From the NCBI RefSeq assembly GCF_015207655.1, contig NZ_JADEWN010000024.1, positions 1-64,000 of the forward strand: a DNA stretch of 64,000 bases. Reading direction: 5' to 3'. The translations under genes and the position numbers were made by a program. The DNA is from Gloeocapsopsis crepidinum LEGE 06123. GTDB taxonomy: Bacteria; Cyanobacteriota; Cyanobacteriia; Cyanobacteriales; Chroococcidiopsidaceae. This document shows, piece after piece, positions 1 to 64,000 of the stretch. The first letter of the stretch is position 1, and the number at the start of each line of letters is the position of its first letter. The notes under the pieces were generated by a model. It worked only from the letters and a program-made list of their open reading frames with translations, was not told the origin of the DNA and searched no databases.

Positions 1-549
1 CGAAAGCGAAAGTTTCACGTAATTGCAGGCATCGCTTGTACCCGTAAGTTAGTTGATGGGCGCTGTGTTGCTCAACTACACAAGCGAGGGCAACAACTTC
101 GTCTTCGGGGCTTGAAGTTTCCTGTCTCTGTATCCTGGTATTATTTCAAGCGTGATGATGGTAAGTATGAAAAACGATTTGTCCTGTCTACCAAAGCTCT
201 CAAAGCCAGCACCATTTCTTGGTGGGGTAAACGACGGTGGCAGATAGAGAGTTGGTTTAAGACAGCCAAGCACCGTTTCGGTTTGCATCGTTTTGGACAA
301 GGGACACTTTTAGGCGTTTATCGTTGGTTAGTGCTATCCCTTATTTCTTATATTTTGGCGCATTGGGCTTACTTATCCACAGCGCTCGCCTCTACAAATT
401 TACCTGATTGGGGACAAGCCGCACAAATCGCACTCCAAACTATATTTCCACAATTGGTGCTGTTACTTCTTTTACTAGACATTGAACGCCTGAGAGATTT
501 GGCATTTAGTCAAGGAATTGACATTCAAATTTCCAGGTGCAAGATATGA
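1..549 (+). mobile_element. IS4-superfamily transposase, C-terminal part of an insertion sequence
   Basis: The reading frame is open from the first base, so the gene starts outside the window and only about 182 C-terminal residues are seen. The segment around positions 226-282 has the W/Y..R..E-x6-K arrangement (WQIE then SWFKTAK) expected near the last catalytic Glu of DDE transposases of the IS4 superfamily. A hydrophobic C-terminal helix follows. The stop codon at 547-549 lies directly against the coding sequence of a TonB receptor, so the right end of the element should be within a few bases of position 550. Family placement is by motif only; the terminal inverted repeat could not be confirmed because the left end is missing. 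Confidence 0.8.
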
Positions 550-552
550 GTA

Positions 553-2886
553 GTGCTGGAAACAGCAAATGGCGATTTTGAAGTGCCGGAAACTCGCGTC
601 GTAGGCAATGCGCTGATTGTGGATATTGCAGGTGCGGCGATCGCTCAAACGTTTTCCCAAGCAAACCCAGTTGAGGGAATTGCGCTGGTAAGTGTAACAA
701 GTTTACCCAATAATCAAGTACAGGTAACGATTACAGGAACCGATGCGCCACCTGTGGCTGAGGTGACATCAGAAGCTCAAGGATTAGTGCTGGCAGTGAC
801 ACTAGGGGATGTTAATACTGTAGCGGATGAGGATGCAATTGAGATTGTGGTGACAGGCGAGCAGGATGAGGGATACAACCCGTCAAGTGCTTCTACAGCA
901 ACGCGAACGGATACACCGCTGCGGGATATTCCTCAATCGATTCAGGTGGTGCCGCGAGAGGTGCTGGAAGACCGCAAGGTGAGAAATCTGAATGAAGCAG
1001 CGGAGACCGTTAGCGGTGTTGCTCGTGGAGGCGGACTTTATGGCAATGGATCAATTACATACAACAGAATCATCAGAGGATTTGACCAGGGATTTTCAGG
1101 AGTTACCAGTTTCCGCAATGGCTTTCCCGATACCGATTTTTTTAGCCTCTTACCGATTGGAACTATTGAGCAAATAGAAGTGCTCAGAGGACCTGCTTCA
1201 GTTCTGTTTGGAGCAGGAGAACCTGGTGGAATCATTAACTTCATTACACGGCAGCCTTTAGATGAACCCTATTATAATGCAGCATTTGAGGCAGGAAGTT
1301 ATGGGTTATATCAACCCAGTATTGATTTATCAGGACCGCTGACAGAAAACGATTCTGTTTTATATCGCTTCATTGCTAACTACCAAGGCTCAAGTGATTT
1401 TCAAGGCTTTGCCGACTCAAGATTAACTACGATCGCACCCTCTCTTACCTTTAATTTGGGAGAGCGAACAGAGTTAGACCTATACTATGAATACACTCAC
1501 CTTTATGCTAATCCTTCTGCTGCTGGCACTAATACTGTAATTCTCAGCGATGGTAGTTTGCCTCCTCGAAACTTTGCCCCCTACTATCCTGGTTTAAGCC
1601 TTCTAAATGTTAAAGTTGACAGATTTGGATACAGTCTGGAACACGAATTAAATAGCGACTGGCGAATCAGAAACAATGTTGCGATCAACCTAACTCATTT
1701 TAGAAATGATGTGGCAGGATTTCCTAGTACAGTAGAAGACGATCGCTTTGTTGGTGGATTTGATGCCTCCAAAGATAATTATCAGAGAAATAACTTTTTT
1801 GGACAGATCGACTTGGTTGGAGAGTTTGGAACTGGCTCAATTTCCCATCAAGTCTTAGCAGGGTTTGATTTTAATCGCTTCAGTAATGAAGGCAATAATG
1901 TCGATACTGATACGCCTCTACCTCCTCTAGACATTCGCAATCCAAATTACGATATTCCAACTCCTAGCTACTCAACAATCCCTACCTTCTCCGATTTCAA
2001 TTTGTTACGGCGCTCGTACGGTGTTTATCTTCAGGATCAGATTGCGCTTCTAGATAATCTCAAACTTTTAATTGGCGGTCGCTACGACTGGGTTTCAACT
2101 GATCTTGCAGTAGATCTGACCACACCAGGAGATGTCATTGATCTTTCAACCCGCAATGATGGTGCCTTTAGTCCTCGTGCGGGTTTGGTCTATCAACCTA
2201 GTGAAGATGTTGCTCTCTATGCTAGCTACACGCGATCGTTTGCTCCTCTTTCTGGATTTGATAACACGAGTACGGATGCAGATGTTATTTATGAGCCATC
2301 GAGAGGAACTCAATACGAAGTTGGTGTAAAAGCTGATTTTCTAGATAGCAGACTTTCGGCAACCATAGCTGCCTATCATTTGACCAGAACCAATGTTCTT
2401 ACACCCGATCCAGATGACCCTACTCGTTCTATTCAAACTGGAGAGCAGCGCAGTCAGGGGATTGAGTTCGATGTGACAGGTGAAATCTTACCTGGTTGGA
2501 ACTTGATTTTGTCCTATGCCTTAACCAATGCAGAAGTTACTAAAGATAACACCTTTCCTCAAGGCAATCGATTAGCAAATGTACCAGAAAATCAAGCAAG
2601 TCTCTGGACAACTTATACCATTCAAGAAGGTGCTTTAGAGGGCTTAGGATTTGGTTTAGGACTATTTTATATTGGTGAACGGCAAGGTAATTTAGATAAC
2701 TCGTTTCAACTAGGTGATTACTTACGAACTGATGCAGCACTTTACTATCGAAGGGGACGTTTCAGAGGTGCGATTAATATCCGTAACTTGTTTGATGTAG
2801 ACGAGGCAGCGTTTGCCTTCAGCAGAACTCTTGTTCAAAGAACTGAACCCTTTACAATTGTCAGTTCGGTGAGTTGGGAATTTTAG
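553..2886 (+). CDS. TonB-dependent siderophore receptor with AMIN remnant, 5'-truncated
   Basis: Outer-membrane gated barrel that imports ferric siderophores using TonB energy. From the GTG at 553 the protein has about 80 residues of an AMIN-type domain, a TonB-box-like EIVVTG at residues 97-102, a plug domain (DIPQSIQVVP; IEQIEVLRGPASVLFGAGEPGG) at about 120-240, then a long barrel ending in the aromatic residue F, typical of outer-membrane proteins. Cyanobacterial receptors of this type normally begin with a signal peptide and a complete AMIN domain. Here no signal peptide exists, and the frame begins (VVLETANG) exactly where the transposase stops. The gene therefore looks cut by the upstream insertion and may be unable to reach the outer membrane unless another start is supplied. 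The siderophore-binding lipoprotein gene follows 59 bases downstream. Confidence 0.85.
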   Translation: MLETANGDFEVPETRVVGNALIVDIAGAAIAQTFSQANPVEGIALVSVTSLPNNQVQVTITGTDAPPVAEVTSEAQGLVLAVTLGDVNTVADEDAIEIVVTGEQDEGYNPSSASTATRTDTPLRDIPQSIQVVPREVLEDRKVRNLNEAAETVSGVARGGGLYGNGSITYNRIIRGFDQGFSGVTSFRNGFPDTDFFSLLPIGTIEQIEVLRGPASVLFGAGEPGGIINFITRQPLDEPYYNAAFEAGSYGLYQPSIDLSGPLTENDSVLYRFIANYQGSSDFQGFADSRLTTIAPSLTFNLGERTELDLYYEYTHLYANPSAAGTNTVILSDGSLPPRNFAPYYPGLSLLNVKVDRFGYSLEHELNSDWRIRNNVAINLTHFRNDVAGFPSTVEDDRFVGGFDASKDNYQRNNFFGQIDLVGEFGTGSISHQVLAGFDFNRFSNEGNNVDTDTPLPPLDIRNPNYDIPTPSYSTIPTFSDFNLLRRSYGVYLQDQIALLDNLKLLIGGRYDWVSTDLAVDLTTPGDVIDLSTRNDGAFSPRAGLVYQPSEDVALYASYTRSFAPLSGFDNTSTDADVIYEPSRGTQYEVGVKADFLDSRLSATIAAYHLTRTNVLTPDPDDPTRSIQTGEQRSQGIEFDVTGEILPGWNLILSYALTNAEVTKDNTFPQGNRLANVPENQASLWTTYTIQEGALEGLGFGLGLFYIGERQGNLDNSFQLGDYLRTDAALYYRRGRFRGAINIRNLFDVDEAAFAFSRTLVQRTEPFTIVSSVSWEF

Positions 2887-2945
2887 TGAACAGCTTCTCC
2901 AAGTTAGAACTCAAAGATACAGGCTGAATATGGGTTAATTCTGTA

Positions 2946-3965
2946 ATGCTTCACAATGAGGAAAAAGTGTTCCGTAAAGCCAAGCTATTTCTACTCTTCT
3001 TAGCAGCAGTTTTTGTCTTCTCTATCGCTGCTTGCAACAGTAAGACGCTGTGGCTTCAGCCAGGCAGAATAAATTCAACAACTAAACAAACAGAGCAGTC
3101 AGACTCTGCACAAAAATCAGCAGCAACAAAAATTGTGAGTCATGCTTTGGGACAAGCAGAAATTCCACTTCATCCCCAGCGTATTTTGGTGCTAGATGGT
3201 AGTTATCTTCTCGACCCACTATTAGCAATAGGCATAAAACCAGTGGGTGCTGCTACCTGCCCATACTGTATCAAGTCGGATACACTTAATCAGTTCGTTG
3301 CCGATATTCCGCTTGTGGGTCATTGGGAGCAACCATCTTTAGAAAAAATTCTCCGTCTAAAACCTGATTTGATTGTGGGGCACATATGGCAAAAGCAATA
3401 CTATTCACTCTTGTCTACAATCGCGCCTACGGTAATGATAGATACGGATAGTGGAGTCGATTTCAAAAAAAACTTGAAATATTTAGCCGAAATCTTGGAC
3501 AGGAGCGATCGAGCTGAAGAAATTTTGGCTGAGTATAATGAACAAATTCAAAAGTTTCAGCAACAGCTAACCGAAAAGTTGAGGACTAAAACAGTATCGG
3601 TTCTGCACCTTTACGGGTCAAACGTTGCTGTTTATGGATCTGATTTTGTGCCATATGGTCAGATCATGCTCGATGCCGGTATACCGCTCATCCCTGCTTA
3701 TAAAAATCTCAAAGGCTACTTAGAATTAAGCCTTGAAACTTTGCCTGATTGGGATGCCGATATTTTATTTGTTGACATACTCCGTAAAGACGATTCTGAA
3801 AACCTTAAATCACTATCGTTCTTGAAACAACCGATCTGGTCAACATTAAAAGCTGTGCAGAATAACCAAGTATATGCAGTAAGTTGGGCTAGTACTGTTG
3901 TGGGTCCAATTACAGCTAATCAATTTGTTGATCGTCTTTATGGATATTTTATTGATACTCCTTAA
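2946..3965 (+). CDS. Iron-siderophore ABC transporter substrate-binding lipoprotein (FecB/FhuD type)
   Basis: Periplasmic binding protein that would deliver ferric siderophore to an inner-membrane ABC importer. A hydrophobic N-terminal segment ends in a lipobox, SIAAC, with the lipidated Cys at residue 30. The mature part has the two-lobed helical-backbone (TroA-like) pattern: HPQRILVLDGSYLLDPLLAIG early, EKILRLKPDLIVG in the first lobe, and a C-terminal lobe with WSTLKAVQNNQVYAV. Length (339 aa) is normal. It sits directly after the receptor gene on the same strand and is likely co-transcribed. No permease or ATPase gene follows, so these must be encoded elsewhere. Exact ligand unknown. A second protein of this family is at the far end of the window. 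Confidence 0.88.
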   Translation: MLHNEEKVFRKAKLFLLFLAAVFVFSIAACNSKTLWLQPGRINSTTKQTEQSDSAQKSAATKIVSHALGQAEIPLHPQRILVLDGSYLLDPLLAIGIKPVGAATCPYCIKSDTLNQFVADIPLVGHWEQPSLEKILRLKPDLIVGHIWQKQYYSLLSTIAPTVMIDTDSGVDFKKNLKYLAEILDRSDRAEEILAEYNEQIQKFQQQLTEKLRTKTVSVLHLYGSNVAVYGSDFVPYGQIMLDAGIPLIPAYKNLKGYLELSLETLPDWDADILFVDILRKDDSENLKSLSFLKQPIWSTLKAVQNNQVYAVSWASTVVGPITANQFVDRLYGYFIDTP

Positions 3966-4150
3966 GCTCAAGAAAATAGTGTCCGCGCAGCACGCCTACT
4001 ACACAAACCAAACCGTTTTCCTGAAAACTAATCACGAGTTTGCCTGTAATTAAGCAAATAAAGTGAAGTGCGATCGCTCTTGGAGATTTGTGCAGCAGTC
4101 CCTTTGTTCTGAAGCGTATTACAATAAGAGCCAAACCTAGCTGAAATTCC

Positions 4151-4726
4151 ATGAACGCTCTTACCGTTGACATTAAATCAGTCATTGACTTGACCGATGA
4201 GCAGTTCTACCAGCTTTGTCAGCGCAATCGAGATTTGCGGTTTGAGCGCACAGCCCAAGGAGAACTGATTATTATGCCGCCCGCCGGAGGGGAAACAGGA
4301 AATCGAAACGGTCGGCTTACTCAGCAATTATTCAACTGGACTGATGTTGATGCAACTGGCATTGCTTTCGACTCTTCGACTGGTTTTAAGTTACCCAATG
4401 GAGCCAACCGCTCTCCCGATGCATCCTGGTTAACGCTAGAGCGCTGGAACACGCTTACGCCCCAACAGCAAGAGAAGTTCATCCCGCTTTGTCCCGATTT
4501 TGTTGTGGAGTTGATGTCTCCGAGTGACTCGCTGGTGACAGTTCAAGCTAAGATGCAGGAATACATCGACAATGGTGCGCGTTTGGGCTGGCTACTGAAT
4601 CGTAAGGCAAAGCAAGTTGAAGTTTATCGTTCGGGCAAGGCAGTTGAAGTATGCCGAACACCTGAAACGCTTTCGGGGGAAGATGTTCTTCCAGGCTTCA
4701 CCTTGAATTTGACTCAAATTTGGTAG
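4151..4726 (+). CDS. Uma2 family endonuclease-like protein (DUF820)
   Basis: Member of the large cyanobacterial Uma2 family with a PD-(D/E)xK nuclease fold; biological role not established, often linked to mobile DNA. Visible family marks are an N-terminal FYQLCQRNRDLRFERTAQGE segment, the acidic residue in RSPDASWL, the FVVELMSPSD strand (Glu-x-motif), a helix with KMQEYIDNGARLGWLL, and the C-terminal LSGEDVLPGFTL. Length of 191 aa is typical. Start chosen at ATG 4151, which gives the usual N-terminus. It converges on the cobyrinate synthase gene with 63 bases between stops. Confidence 0.85.
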   Translation: MNALTVDIKSVIDLTDEQFYQLCQRNRDLRFERTAQGELIIMPPAGGETGNRNGRLTQQLFNWTDVDATGIAFDSSTGFKLPNGANRSPDASWLTLERWNTLTPQQQEKFIPLCPDFVVELMSPSDSLVTVQAKMQEYIDNGARLGWLLNRKAKQVEVYRSGKAVEVCRTPETLSGEDVLPGFTLNLTQIW

Positions 4727-4789
4727 TGTATGTATTTGTAGATGAGCTTTTTGATTTGAATCAACGAGGGGCGATCGCACTCAAAATTA

Positions 4790-6175
4790 TCAGCCAAAAA
4801 GTGATCGCCTTTCAGCTAGTAAATCGCGAAACTTGAGACAGCGTTGTAAAAACTGCTGAGGAATTTTGATATTCCCGCCAAAATGAAGGTGAAGGTAAGA
4901 CGCATGAACTTGATACGCTTGCCATCCTTCCAAGGTTCTAAAACTGGAGTTGTATCCTTGCAGTTCAAATAAAGGTGCTGTGGATGTTTGATTGAGCCGC
5001 GATCGATGAAATTCGTGCCCCCAAATTACTGTACCAGTTTTGAACAGTGGACTTTGTAGTACAGTTGCTTGGCGATAACCGAGTGTTAAGCGAGAATCCA
5101 TAATTGCTGTTGCAGGAATGATATCTACCATTGACCAAGATTGACATTCAAAATCGACGATCGCCTGCGACAAATACATTAACCCACCACATTCAGCATA
5201 AGTTGGTATTCCTTGCTCAATTGCTTTTTTTACTGCTACCCGTGCTGATTTATTTTCTGTCAATTGTTGGGTAAATACTTCAGGAAAGCCGCCTCCGAAA
5301 TAAAGTCCCTGGATATTTTCTGGTAAGTCAGGATCTGTCAATGGACTCCAGTAAACGATTTGTGCACCCAGTTGTGCCAAAATCTCTAAGTTATCTGGGT
5401 AGTAGAAGCTAAAGGCGCGATCGCGTGCCACTGCTATTCTCAGCGAAGTAAAATGGGTAATTGTTATATTTTGCTCAGATGCCGCTACACTAAAAATTTT
5501 CGCCTTTTTTAGGAGTGGTAATAACTTTTCCCATACAAAGCAAGCTTCTCCAAGTTGGGCAAATCTATCAATTAATTGATCGAGTTGCGAAATTTCTGCG
5601 GTGGGAACCAAGCCCAAATGACGATCGGGAATTGCGAGATCGTCTGAACGGTGTAAAACACCAAGAATAGGTAACTGTATTGATTCCAATGCTTCTTTAA
5701 GAAGTTGCAAATGGCGATCGCTACCAACGCGGTTTAGCACAACCCCTGCAATTTTGACTCGCGGATCGAACGAACGATAACCGTGGGCGATCGCTGCGAC
5801 AGATCGTGACAATCGACTGCAGTCAATCACGAGTAAAACTGGTAACTCTAATAACCGTGCAATGTGTGCTGTACTTGCAGTGTCATCAATACCCGTAGCA
5901 CCATCAAATAAACCCATAACACCTTCTACTAGCACACAATCAACATCTTGGCTGTGATGCGTAAAAGACTGCCTAACATAAGCGTCATTAGTCAGTAGCG
6001 GATCTAAATTGCGGCATGGACGTTTTGTTACATACTGATGAAACATCGGGTCAATGTAATCTGGTCCAATCTTAAAAGATTGCACTTGCATTCGTCGGCT
6101 GAGATACGCCAGTAACATCAATGTAATTGTCGTTTTACCAACGCCGCTACGTTCTCCTGCAATTATTAAAGACAT
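4790..6175 (-). CDS. cbiA: Cobyrinate a,c-diamide synthase
   Basis: ATP- and glutamine-dependent amidation of the a and c carboxylates of (hydrogeno)cobyrinate in cobalamin synthesis; cytoplasmic. The N-terminal half is a P-loop dethiobiotin-synthetase-like domain (GERSGVGKTT at residues 6-15, GVMGLFDG later). The C-terminal half is a class I glutaminase-like domain with GLYFGGGFPE and the nucleophile Cys329 in YAECGG. Length 461 aa is normal. It is alone on its strand, but cobM lies 15 kb away, consistent with dispersed cobalamin genes in cyanobacteria. No cobalamin riboswitch was recognised in the 530-base upstream gap. Confidence 0.92.
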   Translation of the reverse strand: MSLIIAGERSGVGKTTITLMLLAYLSRRMQVQSFKIGPDYIDPMFHQYVTKRPCRNLDPLLTNDAYVRQSFTHHSQDVDCVLVEGVMGLFDGATGIDDTASTAHIARLLELPVLLVIDCSRLSRSVAAIAHGYRSFDPRVKIAGVVLNRVGSDRHLQLLKEALESIQLPILGVLHRSDDLAIPDRHLGLVPTAEISQLDQLIDRFAQLGEACFVWEKLLPLLKKAKIFSVAASEQNITITHFTSLRIAVARDRAFSFYYPDNLEILAQLGAQIVYWSPLTDPDLPENIQGLYFGGGFPEVFTQQLTENKSARVAVKKAIEQGIPTYAECGGLMYLSQAIVDFECQSWSMVDIIPATAIMDSRLTLGYRQATVLQSPLFKTGTVIWGHEFHRSRLNQTSTAPLFELQGYNSSFRTLEGWQAYQVHASYLHLHFGGNIKIPQQFLQRCLKFRDLLAERRSLFG

Positions 6176-6708
6176 ATTCTAGGGGCTAGGGACTAGGAGC
6201 TTGCGGAGATTAAACCTCAGTACTCAATTGCGTAAAATACTTGTTTTGGCTTTTAACTCCTTACCTTTGAGTTATTTTATCTACACGAACCAAGAAAAGC
6301 CGAGAAGTTGAAATCATAGATTTTATGTCATGAAACTATGACTTAAATTCTGCCACAAAGATCGCTTTGTCATAAAACCATAACAAAGCGATCCCCAAAA
6401 AGCCGATTGATGCGTAGAATTACTCAAAAACAACCTTGTTACCTCTTGATCCCTAAAGAAAGTTTGCGGCTTAATAGTTAGTAACAAGCGATCCCCACGA
6501 TCCCAAAAAATGCTGTTTTTTAGCATAAGTAGGATTGTCAAGGATGCACCAACAAGAGCCGTTCAAGAAGCTAAATGCATAACAAAACATTCAGATGCCC
6601 TCACCAGTCAAACAAGATTGCAGTCATTCTGGCACTGGATGTTACCGACAGAACGGAGTTTTTGTCCGGCAACAGAATAGTTGATTCAAATTACCGGAGA
6701 CAAAATTC
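6176..6708. other. 533-base intergenic region between divergent cbiA and DUF4912 genes
   Basis: Must contain the promoters of both divergent genes. An AT-rich hairpin (ATGCT, loop, AGCAT) is at about 6511-6527. The words caagcgatcccca and aaagcgatcccca recur at about 6485 and 6383. A 72-residue open frame on the minus strand (6323-6541) has no protein-like character. No riboswitch or RNA gene recognised. Confidence 0.5.
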
Positions 6709-7962
6709 ATGGCTAAAGAACGCCCACCTTTGGATGAGATGACCTTACGGCAACTAAGAAGAGTTGCTAGTGAATATGGTGTCTCGCGTTATAGCCGAAT
6801 GCGGAAAGCGCAACTGCTATCGGCAATTCAACAAATCGAGCGCACAAAAGTTTCTGTTGTTCCAACTCGTACACTGGAGGCACAAGAAGCAGTGGAAGCA
6901 GCTAAATTTGAACTAGGTCAAGATGACCGCACAGGTGGCTCCTTAGCTGATGTAGATGAAGGTTTAGCCGAATTACCCGATGGTTATGGCGAAAGTCGGA
7001 TTGTGCTACTGCCTCGCGATCCCCAATGGGCTTATACTTACTGGGATATCCCAAACGATCATAAAGAAGACTTGCGCAAACAAGGCGGACAACAGCTAGC
7101 TCTGCGCATTTATGACGTTACAGATATTGACATCGATTACCAAAGTCCACACAGCATTCAAGAATATCCTTGTGATGAGTTAGCACGAGAGTGGTATTTA
7201 CCGATTCCTGTCAGCGATCGCGACTATGTTGTCGATATTGGTTATCGTTGTGCTGATGGTCGTTGGTTAGTTTTAGCACGTTCTGCACCTGTTCATGTAC
7301 CGCCAGTTTACCCTAGCGACTGGATTGAAGATCATTTCATTACTGTTAGCTTTGAAGAAGATCTGCGCGGTAAAACTGTCTTTGAACTTGTACCACCAGC
7401 CAAGCGGATGGCAACTGCTGGAGTTCAACAAGACAGCAATCCGATCTACGACGAAATCTTTGGTATGGCTCAAGGTGTTGAAGCACAAAGAGTAGCAGGT
7501 TCACTCTATGGCTCAATGCAGCAAGTACCAGGTTCCGCTCAGATGGTTGGCGTACAGTCAATTAGCTCTTATGTCACTGCCTCTGGAATGGGGATGTGGG
7601 CTGTACCAACAATGTCGGGTGTTGGTATGTCAGGTGTTGGTATGTCGGGCGCTGGTTTCTCAGCTTCGGCAATTCCGATGCGTCCGCGTCAGTTCTGGCT
7701 CATCGCAGATGCAGAGCTGATTGTTTATGGTGCAACAGAACCCGATGCTACAGTAACAATTGGTGGACGTCCAATTAAGTTGAATCCTGATGGCACGTTC
7801 CGTTTCCAGATGTCTTTCCAAGATGGTTTAATCGACTATCCAATTGTGGCAGTAGCAGCTGATGGCGAGCAAACGCGCTCAGTTCATATGAAGTTCACGC
7901 GCGAAACACCATCACGGAACACTAATACAAAAGAAGAAGCTGTTCCAGAGTGGTTTGCTTAA
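6709..7962 (+). CDS. DUF4912 protein with N-terminal Rho-N/SAP-like helices and C-terminal Ig-like domain
   Basis: Function unknown; a conserved cyanobacterial family. Residues about 5-45 (LDEMTLRQLRRVASEYGVS, then RKAQLLSAIQQIE) form a SAP/Rho-N-like helix-extension-helix that in other proteins binds nucleic acid. Residues about 95-215 are the DUF4912 domain (LLPRDPQWAYTYWDI; LALRIYDVTDIDI; REWYLPIPVSDRDYVVDIGY). A low-complexity Met/Gly linker encoded by short tandem repeats leads to a C-terminal beta-rich domain (about 325-400; LIVYGATEPDATVTIGG) like an Ig/glucodextranase-B fold. Start ATG 6709 gives the expected N-terminus. A strong terminator follows at 8000-8028. Domain calls are firm; molecular role is not known. 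Confidence 0.85.
   Translation: MAKERPPLDEMTLRQLRRVASEYGVSRYSRMRKAQLLSAIQQIERTKVSVVPTRTLEAQEAVEAAKFELGQDDRTGGSLADVDEGLAELPDGYGESRIVLLPRDPQWAYTYWDIPNDHKEDLRKQGGQQLALRIYDVTDIDIDYQSPHSIQEYPCDELAREWYLPIPVSDRDYVVDIGYRCADGRWLVLARSAPVHVPPVYPSDWIEDHFITVSFEEDLRGKTVFELVPPAKRMATAGVQQDSNPIYDEIFGMAQGVEAQRVAGSLYGSMQQVPGSAQMVGVQSISSYVTASGMGMWAVPTMSGVGMSGVGMSGAGFSASAIPMRPRQFWLIADAELIVYGATEPDATVTIGGRPIKLNPDGTFRFQMSFQDGLIDYPIVAVAADGEQTRSVHMKFTRETPSRNTNTKEEAVPEWFA
7612..7656 (+). repeat. Short in-frame tandem repeat in the DUF4912 gene
   Basis: Three imperfect 15-base units of the type atgtcgggtgttggt encode MSGVG repeats in the linker between the two folded halves. Copy number may vary between strains. Confidence 0.7.
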
Positions 7963-7999
7963 AGCATTATCTGCCAAACTGATAAATAGATTACAAAAT

Positions 8000-8028
8000 C
8001 CCTCGACAATCGTCGGGGGTTTCTTTTC
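8000..8028 (+). terminator. Rho-independent terminator after the DUF4912 gene
   Basis: An 8-base stem (CCCTCGAC / GTCGGGGG with one G-T wobble) with an AATC loop is followed by TTTCTTTT. It lies 38 bases after the DUF4912 stop and ends before the next gene's ATG at 8039, so the upstream in-frame TTG at 7955 is unlikely to be that gene's start. Confidence 0.85.
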
Positions 8029-8038
8029 ATTAAAGATT

Positions 8039-8605
8039 ATGATACCTGAAGAAATTGCAAGTACGCTTACAGATATTTTCGAGCCAGCAACTGTACAAGC
8101 GATCGCTCCTGGTTCGTGGCAAATTGAAACTTCTGGGTTTCGTTTATTGGTACTTTTATCTGACGATCAATCGTGGTTGCGTGTTTTGCTACCGATCATG
8201 TCAGCCGAAGCCGCACAACCTTTTATGGAGCAACTTTTAGCTGCCAATTTTGATGATACGCAAGAGGTGCGCTATGCCTTGCAACAAGGCGTTGTTTGGG
8301 GTGTGTTTCAGCACAGTACGGAAAGTTTGGCGCGGACTGATTTAGCAGATGCGATCGCCCGTTTAGTTTCGCTACACCAAGCAGGACTCAATGATGTATT
8401 TTCGCAATTAGTAGACAGTCGAATGCGTCAAATCATCTTTGCGGCAAAACAACAAGGATTAACACTCGAAGCAACACTACAGAATCTCGATCGCTTTTAC
8501 GAAGAAGGGATTTTAGGCGACATGAAACAAGGAGCGCAATCACGCGAGGAAATATTAGCAGCATGGCGGCGACAGCTCGAACGTTTGTGGCAAGAAGTCG
8601 AGTAG
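8039..8605 (+). CDS. Conserved hypothetical protein, possible YbjN/T3S-chaperone-like fold
   Basis: A 188-residue protein of unassigned function. ATG 8039 is chosen because a terminator hairpin occupies 8000-8028; the open frame extends upstream to 7955 but through that hairpin. The first 100 residues alternate strands and helices (ETSGFRLLVLLSDDQSWLRVLLPI, then EQLLAANFDDTQEVRYALQQG), a pattern resembling the small CesT/YbjN chaperone fold. The remainder is helical and charged and ends in an amphipathic LAAWRRQLERLWQEVE. The fold resemblance is my impression and could be wrong. It could be transcribed alone or by read-through from the DUF4912 gene. Confidence 0.65.
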   Translation: MIPEEIASTLTDIFEPATVQAIAPGSWQIETSGFRLLVLLSDDQSWLRVLLPIMSAEAAQPFMEQLLAANFDDTQEVRYALQQGVVWGVFQHSTESLARTDLADAIARLVSLHQAGLNDVFSQLVDSRMRQIIFAAKQQGLTLEATLQNLDRFYEEGILGDMKQGAQSREEILAAWRRQLERLWQEVE

Positions 8606-8744
8606 GGTTAAAGATAAGATTGTTTTTCCTGCTTTTCAATTTTTAAATTATGAATACGCGACTCTTTCTATAGAAAAAGTTAGAGGTTGCAAGAAGAAGG
8701 AGTGATTAAATTGAGTAAAGGCGATCGCACTTTACAGCTTCTAT

Positions 8745-9131
8745 ATGGACATTGTTGAAATTCTTAAGCAGGATTACCAAAGATTTCCCGCTAACCAGAC
8801 GTATAGCCTCTATGCCCAAGATGTCTACTTCAAAGATCCCTTAAACGAATTTCGTGGCGTTGAGCGGTACAAAGCAATGATCAGTTTTATTGAAACGTGG
8901 TTCATTGCGCCCAAAATGGATCTACACGATATCCACCGCGAGGGAGATACGATCAAAACAGAGTGGACTTTAAGTTGGAATACTCCTGTACCGTGGAAAC
9001 CTCGGATTGCAGTTCCTGGTTGGAGTGAGTTACGTGTCAATCAACAGGACATTATCACTTCTCATGTCGATTTTTGGAAATGTTCGCGATTAGACGTCAT
9101 AAAACAACACCTTCCTACCAAGAATAGATAG
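8745..9131 (+). CDS. DUF2358 domain protein (NTF2/SnoaL-like)
   Basis: A 128-residue protein typical of the plant/cyanobacterial DUF2358 family, a single NTF2-like cone fold. Family marks are an N-terminal helix ([12 protein letters not shown]), [20 protein letters not shown], and a beta sheet with [20 protein letters not shown] and SHVDFWKC. No catalytic assignment is possible; members are often annotated as possible lipid or pigment-binding proteins without proof. It precedes the arsA-like gene by 43 bases on the same strand and may be co-transcribed. Confidence 0.8.
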
Positions 9132-9174
9132 AGTAAAGAAATCTAAACATTTCTTAGACAGGATAAGAGCATTC

Positions 9175-10362
9175 ATGCGTGTAATTCTGATGACAGGCAA
9201 AGGAGGAGTCGGAAAAACCTCTGTTGCTGCTGCTACTGGACTTCGTTGTGCAGAGTTAGGCTATCGCACACTCGTTTTGAGTACCGACCCAGCACATTCA
9301 CTTGCAGATAGTTTTGACTTAGATCTAGGACACAATCCGCGACAAGTCCGCCCGAACCTCTGGGGAGCAGAATTAGACGCGTTATTAGAACTAGAGGGTA
9401 ACTGGGGAGCCGTTAAGCGCTATATTACTCAAGTTTTACAAGCAAGGGGACTTGATGGAGTTCAAGCTGAGGAACTTGCAATTCTTCCTGGGATGGATGA
9501 AATTTTCGGCTTAGTACGCATGAAACGCCATTACGACGAAGGCGAGTTTGATGTCTTAATTATCGACTCTGCTCCGACTGGTACGGCACTGCGATTGTTG
9601 AGTTTACCGGAGGTTAGTGGTTGGTATATGCGACGTTTCTACAAACCTTTGCAAAAGATGTCTGTTGCGTTAAGACCACTTGTAGAGCCATTATTTCGAC
9701 CGATCGCAGGTTTTTCTTTACCAGATAAAGAGGTGATGGATGCGCCGTATGAGTTCTACGAACAAATCGAAGCATTAGAAAAAGTCTTAACCGATAATAT
9801 GCAAACTTCGGTACGCTTAGTGACGAATCCTGAAAAGATGGTACTGAAGGAATCGCTACGCGCCCACGCTTATTTAAGTCTGTACAATGTTGCAACAGAT
9901 TTAGTTGTTGCCAATCGTATTATTCCTGAAGAAGTTCAAGATCCTTTCTTTCAAAGATGGAAGGAAAATCAACAGCAATATCGCCATGAAATTCACGAAA
10001 ACTTCCGTCCATTACCTGTAAAAGAGGTACCTCTATATTCTGAGGAATTATGCGGTTTAGCAGCTTTAGAGCGGCTCAAAGATACACTTTACAAAGACGA
10101 AGATCCGACACAAGTTTATTACAAAGAAACTACTGTGCGCATTATTCAAGATAACAATCAATACAGCTTAGAACTTTATTTACCAGGAATTGCCAAAGAC
10201 AATATTCAACTGAGCAAAACAGGAGATGAATTGAATATTACTATCGGTAATCATCGGCGTAACTTAGTATTACCGCAAGCTTTAGCAGCATTACAGCCAG
10301 CAGGTGCAAAGATGGAGGAGGATTACTTAAAAATTCGTTTTGCTGATAGTGTAAGGACTTAG
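9175..10362 (+). CDS. ArsA/GET3-family ATPase with C-terminal HSP20-like domain
   Basis: P-loop ATPase of the arsenite-pump / tail-anchor-protein targeting family. The N-terminus carries the deviant Walker A ([15 protein letters not shown] at residues 8-22), then [13 protein letters not shown] (switch I-like), [13 protein letters not shown] (switch II/A-loop) and VTNPEKMVL. Residues about 315-395 ([19 protein letters not shown] to KIRF) form an alpha-crystallin/HSP20-like beta sandwich, the fused ArsA_HSP20 domain found in cyanobacteria and plastids. No arsenical-resistance genes are nearby, so a protein-targeting or chaperone role is more likely than arsenite efflux. Length 395 aa is normal for the fused form. 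Confidence 0.88.
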
Positions 10363-10509
10363 CAACTACAGTTGCAGCTAAACAAACAAAGTCTACCTCT
10401 GCTAAACATAGCTATTTTAGAAATAACAACGTCAGTAGGTTTAGTATTGCAGATTTTCTGCATGAATTAGATTCTGCCATCCTAATCTATATGAACTAAA
10501 CGTTTTCCA

Positions 10510-10612
10510 TATCTTCTCCCTCCTGGGAGAAACCAATGGGGGGCTGAGGTTATAAACTATTAATCCCCCCAGAATTGGGAAGCCAGTTTGTTGCGGGGGT
10601 TCTCTCTGTTGT
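10510..10612. repeat. C/G-tract hairpin in the gap after the arsA-like gene
   Basis: The 260-base gap holds a tract of six G's around 10540 complementary to a tract of six C's around 10565, with a further GGGGG near 10595. It resembles cyanobacterial intergenic repeat DNA. No gene seen. Confidence 0.4.
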
Positions 10613-10622
10613 AGGAACTGGC

Positions 10623-11222
10623 ATGGATAGAAGAAAGCTAGTTAATATTCGTGCAAGAAGTCTCGTATAATTACGGTTCCTAACTGCTCAAATCTTCTTT
10701 GAGTTAAGGCAACAATATCTTCAAAGACGTAATTTACTTTCGTCAATGGACATACGAGCTTTTCGGCTTCCTTGGTTAGCAGCAGATACTAAAGTATACG
10801 AACTCGATCAACTTGAAGTTCTCAGTTATAAAGATACTGTACTAAAAGATACATCACCTACTTGCTAAAGGTTTGCGATCGCAGCAGATCTCACTCAATC
10901 TCGATCGCACTTATTGTTAGCTCAAAGATATCGTGCTGATATACCTTCCATATGGTTAATTGAAGGCTTGTGGATCTACTTGAATTTACCTCAAGTAGAT
11001 ATACTAACAACAGTTTCAAAGCTAGCTGTAGCGAGAAGTTGGTTAGGATTAAGTGTAATCAATACCGAGGGAATAGGATCAGCCACAGACATTAGTTTTC
11101 AAGAATATTGGCGTTCCAAATTTGATATCCCAGAGAAGTTACCAGCAGACTATGGATGGAAAGCAAAGGTAATTCAACCTGGAGATGAAGGCGCACATTT
11201 TGGGCGTTATACCCACTTTTAA
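10623..11222 (+). pseudogene. Decayed class I SAM-dependent methyltransferase (TIGR00027-like)
   Basis: The sequence translates in one frame as pieces of the leucine-carboxyl-methyltransferase-like family: IRARS, MDIRAFRLPW with VYELDQLEV (SAM pocket), FAIAADLT, then SIWLIEGLWIYL, SVINTEG and VIQPGDEGAHFGRYTH. It is broken by in-frame stops at about 10668 (TAA) and at 10866-10868 (TAA where the family has a Gln codon, CAA), and the stretch before MDIRAF is scrambled. The N-terminus is missing and the C-terminus is short. A 102-residue open frame after the last stop (from TTG 10914) could still be translated but would lack the SAM-binding part. Confidence 0.75.
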
Positions 11223-11224
11223 GC

Positions 11225-12367
11225 TCAAGTTCTAATCTGCACTGGCATAATTAAATAAGTCATCTTTACACCACCTAAAGGCGTTAAAATCACTGGGCTA
11301 GTTGGGGTGTTAATCTGCATTTGAATTTCTGAAGTGGGAAGTGCTTTCAAGCCGTCAACTAAATATTTAATGTTAAAGGCAATATCAATACTATCACCTG
11401 AAATTTGTGCAGGCATTGATTCTCTACCACTACCAATATCTTGCGCATCAACCGATAAAGCTAATTCTTGGTTGGCGCTATCAAGCGTAAACTTCACAAT
11501 ATTATTTTTCTGATCTGCTAAAACCGCAATTCGTTCGATCGCACTGAGTAAAAACTTACGTTCGAGTGACACTTGAATTTCAAATTGACGGGGGATAAGT
11601 TGACGATAGGCTGGATATTGTCCTTCTAAAGTACGGCTAGTTAAACGGTGGTTTTCCCATTCAAAAACAACTTGTCCGCGATCGCAATGCAGTGACAGCA
11701 CTGCACCATCATTCAGTATCCCTAACATTCGTTCTAGTTCGCGTAAGGCTTTGGCTGGTACTGTTACCTCTAGTTGTGCTACATCTGCCTCTAAGGGTGC
11801 ATTTTCGTTGATAGTTTGCACAACTGCTAAGCGATGTCCATCAGTAGCCGCAAATTCTAAAGTCTCTTGCTCTATACTCAAATGCAGTCCTGACAAAATT
11901 TGCTTAGTTTCATCAGCACTTGTTGCAAATAAAGAACCTCGTAGTCCTTCAGTCAATGCTTCTACTGGCAAATGAATAGCTTCGCCATTTTCTATTACTG
12001 GCAATTCAGGAAATTCTTCTACCCCCATACCCCTAACTTGATACTTTCCTGAAGTGGAAGTAATCGTAGCACCTAATGGTGTCTCTCCTTCATCATCAAT
12101 GGCAAGTTCCCCTTGTGGCATTCGCGAAATAATGTCATTCAAGAGCTTAGCAGGAAGGGTTATTTCTCCTCCTGTTTCTACTACAGCCAAAAAGCTTGTC
12201 CGAATACCTAAGCTTAGATCGAACGCAGTAAGACTAACTTGTCCTGTTTGCGCATCTGCCGTCAATAGTACGTTTGCTAAAATTGGATGTGTCGGACGTG
12301 ATGGCACTGCACGGCTTACGAGCGACAAGTTTGTGCTGATATCACTTTGATTGCAAACGAATTTCAT
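11225..12367 (-). CDS. dnaN: DNA polymerase III beta subunit (sliding clamp)
   Basis: Ring-shaped processivity clamp that tethers DNA polymerase III to DNA. The 380-residue product shows the three-fold clamp repeat: MKFVCNQSDISTNLSLVSRAVPSRPTHPILANVLL at the start (given here only as a start marker), FATDGHRLAV-type segment (FAATDGHRLAVV) in domain 2, and the C-terminal tail VILTPLGGVKMTYLIMPVQI, which carries the conserved MPV/MPM-type end. ATG at 12367 fits. It is transcribed away from the DnaA-box cluster just upstream, the usual arrangement near the origin in several cyanobacteria. The decayed methyltransferase ends 2 bases from its stop. Confidence 0.96.
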   Translation of the reverse strand: MKFVCNQSDISTNLSLVSRAVPSRPTHPILANVLLTADAQTGQVSLTAFDLSLGIRTSFLAVVETGGEITLPAKLLNDIISRMPQGELAIDDEGETPLGATITSTSGKYQVRGMGVEEFPELPVIENGEAIHLPVEALTEGLRGSLFATSADETKQILSGLHLSIEQETLEFAATDGHRLAVVQTINENAPLEADVAQLEVTVPAKALRELERMLGILNDGAVLSLHCDRGQVVFEWENHRLTSRTLEGQYPAYRQLIPRQFEIQVSLERKFLLSAIERIAVLADQKNNIVKFTLDSANQELALSVDAQDIGSGRESMPAQISGDSIDIAFNIKYLVDGLKALPTSEIQMQINTPTSPVILTPLGGVKMTYLIMPVQIRT

Positions 12368-12518
12368 CAGGAGATTTGTGAGTTTGCTAAAGGGTTTGGA
12401 TGCGTCTTGAGTTTCATCTAGCTCAGAAGCACTATCGTAGCATTTGCTGCCTGTATCTGTTGCATAAAGACTACTAAAGATCTTTTTAATTTTTATATGT
12501 AGTAGTAGTAGTAGGTGC

Positions 12519-12713
12519 TGTGGAAACTGTGGAAAAACTTCAACAACCCTTTATCTAGTTCAATTTCATCTCTTATCTGCTGTGGAAAACTTGTGGAAAA
12601 GCTGAATAGTTTTTCACATAGTATTTTTACTCACTATCAGTTTTCCTCGTAAAGTAAATAGTTTTCCACAGATTTTCCCAAAGTTTTCCCCAGAAATCTG
12701 TAAGTTTTTCACA
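12519..12713. other. Putative chromosomal replication origin: DnaA-box cluster
   Basis: Four perfect copies of the cyanobacterial DnaA box TTTTCCACA or its complement occur in 150 bases: 12528-12536, 12581-12589, 12592-12600 (reverse) and 12662-12670 (forward). Further close matches are at 12519-12527 (TGTGGAAAC), 12610-12618 and 12705-12713 (TTTTTCACA), 12673-12681 (TTTTCCCAA) and 12684-12692 (TTTTCCCCA). All reverse boxes lie on the dnaN side and all forward boxes on the other side. About 370 bases of very AT-rich DNA follow (12714-13084), suitable for an unwinding element. dnaN-adjacent origins are known in Synechococcus elongatus. Function is inferred. Confidence 0.75.
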
Positions 12714-13084
12714 ATCTAATCAACTCTTAATATTTCTTTAAGCCAATATTAAGCTTGACATCCACGAAATCTTAAAGCTTGTGAAAACAACATAACTTAA
12801 TTATAAATATTTAATAAACATTAAAACACACTTATCTTTCAAACGAGATACCCAAAGAATGACTTCAGTAGGATTACTGAAGTTAAGTCTTGATATAGGT
12901 TTTTCCAAGTTGATTTTATCAGTGTGATTTCGCTTATATATGTAGTTAAATACAAGTTAAATTTCTGTTTAATATGTTTTTTACTTCTATTTTACTTATT
13001 TCTCTGGTTTAGGAATATATAAAAAATATGGCACGATTCAATTTTTAGTTTCGATTGATATTTTTATAGATCTATATTTTAAAA
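12714..13084. other. AT-rich region, candidate DNA-unwinding element and cassette leader
   Basis: No gene. Almost entirely A+T, with runs such as ttaattataaatatttaataaacatt. It separates the DnaA-box cluster from the vWA gene, so it probably holds the promoter of the 13-20 kb cassette as well as a possible unwinding element. Confidence 0.5.
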
Positions 13085-14257
13085 ATGTTCATAAACACAC
13101 TTATGTCTAATCGCATAATATTAGCCTCTGCGATAAAGACTACTCCTGGGAAAAAACTCAATCCTCACCAAAAAATAGCATTAGAAGTGGTTGCTGGTAT
13201 TCATAATAAGCGTGATGTAATATTAGCAATTGATTTAACTGAGAGTGTAGGAATTAATGACGAAGGTCGGATTCGTCTACGACAAATTATTGAAGATAGC
13301 TTGAAATCTGGAGATTCGGTATACGTTGTTCCTTTTGCATCAAATATAGTTAACTCAGAAGAAATATCAAATTTACATCCTTTAGGACTACCCATTCATT
13401 TTGATAAAAAAAATCAACAAAATATAGATAAAGTTTTACAAAAAATTCCATTGTCAGCTAATCTAAATTTCCAAAATACAGATATTCAACAAGCGGAACT
13501 TACTATCTATCAAGGGTTAGCTCAGCTTAATCAAAATCGCCTGCAACAAAATCAACCAATCAAGTTTCAATCAATAGTCTGGATTACAGACGCCCCTTTA
13601 TTAACTAAATCAGGTAACGAGTGGATTGAAACTCCAGCAGATAGTCCTTTTCGATTAGAAGATTCTCTACAAAGTCAAGTACGGCAGGCTTGGATTGATG
13701 CTTTACCTTTAAATAAAAGAGAAATATCAATTCAAACAGCTGACTCTAGAGAATATAAACTTGCTGTAGTTGATATTGAACCAGTTGTACAGGAATTTTG
13801 TACAATTGCACCAAACAATCAAGATTTTTGTAAAGTTAACTCTTATTTGTTTGGACAATTATGGTTTCCTACTATAGTTTTAATTTTAGGAATAATTTCT
13901 AGCACATTTTTTGCCAAACACTTGATCGCTCTACGTAAAAAATGGCGAGTTTCTGTTGTTGCAGACTTGGAAGATTATGAAAAAGAATGTCGCCCACTAT
14001 TACCAGGAAAATCTTTTGCTATAGGTCAAGGAGATTCTAATTGTATTGATGAAATTGATTGTCCTGGATCAGAAGTAAGAGCTTATCTAGAACGTCAAGG
14101 AAATCAACTTTATTTAGTTCCTACTCAACTAGCACCAATAGAATTGAAAGGTAGAGAAGTTAATAAAAGAACTCGATTAACGGGTAGTTCTATTAAACTG
14201 AACTGTCCAAGTGACAAGCATGGAGATTTTTATCTCAATATTAAAGTTAAAAAGTAA
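13085..14257 (+). CDS. vWA-domain membrane protein, first gene of the tubulin/ZorAB-like cassette
   Basis: 390 residues. Residues about 42-230 form a von Willebrand A domain: strand VILAID, MIDAS residues D50-x-T52-x-S54, a downstream Thr-containing helix, and a second metal-site Asp in VWITDAP. One transmembrane helix follows at about 258-280 (FPTIVLILGIISSTFFA). The last 105 residues are beta-rich (FAIGQGDSNC, RAYLERQGNQLYLVP, LTGSSIKLNC) and look like a degenerate FHA-type sandwich; that is inference. ATG 13085 is used, with an alternative ATG at 13103. The tubulin-like gene begins 20 bases after its stop, so the two are probably co-transcribed. No name is known to me. Confidence 0.75.
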   Translation: MFINTLMSNRIILASAIKTTPGKKLNPHQKIALEVVAGIHNKRDVILAIDLTESVGINDEGRIRLRQIIEDSLKSGDSVYVVPFASNIVNSEEISNLHPLGLPIHFDKKNQQNIDKVLQKIPLSANLNFQNTDIQQAELTIYQGLAQLNQNRLQQNQPIKFQSIVWITDAPLLTKSGNEWIETPADSPFRLEDSLQSQVRQAWIDALPLNKREISIQTADSREYKLAVVDIEPVVQEFCTIAPNNQDFCKVNSYLFGQLWFPTIVLILGIISSTFFAKHLIALRKKWRVSVVADLEDYEKECRPLLPGKSFAIGQGDSNCIDEIDCPGSEVRAYLERQGNQLYLVPTQLAPIELKGREVNKRTRLTGSSIKLNCPSDKHGDFYLNIKVKK

Positions 14258-14277
14258 TTTATAAATTAAAGCTGATT

Positions 14278-15960
14278 ATGTATACTCAAACTTCTATGAA
14301 CGACCGACAATATCAAGGAATTAACCGAACTATTTGTATTGGTTTAGGTAGTACTGGTAAAGAGGTTTTGATGCGTGTTCGTAGGTTAATAGTAGATCGC
14401 TATCAAGATTTAGCTAAATTACCAGTAGTTAGTTTTGTACATATTGATACCGACAAAGAAGCTACACAATCGGTTAGCTTGCGGACAGGAAATAGCTATC
14501 AAGGTGTTGATTTAAGTTTTCAAGATGCTGAAAAAATCAATGCTACAATGACTTCTGCGCAAATTACTGAATTAGTTCAAGGTTTAGAACACTGTAATCC
14601 TATTGGCGATCAACCTAGTCCCTATGCTCATATTTCTGAGTGGTTTCCACCACAACTGTTGAGGAATATTAAAGCAATTGACCAAGGTGCAAAAGGTATT
14701 AGACCTATTGGTAGACTATCATTTTTTCATAACTATTTAAAAATTAAGCAGGCTATCGAAGTTGCTGAACAACGTACAAGAGGACACGAGCAAGATTTAC
14801 TAAAGCAATCTGGTTTAATTGTTGATCCTGGATTAAATATTATTGTTGTCGGTTCGTTGTGTGGTGGTACGGGTAGCGGTACTTTTTTAGATATGGCATA
14901 TAGCTTAAGGTATGCTTACCCTGAAGTTAAACAACTTGTTGGATATTTAGTAATTAGTCCAGAATTGTATGGCAATACACCTAATATGTGTGCCAATACT
15001 TATGCAGCATTAATGGAACTTGACTACTATTCAAGCCCTGGAACAACTTTTGCAGCTTGTTATGACCAAAGATATGATATTCATGTTCAGGAGAAACGCC
15101 CTCCATTTGATTACACCTACTTAGTTTCTAAATCAACAGAACAAGGTAATTATGTTATTGATAAGCAGCGAAAACTGTGTAACGTTATTGCTAATAAAAT
15201 TGCTCTTGACTTTTCGAGTGAATTAGCACCTGTTGTCAAGGGAATGCGTGATAATTTTGCCCAACATTTGATTCAAGAAGACGATCATCCACGCCCGAAT
15301 ACTCAAAACTATCTTACTTTTGGGTTAGCGGCAATTTATTTTCCACGCGATCGCATCTCTCAAATCACAGTCACGCGAATTAGTCACAAGCTAACTAACT
15401 TTTGGTTGCAAGGCGAAGGGCAAAGCCCAGACCCACTAAAATTGTTAGAACAGTTTTTCATTGAACATCATTGGTATAATAACTCAGATCAAAAAAATGG
15501 TTTTATTTCTAAGTTAGAAGAAATACCAATTGAAAATGAAAAAAACTTCAATGCTTTGATGAACACATGGAAATCGAAGCTAGAAAATAAAATTACTGAG
15601 TGTAAAACTAAAGAAGAGCGTGCTAGCTTGATGCGGCAACTTCAAAGAGACTTTCGCGAACAGTTTCATAAAACTAAAACTGGAGATTCAGAAAGTACTC
15701 GCGGAGTTTGGTTGACTAAAATTATTAAAGGGAAAAATAGCTTATTTACACAGCTTTGTGAAGATATTGATAGCTATTTATATAGTCTACTTAATCCTAA
15801 TAATAAGAACTTCTCAATTACAAATAGTCGTAATTGGCTTGATGCTATTCAATCTGAATTAAACACATATCAATATGAGATTGAATTAAAAGTTAAAGAT
15901 GTTAACAGCACTAAATCATTAGAGCAACTAGAAAAAAATGGACACAAATTAACAAGATAA
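14278..15960 (+). CDS. Tubulin-like GTPase (Tubulin_2 type), N-terminal part, frame interrupted
   Basis: The first 560 residues of what is probably a roughly 1,090-residue protein. The tubulin/FtsZ nucleotide fold is visible: a T1-like glycine loop in CIGLGSTGKEVL (about residue 20), VSFVHIDTD (T2/T3 region), and the tubulin signature G196-G197-T198-G199-S200-G201 after strand NIIVVGS. After residue 400 the protein becomes helical and charged. The frame ends at a TAA at 15958-15960, but the adjacent frame continues with similar helical coding sequence, the switch point being a run of seven A at 15932-15938. The neighbours are a vWA protein and MotA/MotB-like genes. GTP binding is inferred from motifs. 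Confidence 0.8.
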   Translation: MYTQTSMNDRQYQGINRTICIGLGSTGKEVLMRVRRLIVDRYQDLAKLPVVSFVHIDTDKEATQSVSLRTGNSYQGVDLSFQDAEKINATMTSAQITELVQGLEHCNPIGDQPSPYAHISEWFPPQLLRNIKAIDQGAKGIRPIGRLSFFHNYLKIKQAIEVAEQRTRGHEQDLLKQSGLIVDPGLNIIVVGSLCGGTGSGTFLDMAYSLRYAYPEVKQLVGYLVISPELYGNTPNMCANTYAALMELDYYSSPGTTFAACYDQRYDIHVQEKRPPFDYTYLVSKSTEQGNYVIDKQRKLCNVIANKIALDFSSELAPVVKGMRDNFAQHLIQEDDHPRPNTQNYLTFGLAAIYFPRDRISQITVTRISHKLTNFWLQGEGQSPDPLKLLEQFFIEHHWYNNSDQKNGFISKLEEIPIENEKNFNALMNTWKSKLENKITECKTKEERASLMRQLQRDFREQFHKTKTGDSESTRGVWLTKIIKGKNSLFTQLCEDIDSYLYSLLNPNNKNFSITNSRNWLDAIQSELNTYQYEIELKVKDVNSTKSLEQLEKNGHKLTR

Positions 15961-17549
15961 TTCAAGATATTGAAGAAGAATTTAAAATTCTTTTCAATAA
16001 TAAAAATAGCCGCGTACAAGAAGAAGCAAGAAGAGCTATTAAAGATACAGAAACAGCAATTAAACAAAATTTTAATCTATCGGTTGCTTTAGAAGCTTTA
16101 GAAGTTGTCAAATTCCTACAACACTACGTACAGTTAAGAGCTAATCAATTAACTTCACTAAGTCGCTCAGTAGAAGAATTAAAAGTTTGCTACGAAAAAG
16201 ATCAAGTTGAACTGAAACAATCTAATTCTGATGAGATGAGTGGTGAAGAAATATTTTCTGAAGAAGATATAGAAGCTTGTTATGAAGCTTTGCTTCCCCA
16301 AAGAGAGTATCGTGCGCAAGCTATTCAAATTACTCAAAAAGTTTTAGCATCTGTAGGTGAAGGACAGTCTTTAGCTATTCTTCTTGCTCAAAGTTATCTT
16401 AATAAAGATCAACTCAAACGTGAAATTGATCCGACAGTTAATCAATTATTTGGTTCGCGGAGTGCAGATACTGTAGAATCAGTGATTAAGCGCTTCAATC
16501 AAAAATATCCCACTTTATCAGAACGTCCAGTTCGACTAGGGCAAATTATCCGCGAAGCTCAACCACTACTACCTCTTAATCTCACCGCGTCCTACTTTCA
16601 CAATAGTTCTGCCAAGAAGAGTCAACTTATTGGTTTCAAAGATAGTGATGAGCCAGATGTTCAGCAATTCCATGAAATTTTAACAAATAAATTGGCAATT
16701 TCTGACAACGAACTTAAGTCAACTCAGAATGAAGACAAAGTTTTACTTGTTACCGAATATGCTGCTTTTCCACTTAGGTTGATTGATGGTTTAGAGAAGC
16801 TGAAGAACCATTATGTCAGGCTAAAAAATCAACCAGGTAATGCTCCATTACACAATCATCGAAGTGAAAGCTTTACTGACATTATTCCACCACCGGTTAA
16901 CGAAATACTAGATTTACAAGACGTTTTCTATCCTTGTCTAGCACTAAATTTAATTCAAACTAATCCAGTAACTCAGCAACTCGAATTTCAATACTTTGAT
17001 GAGTTACGTGGAGAGTACTACTTTGCTTCTCTCGATCCGGCTTGGAAAAAAGCTTTACAAGAGTTGATCGATCATAAAAGTAAAGCCAAAGCACTGCAAG
17101 ACTTACTTGATGGAGTCATGCAAGAAATCGAGCAACAACCTAGACAATGGCAAGAATACTATTTACCAAAACTTCGTCAGTTTGTACAACAAGTAGATAG
17201 TTTGCCAGATAGTGATGAAAATTATCCTTATCGCTTAAATGTCGTTGGCTCACGCGGAGGTGATTCTGCTACAGCGAAAGAAGGTGTTGTTAACCGCTTC
17301 CAAGCACGAATGCAGCAGAAATTTATGGATAAGATATCTAGCAAGAATGGTAATGGAAACAAACCTAATCCTCAAATCTTGACGGGTGAAGTTATGTTGC
17401 TTGAACCTTCTGTTGAAATTGAAGATAACAGAACACGACGTCGTTTAGAAATAGAGCGTTTAAAGCAAGATCTTGCTGATGGTATTTTAAATCAAGAAGA
17501 GTACGAACAAGAGCGTCAACAAATTATTGCTAAGTATCCTTTGGGCTAG
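15939..17549 (+). CDS. Tubulin-like protein, C-terminal part continuing in the -1 frame
   Basis: The frame that overlaps the end of the tubulin-like gene is open from before 15939 and reads coherent coiled, charged protein (KWTQINKIIQDIEEEF...) through to 17549; its first ATG is only at 16236. Coding quality is continuous across 15939-16236, so this is the rest of the upstream protein, separated by a one-base shift at A7, rather than an independent gene. Near the C-terminus, RLEIERLKQDLADGILNQEE resembles the SHOCT helix pair common at ends of membrane-associated or oligomeric proteins. Either the gene is a pseudogene, an assembly indel, or a programmed -1 frameshift site (A AAA AAT). Confidence 0.7.
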   Translation, partial: WTQINKIIQDIEEEFKILFNNKNSRVQEEARRAIKDTETAIKQNFNLSVALEALEVVKFLQHYVQLRANQLTSLSRSVEELKVCYEKDQVELKQSNSDEMSGEEIFSEEDIEACYEALLPQREYRAQAIQITQKVLASVGEGQSLAILLAQSYLNKDQLKREIDPTVNQLFGSRSADTVESVIKRFNQKYPTLSERPVRLGQIIREAQPLLPLNLTASYFHNSSAKKSQLIGFKDSDEPDVQQFHEILTNKLAISDNELKSTQNEDKVLLVTEYAAFPLRLIDGLEKLKNHYVRLKNQPGNAPLHNHRSESFTDIIPPPVNEILDLQDVFYPCLALNLIQTNPVTQQLEFQYFDELRGEYYFASLDPAWKKALQELIDHKSKAKALQDLLDGVMQEIEQQPRQWQEYYLPKLRQFVQQVDSLPDSDENYPYRLNVVGSRGGDSATAKEGVVNRFQARMQQKFMDKISSKNGNGNKPNPQILTGEVMLLEPSVEIEDNRTRRRLEIERLKQDLADGILNQEEYEQERQQIIAKYPLG

Positions 17550-17596
17550 TAATGAAGTGGGTGTTATAGCGATCCTAATTTGAGTTGTAATTTTGG

Positions 17597-17700
17597 GTTA
17601 ACGAACCACTTCAGACGCAGAGGAGGACACTTGCGTGCGGTGGTTTCCCCCGTTGAACAAGGTGTCCGTGAACACAGGGAGAAGAATAAAGGGAGGTATT
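17597..17700. repeat. Intergenic repeat with nested hairpin, copy 1
   Basis: Begins gttaacgaaccacttcagac and ends gggagaagaataaa. Between them lies a hairpin with arms ggacacttg and caaggtgtcc (about 17625-17666). The outer part is repeated in inverted orientation at 19341-19393 and in direct orientation at 21135-21190. It is of a widespread cyanobacterial intergenic type. Confidence 0.75.
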
Positions 17701-17771
17701 CACAAATGAATTAGGGTTACTGTGTAATTTATTGATTTTTTATAAATGTTTGACTTTTATACTTGACTTAT

Positions 17772-19289
17772 ATGCAAAGTTTTATATCTACTTTACCTCC
17801 TGTACTATTATTAAGTATAGTTTTGATTATAGTATTACCTTCTTTTGCTACTGTTTTTTTGCGTTTAACTCTTTATGACAAACTTGTTTTTTTAGAAAGT
17901 CGTGTGAGAAGACTGATTAATCGCGAGCCAAGAGGAGATCAACCTGAAATTATTAGAGAATTGGAATTACGGTTTAAAGAAGCTAGTTCAAACCTCGATC
18001 AAGTTAATACAGCAGCCTTAATTGATCAAGTTTATAGTCAACAAAAAATTGGTTTATTTTCTTACGATCAAATTGAATACTTTTGCCGAGTTTTACCCAA
18101 TTTACTGTTAGCATTTGGCTTGCTCGGTACTTTTTTAGGCATTACACTAAACTTGAGTCAACTGAGCCAAACAATAACTAGTGTTACACAAAGCAGTAAT
18201 AATATTGAAAGTTTGTTAAATGACATACAGCAACCTTTGCAAGCAATGAGTGTTGCTTTTGCTACTAGTTTAACTGGAATACTTTTTAGTGCTTTAATAA
18301 TAGCATTTAATTTAATCAAGAACACAAGTATAGCTAAGTACAAATTAGTTATTTCAATTGAAGATTACTTAGATAATATTTATCAGCCTGAGATTCAAGG
18401 AAATCATCGATTAGATCAAGCGGTAGATCGTTTAGTCTTTGAATTTAAAGAATTTTTAGGTAGATTTGGTACAACAGTACGCGATGCGGTAAACTCTTCT
18501 CTTGGAGCTAAAATTCAAGAAATTGTGGATGTTAATAAACAGGCTAACGAACTTGCTTGTCGTGTTTACAGTGGATTTCAAGAATCATCTGGAACTCTGG
18601 CAAAAAGTGTTGATGATTTTCAAACAACTACAATCAAATTTGCAGAAACAGCACAGGTATTTGAGCAGAGTAATTTTGCTCAACTTCTTGCTGATGCTAC
18701 AAAAGATTTATACAGTATCCAAAAAAACTTTAATCATTCAACTGAAGTTTTATCTAAATCAGTGGCAACAATTGAATCAGCAGTATTTGAAGTAGTAAAT
18801 TCTAATCATAAAGTACAAAATGTAGCTGATCAGATTAATCATCACAATCAAAATACAGTTCAAGCTTTAGAACTACATTGGAGTAATCAGCAATCTTTAA
18901 ATGAAATCATACCGCAATTATATCAAGGCAGTGGAAAGCTCCAATCTGCTGTAGAAACGCTTGATAAAATTCAGCAGAAGAACCTAGATAAAGCAGATAG
19001 TTTTGAACGTGTAGAGAATGAACTAAAAACCTTAGCTGAATCTCTTAATAAATATAATCAAGTAGTAGCAGTTCGTTTGAAGAACTTAAGCGATCGCCTA
19101 ATTAAAAGCATCAGCGATCAATCAAACAATCAACAACAACAAATGCAAGTTGTCTTAGAGAACTTAGCTCACTGTACGAAACATCTCAGCGATACAAAAC
19201 ACGAGAACTACCGTCTAAATAAGCTTTTAGAAAAACAGCTTTTATCAAACAAAAACTATAGTAACCGTCCTCCTATAACCGTTAAATAA
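17772..19289 (+). CDS. MotA/TolQ/ExbB-family protein with long C-terminal tail (ZorA-like)
   Basis: 505 residues from ATG 17772 (an in-frame TTG is 9 bases upstream). Three transmembrane segments are predicted: 9-30, 109-128 (LLLAFGLLGTFLGITL) and 159-182 (MSVAFATSLTGILFSALI). The two latter carry the Gly/Thr-rich pattern of the proton-channel helices of MotA, TolQ and ExbB. Residues 190-505 form a long cytoplasmic, Gln/Asn-rich, coiled-coil-like tail. That architecture matches ZorA of Zorya defence more than flagellar MotA. The ZorB-like partner is the next gene on the strand. Inverted repeat copies lie on both sides. Function in an ion-driven motor is inferred. Confidence 0.75.
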   Translation: MQSFISTLPPVLLLSIVLIIVLPSFATVFLRLTLYDKLVFLESRVRRLINREPRGDQPEIIRELELRFKEASSNLDQVNTAALIDQVYSQQKIGLFSYDQIEYFCRVLPNLLLAFGLLGTFLGITLNLSQLSQTITSVTQSSNNIESLLNDIQQPLQAMSVAFATSLTGILFSALIIAFNLIKNTSIAKYKLVISIEDYLDNIYQPEIQGNHRLDQAVDRLVFEFKEFLGRFGTTVRDAVNSSLGAKIQEIVDVNKQANELACRVYSGFQESSGTLAKSVDDFQTTTIKFAETAQVFEQSNFAQLLADATKDLYSIQKNFNHSTEVLSKSVATIESAVFEVVNSNHKVQNVADQINHHNQNTVQALELHWSNQQSLNEIIPQLYQGSGKLQSAVETLDKIQQKNLDKADSFERVENELKTLAESLNKYNQVVAVRLKNLSDRLIKSISDQSNNQQQQMQVVLENLAHCTKHLSDTKHENYRLNKLLEKQLLSNKNYSNRPPITVK

Positions 19290-19340
19290 AATTATTTTTT
19301 ATATACTATAGCAATCTTAAATCATTCGTGAGAATTTCTC

Positions 19341-19393
19341 TTAATTCTTCTCTCTGCGTTCACGGATACTTGCATCTGGAGTGGTTCGTTAAC
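19341..19393. repeat. Intergenic repeat, copy 2 (inverted relative to copy 1)
   Basis: Reverse complement reads GTTAACGAACCACTCCAGAT..., then TCCGTGAACGCAGAGAGAAGAA, matching the outer parts of the copy at 17597-17700. The two copies flank the ZorA-like gene head to head. Confidence 0.75.
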
Positions 19394-19419
19394 AAATAGT
19401 TGAACACTATATAATTAAT

Positions 19420-20091
19420 ATGCGGTATTCTAATAAACATAATCAAATACACGAAGAACTGAATATTTGGTCTGCTTTTACAGACTTGATGTCTAATACT
19501 TTTATGATAGCTATGTTGTTTTTGCTAGTAGCTATTATAAAAAGCGTAAATACCCAAACACACTTAAGCCAAGCGATTGAAACTCAAAAACAAAATGCAC
19601 CTCCACCTATTCTAGTCATTGAAGATAAAGGAGCGTATCGTTTTGCTTCAGGTAGCGCAGAAATTCCGGCAATCATGGATCAATACATCAGAAATAAAAT
19701 TGTTCCTCAAATTGAACAACACACGCAGCAGTATAAAATTAATGTAGTAGAAATTATTGGTCATACTGATGGTCAAGGAAATGGAAGTGTTACTAGCAAT
19801 CTTGACCAAAACTTAGAAAAAGTAGCAAATGCAACTATACCTGTCAATCAACTAAAAGCAGGTTCTAACGCTGACTTAGGGTTGATGCGGGCACTTGCGG
19901 TTGTCCAAGTACTACGTAACATCCAAAAGACGAGTAACCGATTACAAGGCTTGAACTTTAGAGCTTATTCAGCAGCGCAATTAATCTTACCAGATGGTAA
20001 TTTTGCAACTGTTAATCGTAATCCTGATGCTACCAGGCGACGCATTGAAGTTCGCTTTACTCGACCTGGTGCGCCCATAAAAGTTGAATAA
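19420..20091 (+). CDS. MotB/OmpA-like peptidoglycan-binding protein (ZorB-like)
   Basis: 223 residues. A short cytoplasmic N-terminus leads into one transmembrane helix at about 22-42 that begins with Asp22 (AFTDLMSNTF), the position of the proton-carrying Asp in MotB and ZorB. Residues 60-220 form an OmpA/MotB C-like domain: RFASGSAEIP, VVEIIGHTDGQG, LGLMRALAVVQVL, FRAYSA and DATRRRIEVRF, the peptidoglycan-binding pattern. With the ZorA-like protein it should form a stator-type ion channel anchored to the cell wall. It is the last gene of the cassette; the convergent MIF-like gene ends 2 bases away. Confidence 0.8.
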   Translation: MRYSNKHNQIHEELNIWSAFTDLMSNTFMIAMLFLLVAIIKSVNTQTHLSQAIETQKQNAPPPILVIEDKGAYRFASGSAEIPAIMDQYIRNKIVPQIEQHTQQYKINVVEIIGHTDGQGNGSVTSNLDQNLEKVANATIPVNQLKAGSNADLGLMRALAVVQVLRNIQKTSNRLQGLNFRAYSAAQLILPDGNFATVNRNPDATRRRIEVRFTRPGAPIKVE

Positions 20092-20093
20092 GT

Positions 20094-20447
20094 TCAACCA
20101 AATGTAGAACTATTCCAACCCCACATATAACCTTTTGCGTCGGCAAACTCAATATAAATACGGTTTTTATTTATTCCTAACTCTTGATTAATTTGTTGAC
20201 AAAACTCTTGACTCATGTTTTTGGTTTGCTCAGGCTTCATTGTACCAACACTTTTAATTTCAATGTAGCAAGCCGGTTCTAAAGTGCCTGCAAAAGTCAT
20301 TGGTATTCCCGATTCTAATGCTGTCATGACATATGACTCAGGTTTACCTAAATGCTTTGCTAAAGTTGAAGAAAGTCGCTGAAGTAGAGCTTCAACTGTA
20401 GACTTCTCTAGCTCATTAATCGATGTCTGAACTTTAATTAATGGCAT
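20094..20447 (-). CDS. MIF/phenylpyruvate-tautomerase family protein
   Basis: 117 residues, a member of the tautomerase superfamily related to macrophage migration inhibitory factor. The catalytic Pro2 is present (MPLIKVQT), and family segments LGKPESYVMTAL, MTFAGTLEPACYIEI and NRIYIEFADAKGYMWGWNSSTF are intact. The family forms trimers and tautomerises keto-enol substrates such as phenylpyruvate in vitro; the physiological role in cyanobacteria is unknown. It is transcribed toward the ZorB-like gene with almost no space between stops. Confidence 0.9.
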   Translation of the reverse strand: MPLIKVQTSINELEKSTVEALLQRLSSTLAKHLGKPESYVMTALESGIPMTFAGTLEPACYIEIKSVGTMKPEQTKNMSQEFCQQINQELGINKNRIYIEFADAKGYMWGWNSSTFG

Positions 20448-20620
20448 ACTCTTACACTAATTTACTTACGTTGATACATTAATTAATACATCAAATTAAA
20501 GTATTATAAAAGCTCGTGCCAATAAACTGCCATTAAGATAGGGTAGAGGAAACCTCCACCCTTTACCATTACTAGTTTTGATTGTTAACTGCTGTCTAGA
20601 GGACTCCCTAAACCTGTTAG

Positions 20621-21100
20621 CTATCCGCCATAGTTCCAACCAGTAGTTTCCAGTCGCAGCGAATCACCTTCACGATGAACACCCGCAGCAATCACTTCGC
20701 CAACATAAACTGTATGGTCGCCTTTTTCTACTGCATCAACAACTTGACACTCGATGTAGCCTAGACTATCGGAGATAATTGGACATCCTGTTTCACCAAT
20801 ATAAAATTCTACATCTGCAAATTTGTTGCCAACACGGCGCTGTGGTTGAAAGAACTTTTGGGCGACTTCTTTTTGTGAAGCATCTAGAAAGCTAATAGTA
20901 AAGACTCCACTTTTTTTAATCATTTCATGAGATTTGGAATCTTGTTTGACACAATTAACAACTAAAGGCGGTTTAAAGGAAGCTTGCATTAACCAGCTAG
21001 CAGTAAATCCATTGACTTCATCTCCGTCTTTTACTCCACATATGTATAAGCCGTGGGGAATTTTCCGCAGTATAGTTTTTTTTGCTTGTTCGTCTAGCAA
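20621..21100 (-). CDS. Flavin reductase-like domain protein
   Basis: 159 residues of a FMN-binding split-barrel flavin reductase family. Visible marks are an N-terminal LRKIPHGLYICGVKDGDEVNG, TASWLMQASFKPPLV (flavin phosphate-contacting strand), VFTISFLDASQ and the C-terminal VYVGEVIAAGV. It is a stand-alone module, unlike the flavodiiron proteins in which the domain is fused. The electron acceptor is not predictable. A repeat copy lies between it and cobM; the two may not share a transcript. Confidence 0.85.
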   Translation of the reverse strand: MLDEQAKKTILRKIPHGLYICGVKDGDEVNGFTASWLMQASFKPPLVVNCVKQDSKSHEMIKKSGVFTISFLDASQKEVAQKFFQPQRRVGNKFADVEFYIGETGCPIISDSLGYIECQVVDAVEKGDHTVYVGEVIAAGVHREGDSLRLETTGWNYGG

Positions 21101-21134
21101 GGGTTGTTCTCCTATAAAAGCTACATCGCTAAGT

Positions 21135-21190
21135 TTAACGAACCTTACTAGACGCAGAGAAGACAGAGAGAAGAAGAATGAAAGAGGGTT
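21135..21190. repeat. Intergenic repeat, copy 3
   Basis: Reads ttaacgaaccttactagacg then cagagagaagaagaatgaaa, matching the copy at 17597. It ends at the cobM stop codon. Confidence 0.65.
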
Positions 21191-21982
21191 TTAAGATGCT
21201 GTAGACTGGCGTGGGCGGAAGAGGTGAGTGTGTTCAGGGTGATATAAGCGAGAACGGGCTGCAGTTGCTGCGAGTGCAGGACTAATGATGTATAGTGTTG
21301 TCCGAATCAGGTTCTCGGCTTGAGTAACTTTTGCCATTTCTTCTAACGTTGTTAGAATGATTTTCTCATCTGACCAACCGACGCGGAAGCAAATTGCGAT
21401 TGGGGTGTGCGGTGGATAGTGTTCTAAAAGTTGATTTTGGGCTTTGTCTGCATGACGTGCACTTAAATATAAGCAAAGACTAGCTTGATGTGCTGCAAGT
21501 GAGGCTAGTTCTTCGGTTTCGGGAACTTCTGTGCGTCCACTAATACGACTCAGGATGATCGTTTGTACACTTCCAGGAATTGTTAGCTCGAAGTTGAGTT
21601 TAGCAGCCGCAGCTTGAAAAGCACTAATTCCAGGAATGACTTCACAAGGAATGCTAGCTTCTGCTAGGGCTTGCATTTGTTCGTGAATTGCACTATAGAG
21701 ACTCGGATCGCCTGATTGGAGTCGCACAACTGATTTATGCGATCGCACCCTTTCTACCATGACAGGCAAAATATCTTCTAAAGTTTTATTCGCCGTTCGG
21801 ATGATTTCTGCATCTGAGCGACAATACTGTAAAATCTCGCGCGGTACAAGCGAATCAGCAAATAATATGACATCAGCCTGTGCCAGAATCTTTTGTGCTT
21901 TAATCGTCAGTAAATCAGGATCGCCTGGACCAGCACCTACAAGATAAACTTTTGGTGATAGCGGTAGTATCGAGTCAGTCAT
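21191..21982 (-). CDS. cobM: Precorrin-4 C11-methyltransferase
   Basis: Uses SAM to methylate C11 of precorrin-4 (or the cobalt form, CbiF) in cobalamin synthesis; cytoplasmic. Typical tetrapyrrole methylase features are VYLVGAGPGDPDLLTIKA at the N-terminus, DVILFADSLVP, VVRLQSGDPSLYSA and IPGISAFQAAAAKL, with LSRISGRTEVP specific to the C11 enzyme. Length 263 aa is normal. It lies 35 bases downstream of lgt on the same strand and may share a transcript. The lgt-cobM gap contains the short CCCCTCACCCC repeat. Confidence 0.92.
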   Translation of the reverse strand: MTDSILPLSPKVYLVGAGPGDPDLLTIKAQKILAQADVILFADSLVPREILQYCRSDAEIIRTANKTLEDILPVMVERVRSHKSVVRLQSGDPSLYSAIHEQMQALAEASIPCEVIPGISAFQAAAAKLNFELTIPGSVQTIILSRISGRTEVPETEELASLAAHQASLCLYLSARHADKAQNQLLEHYPPHTPIAICFRVGWSDEKIILTTLEEMAKVTQAENLIRTTLYIISPALAATAARSRLYHPEHTHLFRPRQSTAS

Positions 21983-22017
21983 AGATAAAAATTGAGTAGA
22001 GTCTTGATTCTACTACC

Positions 22018-22884
22018 TCACCCCTCACCCCTTACCTCTTCTACCACATCAGGTAAGGCACGTTTATAAACGTACAGCCACACCAAGCCTGCTAATCCGA
22101 TTGCGATTCCTGTTAAACTCACTATTTGTGCCATGCGTAGCGATCCTAGCATTAAGCTATCAGTACGTAACCCTTCAATCCAAACTCTTCCAAGGCTGTA
22201 GGTAACGAGATAGGTTAGAAATAGCGTACCAGTTTTTAAACGTTGCTTACCCCGCACATCTCTCACAAATAGAGTTATCAACAATGCGAATACCATCAAA
22301 TTCCACAGAGATTCATACAAAAAGGTGGGATGGAAGTAAGCAAAATTGGCAAGTTCTGGCGGACGCATTTGCGGAGGAATATACAATCCCCAAGGCAAAT
22401 TTGTCGGACTACCAAAAGCTTCAGAGTTGAAAAAATTACCCCAACGTCCGATTGCCTGTCCTAAAATTAGCGATGGCGCAACTAAATCGGCTAACTGCCA
22501 AAAGGAAACTTGCCGAATGCGTGCAAAAATTAAAGCGGCAAGCAAACCACCTATAATCGCTCCATGAATTGCAATACCACCTTGCCAAATCGCAATAATT
22601 CGTTCTGGATTTTGGGCATATTCTGACCACTCAAACAAAACATAGTACAAACGAGCAGCAGGAATTGCCCCGATCACTAACCAAATAGCCAAGTCACCAA
22701 TCAAATCAGGATTGACTTTGCGTTGCTTGGCAAGATACTGGGAAAGTGTAATTCCAATCAATACGGCTGAAGCGATTAGTAAGCCATACCAGCGAATTGT
22801 GATTGGTCCAATATTGATGAAAATGGGGCCAGGAGAAGCAAACTGAAATGCTAGAGGAGGAATAGCTAGTGTCATTAGCAACAC
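22018..22884 (-). CDS. lgt: Prolipoprotein diacylglyceryl transferase
   Basis: Inner-membrane enzyme that transfers diacylglycerol from phosphatidylglycerol to the lipobox Cys of preprolipoproteins. The 288-residue protein has about seven hydrophobic segments and the Lgt signature: HGAIIGG in [15 protein letters not shown], then [13 protein letters not shown] with the essential Arg/Asn, and a catalytic-loop Tyr/Arg environment near [12 protein letters not shown]. The last residues and stop fall in a cyanobacterial CCCCTCACCCC repeat (about 22016-22036), which has probably altered the C-terminus (EEVRGEG). It diverges from rlmN across 137 bases. Confidence 0.95.
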
Positions 22885-23021
22885 TTTGAATTAGTTGTTA
22901 CTAGATCATCATAAGAGGAGCGAGGGAAGTTGCCATCCTAAGTAGTGAAATTACGTTAATGTCGTATATGTCGAACTACAGCTATTGCAATAACAAGCTT
23001 GTTGCAATCTAAAATTTAATT

Positions 23022-24098
23022 ATGGGTAGTAAAAGTATTGACCGTGAGTTAGAAACAGCTACACTTACAACACAACAAAAGTATTTAAATTCTCCACTAC
23101 TAGGTTTAAGTTTATCTGAGTTGACTGACTGGGTAGTTTCCCAAGGACAACCCGCCTATCGCGGACGACAGTTATACGAATGGATTTACAAAAAAGGCGT
23201 GCGATCGCTGAGTGATATTTCTGTGTTTCCTAAAACATGGCGTTGTGCGGTTGCTGATGTTACAATCGGGCGATCGCAAATTCACTATCGTTCTGTTGCA
23301 CCGGATGAAACTGTAAAATATCTCTTACAATTAGCTGATGGAAAAATCGTTGAAACTGTTGGTATTCCTACCGACAAGCGTTTAACAGTTTGTGTATCTA
23401 CGCAAGTTGGGTGCCCGATGGCATGTGATTTTTGCGCTACGGGGAAAGGCGGCTTCATGCGAAATTTAGCCGTTCATGAAATTATCGATCAAGTTCTCAC
23501 AGTTCAAGAAGACTTTCAACGACGTGTCAGTCATATTGTGTTTATGGGTATGGGTGAACCGTTACTTAATACTTCCAATGTCGTCGCAGCGATCAAATCG
23601 CTCAATCAAGATGTCGGTATTGGGCAGCGCTGGATGACCCTTTCTACTGTTGGCATTCCTGGACATATCTTACGCTTGGCACAGCATCAACTACAGGTAA
23701 CGCTTGCGGTTAGCCTTCATGCTGCTAATCAAGCGTTGCGAGAAAAACTGATTCCGAGTGCACGTCAATACCCATTAGAGAATTTAATTGATGAGTGCCG
23801 CCAATACGTCAAAATAACAAGTCGCCGAATTACTTTTGAATACATTCTTCTTGCTGGAGTTAATGATAGTACAAAACAAGCAGCCGAGTTAGCTCAGCTG
23901 CTACGAGGTTTTCAAACTCACGTTAACTTAATCCCTTACAACCCCATTCGAGAAGCGACCTATCAACGTCCCAGTTTTCGAGGAATTCAAGCTTTCGTTG
24001 ACGTCTTGCATCAACATCAGATTGCGGTTAGCGTGCGTTACTCGCGTGGTTTGGAGGCTGATGCTGCTTGTGGACAACTGCGGACAACGCAATTTTAA
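23022..24098 (+). CDS. rlmN: 23S rRNA (adenine(2503)-C(2))-methyltransferase
   Basis: Radical-SAM enzyme methylating C2 of A2503 in 23S rRNA and A37 in some tRNAs. The radical-SAM cluster motif is CPMACDFC at about residues 130-137, with AxxGKGG after it; GMGEPLLN and LAVSLHAAN are conserved SAM-binding segments. The C-terminal catalytic Cys region is near AACGQL. Length 358 aa is typical. The 3' end overlaps, on the opposite strand, the open frame of the zinc-ribbon protein. Confidence 0.95.
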
Positions 24099-24272
24099 AC
24101 GACGTGCGTCAACACCTGGAGCGTAAGCTTCTACCACTTTACCTGTTTCAGCACAAGTCACCATCAAGTAATCGCAGCAAGAACATTGTGTCCGAATCAA
24201 ACGACTTTGGGTAATATGATGGCGTTCGCCCTCACTACCGCAATTAGGACACCGAATTTTTTGTACAAGCAT
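23928..24272 (-). CDS. Small zinc-ribbon protein, overlapping rlmN antisense
   Basis: From ATG 24272 the protein starts [19 protein letters not shown] and contains two CxxC pairs (CPNC and CSCC), a zinc ribbon, followed by [19 protein letters not shown]. This resembles a conserved cyanobacterial small protein of about 60-70 residues that ends soon after the APG segment. Here the frame is not closed there but runs a further 55 residues antisense through the last 171 bases of rlmN, so the C-terminal part is probably an unselected extension caused by a lost stop. The upstream part of the open frame (to 24350) is AT-rich and unlike protein. No function known. Confidence 0.6.
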
Positions 24273-24350
24273 TTTAAACCTCTTGAAGCAAGCAATTTTT
24301 AAAAAAAGAGAATTAAACTCGGCACTCAATGAATATACAGGATTAAACAA

Positions 24351-24722
24351 AAAGCAACAAATCTTAAATTATTAGATAAATCACCCTCTATCCCTTTAAG
24401 AAATAGGCTTTCTCTATATCTAGCTTGCCATTTTAGAAGGGAAGTTGTCATATAACTTTAGGGATAGAAAATAATAAAAAAAACTCGAAATTACTTTTGT
24501 TTTTGCTGATCCCCAATATCATTTCTTTTGTATTGTACTGGTTTAATCTAATTTCGGTAGAGATTTAACTTTAATTAAATTATTTAGTAAAGAGTGTTAT
24601 CTATATTACAAAACAATCTCTAATTTGCCTTATAGTGGCGCTTTCCCTGTCTATCTTTAATATTTACTTAAGAATTCGGTTCTGTCTTAAGATAGATTAA
24701 CTAGTCATAAAAAACTGAGAAG
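24351..24722. other. AT-rich gap without genes
   Basis: About 370 bases between the zinc-ribbon gene and the uvrC terminator. Only short, non-coding-like frames are present. It must hold the promoter of the zinc-ribbon gene. No repeat or RNA gene recognised. Confidence 0.5.
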
Positions 24723-24743
24723 GCTGATGTCCTGAACATCAGC
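24723..24743 (-). terminator. Hairpin downstream of uvrC
   Basis: Perfect 8-base stem GCTGATGT / ACATCAGC with a 5-base loop. On the minus strand it is followed by TTCTCAGTTTTTT, and it lies 33 bases after the uvrC stop, so it is a likely terminator for uvrC. Confidence 0.65.
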
Positions 24744-24775
24744 ACTTATCAAAAATACAGCAGTTATTTTCTACC

Positions 24776-26674
24776 TTAAGAAGGATGAAAATAAGCATAA
24801 ATTTCTTGTGCCAGGTGGGAACCAATACCTGGTGCATCTGCTAATTGCTCAGGGGTAGCTTGACGAATGTAGTCAATTGAGCGGAAATGAGCTAAAAGCT
24901 GCTTTTGGCGGTGATACCCCAAACCAGGAATTTCGTCTAAGCGCGATCGCCGTAACTTGTCACTCCGCTGTTGACGATGAAATGTTACAGCAAAGCGGTG
25001 TGCTTCATCGCGTAGTCGTCGCAAAAGTTGTACTCCTGGTTGTTCAGCTTCGGTGAATAAAGGCTGCGATTCACCTGGTAAGAAAATTTCTTCGCGCTGC
25101 TTAGCAAGGCTGACGACCCGCAATTCATCCATCAAATTCATTTCTTGCAATACAGCTACAACTGAGGATAGCTGTCCCTTACCACCATCAATCATTACAA
25201 GATCGGGCCAATCAGGATTTCCTGCACGTTGTAATTGCGGATCTGCGGCATATTTACGAAAACGTCGCTGAATCACTTCTGCAAGACTAGCAAAATCATC
25301 TGAGTGACCAGATGTGACTGTCGGATTCTTAATTTTATAGTGGCGATAGTACTGCTTTGCTGGTAAACCATCAACAAAAACAACTTGAGACGCTACAGCA
25401 TTTGAGCCTTGAATATGAGAAATATCGTAACCTTCAATGCGGTGTGGTAAATCAGGTAAATCAACAATGGCTGCAAGATCCTCCATTGCTTGCGTATTGC
25501 GATCGCTCAATTTCTGTGTTCGTTCTAATTCATATTCCGCATTACGTTCTACCATCTCAACCAATTCAGCTTTAACCGCCCGCTGCGGCGCAACAATCGT
25601 CACTTTCCTTCCTTTGCGATCGCTCAACACAGTTGCTAACATTTCGGCATCGAGTAACTCGTGTTGCACCACAATTTCGATGGGAATCTCGACTGAATCA
25701 GCAGTTTGGTAATGTTCCTCTAAAACTCGCTGTAGAATTGCTCCAGGTTCAGCATGAGCATCTGCAACAAATCCTAAACGTCCTACTAATTGTCCCGCAC
25801 GAATCTGAAATAGCTGGACACAAGCAAGTTTGTCATCTGCGGCGAGGGCGATCGCATCGCGCGATACAGTATCATCGGGCAACGATACCTTTTGTTCTGC
25901 ACCTAGGGACTTTAACCCAGTAATTTGGTCGCGAATTCGGGCTGCTGATTCAAAATTCAGTGCTTCTGCTGATTTGTGCATTTGTTGGGTGAGAATATCA
26001 ATCAGTTCTTGAGTTCTGCCCTGAAATACCATTGCTACCTTTTGGACAGTTTTACGGTATTCTTCAGGAGAAATTAACTGTTGACATACCCCAGGGCAGC
26101 GCCCTAAATCGTAGTTGAGACACGGGCGATCTTTAAATAGTGGTTGGGGGCGTTGTCGCAAAGCAAAAATTCGTTTGGACAGACGCAGAATAGTGCGTAA
26201 CAACCGCGAGTCAGTGTAGGGACCATAAAATTTATCTTCTTTTTTACCTTGACGGCGGTTGCGCGTGATGAAAATGCGGGGATATTCTTCTGACCAAGTA
26301 ATACAAACATAGGGATACTTCTTATCGTCTTTGAGTAAGACGTTGAAATACGGCTGGTGCTGCTTGATTAAGTTGGCTTCCAGGGCTAGAGCTTCGGTTT
26401 CAGTATCCGTGACTATAAATTCAATTTCAGTGACTTGCCGCACCATCATCGCGATGCGATCGCTCAACTTCTGTGATTCCCGAAAATAAGAGCGCACCCG
26501 CGATCGCAGTTTCCGTGATTTACCGATATACATAATGCGATCGCTGGCATCACGCATCAAATAGACACCTGGCTCGGCAGGAATTTCTTTTAAACGCTGT
26601 GCCAAACGTTCTGGTTCTTTGACGAGTGGCAGTGTTTTTGTGACTGGTGATTCTGACAGTGTATCCGATGTCAT
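24776..26674 (-). CDS. uvrC: Excinuclease ABC subunit C
   Basis: Makes both incisions in nucleotide excision repair. Domains in order are a GIY-YIG nuclease at about residues 30-110 ([21 protein letters not shown]), a UVR helical hairpin at about 215-250 ([15 protein letters not shown]), the RNase H-like C-terminal nuclease ([33 protein letters not shown]), and tandem helix-hairpin-helix motifs at the end ([32 protein letters not shown]). Length 632 aa is normal. It is monocistronic, with a hairpin terminator downstream. Confidence 0.97.
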
Positions 26675-27160
26675 TGTTAATCAGAGAATTGAAAATTCGT
26701 TAAATTACACCTTTGACTAGTGAGAGAAGCTTTATCTGTTTCAATCTGAAAAATTTGTAATGTTACTTACTAAGGGACGATGACAGCTTGTAGAATCTCA
26801 AAAAGCTTGAGAAATAATTTTTGACCGCTGAACCTTGATTCATAATCTTAATAGTTGGCATTTTTAGTTGAATTATGCAGATCTACTGATCTTTCTACAT
26901 CAATCCTAGGGCGAACCACAGCATTTTGTTATTCAGTTTTTTTAGTGATACTACTGATTTTAATTTAAGTTATGGTTTGATATAATACTTGAAAACTTTG
27001 CGTTTAAAGTTGCCATCAAATTCAGGCTTGCAAACATGAAATTATCGCAAGTAGGAGCAAGTAAGACTGACATTTTTATTGCTAGAGCATAGATTAGTAT
27101 CTAGACACTAAAATATAAACTTTTATACTTGTAAGTTTCACTACTACCTAAAGCATAGCC
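26675..27160. other. 486-base gap between uvrC and the small coiled-coil gene
   Basis: AT-rich and without genes. A TATAAT-like element occurs at 26981-26986 and could serve the small gene starting at 27161, but no convincing -35 box was found. No RNA gene recognised. Confidence 0.4.
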
Positions 27161-27340
27161 ATGAATTTGGAAGAATTTGAGTCTCAATATCGCAGCACGA
27201 TTGATCGCAGTCTCAATCAACTGCAAACAACAGTTTTATTACTGGCACAACTAGAAGCAAATATTGCTAGTGTTAGCAAAGATTTGCAGAACCTTAGCCA
27301 AACAGTAGAAGAGTTTATTAGCGAACAGAAAACAAAATAG
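27161..27340 (+). CDS. Small conserved coiled-coil protein (59 aa)
   Basis: An ATG at 27161 opens 59 codons ending at TAG 27338-27340. The product (MNLEEFESQYRSTIDRSLNQ...) is almost entirely helical, with a heptad-like spacing of Leu/Ile (LNQLQTTVLLLAQLEANI, LQNLSQTVEEFI) and a Lys-rich end. It resembles small cyanobacterial proteins of similar length and pattern that I recall, but I cannot name a family. The convergent response regulator gene ends 16 bases away. Function unknown. Confidence 0.65.
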   Translation: MNLEEFESQYRSTIDRSLNQLQTTVLLLAQLEANIASVSKDLQNLSQTVEEFISEQKTK

Positions 27341-27356
27341 CAGAAAATCAACTATT

Positions 27357-27794
27357 CTATTGATTGAAAGCAGATAATTCTTCTTTAATAGCCTGTTTTA
27401 ACTCAGTCAGATTCACTGGCTTAACAAAATACCTCGTTGCTCCTAACCTCAATGCACGTTGTTGATCTGCACTGAAAGCAAAGGCAGAAACAACAAATAT
27501 GGGAAGATGCCGCCAGTCGCTTCTTTGCTGAATTTTCTCAAGTAAGCTATATCCATCAATATCTGGTAACTTCAGATCCAACAAAATAAGTTGGGGTTGA
27601 AACTCTGTCATTTTTTGAAAAAAGCAAGTGCCATCGGCTAAGCTTAATATCTCATAGCCGCAAAAACTTAAGTAATCATCAAGCATTTGGCGATTCAAAT
27701 CATTATCCTCTACGATAAGAATTTTGGTACGGGTAGTAGAGGATGGGATTACGGCACCTGTGTCATCTGTAGAACTTTGTTGTTCGCTGCTCAC
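27357..27794 (-). CDS. Stand-alone response regulator receiver protein
   Basis: 145 residues made of one CheY-like receiver domain with a short, disordered N-terminal tail. Acidic pocket residues E29-D30, phospho-acceptor D73 (LILLDLKLPD), a conserved Thr/Ser (VVSAFA) and the Lys in YFVKPV are all present. No output domain follows, so it should act by protein contact, as CheY or CphA-type regulators do. No kinase gene is adjacent. The partner is unknown. Confidence 0.9.
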   Translation of the reverse strand: MSSEQQSSTDDTGAVIPSSTTRTKILIVEDNDLNRQMLDDYLSFCGYEILSLADGTCFFQKMTEFQPQLILLDLKLPDIDGYSLLEKIQQRSDWRHLPIFVVSAFAFSADQQRALRLGATRYFVKPVNLTELKQAIKEELSAFNQ

Positions 27795-28084
27795 AAGTTT
27801 TTTTGGGATATAGTGGTTTCTAACCGTAACATTTATGAAAAGATTTCTCCTTGTGTCATAGAATTAGCATGTTTTCTTGAAAATTTATTGAGTACAAAAA
27901 AACATTTATTATTTTTTATCTTTATTCAACAGTTATATACCTAAAAAAATGGAAAGGCTACATATCAGCAAAAATACTTTTTCTAGCAAGATAACTCCTG
28001 ATAAGTGCGATTAGCAAAGTAAATATAGCAACGTATTACATTGCTCATTGCATAGCTAAGCATTTATTATTCAACACGACAAGT

Positions 28085-29272
28085 TTAAGGAGAATGTAGA
28101 AACATCTCAATTCGCTCAACAGCTGTTTCTAATATAGTTGGGTCATGTACTAAAGCAAATCGGACATAACCTTCACCAAATTTACCAAAGCCAGCACCAG
28201 GAGAGGCAGCGACGCCTGTAGCTTCAACAAGTTGAGTACAAAACTTAATCGAATTGTCTTGTGATTTAGGTAGCTTTGCCCAGACATACATTGTGGCATC
28301 TGGAGTAGGCACTTGCCAGTTGATGCGATGCAAAGCATTGACAAATGCATCGCGGCGCTGACGGAAAGTATCGACTACTGTTGCAACTTGAGTTTGCGAA
28401 CCAGTTAAAGCAGCGATCGCGCCGTTTAAAATTCCGCGATATTGGTTAAAATCAACTGCAGCCTTGACTTGGCGTAATGCTCGAATTAGCTTGGCATTAC
28501 CGATTGCATACCCAACACGAAAACCGCCCATATTATATGATTTCGAGAGTGTAAAAAACTCAATCGATACAGATTTTTCGAGATCGGCTTGGAAAATTGA
28601 GGGTGCTAGAGATTGGGAATTTTGACTTCCTTGGGTAAAAACGAGATCGACATAAGGAAAGTCGTGAACTAAGACAAGATTATGCTGTTGGCAAAACGCA
28701 ACAGCTTCTTGGAAGAATACCAAAGGAGCGATCGCACTTGTGGGATTATGGGGATAGCTTAGTACCATCATCCGTGATTGTGCGAGTACGGGAGAGGGAA
28801 TATCTGCAAATACTGGTAAAAATTCGTTTTCTTCCCGTAATGGCATCGGGTAAACTTGACCACTTGCTAAGTAGACACCACCAGCGTGTGAAGGATAGCC
28901 AGGATCGAGTAACAAAGCAAAATCACCTGGATTTAATACTGCAAGTGGTAAATGCGCCGTACCCTCTTGGGAACCAATTAACGGTAGTACTTCGGTTTCT
29001 GGATCGACAAGAATCCCAAATTTTTGAGTATACCAACTTGCGGCAGCTTCCCGAAATGCACGAGTACCGTGAAACAGCAAATAACCATGAGTGTTGCGAT
29101 CTGGTAAAGATTGAGCGATCGCATCAAGAACATGAGGGGCGGCTGGAAGATCTGAAGATCCTAACGACAAGTCAATTAAGTCTTTTCCTGCTGCGGCTGC
29201 CCTTGCCTTTGCCTGATCCATATCTGCAAAGACATTTGCTTGGAGATATTCTAAACGCTTGGCAAACTCCAT
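28085..29272 (-). CDS. Class I/II PLP-dependent aminotransferase (LL-DAP aminotransferase-like)
   Basis: 395 residues, fold type I aminotransferase. The N-terminus has IDLSLGSSDLPAAPHVLDAI (substrate-binding), then PLIGSQEGTAHLPLAVL, DPGYPSHAGGV, SYPHNPTSAIAP, and the Schiff-base Lys in FFTLSKSYNMGGFRVGYA. It resembles the LL-diaminopimelate/aspartate aminotransferase branch, but cyanobacteria usually carry a separate canonical dapL, so substrate is left open. The gene is monocistronic; a GTTTTGAG-type repeat sits just upstream of its start. Confidence 0.85.
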   Translation of the reverse strand: MEFAKRLEYLQANVFADMDQAKARAAAAGKDLIDLSLGSSDLPAAPHVLDAIAQSLPDRNTHGYLLFHGTRAFREAAASWYTQKFGILVDPETEVLPLIGSQEGTAHLPLAVLNPGDFALLLDPGYPSHAGGVYLASGQVYPMPLREENEFLPVFADIPSPVLAQSRMMVLSYPHNPTSAIAPLVFFQEAVAFCQQHNLVLVHDFPYVDLVFTQGSQNSQSLAPSIFQADLEKSVSIEFFTLSKSYNMGGFRVGYAIGNAKLIRALRQVKAAVDFNQYRGILNGAIAALTGSQTQVATVVDTFRQRRDAFVNALHRINWQVPTPDATMYVWAKLPKSQDNSIKFCTQLVEATGVAASPGAGFGKFGEGYVRFALVHDPTILETAVERIEMFLHSP

Positions 29273-29280
29273 ATCGTTTC

Positions 29281-29320
29281 AAAGTTTTGAGTTTTGAGTT
29301 TTAAGTTTTGAGTTAACTCT
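29281..29320. repeat. Short GTTTTGAGTTTT repeat
   Basis: Four degenerate 9-11-base units of the type gttttgagtt; the same words recur in the inverted repeats around natG (47713-47766 and 49001-49061). A common cyanobacterial intergenic repeat type. Confidence 0.6.
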
Positions 29321-29444
29321 GTACAAATTGAATTTTCTTTTGGACTTGATAACTCATAATTTTGAGGCTTTATACCAGTTGTGAAGCTATTTATCTTTAA
29401 TTCATCATTATGTCCACAGCAATGATTGCGGTGTTGATCTAGCC

Positions 29445-29774
29445 TTAGGCAGACAGGTGAGTTTCTAAAATGTCGATCAATTTTTGTTTGGGAATAACTC
29501 CCTCGGTAGCTTCTAGCACTTGCTGATCTTGAAATAGTCGCAGTGCCGGTACACCTTCAACTTGATACTGCTTGACAGTTTCAGGGTTGGGGTCTACTTC
29601 CATTTTGACAACTTTCAGGCGATCGCTATAAGTTGTTGCTGCCCAATCAATTGTTGGCGACATTAAACGACAAGGACCACACCAGGAAGCCCAAAAGTAA
29701 ACTAATACTGGCTGGTTTGTTTGCAAAACTTCGGTTTCAAATTCTTGATCTGATATTGTAGTGACGCTGCTCAT
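29445..29774 (-). CDS. trxA: Thioredoxin
   Basis: Small dithiol-disulfide oxidoreductase with the active site WCGPC in YFWASWCGPCRLMSP. The fold is complete: KVVKMEVDPNPE, then VEGVPALRLFQDQQ carrying the cis-Pro. The start is placed at ATG 29774 (MSSVTT...), 5 codons inside the longest open frame, because family members begin there. 109 residues. It is a single-gene unit; the trxA symbol is used in the general sense since cyanobacteria carry several m/x/y-type thioredoxins. Confidence 0.9.
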   Translation of the reverse strand: MSSVTTISDQEFETEVLQTNQPVLVYFWASWCGPCRLMSPTIDWAATTYSDRLKVVKMEVDPNPETVKQYQVEGVPALRLFQDQQVLEATEGVIPKQKLIDILETHLSA

Positions 29775-29944
29775 GGCGTTATTCTTCAAACAAAATTACT
29801 GACTACAGTATTTTGACTTGTTTTGCAGCTTTACAAACATTGTAGAAGACAAAATTTGACAAGTGCGGTAGCTAAGCCCTGATTGTTCCTTTGCATCAAG
29901 GTATCTATCAAGGCTTACATCTTATCAAGTTAATAATTACTGAT

Positions 29945-30718
29945 TTAGAGTTGATCTAGTTGTTTTTTCAATTCTTCCAAATCGGCGTCAACTGGCTCAG
30001 ATTGAGATTTAGAGGGCTGTTCTGATGGTGGTAGTGATTGTTGCGGTGAAGAACCTTCTGGGAGGGACATTTGCGCTTTGAGGGCTGCTAATTCATCATC
30101 AACATCACTTCCTGCTTCTAGCGCGGCAAACTGACTTTCAAGATTATCTGTTGCTAACTCAGCCGCTGATTGGGCGCGGGCTTCTTGCAACATGACTTTT
30201 TCTTCCATTCGCTCAAAGGCTGCCGAGGCACTACTTGTTCCCATTCTGCCAACAGCGCCTTGAAGTTGCTCTTGTGCTTTAGCGGCACTAATGCGTGCCT
30301 TGAGCATATCTTTTTTCGTTTTTGCTTCAGAAATTTTACTTTCTAAAGCAATTAAGTTTTTCTTAAGCGTGTCAATTTGACCTGTTTGCTGATCTAAACT
30401 ACCGCGTAAGGCATTGGCAGTTTCTGCATAATTTTTTTTGCGCTCAAGTGCTTGGCGTGCTAAATTTTCATCGCCTTTTTGCAGGGCTAGTTGGGCATTG
30501 CGCTGCCACTTATTTGCTTCATTCTGAGCTTGATTATATTGTTGCTCAGTGCGTTTTTGTGCTGCGATCGCCTGGGCGACACTCTGACGTAGTTGAACCA
30601 AGTCTTCCTGCATTTCCAGCAGTGACTGTTCCAACATCTTTTCTGGGTCTTCAGCTTTGCTAACCATGTCGTTGAGGTTAGATTTGACAACCCGACTGAT
30701 CCGATCAAATAATCCCAT
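29945..30718 (-). CDS. vipp1: VIPP1/IM30 (PspA family, thylakoid membrane maintenance)
   Basis: 257 residues of the PspA/IM30/ESCRT-III-like family: amphipathic start MGLFDRISRVVKSNLNDM, then a long helical hairpin (EDPEKMLEQSLLEMQEDLVQLRQ ... shown in part) and FERMEEKVMLQEARAQS. The Pro/Ser linker plus the C-terminal helix DADLEELKKQLDQL is the extra helix that separates VIPP1 from PspA. VIPP1 forms rods and rings and supports thylakoid biogenesis and membrane repair. A second PspA paralogue lies 217 bases upstream on the same strand. Confidence 0.88.
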   Translation of the reverse strand: MGLFDRISRVVKSNLNDMVSKAEDPEKMLEQSLLEMQEDLVQLRQSVAQAIAAQKRTEQQYNQAQNEANKWQRNAQLALQKGDENLARQALERKKNYAETANALRGSLDQQTGQIDTLKKNLIALESKISEAKTKKDMLKARISAAKAQEQLQGAVGRMGTSSASAAFERMEEKVMLQEARAQSAAELATDNLESQFAALEAGSDVDDELAALKAQMSLPEGSSPQQSLPPSEQPSKSQSEPVDADLEELKKQLDQL

Positions 30719-30935
30719 AACTTTGTTCTCTTAAGGTGTGCAAGATAGGTTGAGGTTATAACGTGGTGCAATACTATGTTATTTAGTTCAACACCGAAAT
30801 TAAAAGAGCTTCTCTTTTATCTTAGGTAATGGGCAATGAAGAGCAGACAAAGCTATTTACCAATTACCAGTCACCAGTTACCGATTACCAGCCTTTAAGT
30901 TAATTTGCTTTCACTTGCTTAATTTATACAAAATG

Positions 30936-31655
30936 CTATTCCCTACGCTTGATATCTCTATCTTTAGTAGGATCAGGTAACTGAGGCAAATTTGGCGTTC
31001 CTGTAAGCTGTGCTTTCATTTGCGCGAGTTCATCATCAATATCATCACCTGCTGCGAGAGTATCAAATTGTTTTTGTAAATCGTCGGTTCCCATTTCGGC
31101 GATCAGATCTGACTGGGCTTCGAGTTGCATGACTTTTTCTTCCATGCGCTCAAAAGCTCCTAATGATTTACTAGTATTAACTCCGCCTAGGGTTTCATTG
31201 AGTCTTGCTGTTGCTTGTGCAGAACGCGCCCGCGCAATGTACATATCTTTTTTAGTTTTTGCCTCAGATATTTTGCTTTCTAGCGTCTGCATATCCTTTT
31301 TCATGCGAGCTACTATTGAATTTTGCTGTTCAATTTGCGCTTGCATAGCGGTGGCAGTTTCTTGGTAAGACTTGCGCTTTGTCAAGGCTTCGCGGGCTAA
31401 GGTATCATTTCCTTGTTGTAATGCTAGTTGAGCGCGACGATACCATTCTTCAGCAGTAAATTCTGCTTGTTGTGCCTGGCGTTCTGTGCGTTTTTGCGTG
31501 GCGATCGCACTTGCTACCGCTTGTCGCAGTTGTACCAGATCGTCCTGCATCTGTGAGACTGTTTGCTCTAAAATTTTTTCTGGATCTTCTGCATTACTTA
31601 CTAAAGAATTGACATTCGCTCTAAATACCCGCCCGATGCGGTCAATCAGTCCCAT
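30936..31655 (-). CDS. pspA: PspA family protein (phage shock protein A-like)
   Basis: About 239 residues from ATG 31655 (MGLIDRIGRVFRANVNSLV), which gives the amphipathic helix expected at residue 1; the longer open frame to 31715 has an unlikely N-terminus. The hairpin core (DLVQLRQAVASAIATQKRTE; RKSYQETATAMQAQIEQQ) parallels the neighbouring VIPP1 gene, but the end (PDPTKDRDIKRRE) lacks the VIPP1 C-terminal helix, so it is called PspA. It probably stabilises membranes under stress. The tandem pair suggests duplication and specialisation. Confidence 0.85.
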   Translation of the reverse strand: MGLIDRIGRVFRANVNSLVSNAEDPEKILEQTVSQMQDDLVQLRQAVASAIATQKRTERQAQQAEFTAEEWYRRAQLALQQGNDTLAREALTKRKSYQETATAMQAQIEQQNSIVARMKKDMQTLESKISEAKTKKDMYIARARSAQATARLNETLGGVNTSKSLGAFERMEEKVMQLEAQSDLIAEMGTDDLQKQFDTLAAGDDIDDELAQMKAQLTGTPNLPQLPDPTKDRDIKRRE

Positions 31656-31802
31656 GATGGCTCTCCATTTGGTTACAAAAGCTGCATCTTGCCCGTTCCG
31701 ACCGCAACTCACCAAATTGGTAACATCTTAGTCGGAGTATTAGAATCATGGTATCGTACCTTCTCTCTCCTAACCTCCACCTCTTAGCACCTAGACTCAA
31801 AA

Positions 31803-32342
31803 ATGTCTTTCAAATCCCTTGAGCAACTCGTGGGTGCTTTCATTGAGCAAACTGCTTGGCACGAGCAACCTTTGCAACGTGTTACCAAATGTTGGTCTGA
31901 TGTTGTTGGTGTTGCAGTTGCATCACATACGCGACCGCTTTCGATTCAACGCAATATACTGTGGGTGGCAACATCTAGCGCGGCTTGGGCGCAAACTCTC
32001 ACTTTTGAACGCCAGCGCATCTTAACGAAACTAAATCCTTATTTGCTAGATCCCTTAACCGATATTCGTTTTTCTACAGCAGGATGGCAGCGATCGCAAG
32101 TAGATAAAAAAGATACTCCAGCAAAAAACAATCACCCTAGCTATGTTGTCACAGTGGGTAGTCGTAAAAATAAAGCGCAGGCTGCTATTCAAAATCCGCG
32201 TGCTGCGTTTCAACATTGGCAAGAGACGACGCGATCGCGATCGCAAGGGCTACCACTTTGTCCTCAATGTCAATGCCCTACTCCACATGGAGAACTACAG
32301 CGATGGGAAGTATGCTCTTTTTGTGCTGCTAAAAGATGGTAA
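31803..32342 (+). CDS. DUF721 (DciA-like) protein with C-terminal zinc ribbon
   Basis: 179 residues. The first 100 (SLEQLVGAFIEQTAWHEQ, CWSDVVGVAVASHTRPLSI, LWVATSSAAWAQTLTFERQRIL) form the DUF721/KH-like domain of DciA, the ancestral loader of the replicative helicase. The C-terminus carries CPQCQCP and, after 15 residues, CSFC: two CxxC pairs that would bind zinc. In cyanobacteria DUF721 proteins may perform this role because DnaC/DnaI are absent; that is inference. The gene diverges from pspA. Confidence 0.85.
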   Translation: MSFKSLEQLVGAFIEQTAWHEQPLQRVTKCWSDVVGVAVASHTRPLSIQRNILWVATSSAAWAQTLTFERQRILTKLNPYLLDPLTDIRFSTAGWQRSQVDKKDTPAKNNHPSYVVTVGSRKNKAQAAIQNPRAAFQHWQETTRSRSQGLPLCPQCQCPTPHGELQRWEVCSFCAAKRW

Positions 32343-32756
32343 ACAACTAATCAAATCAATCAATTAGCTTAGTTATTAAGTTTTTGGACAATTCAATATT
32401 AAGCCTTCTATCAATTAAACTTAAAAATGTCAATGCCGTAGTTACTGGAAAATACATCTTACCTCATAGTATTTATCTAAATCTATCCATATTTATACTG
32501 ATTTTTAATAAATTGTATCTGAGTTCGCAAAGCAATTTATTTTGTTTCTTGCTGATCCCTTGGTTGTTTTAATCAAAAGCTATAGCCTTTCACTCATACA
32601 TTTGTATCGCAATATAACAAGAATATAAAGAAAACATGAATTTTCTGATTTATGAAAATAGCCGAAAGCTATACCAATTAATCATTTGCTAGCTTTAAGG
32701 ATTTTTTATATAGCGGCACAATAACAGGCGATGGACAATTGCTAAACAGCATTCCT
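32343..32756. other. 414-base AT-rich gap
   Basis: Only one ORF of 62 residues (32384-32572), hydrophobic and AT-driven, without recognisable features. No RNA gene or repeat seen. Confidence 0.5.
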
Positions 32757-33077
32757 ATGAAAAATGTAAATCCAACTTCTGCCTGTCGCTACTGTCGCTA
32801 CTATCAACCAGAAGGAAGGCGTGGTGGGTGTTGTCAAATGTTGGGAGCACCAGTTCAAGGAAGTTGGAAAGCTTGTGAATTATCACTTCCAGCTTTTGCC
32901 CCCTCGTGGGATATTAAGAAAGTTATGATTGTGCCCGATGAGCCAGCACTTGTGCCTAAACCATCGACAATATTTTGTGAATCCAACCATACTTCATTAG
33001 AACCAAGTCGACATTTTCTTTCCCTCACTCCTCATCCCACACCCCTCACCCCTTCTCAAGGTAGCCAAGGGTATTGA
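32757..33077 (+). CDS. Conserved cyanobacterial small Cys-rich protein
   Basis: 106 residues from ATG 32757 ([20 protein letters not shown]); an upstream in-frame start at 32739 is less likely. The first 60 residues hold a conserved pattern [20 protein letters not shown] and [15 protein letters not shown], resembling a cyanobacterial family of unassigned function; Cys spacing suggests metal or redox chemistry. The last 20 residues ([13 protein letters not shown]) are encoded by the CCCCTCACCCC intergenic repeat, so the natural C-terminus has been replaced. The stop overlaps that of menB by 22 bases in the convergent direction. Confidence 0.65.
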
Positions 33078-33886
33078 CGAAAATCGGGTTTGCGCTTTTC
33101 TAAGAAAGCTTGTTTTCCTTCGGCTCCTTCTTCAGTCATGTAGTAGAGTAAAGTTGCGTTTCCGGCAAGTTCTTGTAAACCAGCTTGACCGTCACAATCA
33201 GCATTGAATGCAGCTTTGAGACAGCGAATTGCGATCGGGCTTTTTTCTAGAATTTCATTTGCCCATTGAATTCCTTCGGCTTCTAATTGTTCTACAGGCA
33301 CAACGCAGTTAACTAAACCCATTTCTAGTGCTTGGGCTGCGGTGTATTGGCGACAAAGAAACCAAATCTCTCGTGCTTTTTTTTGTCCCACAACGCGGGC
33401 GAGGTAACTTGCACCAAATCCGCCATCAAAGCTACCGACTTTAGGCCCTGTTTGACCAAAAACTGCGTTATCCGCAGCGATTGTTAAGTCACAAATCAGA
33501 TGTAGTACGTGTCCGCCACCGATCGCATACCCAGCCACAAGGGCAATGACGACTTTCGGCATCGAACGAATTAAACGCTGTAAATCTAATACATTTAACC
33601 GAGGCACGCCATCATCATCGACATATCCTGCAGTTCCTCTGACACTTTGATCGCCCCCCGCACAAAACGCATATTTTCCATCCGTATGTGGTCCTGCACC
33701 CGTAAATAAAACAACACCAATACTCGTATCTTCACGCGCATCAACAAAAGCATCGTAAAGTTCAAACACAGTTTTGGGACGAAACGCATTCCGCTTGTGC
33801 GGACGATTGATTGTAATTTTGGCGATACCGTCAGTTTTGTGATAAAGGATATCTTCGTAGGTTTTAGCCGTTTGCCAGTTTTGCAT
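33056..33886 (-). CDS. menB: 1,4-Dihydroxy-2-naphthoyl-CoA synthase
   Basis: Crotonase-fold enzyme that cyclises o-succinylbenzoyl-CoA in phylloquinone synthesis. The oxyanion-hole strand [40 protein letters not shown] and [12 protein letters not shown] are diagnostic of MenB rather than generic enoyl-CoA hydratase. 276 residues is normal. menD lies about 3 kb away on the same strand, but intervening genes make a shared operon unlikely. Upstream, a HIP1-rich leader separates it from the divergent AraC gene. Confidence 0.95.
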
Positions 33887-34081
33887 AAAGTGTGCGATCG
33901 CGCTTCCAGTTTGAGAATTTTAACGCAGGTTCTGTTAGTTAAGTGCCTTTATTATGCCTTCAGTCGAAATAGTATAAAACTTACGCAAGAGTCGTTTAAG
34001 TTGAAATAATGTATTAGCTGAAACTTATCTTTAAGCATTCATCACTAAACTGGAGCATAATTTATCAATAGAATAGGTTGA

Positions 34082-34954
34082 ATGAGAGATATGCAACAGC
34101 CTATGCATGAGGAAATTAGTACTGCATCCTCTCGGCTTTGCTTAGGCAAAGCAACGCTCGATAGTTTCGTTGTTGAGCATTTTCAACAACCCGCCTATGA
34201 GCTACCAGAAACCTGTTTACTGACGGAACACAGAATCATCCTCAACCTTGGCAATCCCTACAATGTGGAACAGTGGTACGACGGATATTATCAGCAAAAT
34301 CAGATGGACACGGGAAACTTTACGGTTTTGCCGATAGGGATGAGTCGCCGAGTCATTTGGGATCGACCGATTGAATTTCTACTTCTGCATTTAGAGCCTG
34401 TTTATATGCAGCAAATGGTATTAGATTTAAGCGATCGCCATCAGTTGGAATTAATACCTCACTATAAACGTCAAGATTCTCTCATTCATCAAATTGGTTT
34501 AGCGTTAAAAACCGAATTACAAAGCCAAGGTTTGGGAGGAAAGCTTTATCTTGAATCGATGATGGCAACTTTAACAATACAACTTTTAAGACATCACGCG
34601 CATTGGACATCACTCACGCCAACTCCAGGCGGTTTTTCCAATTATCAGTTACGGCAAATCATTAATTACATTCATAGTAATCTTGAGCAAGAATTGAGCC
34701 TTGACGAGCTAGCAAGTATTGCACAGATAAGCAAGTATTATCTCATTCGACTATTCAAACGAGCAATGGGAGTTACATTACATCGATATGTAACCACCTG
34801 CCGTATTGAAAAAGCTAAACAGCTATTAGCTCAGCGAAACTTGTCAATTGTCGAAATTTGCCATCTCGTTGGATTTCAAAGCCAAAGTCACTTCACTGAT
34901 CTGTTTCATCGCTACATTGGTGTTACACCGAAAGTCTACCGAGACAGTTTGTAA
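34082..34954 (+). CDS. AraC family transcriptional regulator
   Basis: 290 residues. The N-terminal 180 form a cupin-like sensor region; the C-terminal 100 contain the two AraC helix-turn-helix motifs: LSLDELASIAQISKYYLIRLFKRAMG and LSIVEICHLVGFQSQSHFTDLFHR (each given only partly conserved), ending in VTPKVYRDSL. The three following genes (NTF2-like, cupin) lie on the same strand within 1.1 kb, so it may regulate them. Effector unknown. Confidence 0.9.
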   Translation: MRDMQQPMHEEISTASSRLCLGKATLDSFVVEHFQQPAYELPETCLLTEHRIILNLGNPYNVEQWYDGYYQQNQMDTGNFTVLPIGMSRRVIWDRPIEFLLLHLEPVYMQQMVLDLSDRHQLELIPHYKRQDSLIHQIGLALKTELQSQGLGGKLYLESMMATLTIQLLRHHAHWTSLTPTPGGFSNYQLRQIINYIHSNLEQELSLDELASIAQISKYYLIRLFKRAMGVTLHRYVTTCRIEKAKQLLAQRNLSIVEICHLVGFQSQSHFTDLFHRYIGVTPKVYRDSL

Positions 34955-35046
34955 GTTGTGCAAGATCCCGACAAATTTTGCAATAACTCGCAAGACATGA
35001 GCGCGTAAGATCAGTATCCTCTTAAGAGATCTTCTGATTCTGAGAA

Positions 35047-35418
35047 ATGAATGCAAATCGAGAAGCAGACGAACGCGAACTGAAAACCTTATATACAGCC
35101 TTCCTCAATGCTATTCTTCAGCACGATCTAGCCACTCTTGAGCAAGACTTACCGGATGATTTTCTCAGTGTTTTTCCAAACGGTCATGTTGCAAATAAAG
35201 CAATGGAATTGGAGAACGCTAAAACTGTAGAGCTTGAATCATTTAGCACAGATGAACTGCAAGTGTATTGGTACGGAGATAGCGTTGCTATTCTCAATTT
35301 TCGCTTGTCCTTAACGTTCAAAGGACAAAAAACAAAACAGGTGCGTGACTCTCATGTATATCTAAGGCGGAATGGACGCTGGCAAATGATTTTAGGGCAA
35401 ACAACTCCCATCTTGTAA
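35047..35418 (+). CDS. NTF2-like/DUF4440 protein
   Basis: 123 residues with an NTF2/SnoaL cone: N-terminal helix (EADERELKTLYTAFLNAIL), LEQDLPDDFLSVFPNG, and strands ending in SHVYLRRNGRWQMILGQTT, the usual DUF4440 C-terminus. The family includes small ketosteroid-isomerase-like and scaffold proteins; no catalytic assignment can be made. It lies 92 bases after the AraC gene and 34 before the cupin gene start, suggesting a three-gene unit. Confidence 0.8.
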   Translation: MNANREADERELKTLYTAFLNAILQHDLATLEQDLPDDFLSVFPNGHVANKAMELENAKTVELESFSTDELQVYWYGDSVAILNFRLSLTFKGQKTKQVRDSHVYLRRNGRWQMILGQTTPIL

Positions 35419-35452
35419 TACTGAGCATCCTACATATTTGGAGCATCAACTG

Positions 35453-36070
35453 ATGAAAACGATTATTGCATTTGTCTTATTCACTGTTTTAATGCTTGTA
35501 ATGCCCCTGAATGCATGGGCAGCGATTGCGCGGAGCGCAGCGCCAGAGGCAATCTCTATCCCTTCCACATCAAATCAACCTATTCAGTTGATTCATCCTG
35601 GAAAAGGCGAAACATTTCAAGTTGGAGGCGATTTTATCACATTCAAAACTCTCAGTGAGGACACTCCAGGAGAATTATCGGTGATTGAAATTACAGCTGC
35701 TCCCCAGTCAGGACCACCTTTGCACAAACATCCACCAGAAGTTTTTTACATTGTTGATGGAGAATTCGAGTTTTATGGTGCTTCACCCGAAGACACAGTT
35801 AAAGCCACTGCTGGAGATTTCATTCACATTCCCTCTGGTGCGCCTCACGCCTACAAAAATGTTGGGACAACTCCAGGAAAGTACTTACTTTTTACCTCAA
35901 TTGCAGGAAACCCAGGGCAACTTTGGTTCCAAAAGTTTGAATATGAGATGAGCAACAGCTTGGGAAACCGAGTTACGGATGAAACATCTGCTTCTACAAT
36001 TCCAAAGTTCTCGAATAACAAATCGATGGCTGCAATTGCTCGTAAGTACGGAATCGAATTCTTAGAGTGA
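35453..36070 (+). CDS. Secreted cupin-domain protein
   Basis: 205 residues from ATG 35453, chosen because it begins a clear signal peptide (MKTIIAFVLFTVLMLVMPLNAWA) cleaved around residue 23. The mature part is one cupin barrel: a first motif G-x5-H-x-H (PPLHKHPPEVFYIVDGEF) with metal-type His residues and a second motif GDFIHIPSGAPHAYKN. The metal and substrate are unknown. Periplasmic location is inferred. Its partners may be the upstream NTF2-like and AraC genes. Confidence 0.82.
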   Translation: MKTIIAFVLFTVLMLVMPLNAWAAIARSAAPEAISIPSTSNQPIQLIHPGKGETFQVGGDFITFKTLSEDTPGELSVIEITAAPQSGPPLHKHPPEVFYIVDGEFEFYGASPEDTVKATAGDFIHIPSGAPHAYKNVGTTPGKYLLFTSIAGNPGQLWFQKFEYEMSNSLGNRVTDETSASTIPKFSNNKSMAAIARKYGIEFLE

Positions 36071-36239
36071 ATGAAGTAAGACTACGATAGAAAATACTGT
36101 AACTTTGTTAGTGAAAGCGATCGCTCGTTTTATACAGTTGGTGTAAAACTGTATTAGTTAAACAGTGAGGTAGGCAAAAATAACTGCACACAACATCTTA
36201 ATCGATCGCTTATCTCCCTAATAAGTAAGAGAATGTATC

Positions 36240-36503
36240 ATGGATAAAGCTATTATTGTTAGTATCACAGAACAAAGACAACTAGAAATTCCAGCAGAGA
36301 TTCAAGCACATCTTCATCCTAGTGATGAATACATTGTGTGGAAAACAAAAGATGGTTTTTTATTTAAGAAAGTTCAAAAGAATTTAGAGCTAGCTGATCT
36401 ACTTGAGAAGGTGAAAGAACTTGGTACTGATCCTAATCAACCTACTTTAGAAGAGATTAGTCAAATAGTACACGAGATTCGTACTTCAAATCCGAGAGCA
36501 TGA
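36240..36503 (+). CDS. AbrB/MazE-like antitoxin
   Basis: 87 residues. The first 45 (IIVSITEQRQLEIPAEIQAHL then YIVWKTKDGFLFKKV) are a swapped-hairpin AbrB-type DNA-binding domain; the helical tail (LADLLEKVKELG, EEISQIVHEIR) is typical for toxin-binding extensions. The ATGA overlap with the following PIN gene indicates translational coupling, as in vapBC-type pairs. The antitoxin appears intact; the toxin is not. Confidence 0.8.
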   Translation: MDKAIIVSITEQRQLEIPAEIQAHLHPSDEYIVWKTKDGFLFKKVQKNLELADLLEKVKELGTDPNQPTLEEISQIVHEIRTSNPRA

Positions 36504-36685
36504 AAGTTCTCCTTGACACCAATGTTTGGGTTTCAGGCTTACTCTTTAGCTACTGCCTTGCAGGTGATGTATATGCTATTGTTACAGGCGATCGCAATTT
36601 ACTAATGCTTGAAAGGTTTGCCGGAATTTTAATTTTAAAACCTCAAGATTTTCTACGGATTGTGATTGATAAAGCTGGAAATTAA
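36500..36685 (+). pseudogene. PIN-domain toxin with internal deletion
   Basis: 61 residues only. The N-terminus MKVLLDTNVWVSGLLF has the first PIN Asp and the C-terminus (YAIVTGDRNLLMLERFAGILIL) has the last catalytic Asp region, but the middle, about 70 residues containing the central acidic residue and most helices, is missing. Members of this PIN family are normally about 130-140 aa. The junction falls around 36545-36562. The reading frame is preserved across it, so a short protein may be made, but a PIN fold cannot form. Confidence 0.75.
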
Positions 36686-36695
36686 AAACTTAAAA

Positions 36696-38474
36696 TTATA
36701 AATATTCTGTTGCCAACTTTCCTAAATTATCTTTTCGCCACTTAGCGTCAGCTTTTCTATCAGTTTTTAACTCTAAAACTCGTATACCTTTTGTAGGAAG
36801 TGGATTGAGTTTTTGTTGCAATTGTTCCCAAGAATAAATTAGCTCATGCTCTACATTGTAAGTAGCACATAGTTGAGCAAAATCTATATTTTGTGGTGTA
36901 GCAAAAAACTCTTCAAAGGGTGGTTCAAACTTAGAAATAGGCAGCATTTCAAAAATACCACCACCGTTATTATTAATCAGAACAATTGTTAAATGTCCAA
37001 CAAACTTATTGTTAATTAAAAAACCGTTTGTATCGTGTAATAAAGCTAAATCGCCAGTGAGTAACACGCTACTTTGATTGCGATATGCTACTCCTAAGGC
37101 AGTGGACAATGTGCCATCAATACCATTTGCGCCCCGATTAAAAAATGGGCGAATATTGGAATTACTCGGTTTCCAGAAAAACTCCATATCGCGCACAGGC
37201 ATACTATTGGCAACGAATAGGGGTGTTGCTGGTGGTAATGTTTGCGACAGTAACCAGGCGGCTTTACCTTCAAACAAATGATCAATTTCAGTCATTGTGC
37301 GATCGCACGCTGACCTTACTTTAGCTTCCACATCACACCACAACTGTAAATAGGCAGTTGGTGCTTTCGGTTCAATCAATTGCGCTAGCTGTTCTACTGT
37401 GGTTCGTAAATGAATTGTTTTGCCATGCAGTGGATCGAGATTATGATCGCAAGGATCAACAATCCAGCGCTGCGGTTGCGTAACACTTAACCAGTGACGC
37501 AAGTCTTTACTTGTGGGAAGTTCCCCGATTTGAATGACAATTTTTGGTTGTAGCTGTTGTGCTAATTGAGGATTGCGCACAATCAAATCGTAGGTAGAAA
37601 TCAAATAAGGATTGAGATCCGCGTAGTTTCTGGCTGGGGAAAGTGCTTCGGCGAGTACGGGAAATTTAAGTGTTTTAGCAAGTTGGGCGATCGCGCCACA
37701 ATATTCGCGTGGTTGTTGCGGTTGGGCGATTCCGGCGATGATAATTCCGCGATCGTATTGTTTCCACTCTTGAAGAGGGGTGAGGGGTGTTGGCGTTAGC
37801 GAAGCGAGGCGAAGCCCAGCAAGACGAAGTCCGGGGTGAGGGGTGAGGGGTGAAGATGTTATTCCATAAAAGAAGTCTTCAGGTTCAAGTTGTGATTGTA
37901 ATGCAGCTGCGGTGGTGTCGGGGATGGGTGCTAAAGGATCGCGAAAGGGAATATTGAGATGGACGACTCCAGCAACAGGATAGCGCGATCGCTCCCATGC
38001 ATGAATCAGTGTTTGGCGTAGATACGCCAAGATTTCAATATCTAATGAAGGTAGTGCTAATTCAGCGTACCAGTTGGGGTATGTATTGTATAACTTTGTT
38101 TGATCGATTGTTTGTCCTGAATGACAATCACGTAGTTCTGGGGGACGATCTGCGGTTAAGACAACCAGAGGAACTCGGCTTTCTCGTGCTTCAATAACTG
38201 CGGGGTAGAAATTTGCAGCGGCGGTTCCTGAGGTACAAACTAATACTACTGGGTGTCCTGCTTGACGAGCAATTCCCAATGCAAAGAATGCTGCTGAACG
38301 TTCGTCTAAAATAGGTATTGCTTCGACTCCATCAGTTTGGGCAAAGGCGATCGCTAGTGGTGTAGATCGCGAACCTGGACAAATCACGGCTGTTGTTAAT
38401 CCTAGCCGTTTGAATGTCTCCGCTAAAATAGAAGCCCAGACGGTATTGGTGTTGCTGAAATCAAGCATGAGCAA
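36696..38474 (-). CDS. menD: 2-Succinyl-5-enolpyruvyl-6-hydroxy-3-cyclohexene-1-carboxylate synthase
   Basis: ThDP-dependent enzyme joining isochorismate and 2-oxoglutarate in phylloquinone synthesis. N-terminal AVICPGSRSTPLAIAFA with catalytic-region Glu (DERSAAFFALGIAR), then the ThDP/Mg site GDLALLHDTNGFL with NNNGGGIFEMLP are diagnostic. 592 aa. Around residues 207-234 the sequence TPHPGLRLAGLRLASLTPTP is foreign to the family: it is encoded by a cyanobacterial repeat (37771-37855) inserted in frame. The insert falls between the N-terminal PP and central domains, so activity may be retained. Confidence 0.93.
   Translation of the reverse strand: MLMLDFSNTNTVWASILAETFKRLGLTTAVICPGSRSTPLAIAFAQTDGVEAIPILDERSAAFFALGIARQAGHPVVLVCTSGTAAANFYPAVIEARESRVPLVVLTADRPPELRDCHSGQTIDQTKLYNTYPNWYAELALPSLDIEILAYLRQTLIHAWERSRYPVAGVVHLNIPFRDPLAPIPDTTAAALQSQLEPEDFFYGITSSPLTPHPGLRLAGLRLASLTPTPLTPLQEWKQYDRGIIIAGIAQPQQPREYCGAIAQLAKTLKFPVLAEALSPARNYADLNPYLISTYDLIVRNPQLAQQLQPKIVIQIGELPTSKDLRHWLSVTQPQRWIVDPCDHNLDPLHGKTIHLRTTVEQLAQLIEPKAPTAYLQLWCDVEAKVRSACDRTMTEIDHLFEGKAAWLLSQTLPPATPLFVANSMPVRDMEFFWKPSNSNIRPFFNRGANGIDGTLSTALGVAYRNQSSVLLTGDLALLHDTNGFLINNKFVGHLTIVLINNNGGGIFEMLPISKFEPPFEEFFATPQNIDFAQLCATYNVEHELIYSWEQLQQKLNPLPTKGIRVLELKTDRKADAKWRKDNLGKLATEYL
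37771..37855. repeat. Intergenic-type repeat inserted in frame within menD
   Basis: Made of ggggtgaggggtg tracts flanking the word gttagcgaagcgaggcgaag, both very common in cyanobacterial spacers. About 85 bases, keeping the menD frame open. Confidence 0.8.
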
Positions 38475-38516
38475 GCAATGAGCGATTAGCCATTAGCTAA
38501 TGATAAGGAAAATTGT

Positions 38517-38873
38517 ATGGACTGTTTTCATTTAACAGGAATTCGCTGCTACGGTTACACAGGTTATTTGCCCGAAGAACAGGTTTTGGGTCAATGGTTT
38601 GAGGTAAATTTGACGCTATGGTTAGATTTATCCGTAGCAGGTAAGAGCGATGCGATTGAGGATACTCTCGACTACCGTAGCGTGATTAATGACGTGCAGC
38701 ACTTGGTTAAAACCTCAAAATATGCGTTGATCGAACGCTTGGTGGATGCGATCGCTACATCTATTCTAGAATCTGATCGCGTCAAACAAGTTCAAGTTCG
38801 CTTAACAAAAATCGCTGCCCCAATTCCTGATTTTGGTGGCAAAATTACCGTTGAAATCACAAGAAGCAAGTAA
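38517..38873 (+). CDS. folB: Dihydroneopterin aldolase
   Basis: Retro-aldol cleavage of 7,8-dihydroneopterin in folate synthesis. 118 residues with FolB marks: N-terminal IRCYGYTGYLPEEQVLGQWF, DTLDYRSVINDV, and the active-site Glu region ALIERLVDAIATSIL; the C-terminal PIPDFGGKITVEI is typical. It diverges from menD by about 42 bases, so both promoters are crowded into that space. Confidence 0.93.
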   Translation: MDCFHLTGIRCYGYTGYLPEEQVLGQWFEVNLTLWLDLSVAGKSDAIEDTLDYRSVINDVQHLVKTSKYALIERLVDAIATSILESDRVKQVQVRLTKIAAPIPDFGGKITVEITRSK

Positions 38874-38991
38874 CTGAGTAAATTGTAAAATTGTAATGGG
38901 TAATTGAAAAATAAATATTTTTATCTTTGGGTGAAGTCGTTAGCAGTTAGCGATTAGCGATTAGCTTGTGTGGTGCTAAATGCTAATCTCA

Positions 38992-40503
38992 TTACAGACT
39001 TAAGAAACTAAGTAGTTCTAAGAATACTCCGTTAGTCCAGCCAAAACCGATTTCGTTGGAACTATAGCCAAAGCGAATTTCATCAGAGACGTTGGCAGAA
39101 CATTTAACTACATCGTATTTCTCGACAATTGCGCCGTATTTTTCAAATTCTCGGACAACTAATGTAATAAATCTTTGAGCAACATCTTTAGCTTGCGGGA
39201 GATAATGATAACGGCTTAAACCTTGTACAGTCATTAAATGTAAAGGTGCCCAACCAAACGGCGCGTCCCATTGATTGCCTGTTACATTAGTACTAGTTAG
39301 TAAACCACCTGGCGCTAAAAATTTTGATAAGTTTTCCACTACTTTCTCAGCTTGTTTTTGCGAAGCTATCCCAGCCCATAAAGGATAGAATGTAGTAGCA
39401 AATTCATACTGACTGCGTTGATGCGTGACAAAGTTATAATCAAAATAAAGTCCTGCTTGTTCGTCCCACATTAATTGATTAATAATTTGACTGCGCTTGG
39501 TGGCGCGATCGCTCCATATTTTTCCTAATGATTTTTTACGTAAAATTTGATAAATTTGTGCTATATCTTGCTCCATTTGATACAGCAAAACATTCAAACA
39601 TACAGGTAAATATTGAGTAATTTCGAGATTAAACAATCCGAAGCGATGCGAACAATCAAATCCTGATTCGCGCATCGAGCGATCGCCTTGGTAAAATGAT
39701 TCGGTGAAGCCGCTTGCTGAGTCATAATATACATCTAGTCCGGCGATTTCTTGTGTAGTATAATGCTCCAAAATTCTGTCATAGTGAGTTCTTCCCGCAT
39801 CATCTTTTTCATCACTGATAACTTCAGGTGCGGGTCCTGTTCCAGAGTCAAAAAAACGTGAAAGCCCTGTTTCTGGGTGTAGATGTGGTTCTGTGATCCA
39901 GAAAGTGTAATACTTTTCAATTGCCGGAAGTACTGATTGCAACCATTGTTCATCTTGCGTATGCTCAAACAGTGCTAACACCATTAAAGTTAATACAGGA
40001 GGTTGCGATCGCGTCAAGAAATAGGTACGGTTAGCATTTAAAATTGTGCCGTAATGTTCAATTTCGTAGACAAGTTGATTGACTAAGCTTTGCCCAAGTT
40101 CTAATTCTCGATCTTGCAGTAACCCTAATAAAATAAAATAACTATCCCAACCAAACATTTCATTAAAACGTCCTCCAGGAACAACGTAGGAACCTGGCAG
40201 ATAAAGTAATCCGTGTTCTTGAATTTGAGAAATATCTGCGGGTAAAGTTTTAACTTCTAAGGCATCAAATTCTTCTTTACTTAGAATTTGTTGTAATGAT
40301 TGTTCAACTGTTAAGCGGTCTTCTTTGGAAGAAACATAGACAAGCCAAGGTGCGTTTTCGCCACGTTCAATTTTAGAATCATCAGCTGCAGCTAAAATAT
40401 CTGCAGGCGATCGCGACAAAGTTTGCCAACTTTGTTTAATATATGCTCTGACGGCTGCAATTTGCTCGGTAGAGGGAAATTGTAAATTTGATAATTGCTG
40501 CAT
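38992..40503 (-). CDS. treA: Trehalase family glycoside hydrolase (GH37-like)
   Basis: About 503 residues from ATG 40503 (the frame opens 9 codons earlier). Both trehalase signatures are visible: PGGRFNEMFGWDSYF near residue 125 and QWDAPFGWAPLH toward the C-terminus. Helical (alpha/alpha)6 barrel with EFATTFYPLWAG and SDEIRFGYSSNEIGFGWTNG at the end. No signal peptide is evident, so it is likely cytoplasmic. It lies directly downstream of a four-gene sugar/osmolyte ABC importer on the same strand, suggesting that imported trehalose is hydrolysed here. Confidence 0.88.
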   Translation of the reverse strand: MQQLSNLQFPSTEQIAAVRAYIKQSWQTLSRSPADILAAADDSKIERGENAPWLVYVSSKEDRLTVEQSLQQILSKEEFDALEVKTLPADISQIQEHGLLYLPGSYVVPGGRFNEMFGWDSYFILLGLLQDRELELGQSLVNQLVYEIEHYGTILNANRTYFLTRSQPPVLTLMVLALFEHTQDEQWLQSVLPAIEKYYTFWITEPHLHPETGLSRFFDSGTGPAPEVISDEKDDAGRTHYDRILEHYTTQEIAGLDVYYDSASGFTESFYQGDRSMRESGFDCSHRFGLFNLEITQYLPVCLNVLLYQMEQDIAQIYQILRKKSLGKIWSDRATKRSQIINQLMWDEQAGLYFDYNFVTHQRSQYEFATTFYPLWAGIASQKQAEKVVENLSKFLAPGGLLTSTNVTGNQWDAPFGWAPLHLMTVQGLSRYHYLPQAKDVAQRFITLVVREFEKYGAIVEKYDVVKCSANVSDEIRFGYSSNEIGFGWTNGVFLELLSFLSL

Positions 40504-40552
40504 CACAATAAAAGTAGCTAGAGAAGCCAATTAGATATTATTACTCTAGCCA

Positions 40553-41653
40553 CTAACTCATCGTTTCTACTCTTTGTCTTCCTACCAATGAATCTCCTGA
40601 CTCAACGTCGAACCAGTGAATACTTTGTGGTGGTAAAGCAAGAGTAATTTCTTCGTTACTCCAAACTTGGTCTGTGGGTAACAATGCACGTACTGTCTGC
40701 GGTTCTGAATGCGAACTATTGACACGGACACTCACTAAGTTATGCATCCCTAAGTGTTCGACTAAAAATACTCTACCTTGGATAATATGTTCGTCTTCTG
40801 GTTGTGCAATCCGGACGTTTTCTGGGCGAATTCCTAACACAATTTGTGGGGGAACTGTGGGAATATCTAATAACGGAATTTGAAAATCGCCGAGTAGTGC
40901 ATAACGCCCGCGACAAGGTAAAGTCAGGAGATTCATCTGCGGGCTACCGACAAATCCTGCAACAAATAAGTTAGCAGGATGACTGTAAATGCGATCTGGT
41001 GGTGCGAGTTGTTGAACATAGCCGTTGTTTAGCACTGCAACTTTAGAAGAAAGTGTCATTGCTTCGGTTTGGTCGTGGGTAACGTAGACCACTGGGGCTT
41101 TTTGAGTCGCAAAAATTTGTTTGAGATCTGCGCGGACACGTTCGCGTAGTAATGCATCAAGGTTACTTAAAGGTTCGTCGAGTAAAAATACTTGGGCTTG
41201 ACGCACCAAAGCCCGACCAACAGCAACCCGCTGGCGTTGTCCTCCAGACATTTGACCTGGTTTGCGGTTGAGTAACTCTTCTAATCCAAGAAGTTGGGCA
41301 ACTTCAGCAACACGCTGCTTGATTTCAGCGCGGGGAATATTTTTGAGTTTGAGTCCTGAAGCCAGGTTTTCAGAGACAGTCATATGAGGATACAATGCAT
41401 AGCTTTGGAATACCATTGCCATATTGCGATCGCCTGGACGTCTAAAGGTGATATCTTCACCCCCCAGCCGGATTTGACCGCGTGTTGGTTCCTCAAGTCC
41501 CGCAATCATCCTTAACACTGTAGACTTACCACAACCTGAAGGACCAAGTAATGTTAAAAATTCTCCGTCTTCTACAGTGAGACTAACGTCTTTAACCGGA
41601 ATAACTTTAGGAGAAAAGGTTTTATTTAAGTTTTTGAGTTCGAGTCTAGCCAT
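40553..41653 (-). CDS. ggtA: ABC importer ATPase (MalK/UgpC family; Ggt-type)
   Basis: 366 residues. Walker A GPSGCGKST at about 38-46, signature MSGGQRQRVAVGRAL, Walker B VFLLDEPLSNLDAL, then a C-terminal TOBE/MalK regulatory domain (VLGIRPENVRIA). Energises uptake of a sugar or compatible solute with the permeases and binding protein encoded upstream. Symbol by analogy with the cyanobacterial glucosylglycerol/sucrose/trehalose (Ggt) transporter; the substrate here is not proved. A TAGTGAT heptamer repeat lies between it and ggtD. Confidence 0.88.
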   Translation of the reverse strand: MARLELKNLNKTFSPKVIPVKDVSLTVEDGEFLTLLGPSGCGKSTVLRMIAGLEEPTRGQIRLGGEDITFRRPGDRNMAMVFQSYALYPHMTVSENLASGLKLKNIPRAEIKQRVAEVAQLLGLEELLNRKPGQMSGGQRQRVAVGRALVRQAQVFLLDEPLSNLDALLRERVRADLKQIFATQKAPVVYVTHDQTEAMTLSSKVAVLNNGYVQQLAPPDRIYSHPANLFVAGFVGSPQMNLLTLPCRGRYALLGDFQIPLLDIPTVPPQIVLGIRPENVRIAQPEDEHIIQGRVFLVEHLGMHNLVSVRVNSSHSEPQTVRALLPTDQVWSNEEITLALPPQSIHWFDVESGDSLVGRQRVETMS

Positions 41654-41664
41654 TTTATTAGGGA

Positions 41665-41709
41665 GTAGTGATTAGTGATTAGTGATTAGTGACTAGCAAC
41701 TAGCAACTA
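41665..41709. repeat. Tandem heptamer repeat (STRR-like)
   Basis: About six units of TAGTGAT / TAGCAAC in tandem (tagtgattagtgattagtga...). Short tandem heptamers of this type are typical of cyanobacterial spacers and recur in this window at about 38940-38965, 46381-46401, 47768-47790 and 59473-59500. This copy reaches into the ggtD stop codon at 41707-41709. Confidence 0.8.
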
Positions 41710-42591
41710 GCCTTTAACAGCGCCAGCAGTAAGACCTTGAACGATCTTGCGTTGGAAAAAGAGAACCAGCAAGACTAGTGGTAATGTACCAAGAACAGTT
41801 GCCGCAGCGATCGGACCATAAGGAATTTCAAATACCGAAGCCCCGCCTAATTGGGCTGCTGCAACAGGAATTGTTTTGAGTTCCTCGCGAGTTATGAATG
41901 TCAACGCGAAGATAAATTCGTTCCAGGCAAAAATGAAGGTAAGAATTCCGGTAGTGACTAAAGCTGGAAGTGTCATCGGGAGTAAGATTTGCCACAGCAT
42001 TTGAAACGTGTTGTAGCCGTCTACCCTAGCAGAGTCTTCCAAGTCTTTTGGTAGTTGCTCAAAAAAGCTGCGCAGTACCAGAATTGTTAATGGCAAATTG
42101 ATTGCAGTGTAGGGAACAATCAGTGCAAGGTAGTTATTACCCCATCCTAATTGTTGGATAATTTCTAAAAGTCCTATAAATAGCAAAATCCCTGGGAATA
42201 ATGTAACGATTAGAATTCCTGCCAAAATCACTTTACCACCCCAAGGCCGTAACCGTGCCAGCGCATAAGAAGCCGGTGCGCCAAGAGTTAAAGCTAGTGC
42301 GGTAGAAACAATTGACACAAAAGCACTATTGAGGATGTAACGCCAAAATGGGCGTCGCACAAATAACTCGATATAGTGATCTAAGGTATAACGCGTCGGA
42401 AAATACACGGTTGGGACAGCAGCAATATCTTCATTGACTTTGAATGAAGTTAAAACCTGCCACATTACTGGCGCTAAGCAAAAGATGACAACAAGTATGA
42501 CTGCGATGGTTGTTAATATCTTCCTCCAAGGAATCTTTGCCCCACCGGCTTGTCTAGGAGTTGTTGAAACTACTTCAGGAGTTGCAGTCAT
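41707..42591 (-). CDS. ggtD: Carbohydrate ABC transporter permease (MalG-type; Ggt)
   Basis: 294 residues with six transmembrane helices and the EAA loop (EDSARVDGYNTFQMLWQILLPMTLPALVTTG, core shown as EDSARVDGYN). It forms the inner-membrane channel with ggtC. The stop codon lies in the heptamer repeat. Its neighbours order as binding protein, permease, permease, ATPase, hydrolase; this strongly suggests one operon reading right to left. Confidence 0.9.
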   Translation of the reverse strand: MTATPEVVSTTPRQAGGAKIPWRKILTTIAVILVVIFCLAPVMWQVLTSFKVNEDIAAVPTVYFPTRYTLDHYIELFVRRPFWRYILNSAFVSIVSTALALTLGAPASYALARLRPWGGKVILAGILIVTLFPGILLFIGLLEIIQQLGWGNNYLALIVPYTAINLPLTILVLRSFFEQLPKDLEDSARVDGYNTFQMLWQILLPMTLPALVTTGILTFIFAWNEFIFALTFITREELKTIPVAAAQLGGASVFEIPYGPIAAATVLGTLPLVLLVLFFQRKIVQGLTAGAVKG

Positions 42592-42613
42592 GGCAATTTT
42601 GGATTATGAAGAA

Positions 42614-43525
42614 TTAAGTTGTACCAGATGTTCTGGCGCGTAATTTATTAAGGAGGAGGCTGGCGATCGCTACAGCTAAGATCAGTAATAAAAATGTCAC
42701 TACGACGAGTGCTGCGCCATAACCAAAATCGAGGTAACGCATCACAGTTGAGTAGATGTAGAGTGATACCACTTCAGTTGCACCACCAGGACCACCACCA
42801 GTCATAACTTGGATGAGGTCGAAAACACCAAACGCTTGCGCAAATCTAAACAGCATTGCAATTAAAATTTGCGGTAGCAGTAGTGGTAAGGTAATTTGGC
42901 GGAAATTTTGCCAAGGTGTCGCACCATCAATCGAGTGCGCTTCGTACAAATCAGGTGAAATCGATTGCAAGCCTGCTAATAGCAAAATGCTAATAAATGG
43001 CGTTGTTTTCCAAACGTCAGCAAAGATCACCGCAAACATTGCTAGTGTTGGATCTCCTAGCCAGTTAATTCCCGTATTAATTATCCCCAGCCGCAGTAAG
43101 ATATCGTTGACTATCCCAAATTGGTCGTTAAAAATCCACGCCCAAGCTAAACCAATTAATGCTGTTGGTAAAGCCCAAGGAATAATCGCTGATGTCCGCA
43201 CTAAACCGCGTCCAAAAAACTTTTGATTGAGAATAAGTGCGATCGCTAATCCTAAAATTAGCTCTAACACAACTGAGGAAACCGTGAAGATAATTGTTAC
43301 CCAGAAGCTTTGCCAAAAACGACCATCTCCTGCCATCCGCGAATAATTGTCAAACCCAGAAAAGACAGGTTGCAGTCGCGTTCCTAAGTTTTGAGTAAAC
43401 AGACTCAGCCAAAAAGCACGGAGAATGGGATAACCAAAAACAAACAACAGCATCAGCAAGGCTGGTACAATCAAAATCCATGCTGTCCGTTGTTCGCGTC
43501 CTCGAATTGTCTTTGTATTAAACAT
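42614..43525 (-). CDS. ggtC: Sugar ABC transporter permease (MalF-type; Ggt)
   Basis: 303 residues, six predicted transmembrane helices, with the EAA loop YEAHSIDGATPWQNFRQITLPLL. It pairs with the MalG-type permease 22 bases downstream. The upstream gene is the binding protein, 83 bases away. Confidence 0.9.
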   Translation of the reverse strand: MFNTKTIRGREQRTAWILIVPALLMLLFVFGYPILRAFWLSLFTQNLGTRLQPVFSGFDNYSRMAGDGRFWQSFWVTIIFTVSSVVLELILGLAIALILNQKFFGRGLVRTSAIIPWALPTALIGLAWAWIFNDQFGIVNDILLRLGIINTGINWLGDPTLAMFAVIFADVWKTTPFISILLLAGLQSISPDLYEAHSIDGATPWQNFRQITLPLLLPQILIAMLFRFAQAFGVFDLIQVMTGGGPGGATEVVSLYIYSTVMRYLDFGYGAALVVVTFLLLILAVAIASLLLNKLRARTSGTT

Positions 43526-43608
43526 CGAAGTTTGAAAGAAAGATATAGATTTCCAACAGTTTTGAACTCAGGATTCAACTCAAAATTCTTTACGAGAAAC
43601 TCTAATTA

Positions 43609-44919
43609 CTAACCTCTGTTTAGTAAGCGGCGAGTTTCATTTGCAGCAGCTTGCATGGCTTGTTCTGGAGTCATCCGATTCGTTAATGCTGCACTCAAAT
43701 ACCGTTGTAAAATATCCGATGTTTGAGCATATTGCGCGATCGGTGGACGTAATACTGCTTGCTGTACGACTTCGAGTAACTGCGGATAGTGAGGGTACTT
43801 AGCAACAATTTCTGGATCGGTAAATAACGATCGCCGACTAGGAACAAAACCAGCATTCAAAATAAAGTTCTTTTGTGCTTCTTCAGAGGTGAAGTATTGA
43901 ATTGCCCGCCATGCTTCTTCGGGATGTCTCGTCGATGTGGAAATTCCTAAGCCCCAGCCACCAAGACACGCACCACCTGTTCTTCCAGGAGTTGCAACCA
44001 TCGGCTTAATTGCAATTCTACCTTCAATTGGCGAACCCTCTTCTTGTGCTAACGGCCAAACATAAGGCCAATTGCGTAAAAACGCAGCTTGACCGCTTTG
44101 GAAAAAGCGTCGTGTTTCTTCTTCTTGGTATGTTGTCACTCCTGGCGGCGAAATTCCTTGTTGTATGGTGTCTTTCAAGAAGGCGATCGCTTGCAGCGTT
44201 TCCGGTCGATCTAATCCAACTTCAAGGTTTTCTGGATTCACCCAAAATCCACCAAAGCCCTCTAAAACTTCGATAAACATGGCGACGAGTCCTTCATATT
44301 GTCGCCCTTGCCAAACATAACCCCAGTTAATTAAGTCTTTTTGTTGCAAAGTTTGCGAGGCTTGAATCAAATCAGTAAAAGTTTCTGGTGGTTGCAATCC
44401 GGCTTGTTCGAGTAAGTCTGTGCGGTAGTAAAGCATCCCTACATCAGAACGCATCGGAATTCTATATAACCTACCTTCATAACGACTACCTTCAACATCT
44501 GCATCTGAAAATGCTTTTAATTCTTCAGCAGATATTCGATCAGTCAAATCCATCAACCACCCCGCAGCCGCAAATTTGGGTGTCCAAATGACGTCCATAT
44601 TAATCAGGTCATATGGAGAATCACCCAAAATAAATGCCGAAGTATACAGATCTTCTAATAAGTTAGTAGCGTTAGGACCTTCAATAATATTGATGCGAAT
44701 GTCAGGGTTTTTCGCCTCAAAGTCTCTCACAATTCCCTGTTGCCAAGGTTGCGCATCAGGGGCAGTCATTAGTAAATTCAGCGTTACTGGTTGCTGTGAT
44801 AGTGCTATCCAGCTATAAAGTACGATGCCGAGGAAAAAAGCACTAAAAACACCTACACGTAAAAAACCTTGTCTTCTTAAAAATCTTTGCAGCTTGTTTA
44901 ATGGTTTGCGGTACAACAT
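43609..44919 (-). CDS. ggtB: ABC transporter substrate-binding protein (Ggt-type)
   Basis: 436 residues of the MalE/extracellular family 1 fold. A hydrophobic N-terminal helix (VGVFSAFFLGIVLYSWIALS) follows a basic N-terminus and may act as signal or anchor; there is no lipobox Cys. VTLNLLMTAPDAQPWQQGIV starts the mature fold, INMDVIWTPKFAAAGWLMDLT is the second, and ISTSTRHPEEAWRAIQYF is typical near the end. First gene of the putative importer operon; the 485-base upstream gap should hold its promoter. Confidence 0.88.
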   Translation of the reverse strand: MLYRKPLNKLQRFLRRQGFLRVGVFSAFFLGIVLYSWIALSQQPVTLNLLMTAPDAQPWQQGIVRDFEAKNPDIRINIIEGPNATNLLEDLYTSAFILGDSPYDLINMDVIWTPKFAAAGWLMDLTDRISAEELKAFSDADVEGSRYEGRLYRIPMRSDVGMLYYRTDLLEQAGLQPPETFTDLIQASQTLQQKDLINWGYVWQGRQYEGLVAMFIEVLEGFGGFWVNPENLEVGLDRPETLQAIAFLKDTIQQGISPPGVTTYQEEETRRFFQSGQAAFLRNWPYVWPLAQEEGSPIEGRIAIKPMVATPGRTGGACLGGWGLGISTSTRHPEEAWRAIQYFTSEEAQKNFILNAGFVPSRRSLFTDPEIVAKYPHYPQLLEVVQQAVLRPPIAQYAQTSDILQRYLSAALTNRMTPEQAMQAAANETRRLLNRG

Positions 44920-45404
44920 TTTTCAATCAACATTCACGATCAACTCATGAGCAAAGGAATAAATTTAACTATCTGAATGAACAAATTTCGGCATTTGTTA
45001 GCAAATCTACTATGTTTTAAAAAACAGTAGAAAAAGTTCAGCTAACTTAACAAAAATTGTTTCAGATTGTAAATATCAACAACTTTGAAGTTTAGTTGGC
45101 AAGTATTACAGTAGCGCTTGATTACCTGAAGACACATTTTTTCGTGTCCAACAACAGGCGTCTCTCGAATAGAATATACCAAATACTGTAATATGTGTAA
45201 CTTAATATTTATTTGATTTATGCCACATCTTTCTAAAGATATAGCAAGTAGTCAAAAAACAAATTTGTACAAAAATTAAACTAACTTATTATACAAATGA
45301 TACAATAACCGCTGATAAAATGATTTTCACTCTCTTACACAAAGTGCTACAACTTTCATAGGAAACTACTAATTTTATTTTTTATCAATAATTATTGAAA
45401 TTTA
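44920..45404. other. 485-base gap, presumed ggt operon regulatory region
   Basis: AT-rich and without genes. Both flanking genes read leftward, so only the ggtB promoter is expected here, plus the end of the phosphotransferase transcript. No hairpin with a T-run or regulator site was recognised with confidence. Confidence 0.5.
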
Positions 45405-46379
45405 TTAGGTAAGCTTACTTAATAAAGCTAGCTTGCTATCAAACCATTCTTCGGTAAACTCGCCGTAAGGTAGAACTTCTTCTACGACAGCGCAAGCAAT
45501 TCCCATCACCCAGATATGTGCTACTTGTGTAAAAATAGGAATCGCGTTAACTTCAGCTTGGCTCAACTGCCGGATTTTTTGATATCCTTGCATAAAAGAT
45601 TTATTAATACTGGCATCTAATTGCCAACGGTGGGTTGTATGAATAAATTTGGCAATATCAAATGCCCGCCAACCGTAGCCGCATTGGTCAAAATCAAATA
45701 GCGTTGGTTGATTTCCTACAAAATGGGCGTTTTCTGAATGGACATCACCGATACAAATTCCATAAGAGGGTGATGTTTGAAGTAGCGCTAAGTTGACTAA
45801 CTGAGCTTTGATTTGCGCACTTAATTTGAGTAGATAGTGAATATCACTGTTGCGATGCTGGAATAGCAATGAGATTGCTGACATTGCCCAATCTAAAAGA
45901 TACGCGCAATCTAACTCTGGACGGCTAAAACGACTAGTAAAATTATTTGTTGCTTGATGAATACTTGCAACAACTTCTCCTAATTGTTGACTTTGTTCGC
46001 GATTAATATTTTTACCGATCGCCCGACCTGGTGCATAGGAAAACACAGCAGCATAGCGTTGTCCTTCTGGGGATGCGATCGCTTCTGTAAATTCACCTGT
46101 TGTTTTAGCAATTGGGTAAGCAACAGGCAAATTGCAATTATGCAGATAATGTAATAGTTCTAGTTCAAAATTAATTGCCACTAGTGTTCGCCACTCATAG
46201 CGGTAAACGCGCAAAATGTATTGATGATTTTGTTCGGCTTCGACTAAATAAGTATCATTAAGACCGCGTTTGTATAACTTACACTTTTGTGTCGCTATAG
46301 GATAATGGCATAACACCTTTTCTATTAAAGCCTTTCCTGAAGGCAGCGAATGAATAACAGGAATAAATGGAGAACTCAT
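45405..46379 (-). CDS. APH-family phosphotransferase
   Basis: 324 residues of the aminoglycoside/choline/homoserine kinase-like fold. N-terminal NDTYLVEAEQNHQYILRVYR (nucleotide-binding Lys replaced by the Arg of LRVYR), the catalytic loop ICIGDVHSENAHF in place of the usual HGDLHxxN, with the catalytic Asp and Asn retained, and LFDFDQCGYGWRAFDIAKF supplying the Mg-binding Asp. Substrate unknown; SrkA/YihE-like proteins and antibiotic kinases share the fold. Not part of the ggt operon by spacing. Confidence 0.83.
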   Translation of the reverse strand: MSSPFIPVIHSLPSGKALIEKVLCHYPIATQKCKLYKRGLNDTYLVEAEQNHQYILRVYRYEWRTLVAINFELELLHYLHNCNLPVAYPIAKTTGEFTEAIASPEGQRYAAVFSYAPGRAIGKNINREQSQQLGEVVASIHQATNNFTSRFSRPELDCAYLLDWAMSAISLLFQHRNSDIHYLLKLSAQIKAQLVNLALLQTSPSYGICIGDVHSENAHFVGNQPTLFDFDQCGYGWRAFDIAKFIHTTHRWQLDASINKSFMQGYQKIRQLSQAEVNAIPIFTQVAHIWVMGIACAVVEEVLPYGEFTEEWFDSKLALLSKLT

Positions 46380-46597
46380 GGTTAGCTATTAGCTATTAGC
46401 GTATTTCTTCGCTGTACTATTTAGTAAATAAAAATCACAAACTGTATCAGCAACTGCATTTACCATGTATATCAAATTATAAGATTAAACCGAAGTTAAG
46501 GCTGTCAAATTGGTAATATTAACTTTTATAAAAGATTGCAGTTGAGCTTGAGTTTAAGGTTGTAGATAACGACACGAGGAAATGCAGGAAGAAAAAT

Positions 46598-47662
46598 ATG
46601 CTCAAATGGAGTTCCCTGCTGTTGAGTGCAGCACTGTTGGCGGCTCCGCTATCGGGTTGTAGTCGGTTTTTATATCCCCAATTATCTGCCCAAGAAGGTG
46701 GTGCGGCATCAGGGGCAGTATTGAATCGGGTGAAAACCCGTGGCAGGTTATCTTGTGGCGTGAGTGGTAATTTGCCAGGATTTAGCTATGTGACTCAACA
46801 AGGTGAATATAACGGACTAGATGTTGATATCTGTCGGGCGATCGCAGCAGCAATGTTTGACGATCCACAAGCGGTAGATTTTCGCAATCTCACTGCCAAA
46901 GAGCGATTTACCGCATTACAAGCAGGGGAAATTGATGTCCTTAGCCGCAACACTACCTGGACAATTAGTCGCGATACATCAATTGGTCTAGAGTTTGCGC
47001 CTACAGTGTTTTACGACGGTCAGGGCATGATGGTAAAACAAAGTAGCGGCATCAAAGACTTAAAAGGATTGCAGGGAAGATCAGTTTGCGTTCAAACAGG
47101 CACAAGTACTGAACAGAACCTTGCTGACCAAATGCGCAAGCTAGGAGTTAAATATACACCTATTGTCTTTGAAGACGACAAAGCAACCTTTGCTGCCTAT
47201 CAACAAGGACGTTGTGAAGGTGTCACTAGCGATCGCTCACAGTTAGTAGCGCAACGCAGTGCTTTACCTAACCCTGACGAACACATTCTCTTAGAGATTG
47301 TCATGTCCAAAGAACCACTCGCACCTGCGGTCAGAAATAACGACCCGCAATGGTATGACACCGTGAAGTGGGTGATCTTTGGCTTAATTGAAGCTGAAGA
47401 ACTGGGAATTACTTCACAAAACATCGATTCTTTTGCCAATAGTGAAGATCCAGTTGTACGCCGATTACTAGGAACTGAAGGTGACTTAGGACAGGGTTTA
47501 GGTCTAACAAACGACTTTATCGCACGGGCAATTCGTGAAGTTGGTAACTACGGCGAAATCTATAACCGCAACCTTGGTCCTGATACGCAACTCAATCTCC
47601 CCCGTGGTCAAAACGAGTTATGGACTGATGGTGGACTACATTATGCACCTCCCTTCCGGTAA
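46598..47662 (+). CDS. natF: Amino-acid ABC transporter substrate-binding lipoprotein
   Basis: 354 residues. Signal peptide with lipobox LSGC, Cys21. The mature domain is the family 3 (polar amino acid) binding fold: GRLSCGVSGNLPGFS, GLDVDICRAIAAAMF, VDVLSRNTTWTISRD and GVTSDRSQL. With natG, natH and bgtA downstream it matches the neutral/acidic amino-acid system N-II described in Anabaena. First gene of the operon on the plus strand. Confidence 0.92.
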   Translation: MLKWSSLLLSAALLAAPLSGCSRFLYPQLSAQEGGAASGAVLNRVKTRGRLSCGVSGNLPGFSYVTQQGEYNGLDVDICRAIAAAMFDDPQAVDFRNLTAKERFTALQAGEIDVLSRNTTWTISRDTSIGLEFAPTVFYDGQGMMVKQSSGIKDLKGLQGRSVCVQTGTSTEQNLADQMRKLGVKYTPIVFEDDKATFAAYQQGRCEGVTSDRSQLVAQRSALPNPDEHILLEIVMSKEPLAPAVRNNDPQWYDTVKWVIFGLIEAEELGITSQNIDSFANSEDPVVRRLLGTEGDLGQGLGLTNDFIARAIREVGNYGEIYNRNLGPDTQLNLPRGQNELWTDGGLHYAPPFR

Positions 47663-47712
47663 AAGAACAAAAAGTGCACAGGGAGTCGTGACGTGTTGAG
47701 TTTAAGAAAGAT

Positions 47713-47766
47713 ACTCGTTAAGAGTGTTGAGTTATGAGTTATTTTCTTCAATTCAAAACTCAAAAC
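47713..47766. repeat. Left arm of a long inverted repeat flanking natG
   Basis: actcgttaagagtgttgagt... A 46-base core (47713-47758) is the exact reverse complement of 49016-49061. A few bases beyond the core also match the GTTTTGAG repeat type. Confidence 0.85.
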
Positions 47767-47791
47767 TAACCACTAGCCACTAATCAAACTG

Positions 47792-48991
47792 ATGACTACA
47801 CAGCGTCCACGGGTTACACGCAATACACCTAAATTTAAGGATTTACTCAGAGATACCCGATTTTGGCGAGTTGCCGGACAAGTAATTGCTGTATTGCTGT
47901 TTTTGTTATTGGTGATTTTAGTCGTCGATAACGTTATATACAATCTGCGTGCATTAGGCATTCAACTAGGGTTTGGCTTTCTCGGTTCGCAAGCTTCTTT
48001 CGACATTGGTGAAACTCTCATCTCATACAATCCAGCAGACAGTTACGGTCGAGCGATTTTAGTTGGACTCGTTAACTCGCTGCGCGTCATTGTTGTTGGG
48101 CTTGTTTTAGCAACAATTTTAGGTTTAGTTGCGGGAATCGCCCGATTATCAAATAACTGGTTAGTGCGGCAGTTGGCATTAGTGTATGTTGAAACAATTC
48201 GCAACATCCCGCTACTTTTACAACTCTTCTTTTGGTACTTTGCTTTCTTCTTACAATTACCAAATGTCGCTAACCAAATTACTCTTCCTGGTTCTACTTA
48301 CTTATCAAGTCGCGGGTTATATCTACCGTGGATACAAGGAGGTGCGGGTGCGGGAGTATGGTTATTATTACTTGCGTTAGGCATTGCTGGAGCGATCGCA
48401 GTGTGGCAGTGGCGAACCCAAGTTATGCAAGAACGTGGCGTTCGTGGCAATCAGATGTTGTGGGCTTTAGCACCAATTGTTGTGGCGATCGCACTTGCTT
48501 ACATTATCAATGGTGCAATTCCGTTTAGGATCACTTTGCCACAAATGGTAGATACCGAGCAAATTGAAGGTGGGCTGCGTTTATCACCTGAATTCGGAAC
48601 TTTGCTTCTGGGACTTGTTGTTTATACAGGAAGTTTCATCGCCGAAATTGTCCGCGCCGGAATTCAGGCAGTTCCTCAAGGGCAGTGGGAAGCAGCGCGT
48701 GCTTTAGGACTCAAATCAGGAAGAATCATGCAGAGTGTTGTTTTACCTCAAGCTTTACGCGTGATTATCCCGCCACTGACAAGTCAATATCTTAATCTTG
48801 CGAAAAACTCAAGTCTAGCGATCGCGATTGGTTTTCCTGATGTTTATTTTGTTGCTTCAACAACGTTTAACCAAACAGGTCGTGCAGTAGAAGTGATGTT
48901 TCTCATCATGATTACCTACCTCACAATTAGTTTAATTATCTCTCTGGCTATGAACTTATTTAATCGTACTGTGCAATTCAAAGAAAGATAA
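47792..48991 (+). CDS. natG: Amino-acid ABC transporter permease
   Basis: 399 residues with an N-terminal membrane extension followed by the HisMQ-type permease fold; the EAA loop is EAARALGLKSGRIMQSVVLPQAL (core EAARALGLKSG). Works with NatH and BgtA. Unusually, a 46-base perfect inverted repeat lies on each side of the gene (47713-47758 and 49016-49061). The following gene's ATG starts 15 bases after the right arm. Confidence 0.92.
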   Translation: MTTQRPRVTRNTPKFKDLLRDTRFWRVAGQVIAVLLFLLLVILVVDNVIYNLRALGIQLGFGFLGSQASFDIGETLISYNPADSYGRAILVGLVNSLRVIVVGLVLATILGLVAGIARLSNNWLVRQLALVYVETIRNIPLLLQLFFWYFAFFLQLPNVANQITLPGSTYLSSRGLYLPWIQGGAGAGVWLLLLALGIAGAIAVWQWRTQVMQERGVRGNQMLWALAPIVVAIALAYIINGAIPFRITLPQMVDTEQIEGGLRLSPEFGTLLLGLVVYTGSFIAEIVRAGIQAVPQGQWEAARALGLKSGRIMQSVVLPQALRVIIPPLTSQYLNLAKNSSLAIAIGFPDVYFVASTTFNQTGRAVEVMFLIMITYLTISLIISLAMNLFNRTVQFKER

Positions 48992-49000
48992 CGATTTAAG

Positions 49001-49061
49001 GTTTTGAGTTTTAAGTTTTGAATTGAAGAAAATAACTCATAACTCAACACTCTTAACGAGT
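49001..49061. repeat. Right arm of the long inverted repeat flanking natG
   Basis: Contains the 46-base complement of the left arm at 49016-49061, preceded by an additional gttttgagttttaag unit. It lies between natG stop and natH start and overlaps the open frame upstream of natH's ATG. Confidence 0.85.
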
Positions 49062-49076
49062 AACTCTCTTAAACTT

Positions 49077-50282
49077 ATGCAAACTGAATTACCTCCTCCT
49101 GTTGCACCTCCAATTAGTCGCGCTTCCTCGCCTTGGGAATGGATGCGTGTCAATTTGTTCAGTACTTGGTACAACATCATTCTGACGATAGTTTGTGTTG
49201 TTATCATCGTTGTCGGAATCAGTAATTTATTGCGCTGGGTGTTTGATATAGCGCAGTGGAATGTTGTTGTAACGAACTTGCAGTTATTCTTTGTTGGTAG
49301 ATTTCCTCCCGAACTCTACTGGCGCGTTTGGTTATCATTAGGAGTCCTTGCCTGTTTAGCCGGAATTGCTTGGGGTTTTAGTCGCACGGATGCGCGTTGG
49401 TTAAGTCATTCTACTTTGATTGCTTTAGGTGTCATCGTTGCTGCAGTCATCTTGCTACCAATACCATTATCATCACGGTTGTGGTTAGTGACGATCGCTC
49501 TTGTAGCAACTATTGGCTATGCAGCCGGACGGCAATTACCACCAAATCTTAGTAGCTGGCTTCCTGTCATGTGGGGAGTTGCGTTTCTTCTTGTCTGGTG
49601 GTTGATTAAAGGGGGCTTGGGTTTAGCACCTACCCCAACTACTGTTTGGTCAGGACTATTATTAACATTACTCACCGCAACAACAAGTATCATTCTTTCG
49701 TTTCCTTTAGGAGTGTTACTAGCGTTAGGAAGGCAAAGTCCGCTTCCTGTTGTTCGTGGTCTATCAACGCTCTATATTGAAGTCATCCGAGGCTTGCCAT
49801 TAATCGGTATCTTATTTTTAGCTCAAGTGATGCTACCCCTATTTCTTCCACCGTGGTTTCGCGATTTGGATCGGGTGCTACGTGCGATCGCTGGACTAGT
49901 ACTATTTAGTGCTGCGTATCTTGCCGAAAACGTTCGTGGTGGTTTGCAAGCTGTTCCCCGCGGACAAGCCGAAGCTGCTAAAGCATTAGGACTTGGCGCA
50001 CCTTTGACAGTTTCATTGATTGTGTTACCTCAAGCCTTAAAAGCCGTAATTCCAGCAATTGTTGGTCAGTTTATCAGCTTATTCAAAGATACTTCATTGC
50101 TAGCACTATTTGGCTTACTCGAATTAACCGGAATCGCTCGCTCTATTTTGGCACAACCAGAATTTATTGGGCGCTACGCTGAAGTGTACTTATTTATTGG
50201 TTTAATTTACTGGATCTTCTGCTATGGAATGTCGCAAGCCAGCCGCAATCTCGAACGCAAGTTAAATGTTGGTCAGCGGTAG
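49077..50282 (+). CDS. natH: Amino-acid ABC transporter permease
   Basis: 402 residues from ATG 49077 (MQTELPPPVAPPI); the open frame also extends upstream into the repeat, which is not used. Several N-terminal helices are followed by the permease core with EAAKALGLGAPLTVSLIVLPQALK (core EAAKALGLGAP). Partner of natG. Typical for the cyanobacterial system, in which both permeases are longer than in enterobacteria. Confidence 0.9.
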   Translation: MQTELPPPVAPPISRASSPWEWMRVNLFSTWYNIILTIVCVVIIVVGISNLLRWVFDIAQWNVVVTNLQLFFVGRFPPELYWRVWLSLGVLACLAGIAWGFSRTDARWLSHSTLIALGVIVAAVILLPIPLSSRLWLVTIALVATIGYAAGRQLPPNLSSWLPVMWGVAFLLVWWLIKGGLGLAPTPTTVWSGLLLTLLTATTSIILSFPLGVLLALGRQSPLPVVRGLSTLYIEVIRGLPLIGILFLAQVMLPLFLPPWFRDLDRVLRAIAGLVLFSAAYLAENVRGGLQAVPRGQAEAAKALGLGAPLTVSLIVLPQALKAVIPAIVGQFISLFKDTSLLALFGLLELTGIARSILAQPEFIGRYAEVYLFIGLIYWIFCYGMSQASRNLERKLNVGQR

Positions 50283-50478
50283 AAGGGCTGAGTGAAAAAG
50301 TGACTAGTGGCTAGTAGTTAGTAACAGGGGCAAAGAGGAGCCAGTACGATGCGCAGGTGGCGCGGCGCTCCAAGCGGACTTCGTCGCCCTCCGTTATAGC
50401 AACTAACATCGAGGAATCAGTATAAAGCGTTACTAATACCAATGACTTAATACCATTCAACCAAGGAGAAACACAACA

Positions 50479-51261
50479 ATGACACAGCAGACTATTACAA
50501 CAGAAACAGATGCTTCGCTACCACAAAAACCCGCGATCATCGCTGAGAATGTCCATAAATGGTATGCCAGCAATAAATTCCATGTCTTGCGCGGTGTCAG
50601 TCTTAATGTCTACCGTGGTGAAGTTGTTGTCATTATGGGACCTTCTGGTTCAGGGAAATCAACCTTTATTCGTACATTTAACGCTTTAGAAGAGTACCAG
50701 CAGGGCAGAATTGAAATTGATGGCATTGAATTATCCCATGACTTACGCAACATCGATGCAATTCGCAAAGAGGTCGGGATGGTGTTTCAACAATTCAACT
50801 TGTTTCCCCATCTAACGGTACTTGATAATGTCACCCTAGCACCCATTTGGGTAAGACGCTGGGCGAAAAAAAGAGCAGAAGAAGTTGCGATGCAGCTACT
50901 TGAAAAAGTCGGAATTTTAGAACAAGCGCGTAAATATCCAGGTCAACTCTCTGGCGGTCAACAACAACGAGTCGCGATCGCCCGCGCTTTAGCGATGCAA
51001 CCAAAAATTATGCTTTTTGATGAACCAACATCTGCCCTCGATCCAGAAATGGTGAGGGAAGTTTTAGATGTGATGCGATCGCTTGCGCAATCAGGTATCA
51101 CAATGGTTGTTGTCACTCACGAAGTTGGTTTTGCACGTGAGGTTGCCGATCGCATTGTCTTGATGGATGGTGGCGTAATAGTCGAAGAAGCGACACCTCA
51201 AGAATTCTTTCAAAACCCGAAAGAAGAACGTACGCAGAAGTTTTTGTCTCAAATACTATAG
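50479..51261 (+). CDS. bgtA: Amino-acid ABC transporter ATPase
   Basis: 260 residues. Walker [11 protein letters not shown]-loop [17 protein letters not shown], signature [15 protein letters not shown], Walker [15 protein letters not shown], and H-loop [15 protein letters not shown]. In Anabaena BgtA is shared by more than one amino-acid importer (N-II and the basic/Gln system). 196 bases separate it from natH, with a cyanobacterial spacer repeat, so it may have its own promoter. Confidence 0.92.
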
Positions 51262-51411
51262 TAGAGATCAAGGGTCAGCGGTCAGAGGACGCGCTTTTCT
51301 CAGACCTACGGTTCAGGGTTAAAAACGAAATTGTGTTGACTCTTGCCATATCGAGTCACGACAAATGTGTCATCTCTTTTGTTCCAAGACAGAATGTTAA
51401 GCATAAACAAA

Positions 51412-51438
51412 GGCGTTCTTTGTATAAAAAAGAACGCC
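51412..51438 (-). terminator. Perfect 10-base hairpin
   Basis: Stem GGCGTTCTTT / AAAGAACGCC with a 7-base loop. On the minus strand TTTGTTT follows, so it may end the transcript of the small gene at 51592-51795; on the plus strand no T-run follows. Confidence 0.55.
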
Positions 51439-51591
51439 CACAAAAAGCAACAGAATAGTTGTTATCTTCCTAGCTAGGAATTTAGTTCTTTATGACTTTA
51501 CCCGCGCTGAAATTGCGTGGCAGATTGTAGAATGATAAAATTATTGAGTTATTTGTGATACTTTGATTACTGCAAGTATTAGTGTTTGTAC

Positions 51592-51795
51592 TCAGCTCAT
51601 AGTTGCTGAACTACGGTCATAAGTACTGCGGAAGCTGGGATTGACCTTGCCTTGAATATCTTGAATGTAGTGGAGATATTCTGTGCCATCTAAACCCATC
51701 TCTTCTGCTGCACGATTGAGCATGGATTGTTGACGATTTCTAATGAGGTGATGGTGACGCATCATTAGGGCACGGGCTTGATCTTGAGTAGACAT
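51592..51795 (-). CDS. Conserved cyanobacterial small protein (67 aa)
   Basis: MSTQDQARALMMRHHHLIRN then RQQSMLNRAAEEMGLDGTEY. Helical, rich in His/Arg/Met in the first half, and resembles small cyanobacterial proteins of the same length that I recall but cannot name. Start at ATG 51795. It is isolated between bgtA and ffh and convergent with bgtA. A terminator-like hairpin lies about 150 bases after its stop. Function unknown. Confidence 0.65.
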   Translation of the reverse strand: MSTQDQARALMMRHHHLIRNRQQSMLNRAAEEMGLDGTEYLHYIQDIQGKVNPSFRSTYDRSSATMS

Positions 51796-52163
51796 ACTGG
51801 CTTCCTCGTTGAATAATTTGTTTGCACTTTTTCTTTACATATTCAATATATCAGACAATTCTGTAACGAAAAATACAAAATGGGCTATTTTAATAAAAAT
51901 TTATATTTCTCTTATTTTAGTAAGACGATCGCAAATTCTTTATATTGAGGATTCATTCGTTTGCGCCCTAGCCTAACACCTGCAGCTAATGGCAATCCTT
52001 ACGGGGAAATCATCCTACCTGCGGGAAAGCTAGCTTTTGCGTAAGCCCAGGTTTCATTGATGTTCCCCAAGCCTGCTTCCTAGTTGCTGAGCATTTAACG
52101 TAGTAGTAGAAAGCAAATAAATCGGCTGACACAATAATATAGACGAGCGGATTTTGACGAATT
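51796..52163. other. 368-base gap upstream of ffh
   Basis: Divergent promoters of the small protein gene and ffh are expected here. No RNA gene recognised; around 52000-52080 there is a spacer-type repeat with short inverted words. Confidence 0.4.
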
Positions 52164-53621
52164 ATGTTTGATGCACTTGCTGACCGTTTAGATTCTGCCT
52201 GGAAAAAGCTGCGGGGTCAAGACAAGATTACCCAGTCCAACATTCAAGAAGCACTCCGAGAAGTGCGCCGTGCGCTATTAGAAGCAGACGTTAATTTACA
52301 AGTAGTTAAAGACTTTATCACCGAAGTCGAAACTAAGGCACAGGGTGCTGAAGTGATTGCTGGGGTAAAACCCGATCAGCAGTTCATCAAAATTGTTTAT
52401 GAAGAACTTGTGCAGGTGATGGGAGAAACGAATATTCCTCTAGCACAAGTAGAACAGCCACCAACGATTGTGCTGATGGCAGGTTTACAGGGAACTGGAA
52501 AAACAACTGCAACTGCCAAATTAGCATTACATCTGCGCAAATTAGAACGCAGTTGCATGATGGTAGCTACCGACGTTTATCGTCCAGCAGCGATCGATCA
52601 ACTGGTGACACTAGGTAAACAAATTGATGTGCCAGTGTTTGAGATGGGAAGTGATGCTAACCCTGTAGAAATTGCTCGACAAGGAGTCGAACGTGCGAAA
52701 GCAGAAGGTGTAGACACCGTCATTATCGACACTGCAGGGCGCTTGCAAATTGACCAAGACATGATGGCAGAGTTAGCCCAAATTAAAGAAGTAGTGCAAC
52801 CTCACGAAGTTCTACTCGTTGTGGATGCAATGACAGGTCAAGAAGCGGCAAATCTAACGCGCACCTTCCACGATGAAATTGGCATTACAGGAGCAATTCT
52901 GACCAAACTTGACGGCGATAGTCGAGGCGGGGCGGCGCTATCAGTAAGACAGATTTCAGGTCAACCAATTAAGTTTGTTGGCGTTGGGGAGAAAGTCGAA
53001 GCACTGCAACCGTTTTACCCCGATCGCATGGCATCGCGAATTTTAGGGATGGGAGATGTCTTAACGTTGGTAGAAAAAGCGCAAGAGGAAATCGATCTTG
53101 CTGATGCTGCCAAGATGCAAGAAAAAATGATGGCAGCTAAATTTGACTTTACCGATTTTCTTAAGCAAATGCGGCTGTTGAAAAACATGGGTTCCCTTGG
53201 CGGAATCATGAAAATGATTCCAGGTATGAATAAGTTATCGGAAGATCAACTCAAGCAAGGCGAAACCCAGCTGAAGCGTGCTGAGGCAATGATTAATTCT
53301 ATGACGACACAAGAACGCCGCGATCCTGATTTACTGGCAAGTTCTCCCAACCGAAGAAAACGCATTGCCAATGGTTCCGGTTACAAAGAAGCCGATGTCA
53401 ATAAGTTGGTGGGTGATTTCCAAAAAATGCGATCGCTCATGCAACAAATGACTCAAGGTGGCTTGCCTGGGATGCCAGGAATGTTCGGTGGTGGTATGGG
53501 CAATCCTCTCGCCGCAGGCGGTAATCGTCCCTCAGCACCAGGTTGGCGTGGTTACAGTGGTGGTGGCACAGCCAAGAAGAAGAAAAAAGAGAAGAAGAAA
53601 AAAGGTTTTGGCAATCTTTAG
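52164..53621 (+). CDS. ffh: Signal recognition particle protein (SRP54)
   Basis: GTPase that binds signal sequences and 4.5S RNA for co-translational targeting. N domain at 1-95, G domain with GLQGTGKTTATAKLA, DTAGR, TKLDGDSRGGAAL and the M domain with DFLKQMRLLKNMGSLGG, GSGYKEADVNKLVGDF and a Met/Gly-rich segment (GMPGMPGMFGGGMGNP). The very basic end (KKKKKEKKKKGFGNL) is a cyanobacterial-type extension. 485 aa is normal. Monocistronic; a MITE-like element lies about 100 bases downstream. Confidence 0.97.
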   Translation: MFDALADRLDSAWKKLRGQDKITQSNIQEALREVRRALLEADVNLQVVKDFITEVETKAQGAEVIAGVKPDQQFIKIVYEELVQVMGETNIPLAQVEQPPTIVLMAGLQGTGKTTATAKLALHLRKLERSCMMVATDVYRPAAIDQLVTLGKQIDVPVFEMGSDANPVEIARQGVERAKAEGVDTVIIDTAGRLQIDQDMMAELAQIKEVVQPHEVLLVVDAMTGQEAANLTRTFHDEIGITGAILTKLDGDSRGGAALSVRQISGQPIKFVGVGEKVEALQPFYPDRMASRILGMGDVLTLVEKAQEEIDLADAAKMQEKMMAAKFDFTDFLKQMRLLKNMGSLGGIMKMIPGMNKLSEDQLKQGETQLKRAEAMINSMTTQERRDPDLLASSPNRRKRIANGSGYKEADVNKLVGDFQKMRSLMQQMTQGGLPGMPGMFGGGMGNPLAAGGNRPSAPGWRGYSGGGTAKKKKKEKKKKGFGNL

Positions 53622-54479
53622 ACGGCGATCAGACGGGGGTCAGAGTGGCAGAGATGCATCTACAATTACTAGATTGTGGTGCTTTAACCTTCCCCCGTTT
53701 CCTTGTTCGTTACTATTTCACTAGACCTCCTGCATGAATCAAAAAATCATCGATGTCATTCTGAACGAAACGCAGTGCAGTGAAGCATCTCAGGAGATGT
53801 TTCGCTGCGCTCAAACATGACAACTTTAAGTATTCGCATAGGAGGTCTACTCAATGCCCTACTTGAAGCTGCAATTTGATAAATGAGTCTACGGAAGTGG
53901 ATATGATTTGTTTAACTACGAATTTATCCGCCAAGCTCAAATTGGTATTAAGTCAAGCAGGAGTGCTTCACGCGTAAAGATAGGCAAAACAGTAAAAAAT
54001 CATAGTTTGTTGGATCTAGGCTAGCTTACCAAGCCATATCATCACCAATGAGTAGCTAGACCATTATGGCTGAGTAGTTGCTCATCATATCATCACCTTC
54101 TTTACTAATTTAAGTAATAAATCGCATTTAATCTCACATTCACTTTAGTCTTTCTCTTATTTGTAGCTGCAAGCTTTTTCCCTAGAGTGATATCGCTGCC
54201 CAAAAAACCACTCTATCTTAAGCTAGATTTTTTATCTATTTGAGTTAAATAATTAGCGCTGTAGCAGTGTGACAGTTGCAAAACAGTCTATAAAAATAAC
54301 TAATAATATAATTAGTTGCTATACAAACGGTGTAGCAATTTAGTTGAAAAGCCTTACTTTTTAAATCTTTTCTTGATACATAAAATATATTTTTATAAAT
54401 AAAATTGGAACTTTTTTATAAGAAATTCGACTTTATAACTAAAGACACAAAACACTAAATTAATGTAAGGGTAAAGATT
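53622..54479. other. 858-base gap containing a MITE-like element
   Basis: Apart from the element at 53722-53849 there is no gene. The last 450 bases are AT-rich and should contain the promoter of the outer-membrane-type gene at 54480, whose start is preceded by a taaggg Shine-Dalgarno-like word. Confidence 0.5.
53722..53849. mobile_element. MITE-like element, copy A
   Basis: Ends TAGACCTCCTGCATGAAT (53722) and, as reverse complement, TAGACCTCCTATGCGAAT (from 53849) form imperfect terminal inverted repeats. Inside is a second hairpin (GAAGCATCTC / GAGATGTTTC) in a very common cyanobacterial repeat word (tgtcattctgaacgaa). 128 bases; no coding capacity. Confidence 0.65.
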
Positions 54480-55001
54480 ATGAAACTCTCTTTAAAAGCT
54501 GCTATAATTTCTGTGTCAGCATTAGTTATTGCACCTATTCTCTCAGCCGAACAAGCTGCTGCTCAACCAACTGGTACTAATGCTAGCTATATTGGTGGTG
54601 GTATTGCTGCTGGAGTAACAAATGGCGGACAAACAGGAGACGCTGCTACCTTTGGTGGAAATATTCAAGCTCGTTATGCAATTCCTAATACTCCTGTTTC
54701 AGCTCGTGGTGCTATTCTTTTTAGCGACGAAACTAGTGCTATTATGCCAATTGTTTCTTACGACGTACCAGTTTTTAATAACACCAACGTTTATGTTGGT
54801 GGAGGATACTCCTTCGTAGAACAAAACGGTAGACCTACTCCTTTAGGTAACAGAAACTCTTTTGTTTTAACAACAGGAGTAGAAACTCAAGTAGCTAGAG
54901 ACATTGTTCTTTACAGCGATGCTAAGTTAGGCATTCGTGCTTATGAAAATAGCCCAGCTTCTGCTGTTAGTTTCCAAGCTGGTGCAGCTTACCGCTTCTA
55001 G
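54480..55001 (+). CDS. Small outer-membrane beta-barrel-like protein
   Basis: 173 residues. Signal peptide with an Ala-rich end (SAEQAAAQ), then alternating hydrophobic/polar strands with Gly turns (YIGGGIAAGVTNGGQ, NIQARYAIPNTPVSAR, VYVGGGYSFVEQNG) and a C-terminal aromatic (AAYRF), the pattern of 8-stranded outer-membrane barrels. Gene is followed immediately by a terminator. The role is unknown; members of this loose family are often abundant. Located next to nothing functionally related. Confidence 0.75.
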   Translation: MKLSLKAAIISVSALVIAPILSAEQAAAQPTGTNASYIGGGIAAGVTNGGQTGDAATFGGNIQARYAIPNTPVSARGAILFSDETSAIMPIVSYDVPVFNNTNVYVGGGYSFVEQNGRPTPLGNRNSFVLTTGVETQVARDIVLYSDAKLGIRAYENSPASAVSFQAGAAYRF

Positions 55002-55014
55002 ATTGATACAAAAA

Positions 55015-55045
55015 AAGCAAGTATTTTAAAACTTGCTTCTTAATT
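55015..55045 (+). terminator. Rho-independent terminator after the outer-membrane-type gene
   Basis: AAGCAAGT / ACTTGCTT stem with an AT-rich loop, preceded by a run of A and followed by CTTAATT, 14 bases after the stop. Confidence 0.75.
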
Positions 55046-55167
55046 ACAGTTAGTTGGGGCTGTCACAGACAACCCCTTTTTTGTCTCTGAAAAAAGACGT
55101 GGAGTGGGTAGGTAAGATGCCCACACTTGGTAATTCAAGCTTGTAATAAGTCAAATCAATAAGATAA

Positions 55168-56766
55168 CTAAACAGAAACTGTAAAAGCAGGTGGAGGAAT
55201 ACTAACTACAGAACTTAATTCACACCAATTGTATTGAAGTACTGCATTGAGATATGTTACTTCTTGTTTGATTGAAGGTAGTGTTTTTAGCAAATTGACT
55301 AAAGCTTCAAATTCATAAGTATTTTGATAAGTACTGAGCAAACAATTCTGAGTGAGTCTACCATACAATCCCTTAACAACTAATTCAACAATATCTTGAT
55401 GGCATTCTATAGATGTTCCTTCTGATAAGAGTTGCTTAGGATTAGTGCCCCATTTTAAAATTTTGAGTAAAGCTTGGGGAGAAGTTTGAGAAAAAATAGA
55501 ATTTGTAATCTCTTTGATTGCTGTTTTAAGCCCGTATTTGATATTAATTTCTGGTAAATTTAAATTATTTACTAGTGTTTGTATAATTGCTAAATGTTTA
55601 TCTAACACTTCGCCAGAAAAATTAGCAATTTCTGCAATCATCATATCTCCTGATGCTTCTAATTGGGAGTTTTCTAAAGCATTAATCAGTAGATTAGTTT
55701 CTGTAGGCTTACTCCAATTAAATTGCCCTAAAAAACAAGGTTCTTCATAACCTGGTAGAAGTCCTTGGAAATAAATTGGTAGCTTTTTGCCTGATTCGAG
55801 AATTTTGTAGAGGGCTATTTCTAATGTTTCTGTAGGCCATCCTAAATTGCGTACAGTAAGAAATTTTAGTTTTTTTGGCTGCGATATTACAAGGGTATTG
55901 AGTAATAGATGTAATGCTTCGTTAATATTTTGTGCTGTGATGTAGCGATGAGGAGTATGAATATTAATAATTTTGCCTTGCTGTACTTTGTCTGATATTT
56001 GCTGACATACAGAACTATTGTTCAACATATGAGTGAAGCGCACCATTCCATAAGTCACGTTGCTGTTTTGTGCAGCTTTTGCTATCAACCACTCACAGAG
56101 TTTTTTGGATGCAGCGTAAACTTCTGCGGTAAAGTACCTCGCTGCTTTACCGGTTGATGAGAAAACACAGTGCTGTATGCCATATTCTTCGCAAAGCTGA
56201 ATGATATGTTGAGTACCGTAAATTGCTGTGGAAACTGTTTCTCTAATTTGAATTTCTGCAAGCCCAGGAAGGCGTTGTGCTGCTAAATGAAAAACAATGT
56301 TTGGTTTCTCTGTTTCAAAAATATACTTGAGGGCGTGGTAGTTACGGACATCGGCTGCGTATAAAGCGATCGCTTGCTTTTGCACTTTGATTGGTTTAGA
56401 CTCGTATAAACTCGCACACCTTGCTTTATCAACTGAAACAACTTGTCTTGCACCTAATTCCACAAGTTTTTTGACTAATTCACTGCCAACACAGCCTTCT
56501 CCACCTGTTACCAGGACAACTTTTCCTTGTACTTTGTTGCATACTGCAGACTTATACAAATGAATCGTGCGTCCCCACACGTCAGTAAAAGGATCTTCCT
56601 GTAATTGCTCTTCTGCTTGATAAGCTTGAATCAAGTCCGATGTTAATTGTGTTAGGCTTGCAAGTACTTGAGAATGTTGCGGTTCTGGCGAACCCAGTGG
56701 AACTAACTCTTGTATGCGCTTGATAATCTCAGATTTGCTAGTAGCACGAACCACTGGTAAAGGCAC
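55168..56766 (-). CDS. SDR-family nucleotide-sugar epimerase/dehydratase-like protein
   Basis: 532 residues. The Rossmann fold starts at about residue 82 (VVLVTGGEGCVGSELVKKL with GxxGxxG), then VFHLAAQR, VFSSTGKAARYF and a YAASK catalytic pair (Tyr-x3-Lys); the fold continues to about residue 350. This resembles CapD/polysaccharide-synthesis type epimerases. N-terminal 80 residues and a C-terminal 180-residue helical region have no recognised domain. It may act in surface polysaccharide or lipid modification. Isolated from other glycan genes, so assignment is tentative. Confidence 0.78.
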   Translation of the reverse strand: MPLPVVRATSKSEIIKRIQELVPLGSPEPQHSQVLASLTQLTSDLIQAYQAEEQLQEDPFTDVWGRTIHLYKSAVCNKVQGKVVLVTGGEGCVGSELVKKLVELGARQVVSVDKARCASLYESKPIKVQKQAIALYAADVRNYHALKYIFETEKPNIVFHLAAQRLPGLAEIQIRETVSTAIYGTQHIIQLCEEYGIQHCVFSSTGKAARYFTAEVYAASKKLCEWLIAKAAQNSNVTYGMVRFTHMLNNSSVCQQISDKVQQGKIINIHTPHRYITAQNINEALHLLLNTLVISQPKKLKFLTVRNLGWPTETLEIALYKILESGKKLPIYFQGLLPGYEEPCFLGQFNWSKPTETNLLINALENSQLEASGDMMIAEIANFSGEVLDKHLAIIQTLVNNLNLPEINIKYGLKTAIKEITNSIFSQTSPQALLKILKWGTNPKQLLSEGTSIECHQDIVELVVKGLYGRLTQNCLLSTYQNTYEFEALVNLLKTLPSIKQEVTYLNAVLQYNWCELSSVVSIPPPAFTVSV

Positions 56767-57463
56767 CTGATACTCTCCTTTATCTGCTTTAGCTAATTAG
56801 TTAACTTTTTAAAAAGTGGGTAAAAAAATATACCTAGCTTTATTCATCTTTTTATATCTTGTATAAAAGCTATCTAGTAAGCTATCAACAGAGAATTGAT
56901 GCAATCTTAAAAAATAGGGTAGATTAGTTAATTTTTGTCTGTATTACCTTAAGGATTGTGTAATTGATACAGAAAGCACTTGCAAGTTGTGGTATCGATG
57001 AAGACGTTGGTGACTAAATTTAGATCAAAACAAAGCTATTGAGACTGAATGCTGATTAATCAACAAATGTTTATCCCAAATCTCCATTGAGGAATCAGCC
57101 TAGGAATTATTACTTAGTAGTTGTAATACAGAAGCGATCGCACTACCCAAGCTTCACCCCAAATGTATGTAGAATGACCTTTGAGCGTGCGTAGATATTT
57201 TACTTAAATATATAGAATATATAGCTAAAAAAATTGAATTTGGTTAACCAACTTAATAAGGAACAGGTCTACATAATCCTTGTTTTATCTGCACAGGAGT
57301 TGTTTAACACCATAAGGGTAACTCCTTTTTCTATCGTGTTAAGATCGAAATATTCACCATAATGCCGACTGGTTTACTGGAGATTCAGTAGCCGATAGTG
57401 TGATTAACTATTCGCGTCTGTAATAAATCTATATTAAAGTTAAAATCTGCTAAACAAAATTCA
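56767..57463. other. 697-base gap, leader of sir
   Basis: Divergent regulatory region between the SDR gene and sir. It contains a HIP1 site and the terminator-like hairpin at 57295-57330. No gene or named RNA family recognised. Confidence 0.5.
57295..57330 (+). terminator. Hairpin with T-run about 130 bases before sir
   Basis: Stem AGGAGTT (57295-57301) / AACTCCT (57320-57326) followed by TTTTT. Could end a small RNA or act as an attenuator in the sir leader; neither is shown. Confidence 0.55.
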
Positions 57464-59449
57464 ATGGTTAATTCTTCAATTCCTACGCCCGCAACAAGAA
57501 AGCCTTCTAAAGTAGAAGGAATTAAAGAACGCAGTAGTTTTTTACGCGAACCTGTAGCTACAGAACTTCTACAGGATACTACGCATTTTACAGAAGAAGC
57601 TGTTCAAATCTTAAAGTTCCACGGCTCATATCAGCAAGATAACCGCGACAATCGGGTTAAGGGACAGGAAAAAGATTACCAATTCATGCTGCGGACAAAG
57701 AATCCAGGTGGATTGGTACCACCACAGCTGTACTTAACTCTAGATCGTCTAGCAGAAGAATATGGAAATCAGACGTTACGTGCGACAACGCGACAAGGAT
57801 TTCAGTTACATGGGATTTTGAAGAAAAATCTCAAAAATGCGATCGCGGCAATTATCGAAAATCTCGGTTCAACACTAGCTGCCTGTGGTGATGTGAACCG
57901 CAATGTCATGGCACCACCTGCCCCGTTTAAAAATCGTACTGACTATCAATATGCGTGGAAATATGCTCAAAATATTGCCGATTTGCTAACGCCGCAAACA
58001 GGAGCATACTACGAAATTTGGTTGGATGGGGAAAAGGCAATTAGTGCAGAAGAAGATCCCGCAGTCAAAGAAGCACGGCAGAAAAACGGTAGTGGCACAA
58101 TTGTTCATGAAGGTGAGGAACCAATTTATGGCACTCACTACATGCCGCGTAAGTTTAAAGTTTGCGTCACAGTCCCCGAAGATAACTCGGTTGATTTGTT
58201 TTCTCAAGACTTAACGTTGGTTGTCATGCTGAACCAGCAAGAGTTACAAGGATTTAATGTCTATGCTGGTGGTGGCTTAGGACGGACGCATAACAAAGAA
58301 GAAACTTTTGCCCGCTTAGCCGATCCAATTTGTTATGTCGATAAAGAAGACGTTTACGACATTGTTAAGGCAATTGTTGCGACACAAAGAGATTATGGCG
58401 ATCGCACAGATAGACGTCATGCCCGTTTAAAATATCTCATTCACGATTGGGGTGTTGATAAATTCCGCTCTATGGTGGAAAAATACTTTGGTAAACCATT
58501 ACAACCATTCCAGCCATTACCAGAGTTTAAATACGAAGACTTCCTCGGTTGGCACGAACAAGGAGACGGCAAACTCTTTTTAGGAATTTCCGTGCAAAAC
58601 GGGCGGATTATGGATGATGAAAAAATGCAACTACGCACCGCCCTACGCGAGATTGTCGAACAGTTCAATTTACCAATGCGGCTCACACCGCACCATAATG
58701 TTATTTTCTACGAGATTGAACCTGAAAAACGGCAAGCGATTGAAGGAATTCTGAGTCGCCATCATGTAGAAGCTGATCCGAATGCAATCAAACCTTTAGT
58801 CCGTTACGCAATGGCTTGCCCTGCTTTACCAACGTGTGGTTTGGCAACAACAGAATCTGAACGGATCATCCCTAGTGTTTTAGATCGCATTGAAGCGCTG
58901 CTAGACAAAGTAGGTTTAAGTAATGAGCATTTTATCATCCGGATGACGGGTTGTCCGAATGGATGTGCTAGACCATATATGGCAGAACTAGGGTTTGTTG
59001 GTACTGGTCCAGAAATGTACCAAATTTGGTTGGGTGGTAGTCCAAATCAAACGAGATTGGCACAAGTCTATATTGAGAAAATGCCTCTTAACAATATGGA
59101 GGCAGAATTTGAACCAATCTTTGTATACTACAAACAAGCTCGCCAAGCTGAAGAGTCATTAGGGGATTTTTGCGATCGCGTCGGTTTTCCAGCAATTCGA
59201 GAGTTTGCCACAAACTATACTCCGCAGGCTATCGAAGAAACTGTACAACCTGCTAGCGACGAGTTTACAGGTAATGGTATTGCTGTTATTAAAACTCCAG
59301 TAAGTAACGGTAAGCTAAGATCTCGTCACCGCATTAGCATCCGCGATGATGTTTATGACAAGTTGAAAGCCATTGGCACTCGTGAAGGAAAAACCTTAAC
59401 TGCAATGGTGAATGAAGCGTTAGAGACTTACCTGAAAGATCAGTTGTAA
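57464..59449 (+). CDS. sir: Ferredoxin-dependent sulfite reductase with C-terminal RHH-like tail
   Basis: Six-electron reduction of sulfite to sulfide using siroheme and a 4Fe-4S cluster. The cluster Cys residues are in [15 protein letters not shown] and [29 protein letters not shown]-type segment ([13 protein letters not shown]) binds substrate/siroheme. 661 aa. After the catalytic part, residues about 617-661 ([20 protein letters not shown] then [16 protein letters not shown]) look like a ribbon-helix-helix DNA-binding domain. Plastid sulfite reductase binds DNA; a matching role is inference. Confidence 0.9.
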
Positions 59450-59540
59450 TTTTAGGTCAATCATATCACTCCGGCACTAGCCACTAGCCACCAACCACAT
59501 CACAGGTAATTCACCGGACTTGATATTCATCTAAACACTG

Positions 59541-60251
59541 ATGGCGCAATTACAACGATTGGCGATCGATCCTTCACAGCTGCACAACGAGCAAATTTTG
59601 CTGGCGACCGAACAACAACACTATCTCGGTCGAGTGTTACGGCTACATGAGGGCGATCGCTTTATTGCAATGGATGGTACGGGAAATTCTTGGCTAGCCG
59701 TCTTTTTAGGAAACCAAGCCCAAATTCTAGAATCAATTGTTGTCGAATCTGAGTTAAAAGTTCCTGTCACTTTAATTTTGGCATTACCAAAAGGAAATGG
59801 CTTTGATGAAGTCGTCCGCTGCTGTACAGAAATCGGCGTGAGTTGTATCGTACCAACGTTGAGCGATCGCACTTTACTACAACCAAGTCCGCAAAAGTTA
59901 GAACGCTGGCGGCGTATTGCTAAAGAAGCTGCTGAACAATCAGAACGCAGCATAATTCCAACCGTCTTAGAACCACTTCCTTTAAATCAAGCGCTTGCAG
60001 CAGCAACAGCAAAGTATTTGTATTTTTGCGTAGCAAGACGTAACTCTCCTCACTTACAAACAGTTCTCCCGCTTTCAATTCCAGCAGAAATTGCTATTGC
60101 AATTGGACCTGAAGGAGGATGGACAACACAAGAAATTGAAAGTGCGATCGCTGCAGGATTTCAACTTGTTTCGCTAGGTAATAGAGTTTTACGTGCCATT
60201 ACTGCGCCAATTGTCGCGATGTCGTTAGTATCAGCAGCTTTTGATGGGTAA
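59541..60251 (+). CDS. rsmE: 16S rRNA (uracil(1498)-N(3))-methyltransferase
   Basis: 236 residues, SPOUT-fold. N-terminal PUA-like part (HYLGRVLRLHEGDRFIAMDG) and the C-terminal knot: LALPKGNGFDEVVRCCTEIG, SERSIIPTV, IGPEGGWTTQEIE and LGNRVLRAITAPI. Located 91 bases after sir and 30 before the TPR-like gene on the same strand, so it may be co-transcribed with the latter. Confidence 0.95.
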   Translation: MAQLQRLAIDPSQLHNEQILLATEQQHYLGRVLRLHEGDRFIAMDGTGNSWLAVFLGNQAQILESIVVESELKVPVTLILALPKGNGFDEVVRCCTEIGVSCIVPTLSDRTLLQPSPQKLERWRRIAKEAAEQSERSIIPTVLEPLPLNQALAAATAKYLYFCVARRNSPHLQTVLPLSIPAEIAIAIGPEGGWTTQEIESAIAAGFQLVSLGNRVLRAITAPIVAMSLVSAAFDG

Positions 60252-60281
60252 TTTAAGGAGAAGATATCCTCTTTATTGTTT

Positions 60282-61361
60282 ATGATTGAGCAAATTGCTG
60301 CTGCAATGAAGTGTCAAGAGTACCGCCTCGCCGCACAGTTAGTCAAACAAGTCCTTCAAGAATCACTACAAAATCCTTGGGCGCAACTTTATTTAGGGCA
60401 ATTACACGAAGTCTCTCATAAATTTGCGTCAGCACAAAGCGTTTATCGTCAATTGCTACAACAGACAACTAATCCCAAAATTGTTTTTCAGGCACGCCAA
60501 GGTTTACAGCGAGTCGAGGAAAAGTTATGCCAGCAAAGACAAGATGCGATCGCCCAAGCAACTGCTGATCCTAGCAATATGCAAATGGGTGTACTCATTC
60601 TAGAACCAATTCCTCCTGAAAGTAGAACTGCAGCTGCTCAAACCTTTGCCAAAGTTATGCAGATCGATCCTTATACAGCACGTCTAAAGTTACCAACGCG
60701 CGGCTGGAGACTTTATAAAAGTGGCAAAATTGGAGAACTGCGCTACTTAGGAGAGAATTTACGTGCTGCGGGTATTCCTTGTTTTTGGGCAACACTCGCA
60801 GAAATTGAAAAAATTCAGGTTTTTCAAGTAAACTACTTTCACTCAGCAACGCCTCCAACTGTTGTTTATCACAATGAACAAGGTCAACAAGGTTCATTGA
60901 CCTTTGACTGGTTAGAAAGTCAACGAGTTACAGCACAATTACCAATATTTGAGCAAGTGGTAGACCGTGACGTGCGCGGTAAACTACAGCATAAAACACA
61001 AACGCAAGACTACGCGCAATTGTGCGATCTTCATCTTCCTGAAAGATTATGTATTGTACGATTGTGCGATCGCAGCTACCAGTTTCAACAAGGATTCAAA
61101 TTCATCAACCAACCTAATAATCAAACAGTGAGACTCAATTGGAATTGTCTCAGTCATTTTTTAGCACAAAAAAAACCCCAAGCAGATGTTTGGGATTTTT
61201 TATCTTTTGCAGATACCGTACTTGACCAAGTAGAATTGCTAGGACGCCTCAAGTCTCATATTAATTTGTTCCGAAGAACTGAAACAACTTGGGATGCAGC
61301 ATTTCACCTGTATAGTGAGCTAGTCTTGATCAGAACTGTCAACAAGAAACCTCTTGCATGA
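60282..61361 (+). CDS. TPR-repeat protein of unknown function
   Basis: 359 residues from ATG 60282 (MIEQIAAAMKCQEYRLAAQL), preceded by TTAAGGAG. Residues about 10-90 form two TPR-type helix pairs (LGQLHEVSHKFASAQSVYRQLL). The following ~120 residues contain LPTRGWRLYKSGKIGELRYLG and GIPCFWATLAEIE, a cyanobacterial domain of unknown role with an alpha/beta look; the rest is also unknown. Last codons are contributed by the MITE-like element at 61349. Confidence 0.7.
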   Translation: MIEQIAAAMKCQEYRLAAQLVKQVLQESLQNPWAQLYLGQLHEVSHKFASAQSVYRQLLQQTTNPKIVFQARQGLQRVEEKLCQQRQDAIAQATADPSNMQMGVLILEPIPPESRTAAAQTFAKVMQIDPYTARLKLPTRGWRLYKSGKIGELRYLGENLRAAGIPCFWATLAEIEKIQVFQVNYFHSATPPTVVYHNEQGQQGSLTFDWLESQRVTAQLPIFEQVVDRDVRGKLQHKTQTQDYAQLCDLHLPERLCIVRLCDRSYQFQQGFKFINQPNNQTVRLNWNCLSHFLAQKKPQADVWDFLSFADTVLDQVELLGRLKSHINLFRRTETTWDAAFHLYSELVLIRTVNKKPLA

Positions 61362-61511
61362 ATGCGAGTGCGAATGAATTCGCCGTTATACAAACGAAGT
61401 CCACGGAGGTGGACTCACTGTTAAATCTTTTATTTTAGTGTGCGCTCGTCAACTTTGTTTATGTCGCCCGACTTCAGTCGGAAGGCATTTGTGATTCATG
61501 CGCATAGGTCT
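61349..61511. mobile_element. MITE-like element, copy B
   Basis: Left end ACCTCTTGCATGAATG and right end (reverse complement) TAGACCTATGCGCATGAATC form imperfect terminal repeats of the same type as at 53722-53849. Inside are two smaller hairpins, aagtccacggaggtggactc and cgacttcagtcgg. About 160 bases. It overlaps the 3' end of the TPR gene by 13 bases. Confidence 0.6.
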
Positions 61512-61527
61512 AATTATTAGTCTGCAT

Positions 61528-62169
61528 CTATCCAGGAGTTTTGACTTGACGTGCCATGTCTAGAAATGAGTTCATGTTTGGTCCAGGACGACGACGACCA
61601 TTTGAGCTAGCCGCTGGATTAAGATACTTGGGTGCAAACGTCGTTTCAGTTTGAGTTTTATTCATTGTGCTGCTGGCAGCAGGCTTAGCAGGTACAGGTT
61701 TAACTCCCTCTGCTGTTTGCTCTAACTGAACTTTTGGTGCTTTGGTAGCTGATGCAGGTTCCTCAGCTTTGCTAGATTTAGTGGATTTAGCAACTGTCAC
61801 AGGTTCTTTAGCTTTAGTATCAGCTTTAGTCGCCTTGATGTCTGGTACAGCTTCTTCAGTCTTTTGAACAGCTTCAGTTAATTTAGCTGTAACTGGCTCA
61901 GCTTTTTGAGCAACATCACTTGCAACCTCGTTCAATTTAGCTGTAATCGGCTCTAAGGCTTGCTTGACTTGCTTACCATTTACTGGTGACATCTCCTCAG
62001 CCTCGTCAAGTTCCATAAAGTAACCATTGTTCTTCCGCTTCTTTTTAGTGGAAGCTGCTGACTTATTTGCTTCTAGACTACGCTGGTCTTGTTGAGACTT
62101 TTTACCACCGACAAGCCCAATAAAAAAGGATAAAATTCCGCTGAATATATTTTTGATAAACCCAATCAT
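61528..62169 (-). CDS. Conserved cyanobacterial protein with N-terminal amphipathic helix and Ala/Lys-rich middle
   Basis: 213 residues. N-terminus MIGFIKNIFSGILSFFIGLVGG is a hydrophobic/amphipathic membrane-contacting helix. After GYFMELDEAEEMSP (conserved in the family as I recall) comes a long low-complexity Ala/Glu/Lys/Val segment like histone H1 or LEA proteins, and a conserved end, FAPKYLNPAASSNGRRRPGP then FLDMARQV. Function unknown. May bind membranes or nucleic acid through the basic/low-complexity region; that is speculation. Confidence 0.7.
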   Translation of the reverse strand: MIGFIKNIFSGILSFFIGLVGGKKSQQDQRSLEANKSAASTKKKRKNNGYFMELDEAEEMSPVNGKQVKQALEPITAKLNEVASDVAQKAEPVTAKLTEAVQKTEEAVPDIKATKADTKAKEPVTVAKSTKSSKAEEPASATKAPKVQLEQTAEGVKPVPAKPAASSTMNKTQTETTFAPKYLNPAASSNGRRRPGPNMNSFLDMARQVKTPG

Positions 62170-62707
62170 GACAATCGCTCCTAGCGTTGATGCGCTAAAC
62201 TTAACCGCAACCTTAGACTACTAAAACAAAATATTACCTTTTATTTCGCCCAGATTTATCATTTTTATACGATCAATTTGGCAAAAAGTATGAAAATTGT
62301 GCTATTGACTCGCCATAGCTACCAGTATTTCGTATCTTAACAAAAGCTTAAAAGACAGACTGCAACTAATTATGAAATTTTTCGCGGACACCAAGCAAGA
62401 TTTTTATATATTTTTTAACATAAGTTTACTCTTTGCAGGTTTTAAATAAGTTTTACCTTCAAGTGAGTATCTATCAGTGAGCTTTGTCAATAGGAGAAGG
62501 GATGAGATGGATAGATAAATTTTAAGCTTATTAGCTGCTATCAATTGCTCTCAAAAACTTGCCATAACTTTAGACGTTAATTCGTATTAAAGTTATCAAT
62601 AAGTAAGTTAGCTAAATTAATAGGAAGATAGGATTTTCATCTGTCAAGCATAGGCAAGCAAGATGCCTACCCCATATTTTATTTATTAACTAAATAATTG
62701 AATTAAG
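62170..62707. other. 538-base gap
   Basis: AT-rich, no gene. Contains a short palindromic repeat (TAGGCA-loop-TGCCTA, 62651-62669) of a common cyanobacterial spacer type. Only the promoter of the low-complexity gene (reading left) is expected. Confidence 0.5.
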
Positions 62708-63103
62708 TTACGATAATTCAATATTAACCACTGCTGGTACTGGCGGAATTCGGGCGTAGCGGCGGTTCCTGAGAACTCCAGGAAGTTTTGCAGGTAGAAT
62801 ATAGCCATCTTCGCTATCAAGATACAATTCACATAATTTTAGGAGTGCCTCAGCACTTTCTAATGATGGTAAATCGCCAAATAGGTAAGTAATTTTATTC
62901 GTTGCGCCAAGCGCGATCGCACAAGGACGATCGCACGCACACAAGCAACCCACGGTTTGAATTTGAAGTTCTGATTTTCTTGCCCAATTTTTATACAGTG
63001 GCATAAGTTGATGGAGCAAGTGTATTCCGCCTGGTTGTCCTTCGTGAAGTTCCTGATCGGCAGAAAAGTCGCAAGCTTCGCAGACAAAAAGAATGTGTGC
63101 CAT
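62708..63103 (-). CDS. DUF1636 (2Fe-2S thioredoxin-like) metal-related protein
   Basis: 131 residues with four conserved Cys: FVCEACDFS at the start and VGCLCACDRPCAIAL in the middle, then KITYLFGDLPS. This matches DUF1636, a small thioredoxin-like [2Fe-2S] family found near cobalamin or siderophore uptake genes. Its neighbour upstream on the same strand is a siderophore-binding protein, supporting a metal-uptake link. No enzymatic role is known. Confidence 0.85.
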   Translation of the reverse strand: MAHILFVCEACDFSADQELHEGQPGGIHLLHQLMPLYKNWARKSELQIQTVGCLCACDRPCAIALGATNKITYLFGDLPSLESAEALLKLCELYLDSEDGYILPAKLPGVLRNRRYARIPPVPAVVNIELS

Positions 63104-63148
63104 AGATAGTTTGAGTTTCTAAAGTTAGAATTGCGCGTTACTTTGTTC

Positions 63149-64000
63149 TTACGTATTAACTAGATACTTAAATAAGTCATCAATTATCAAATTGGCAGCA
63201 ATTGGACCACTACCAATCCAATAACTTGGTACTTGATAAATTTTGTTTTGCCGTACCACTTCCAATTTTTGCCAAAGTGGATCGGACTTTAATTGTGTTA
63301 GTCTTTTTTGGGCTTGTTGATTAGCTTCGACAGTGTTTTCACCCGTCCAAACGAACATAACATCACCATCAGCTTGCGCAAGTAATTCGCGGCTAATTGA
63401 TGTTTGAATTGGGTTGCCAAATCGTTTTTGAGCGTCATCGGCGGCGATCGCCTGCGCTGGTGGACGCGGTAATCCAGCATCTTGCAAAACAGTGCCGCAG
63501 AAAGAATCTTTGAGGTAAAGATTAATTTGCTCTGGATAGATGCGAACAACAGAGACTTCTGTATTTTTAAGACGTTCCCCCATCTGTTGTTTGAATTGCT
63601 CTAGGCGCGTGTAGTAATTGTTCATCACCTGTTGAGCAACCTCGCCTTTTTGCAACATTTGGGCAAAATTTAGAAAGATCTCATTCCATTTTCCACTGTG
63701 TTCAACTTCATAAAGGATAGTGGGTGCAATTTGCGAAGATTGCGAATAAATTGTTTGATAGTAGTCTATACCTACGATCAGATCTGGTTGGAGTGCCAGT
63801 ATCTTTTCAAGATTAGGTTCGCCTGTGCTACCAATATCTGCAACTCCTGTTAAGTCTTGCTGCAAGTCTGCTGCAAATGTACTAGAGACAGCACCAATCG
63901 GACGAATGCCTAAAGACAACAAATATTCAAGAGTTACACTATCTAGCGCCACAACTCGCTGAGGCTGACGCGGTACGCAAGTTTCTCCAGCAACGTGTTG
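63149..64000 (-). CDS. Iron-siderophore ABC transporter substrate-binding protein, partial
   Basis: The open frame continues to the window end (last residues read HVAGETCVPRQPQRVVALDS), so the N-terminus including the signal peptide is missing. The visible 283 residues have the FecB/FhuD fold: EYLLSLGIRPIGAV, NLEKILALQPDLIVG, VVRIYPEQINLYLKDSF and KLEVVRQNKIYQVPSYW. A GTG at 63952 is not the true start. It is followed 45 bases later by the DUF1636 gene; a receptor or permease may lie beyond the window. Confidence 0.9.
   Translation of the reverse strand, partial: QHVAGETCVPRQPQRVVALDSVTLEYLLSLGIRPIGAVSSTFAADLQQDLTGVADIGSTGEPNLEKILALQPDLIVGIDYYQTIYSQSSQIAPTILYEVEHSGKWNEIFLNFAQMLQKGEVAQQVMNNYYTRLEQFKQQMGERLKNTEVSVVRIYPEQINLYLKDSFCGTVLQDAGLPRPPAQAIAADDAQKRFGNPIQTSISRELLAQADGDVMFVWTGENTVEANQQAQKRLTQLKSDPLWQKLEVVRQNKIYQVPSYWIGSGPIAANLIIDDLFKYLVNT

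What the first reader, a model, noticed from the sequence alone, without database searches (positions are those of the whole stretch)
13085..20091. vWA / tubulin-like GTPase / ZorA-like / ZorB-like cassette beside the putative origin
Seen: four consecutive same-strand genes encode a vWA protein with one membrane helix, a protein with the tubulin signature GGTGSG (residues 196-201), a MotA/TolQ-type protein with three membrane helices and a 300-residue tail, and a MotB/OmpA-type partner with the channel Asp22. Established: ZorA/ZorB of Zorya have exactly this tail and Asp arrangement; classical effectors ZorC, ZorD, ZorE are not here. Inference: an ion-driven envelope motor coupled to a tubulin-family polymer and a vWA adaptor, possibly a defence or envelope-sensing system. 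The DNA is AT-rich with only two HIP1 sites found (15347, 19090), unlike its neighbours. I do not know of a named system with this gene set.
Basis: partly seen in the sequence, partly recalled or inferred. Interest (0 to 1): 0.87.

Follow-up and report, generated by a model that had tools for sequence, protein, structure and literature searches.

The report
Ion motor paired with tubulin-like protein
Many cyanobacteria carry a mobile four-gene unit that joins a relative of tubulin, the protein of cell skeletons, to an ion-driven membrane motor like the one in the Zorya anti-virus system; part of it was described in 2010, but the motor part seems unreported, and in this genome the tubulin gene is broken by one missing base.

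Summary
A vWA gene, a Tubulin_2 (FtsZl1) gene, a ZorA-like MotA gene and a MotB/OmpA gene follow one another on the + strand at 13085-20091. Two corrections: the tubulin gene is one ~1090-aa gene split by a one-base frameshift near 15931 into ORFs 14278-15960 and 16236-17549, while the nearest relative is intact; and the vWA protein ends in an FHA-like domain. The linkage is real: 52 of the 80 best MotB relatives in named genomes have the same four genes in the same order, and across 19 loci no other gene is shared by more than three. The motor groups with ZorA, not TolQ/ExbB, but outside the ZorA clade, and falls far below curated ZorA cut-offs; no Zorya effector is linked. It is not Zorya. 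FtsZl1+vWA+OmpA operons were predicted as membrane-remodelling machines in 2010 (PMC2875224); no searchable paper mentions a MotA-type channel with them. Deinococcus plasmids show a tubulin+MotA+OmpA link that looks independently assembled, which argues for functional coupling. The cassette is patchy and often broken. Best reading: an accessory, peptidoglycan-anchored ion motor coupled to a tubulin-family polymer, probably envelope surveillance or conflict. Defence is plausible but unproven.

The parts
13085..14257 (+). Membrane vWA-FHA protein, 390 aa: vWA fold ~37-230, one membrane helix ~255-280, FHA-like domain ~285-390
   Evidence: Pfam has no hit
14278..15960 (+). N-terminal part of the tubulin-like GTPase (FtsZl1 / Tubulin_2), GGTGSG at residues 196-201; ends early because of a frameshift near 15931
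   Evidence: PF13809 E=4.4e-101; frameshift shown against relatives
15915..17549 (+). C-terminal part of the same tubulin-like protein in the other frame (open from 15915; ATG ORF 16236-17549, 437 aa)
   Evidence: dN/dS 0.13 against G215, still purifying
17763..19289 (+). ZorA-like MotA subunit: three membrane helices and ~310-aa coiled-coil-rich tail; likely start ATG 17772
   Evidence: PADLOC ZorA1 partial E=5.6e-17, NCBIfam ZorA below cut-off, hydrophobicity, trees
19420..20091 (+). MotB/ZorB-like partner: one membrane helix with Asp22, then an OmpA-like peptidoglycan-binding domain with invariant H115, D117, R157, R207, R208
12368..13084 (.). Intergenic stretch between dnaN (11225-12367, -) and the cassette, with DnaA-box-like sites at 12528-12705; context, not part of the system

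Best explanation
A discrete, mobile four-gene unit that builds an accessory envelope machine. Inferred architecture: five MotA-like and two MotB-like subunits form a ZorAB/MotAB-type ion channel in the inner membrane; MotB Asp22 carries ions and its OmpA-like domain grips peptidoglycan; the long MotA tail projects into the cytoplasm. The tubulin-like GTPase (tubulin domain, long helical middle, helical C-terminal domain) assembles in the cytoplasm at or through the motor tail. The vWA-TM-FHA protein is the membrane adaptor: its metal-site vWA domain and phosphopeptide-type FHA domain on opposite sides of the membrane relay a signal or tether the polymer. Motion or gating of the motor on an envelope cue (wall damage, phage entry, turgor) would control the polymer, or the polymer would position the motor. 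Most likely role: envelope surveillance with a conflict-type output, working like Zorya but with a tubulin polymer in place of DNA-degrading effectors. Shown: gene content, order, conservation, motifs, folds, tree position. Inferred: 5:2 assembly, coupling, trigger, defence role.
For: Linkage: 14 of 18 further loci of this tubulin clade in the genome set carry all four genes in the same order, and 16 of 18 have MotA-MotB directly downstream of the tubulin. The reverse test from MotB alone gives 52 complete cassettes among the 80 best loci. Apart from the cassette, no gene is shared by more than three of the 19 loci, so the unit is these four genes. The four proteins' distance matrices correlate at r 0.68-0.89 over 48 cassettes. 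Motor tubulins form one clade (0.985-0.99). Asp22 and the peptidoglycan residues match ones required in Zorya, where ion flow, tail and wall binding are all needed (PMC11890865). Convergence: Deinococcus plasmids carry Tubulin_2 + MotA-like + OmpA genes together, with tubulin and motor on other branches than the cyanobacterial ones. Accessory nature: patchy, at least seven broken copies, faster evolution than neighbours.
Against: No experiment on any member was found. Defence context is weak: PADLOC hits near the cassettes (restriction enzymes, a DRT reverse transcriptase, helicases) were not clearly in excess of controls, and counts per protein could not be had. The home cassette sits among housekeeping genes and has stayed beside dnaN across at least two genera. 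The MotA/MotB pair also exists alone in about 22 of 80 loci, so the motor does not need the tubulin. The tubulin model is poor (pTM 0.42), and the 2010 paper could not find the T6-H7 elements, so polymerisation is not established. vWA topology is uncertain: positive charges put the FHA side inside, but there is no signal peptide to export the vWA domain.
Confidence: 0.5

Rival explanations
1. Membrane-remodelling or envelope-maintenance machine unrelated to phages, as predicted in 2010 for FtsZl1 operons: the tubulin polymer shapes or positions membrane, the motor and OmpA-like protein transmit force to the wall.
For: Same core gene types (PMC2875224); envelope anatomy; stable residence beside dnaN in the window's family with purifying selection, dN/dS 0.10-0.22; standalone motors of the same family exist.
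Against: Patchy presence and at least seven independent-looking losses or breaks imply it is dispensable; flanks differ between families as in a mobile unit; cassette genes evolve faster than neighbours.
Confidence: 0.33
2. It is a divergent Zorya system.
For: MotA-like protein joins ZorA in trees; PADLOC ZorA/ZorB partial hits; long tail, Asp and wall-binding residues.
Against: 37.9 and 32 bits against ZorA cut-offs of 100 and 190; outside the ZorA clade; no ZorC, ZorD or ZorE in a unit that has no fifth conserved gene; no ZorA above cut-off in 208 cyanobacterial genomes.
Confidence: 0.07
3. TolQR/ExbBD-type energiser with a vWA force transducer, as described in 2025 for vWA proteins next to TolQ-like motors.
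For: vWA next to a 5:2-type motor gene (PMC12204202).
Against: No PF01618 match while the genome's own ExbBs score E about 1e-32; partner has an OmpA domain absent from TolR/ExbD; tree places it away from TolQ/ExbB; the vWA helix has no Asp.
Confidence: 0.05
4. In this strain the cassette is a decaying remnant; the frameshift means no function here. (A statement about this copy, compatible with any of the above for the family.)
For: One-base deletion in the tubulin gene; same-genus G214 and family member G229 have lost most of the cassette; repeat-like sequence sits in both spacers.
Against: Both halves of the tubulin gene still look constrained (dN/dS 0.10 and 0.13); the seven-A run could be a sequencing error in a 150-contig draft or be bypassed by slippage.
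Confidence: 0.4

Closest known systems
FtsZl1 (Tubulin_2) operons, Makarova and Koonin 2010 (PMC2875224)
   Same: Tubulin-like domain + coiled coil + helical C-terminal domain; linked vWA gene; linked OmpA-family gene; cyanobacteria included in the family alignment
   Different: No MotA/ExbB/TolQ term in the main text; common P-loop GTPase and kinase partners absent here; OmpA gene not identified there as a motor subunit. The supplements listing families A1-A2 and B1-B9 could not be read
Zorya ZorA/ZorB motor (PMC11890865)
   Same: ZorA-like channel subunit with long tail; ZorB-like partner with channel Asp and wall-binding residues; nearest motor clade
   Different: Scores under curated cut-offs; separate clade; tubulin-like and vWA-FHA proteins instead of ZorC/D/E
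GTPase-centred conflict systems with tubulin and vWA (PMC7159879)
   Same: Tubulin with coiled-coil or helical tail plus membrane vWA proteins, read as conflict systems
   Different: Those centre on GAP1-type GTPases in Firmicutes and Actinobacteria; no GTPase of that kind found here and no motor reported there
Motor-linked vWA force transducers (PMC12204202)
   Same: vWA membrane protein linked to an ion-driven 5:2-type motor
   Different: TolQ-like motors, no tubulin; vWA there either has the SHLS motif or carries the channel Asp itself
Thermales vWA-Tubulin_2-X-BrxL clusters and Deinococcus Tubulin_2-MotA-OmpA clusters (L242, L244, L247; L245, L262, L263)
   Same: FtsZl1 gene after a vWA gene (Thermales) or with motor pair (Deinococcus)
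   Different: Thermales: BrxL and a ~680-aa protein instead of the motor, in island-like surroundings. Deinococcus: GGTCSG loop, extra small membrane protein and repeat proteins; vWA not confirmed

Membership tests
FtsZl1 / Tubulin_2 | Tubulin_2 domain with GTP-loop GGTGSG | tested here: met
   E=4.4e-101, 339 bits against cut-off 27; loop invariant in 38 aligned relatives
FtsZl1 / Tubulin_2 | Coiled-coil middle and helical C-terminal domain | tested here: met
   Relatives 1032-1108 aa; model is helical from ~357 on with a 73-residue helix at 578-650
FtsZl1 / Tubulin_2 | Linked vWA gene (usual, not obligatory) | tested here: met
FtsZl1 / Tubulin_2 | Linked P-loop GTPase or Ser/Thr kinase (frequent, not obligatory) | tested here: not met
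   No fifth conserved gene; no such Pfam hit in the cassette
Zorya | ZorA above curated score | tested here: not met
   37.9 of 100 bits (NF033915), 32 of 190 bits (NF033914)
Zorya | MotA-type channel subunit with long cytoplasmic tail | tested here: met
   PADLOC ZorA1 partial E=5.6e-17
Zorya | ZorB-like partner: channel Asp and peptidoglycan-binding residues | tested here: met
   D22, D117, R157, R207 and R208 invariant and shared with ZorB
Zorya | Motor nested in the ZorA clade | tested here: not met
   ZorA references 99.9/100 apart from cassette clade 96.5/98; joined at 94.2/98; four reference ZorAs only
Zorya | Effectors ZorC and ZorD, or ZorE | tested here: not met
   No further gene conserved beside the cassette; neighbours of the window copy are ordinary genes
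Zorya | Protects against phages | not testable with these tools
   needs a plaque assay
TolQR/ExbBD | PF01618 match and partner without OmpA domain | tested here: not met
GAP1-tubulin conflict systems | GAP1-type GTPase in the operon | tested here: not met
   No GTPase other than the tubulin-like one in the cassette; no GAP1 profile was run as such
vWA force transducers | SHLS motif or channel Asp in the vWA membrane helix | tested here: not met
   Helix LWFPTIVLILGIISSTFFA has neither

The most novel reading that the evidence does not exclude
A new class of envelope immunity: an ion-driven, wall-anchored motor that senses phage entry or envelope damage and switches a tubulin-family polymer through a vWA-FHA adaptor, the tubulin polymer being the effector, and assembled at least twice independently (cyanobacteria and Deinococcus). 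It would be, as far as I know, the first case of an ion-motive-force motor acting directly on a tubulin-superfamily filament.
Probability: 0.22. Interest if true: 0.93.

Novelty: new variant of a known kind. Interest (0 to 1): 0.66.

Why it matters
FtsZl1 proteins are a widespread branch of the tubulin superfamily whose job has stayed open since 2010. Recognising that one branch travels with a ZorAB-type ion motor and a vWA-FHA membrane adaptor gives a concrete, four-gene, testable machine: point mutants in the channel Asp, the wall-binding arginines, the GTP loop and the vWA metal site each have a clear prediction. The Deinococcus case suggests that the coupling arose more than once. If motor and polymer do interact, this would link proton- or sodium-motive force to a tubulin-type filament, for which I know of no precedent.

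Tried and rejected
Zorya membership: rejected on curated scores, clade and effectors. TolQ/ExbB origin: rejected. Four intact genes: rejected, tubulin gene frameshifted. Conserved frameshift (programmed slippage as a family trait): rejected, relatives are in frame; slippage in this strain alone remains possible. Link to the replication origin: rejected as general, only the window's family has it. Defence-island enrichment: tried with 140 flank ORFs against 140 ORFs from regions mostly 200-300 kb away, PADLOC at 1e-15; 93 against 38 families, but families overlap and per-protein counts are not given, so inconclusive. Phage or plasmid carriage of this clade: only distant FtsZl1 relatives found. 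Finding Zorya II in E. coli ATCC 8739 by guessing coordinates: two regions held none. Tubulin model: low confidence, best Foldseek matches are CetZ and tubulins at E 2.5e-3 only. vWA identity of the Deinococcus upstream protein: hhalign not significant. Papers on tubulin with BrxL, Zorya or MotA: none describes this set.
Full report
What is there. The window is contig C50 of a 5.67 Mb draft of 150 contigs. Five ORFs lie in a row on the + strand at 13085-20091. The second and third belong to one gene. The 560-aa ORF 14278-15960 is Tubulin_2 (E=4.4e-101). Its frame ends soon after the run CTAGAAAAAAATGGACA, and the next frame is open from 15915 to 17549. Intact relatives read ...LE(R/K)KW... or its counterpart through this point in one ORF of 1032-1108 aa. 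The same-genus relative G215 has GAAAAAAAGTGG and an intact 1090-aa gene, with 90-91% amino-acid identity on both sides of the break. The window gene has thus lost one base. dN/dS against G215 is 0.10 before and 0.13 after the break, so the loss is recent, an error of sequencing, or bypassed.

The other three proteins. Pfam finds nothing in the first. Its model (pLDDT 82) shows a vWA fold at residues ~37-230 (Z 9.6-9.7 to alpha-2/delta and inter-alpha-inhibitor vWA domains) and an FHA fold at 285-390 (Z up to 11.0 to Rad53 FHA1; Foldseek E=1.5e-4), joined by a long helix with a clear membrane stretch. Positive charges follow the helix (mean 4.8 K/R after, 1.3 before, 52 proteins), which would put the FHA domain inside, but no signal peptide is visible to export the vWA domain; the topology is open. 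The MotA-like protein has helices at 14-32, 107-125 and 164-182 and a ~310-residue tail. The MotB-like protein has one helix carrying Asp22 and an OmpA-like domain. Asp22, His115, Asp117, Arg157, Arg207 and Arg208 are invariant in 54 cassette and 24 stand-alone homologues; all but His115 are shared with three ZorBs. In Zorya, mutating the channel Asp, the tail or the wall-binding residues abolishes defence (PMC11890865).

Is the set real? Among 214 cyanobacterial genomes, 62 have a Tubulin_2 match. Of 18 further loci of the window's tubulin clade, 16 have MotA-MotB directly downstream and 14 have all four genes in order; no other gene is shared by more than three of the 19 loci. Other FtsZl1 clades in the same genomes lack the pair, also by profile search, apart from one weak MotA-profile hit in L086. 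Starting from MotB alone, the named-genome collection gave 335 relatives; among the best 80, 52 are complete vWA-Tub-MotA-MotB cassettes and 3 more keep Tub-MotA-MotB. Twenty-two are MotA-MotB pairs without a tubulin match (one of them, L118, starts at a contig edge). The distances of the four proteins correlate (r 0.68-0.89 over 48 cassettes). The motor-linked tubulins form one clade (0.985-0.99).

Whose motor is it? PF01618 does not match it, while the genome's own ExbB proteins score ~1e-31 to 1e-35. In an IQ-TREE analysis of 54 sequences the cassette and stand-alone proteins form a clade (96.5/98), join four reference ZorAs (94.2/98) and stand apart from TolQ/ExbB (92/99) (FastTree agrees). 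They are not inside the ZorA clade and score 37.9 and 32 bits against cut-offs of 100 and 190. Rooting rests on one E. coli MotA, so branch order among deep groups is provisional.

An independent case. Plasmids of Deinococcus sp. QL22, D. deserti and D. radiophilus carry Tubulin_2, a MotA-like protein (annotated MotA/TolQ/ExbB in QL22) and an OmpA-family protein; in D. radiophilus an insertion sequence and a further ORF separate the tubulin gene from the pair. Their tubulins fall outside the cyanobacterial tubulins and their motors outside the ZorA + cyanobacterial group, which is what independent assembly would give. The GTP loop there reads GGTCSG. Three Thermales plasmids have vWA-Tubulin_2-unknown-BrxL among helicase, WYL, Swt1-HEPN or DUF1156 genes, which looks like a defence island, without the motor.

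History of this copy. The cassette sits beside dnaN in G215, G217 and G225 as well, so it has been there since before these genera split. In G214, whose DnaN is 98% identical, vWA, tubulin and much of MotA are gone; in G229 a deletion joins vWA, a tubulin scrap and MotB; G227 keeps vWA and scraps at another site; G219 has an indel inside the GTP loop; L048 and L053 carry insertions. With the window, that is 7 of 28 loci examined. Cassette proteins diverge faster than neighbours (81-91% against 93-98% identity). Low GC and few HIP1 sites fit an acquired module or relaxed composition.

Known or new. Makarova and Koonin (PMC2875224) described FtsZl1 with vWA and, in several genomes, OmpA-family genes, and predicted membrane remodelling; MotA, ExbB and TolQ do not occur in the main text. 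The supplements could not be read. Kaur and co-workers (PMC7159879) treat GTPase-tubulin-vWA operons as conflict systems; no motor is mentioned. The 2025 study of vWA force transducers (PMC12204202) has motor-vWA pairs without tubulin. I found no paper that joins the three. Preprints outside PMC and most subscription journals were not searchable.

Mechanism and doubt. The anatomy fits a wall-anchored ion motor whose tail meets a cytoplasmic tubulin-family polymer, with the vWA-FHA protein as adaptor. Gene linkage, co-inheritance and the Deinococcus case support coupling; no physical interaction was tested. The choice between surveillance/defence and remodelling rests on indirect signs (patchiness, decay, closeness to ZorAB, Thermales islands), and the flank test with PADLOC did not settle it. 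I give about 0.5 to the surveillance/conflict machine, 0.33 to remodelling.

Noticed in passing
window 17590-17730 and 19300-19400: Both spacers of the operon hold related, inverted repeat-like sequence (shared GTTAACGAACCAC end, found only at these two places in the genome; one 82% copy on C58). The G215 spacers are much shorter and lack them.
   Followed up: partly
window 10380-11222: Between the ArsA-like gene and dnaN lies what looks like a broken gene (ORF 10914-11222, 102 aa; stops upstream). G217 has a 271-aa ORF at the same place (L228:2505-3317).
   Followed up: partly
L108, L129, L134, L139, L144, L151, L159, L161 and others: A family of stand-alone MotA-MotB pairs related to the cassette motor, without a tubulin or vWA match, in many cyanobacteria; function unknown to me.
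   Followed up: partly
L242, L244, L247 (Thermales plasmids): vWA - Tubulin_2 - ~680-aa unknown protein - BrxL clusters next to helicases, WYL, Swt1-HEPN or DUF1156 genes: a possible separate tubulin-linked defence locus.
   Followed up: partly
L065, L066, L086, L088: Another FtsZl1 clade (~2.5 Mb genomes) sits beside a conserved set of genes that looks chemotaxis-like by eye (receiver-like 125 aa, ~165 aa, 519 aa, ~870 aa).
   Followed up: no
L057, L058, L059: A third FtsZl1 type with conserved neighbours of ~610 aa upstream and ~920-1050 aa downstream, no motor; its tubulin groups with the Thermales BrxL type (0.99).
   Followed up: no
L173 (G021): A 730-aa ZorA-like protein that groups weakly with ZorA references; best NF033914 hit covering the channel region among 208 cyanobacterial genomes, still under the cut-off.
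   Followed up: no
L246 (Azospirillum plasmid): A Tubulin_2 gene with two caspase-family genes and several OmpA-family genes nearby.
   Followed up: no
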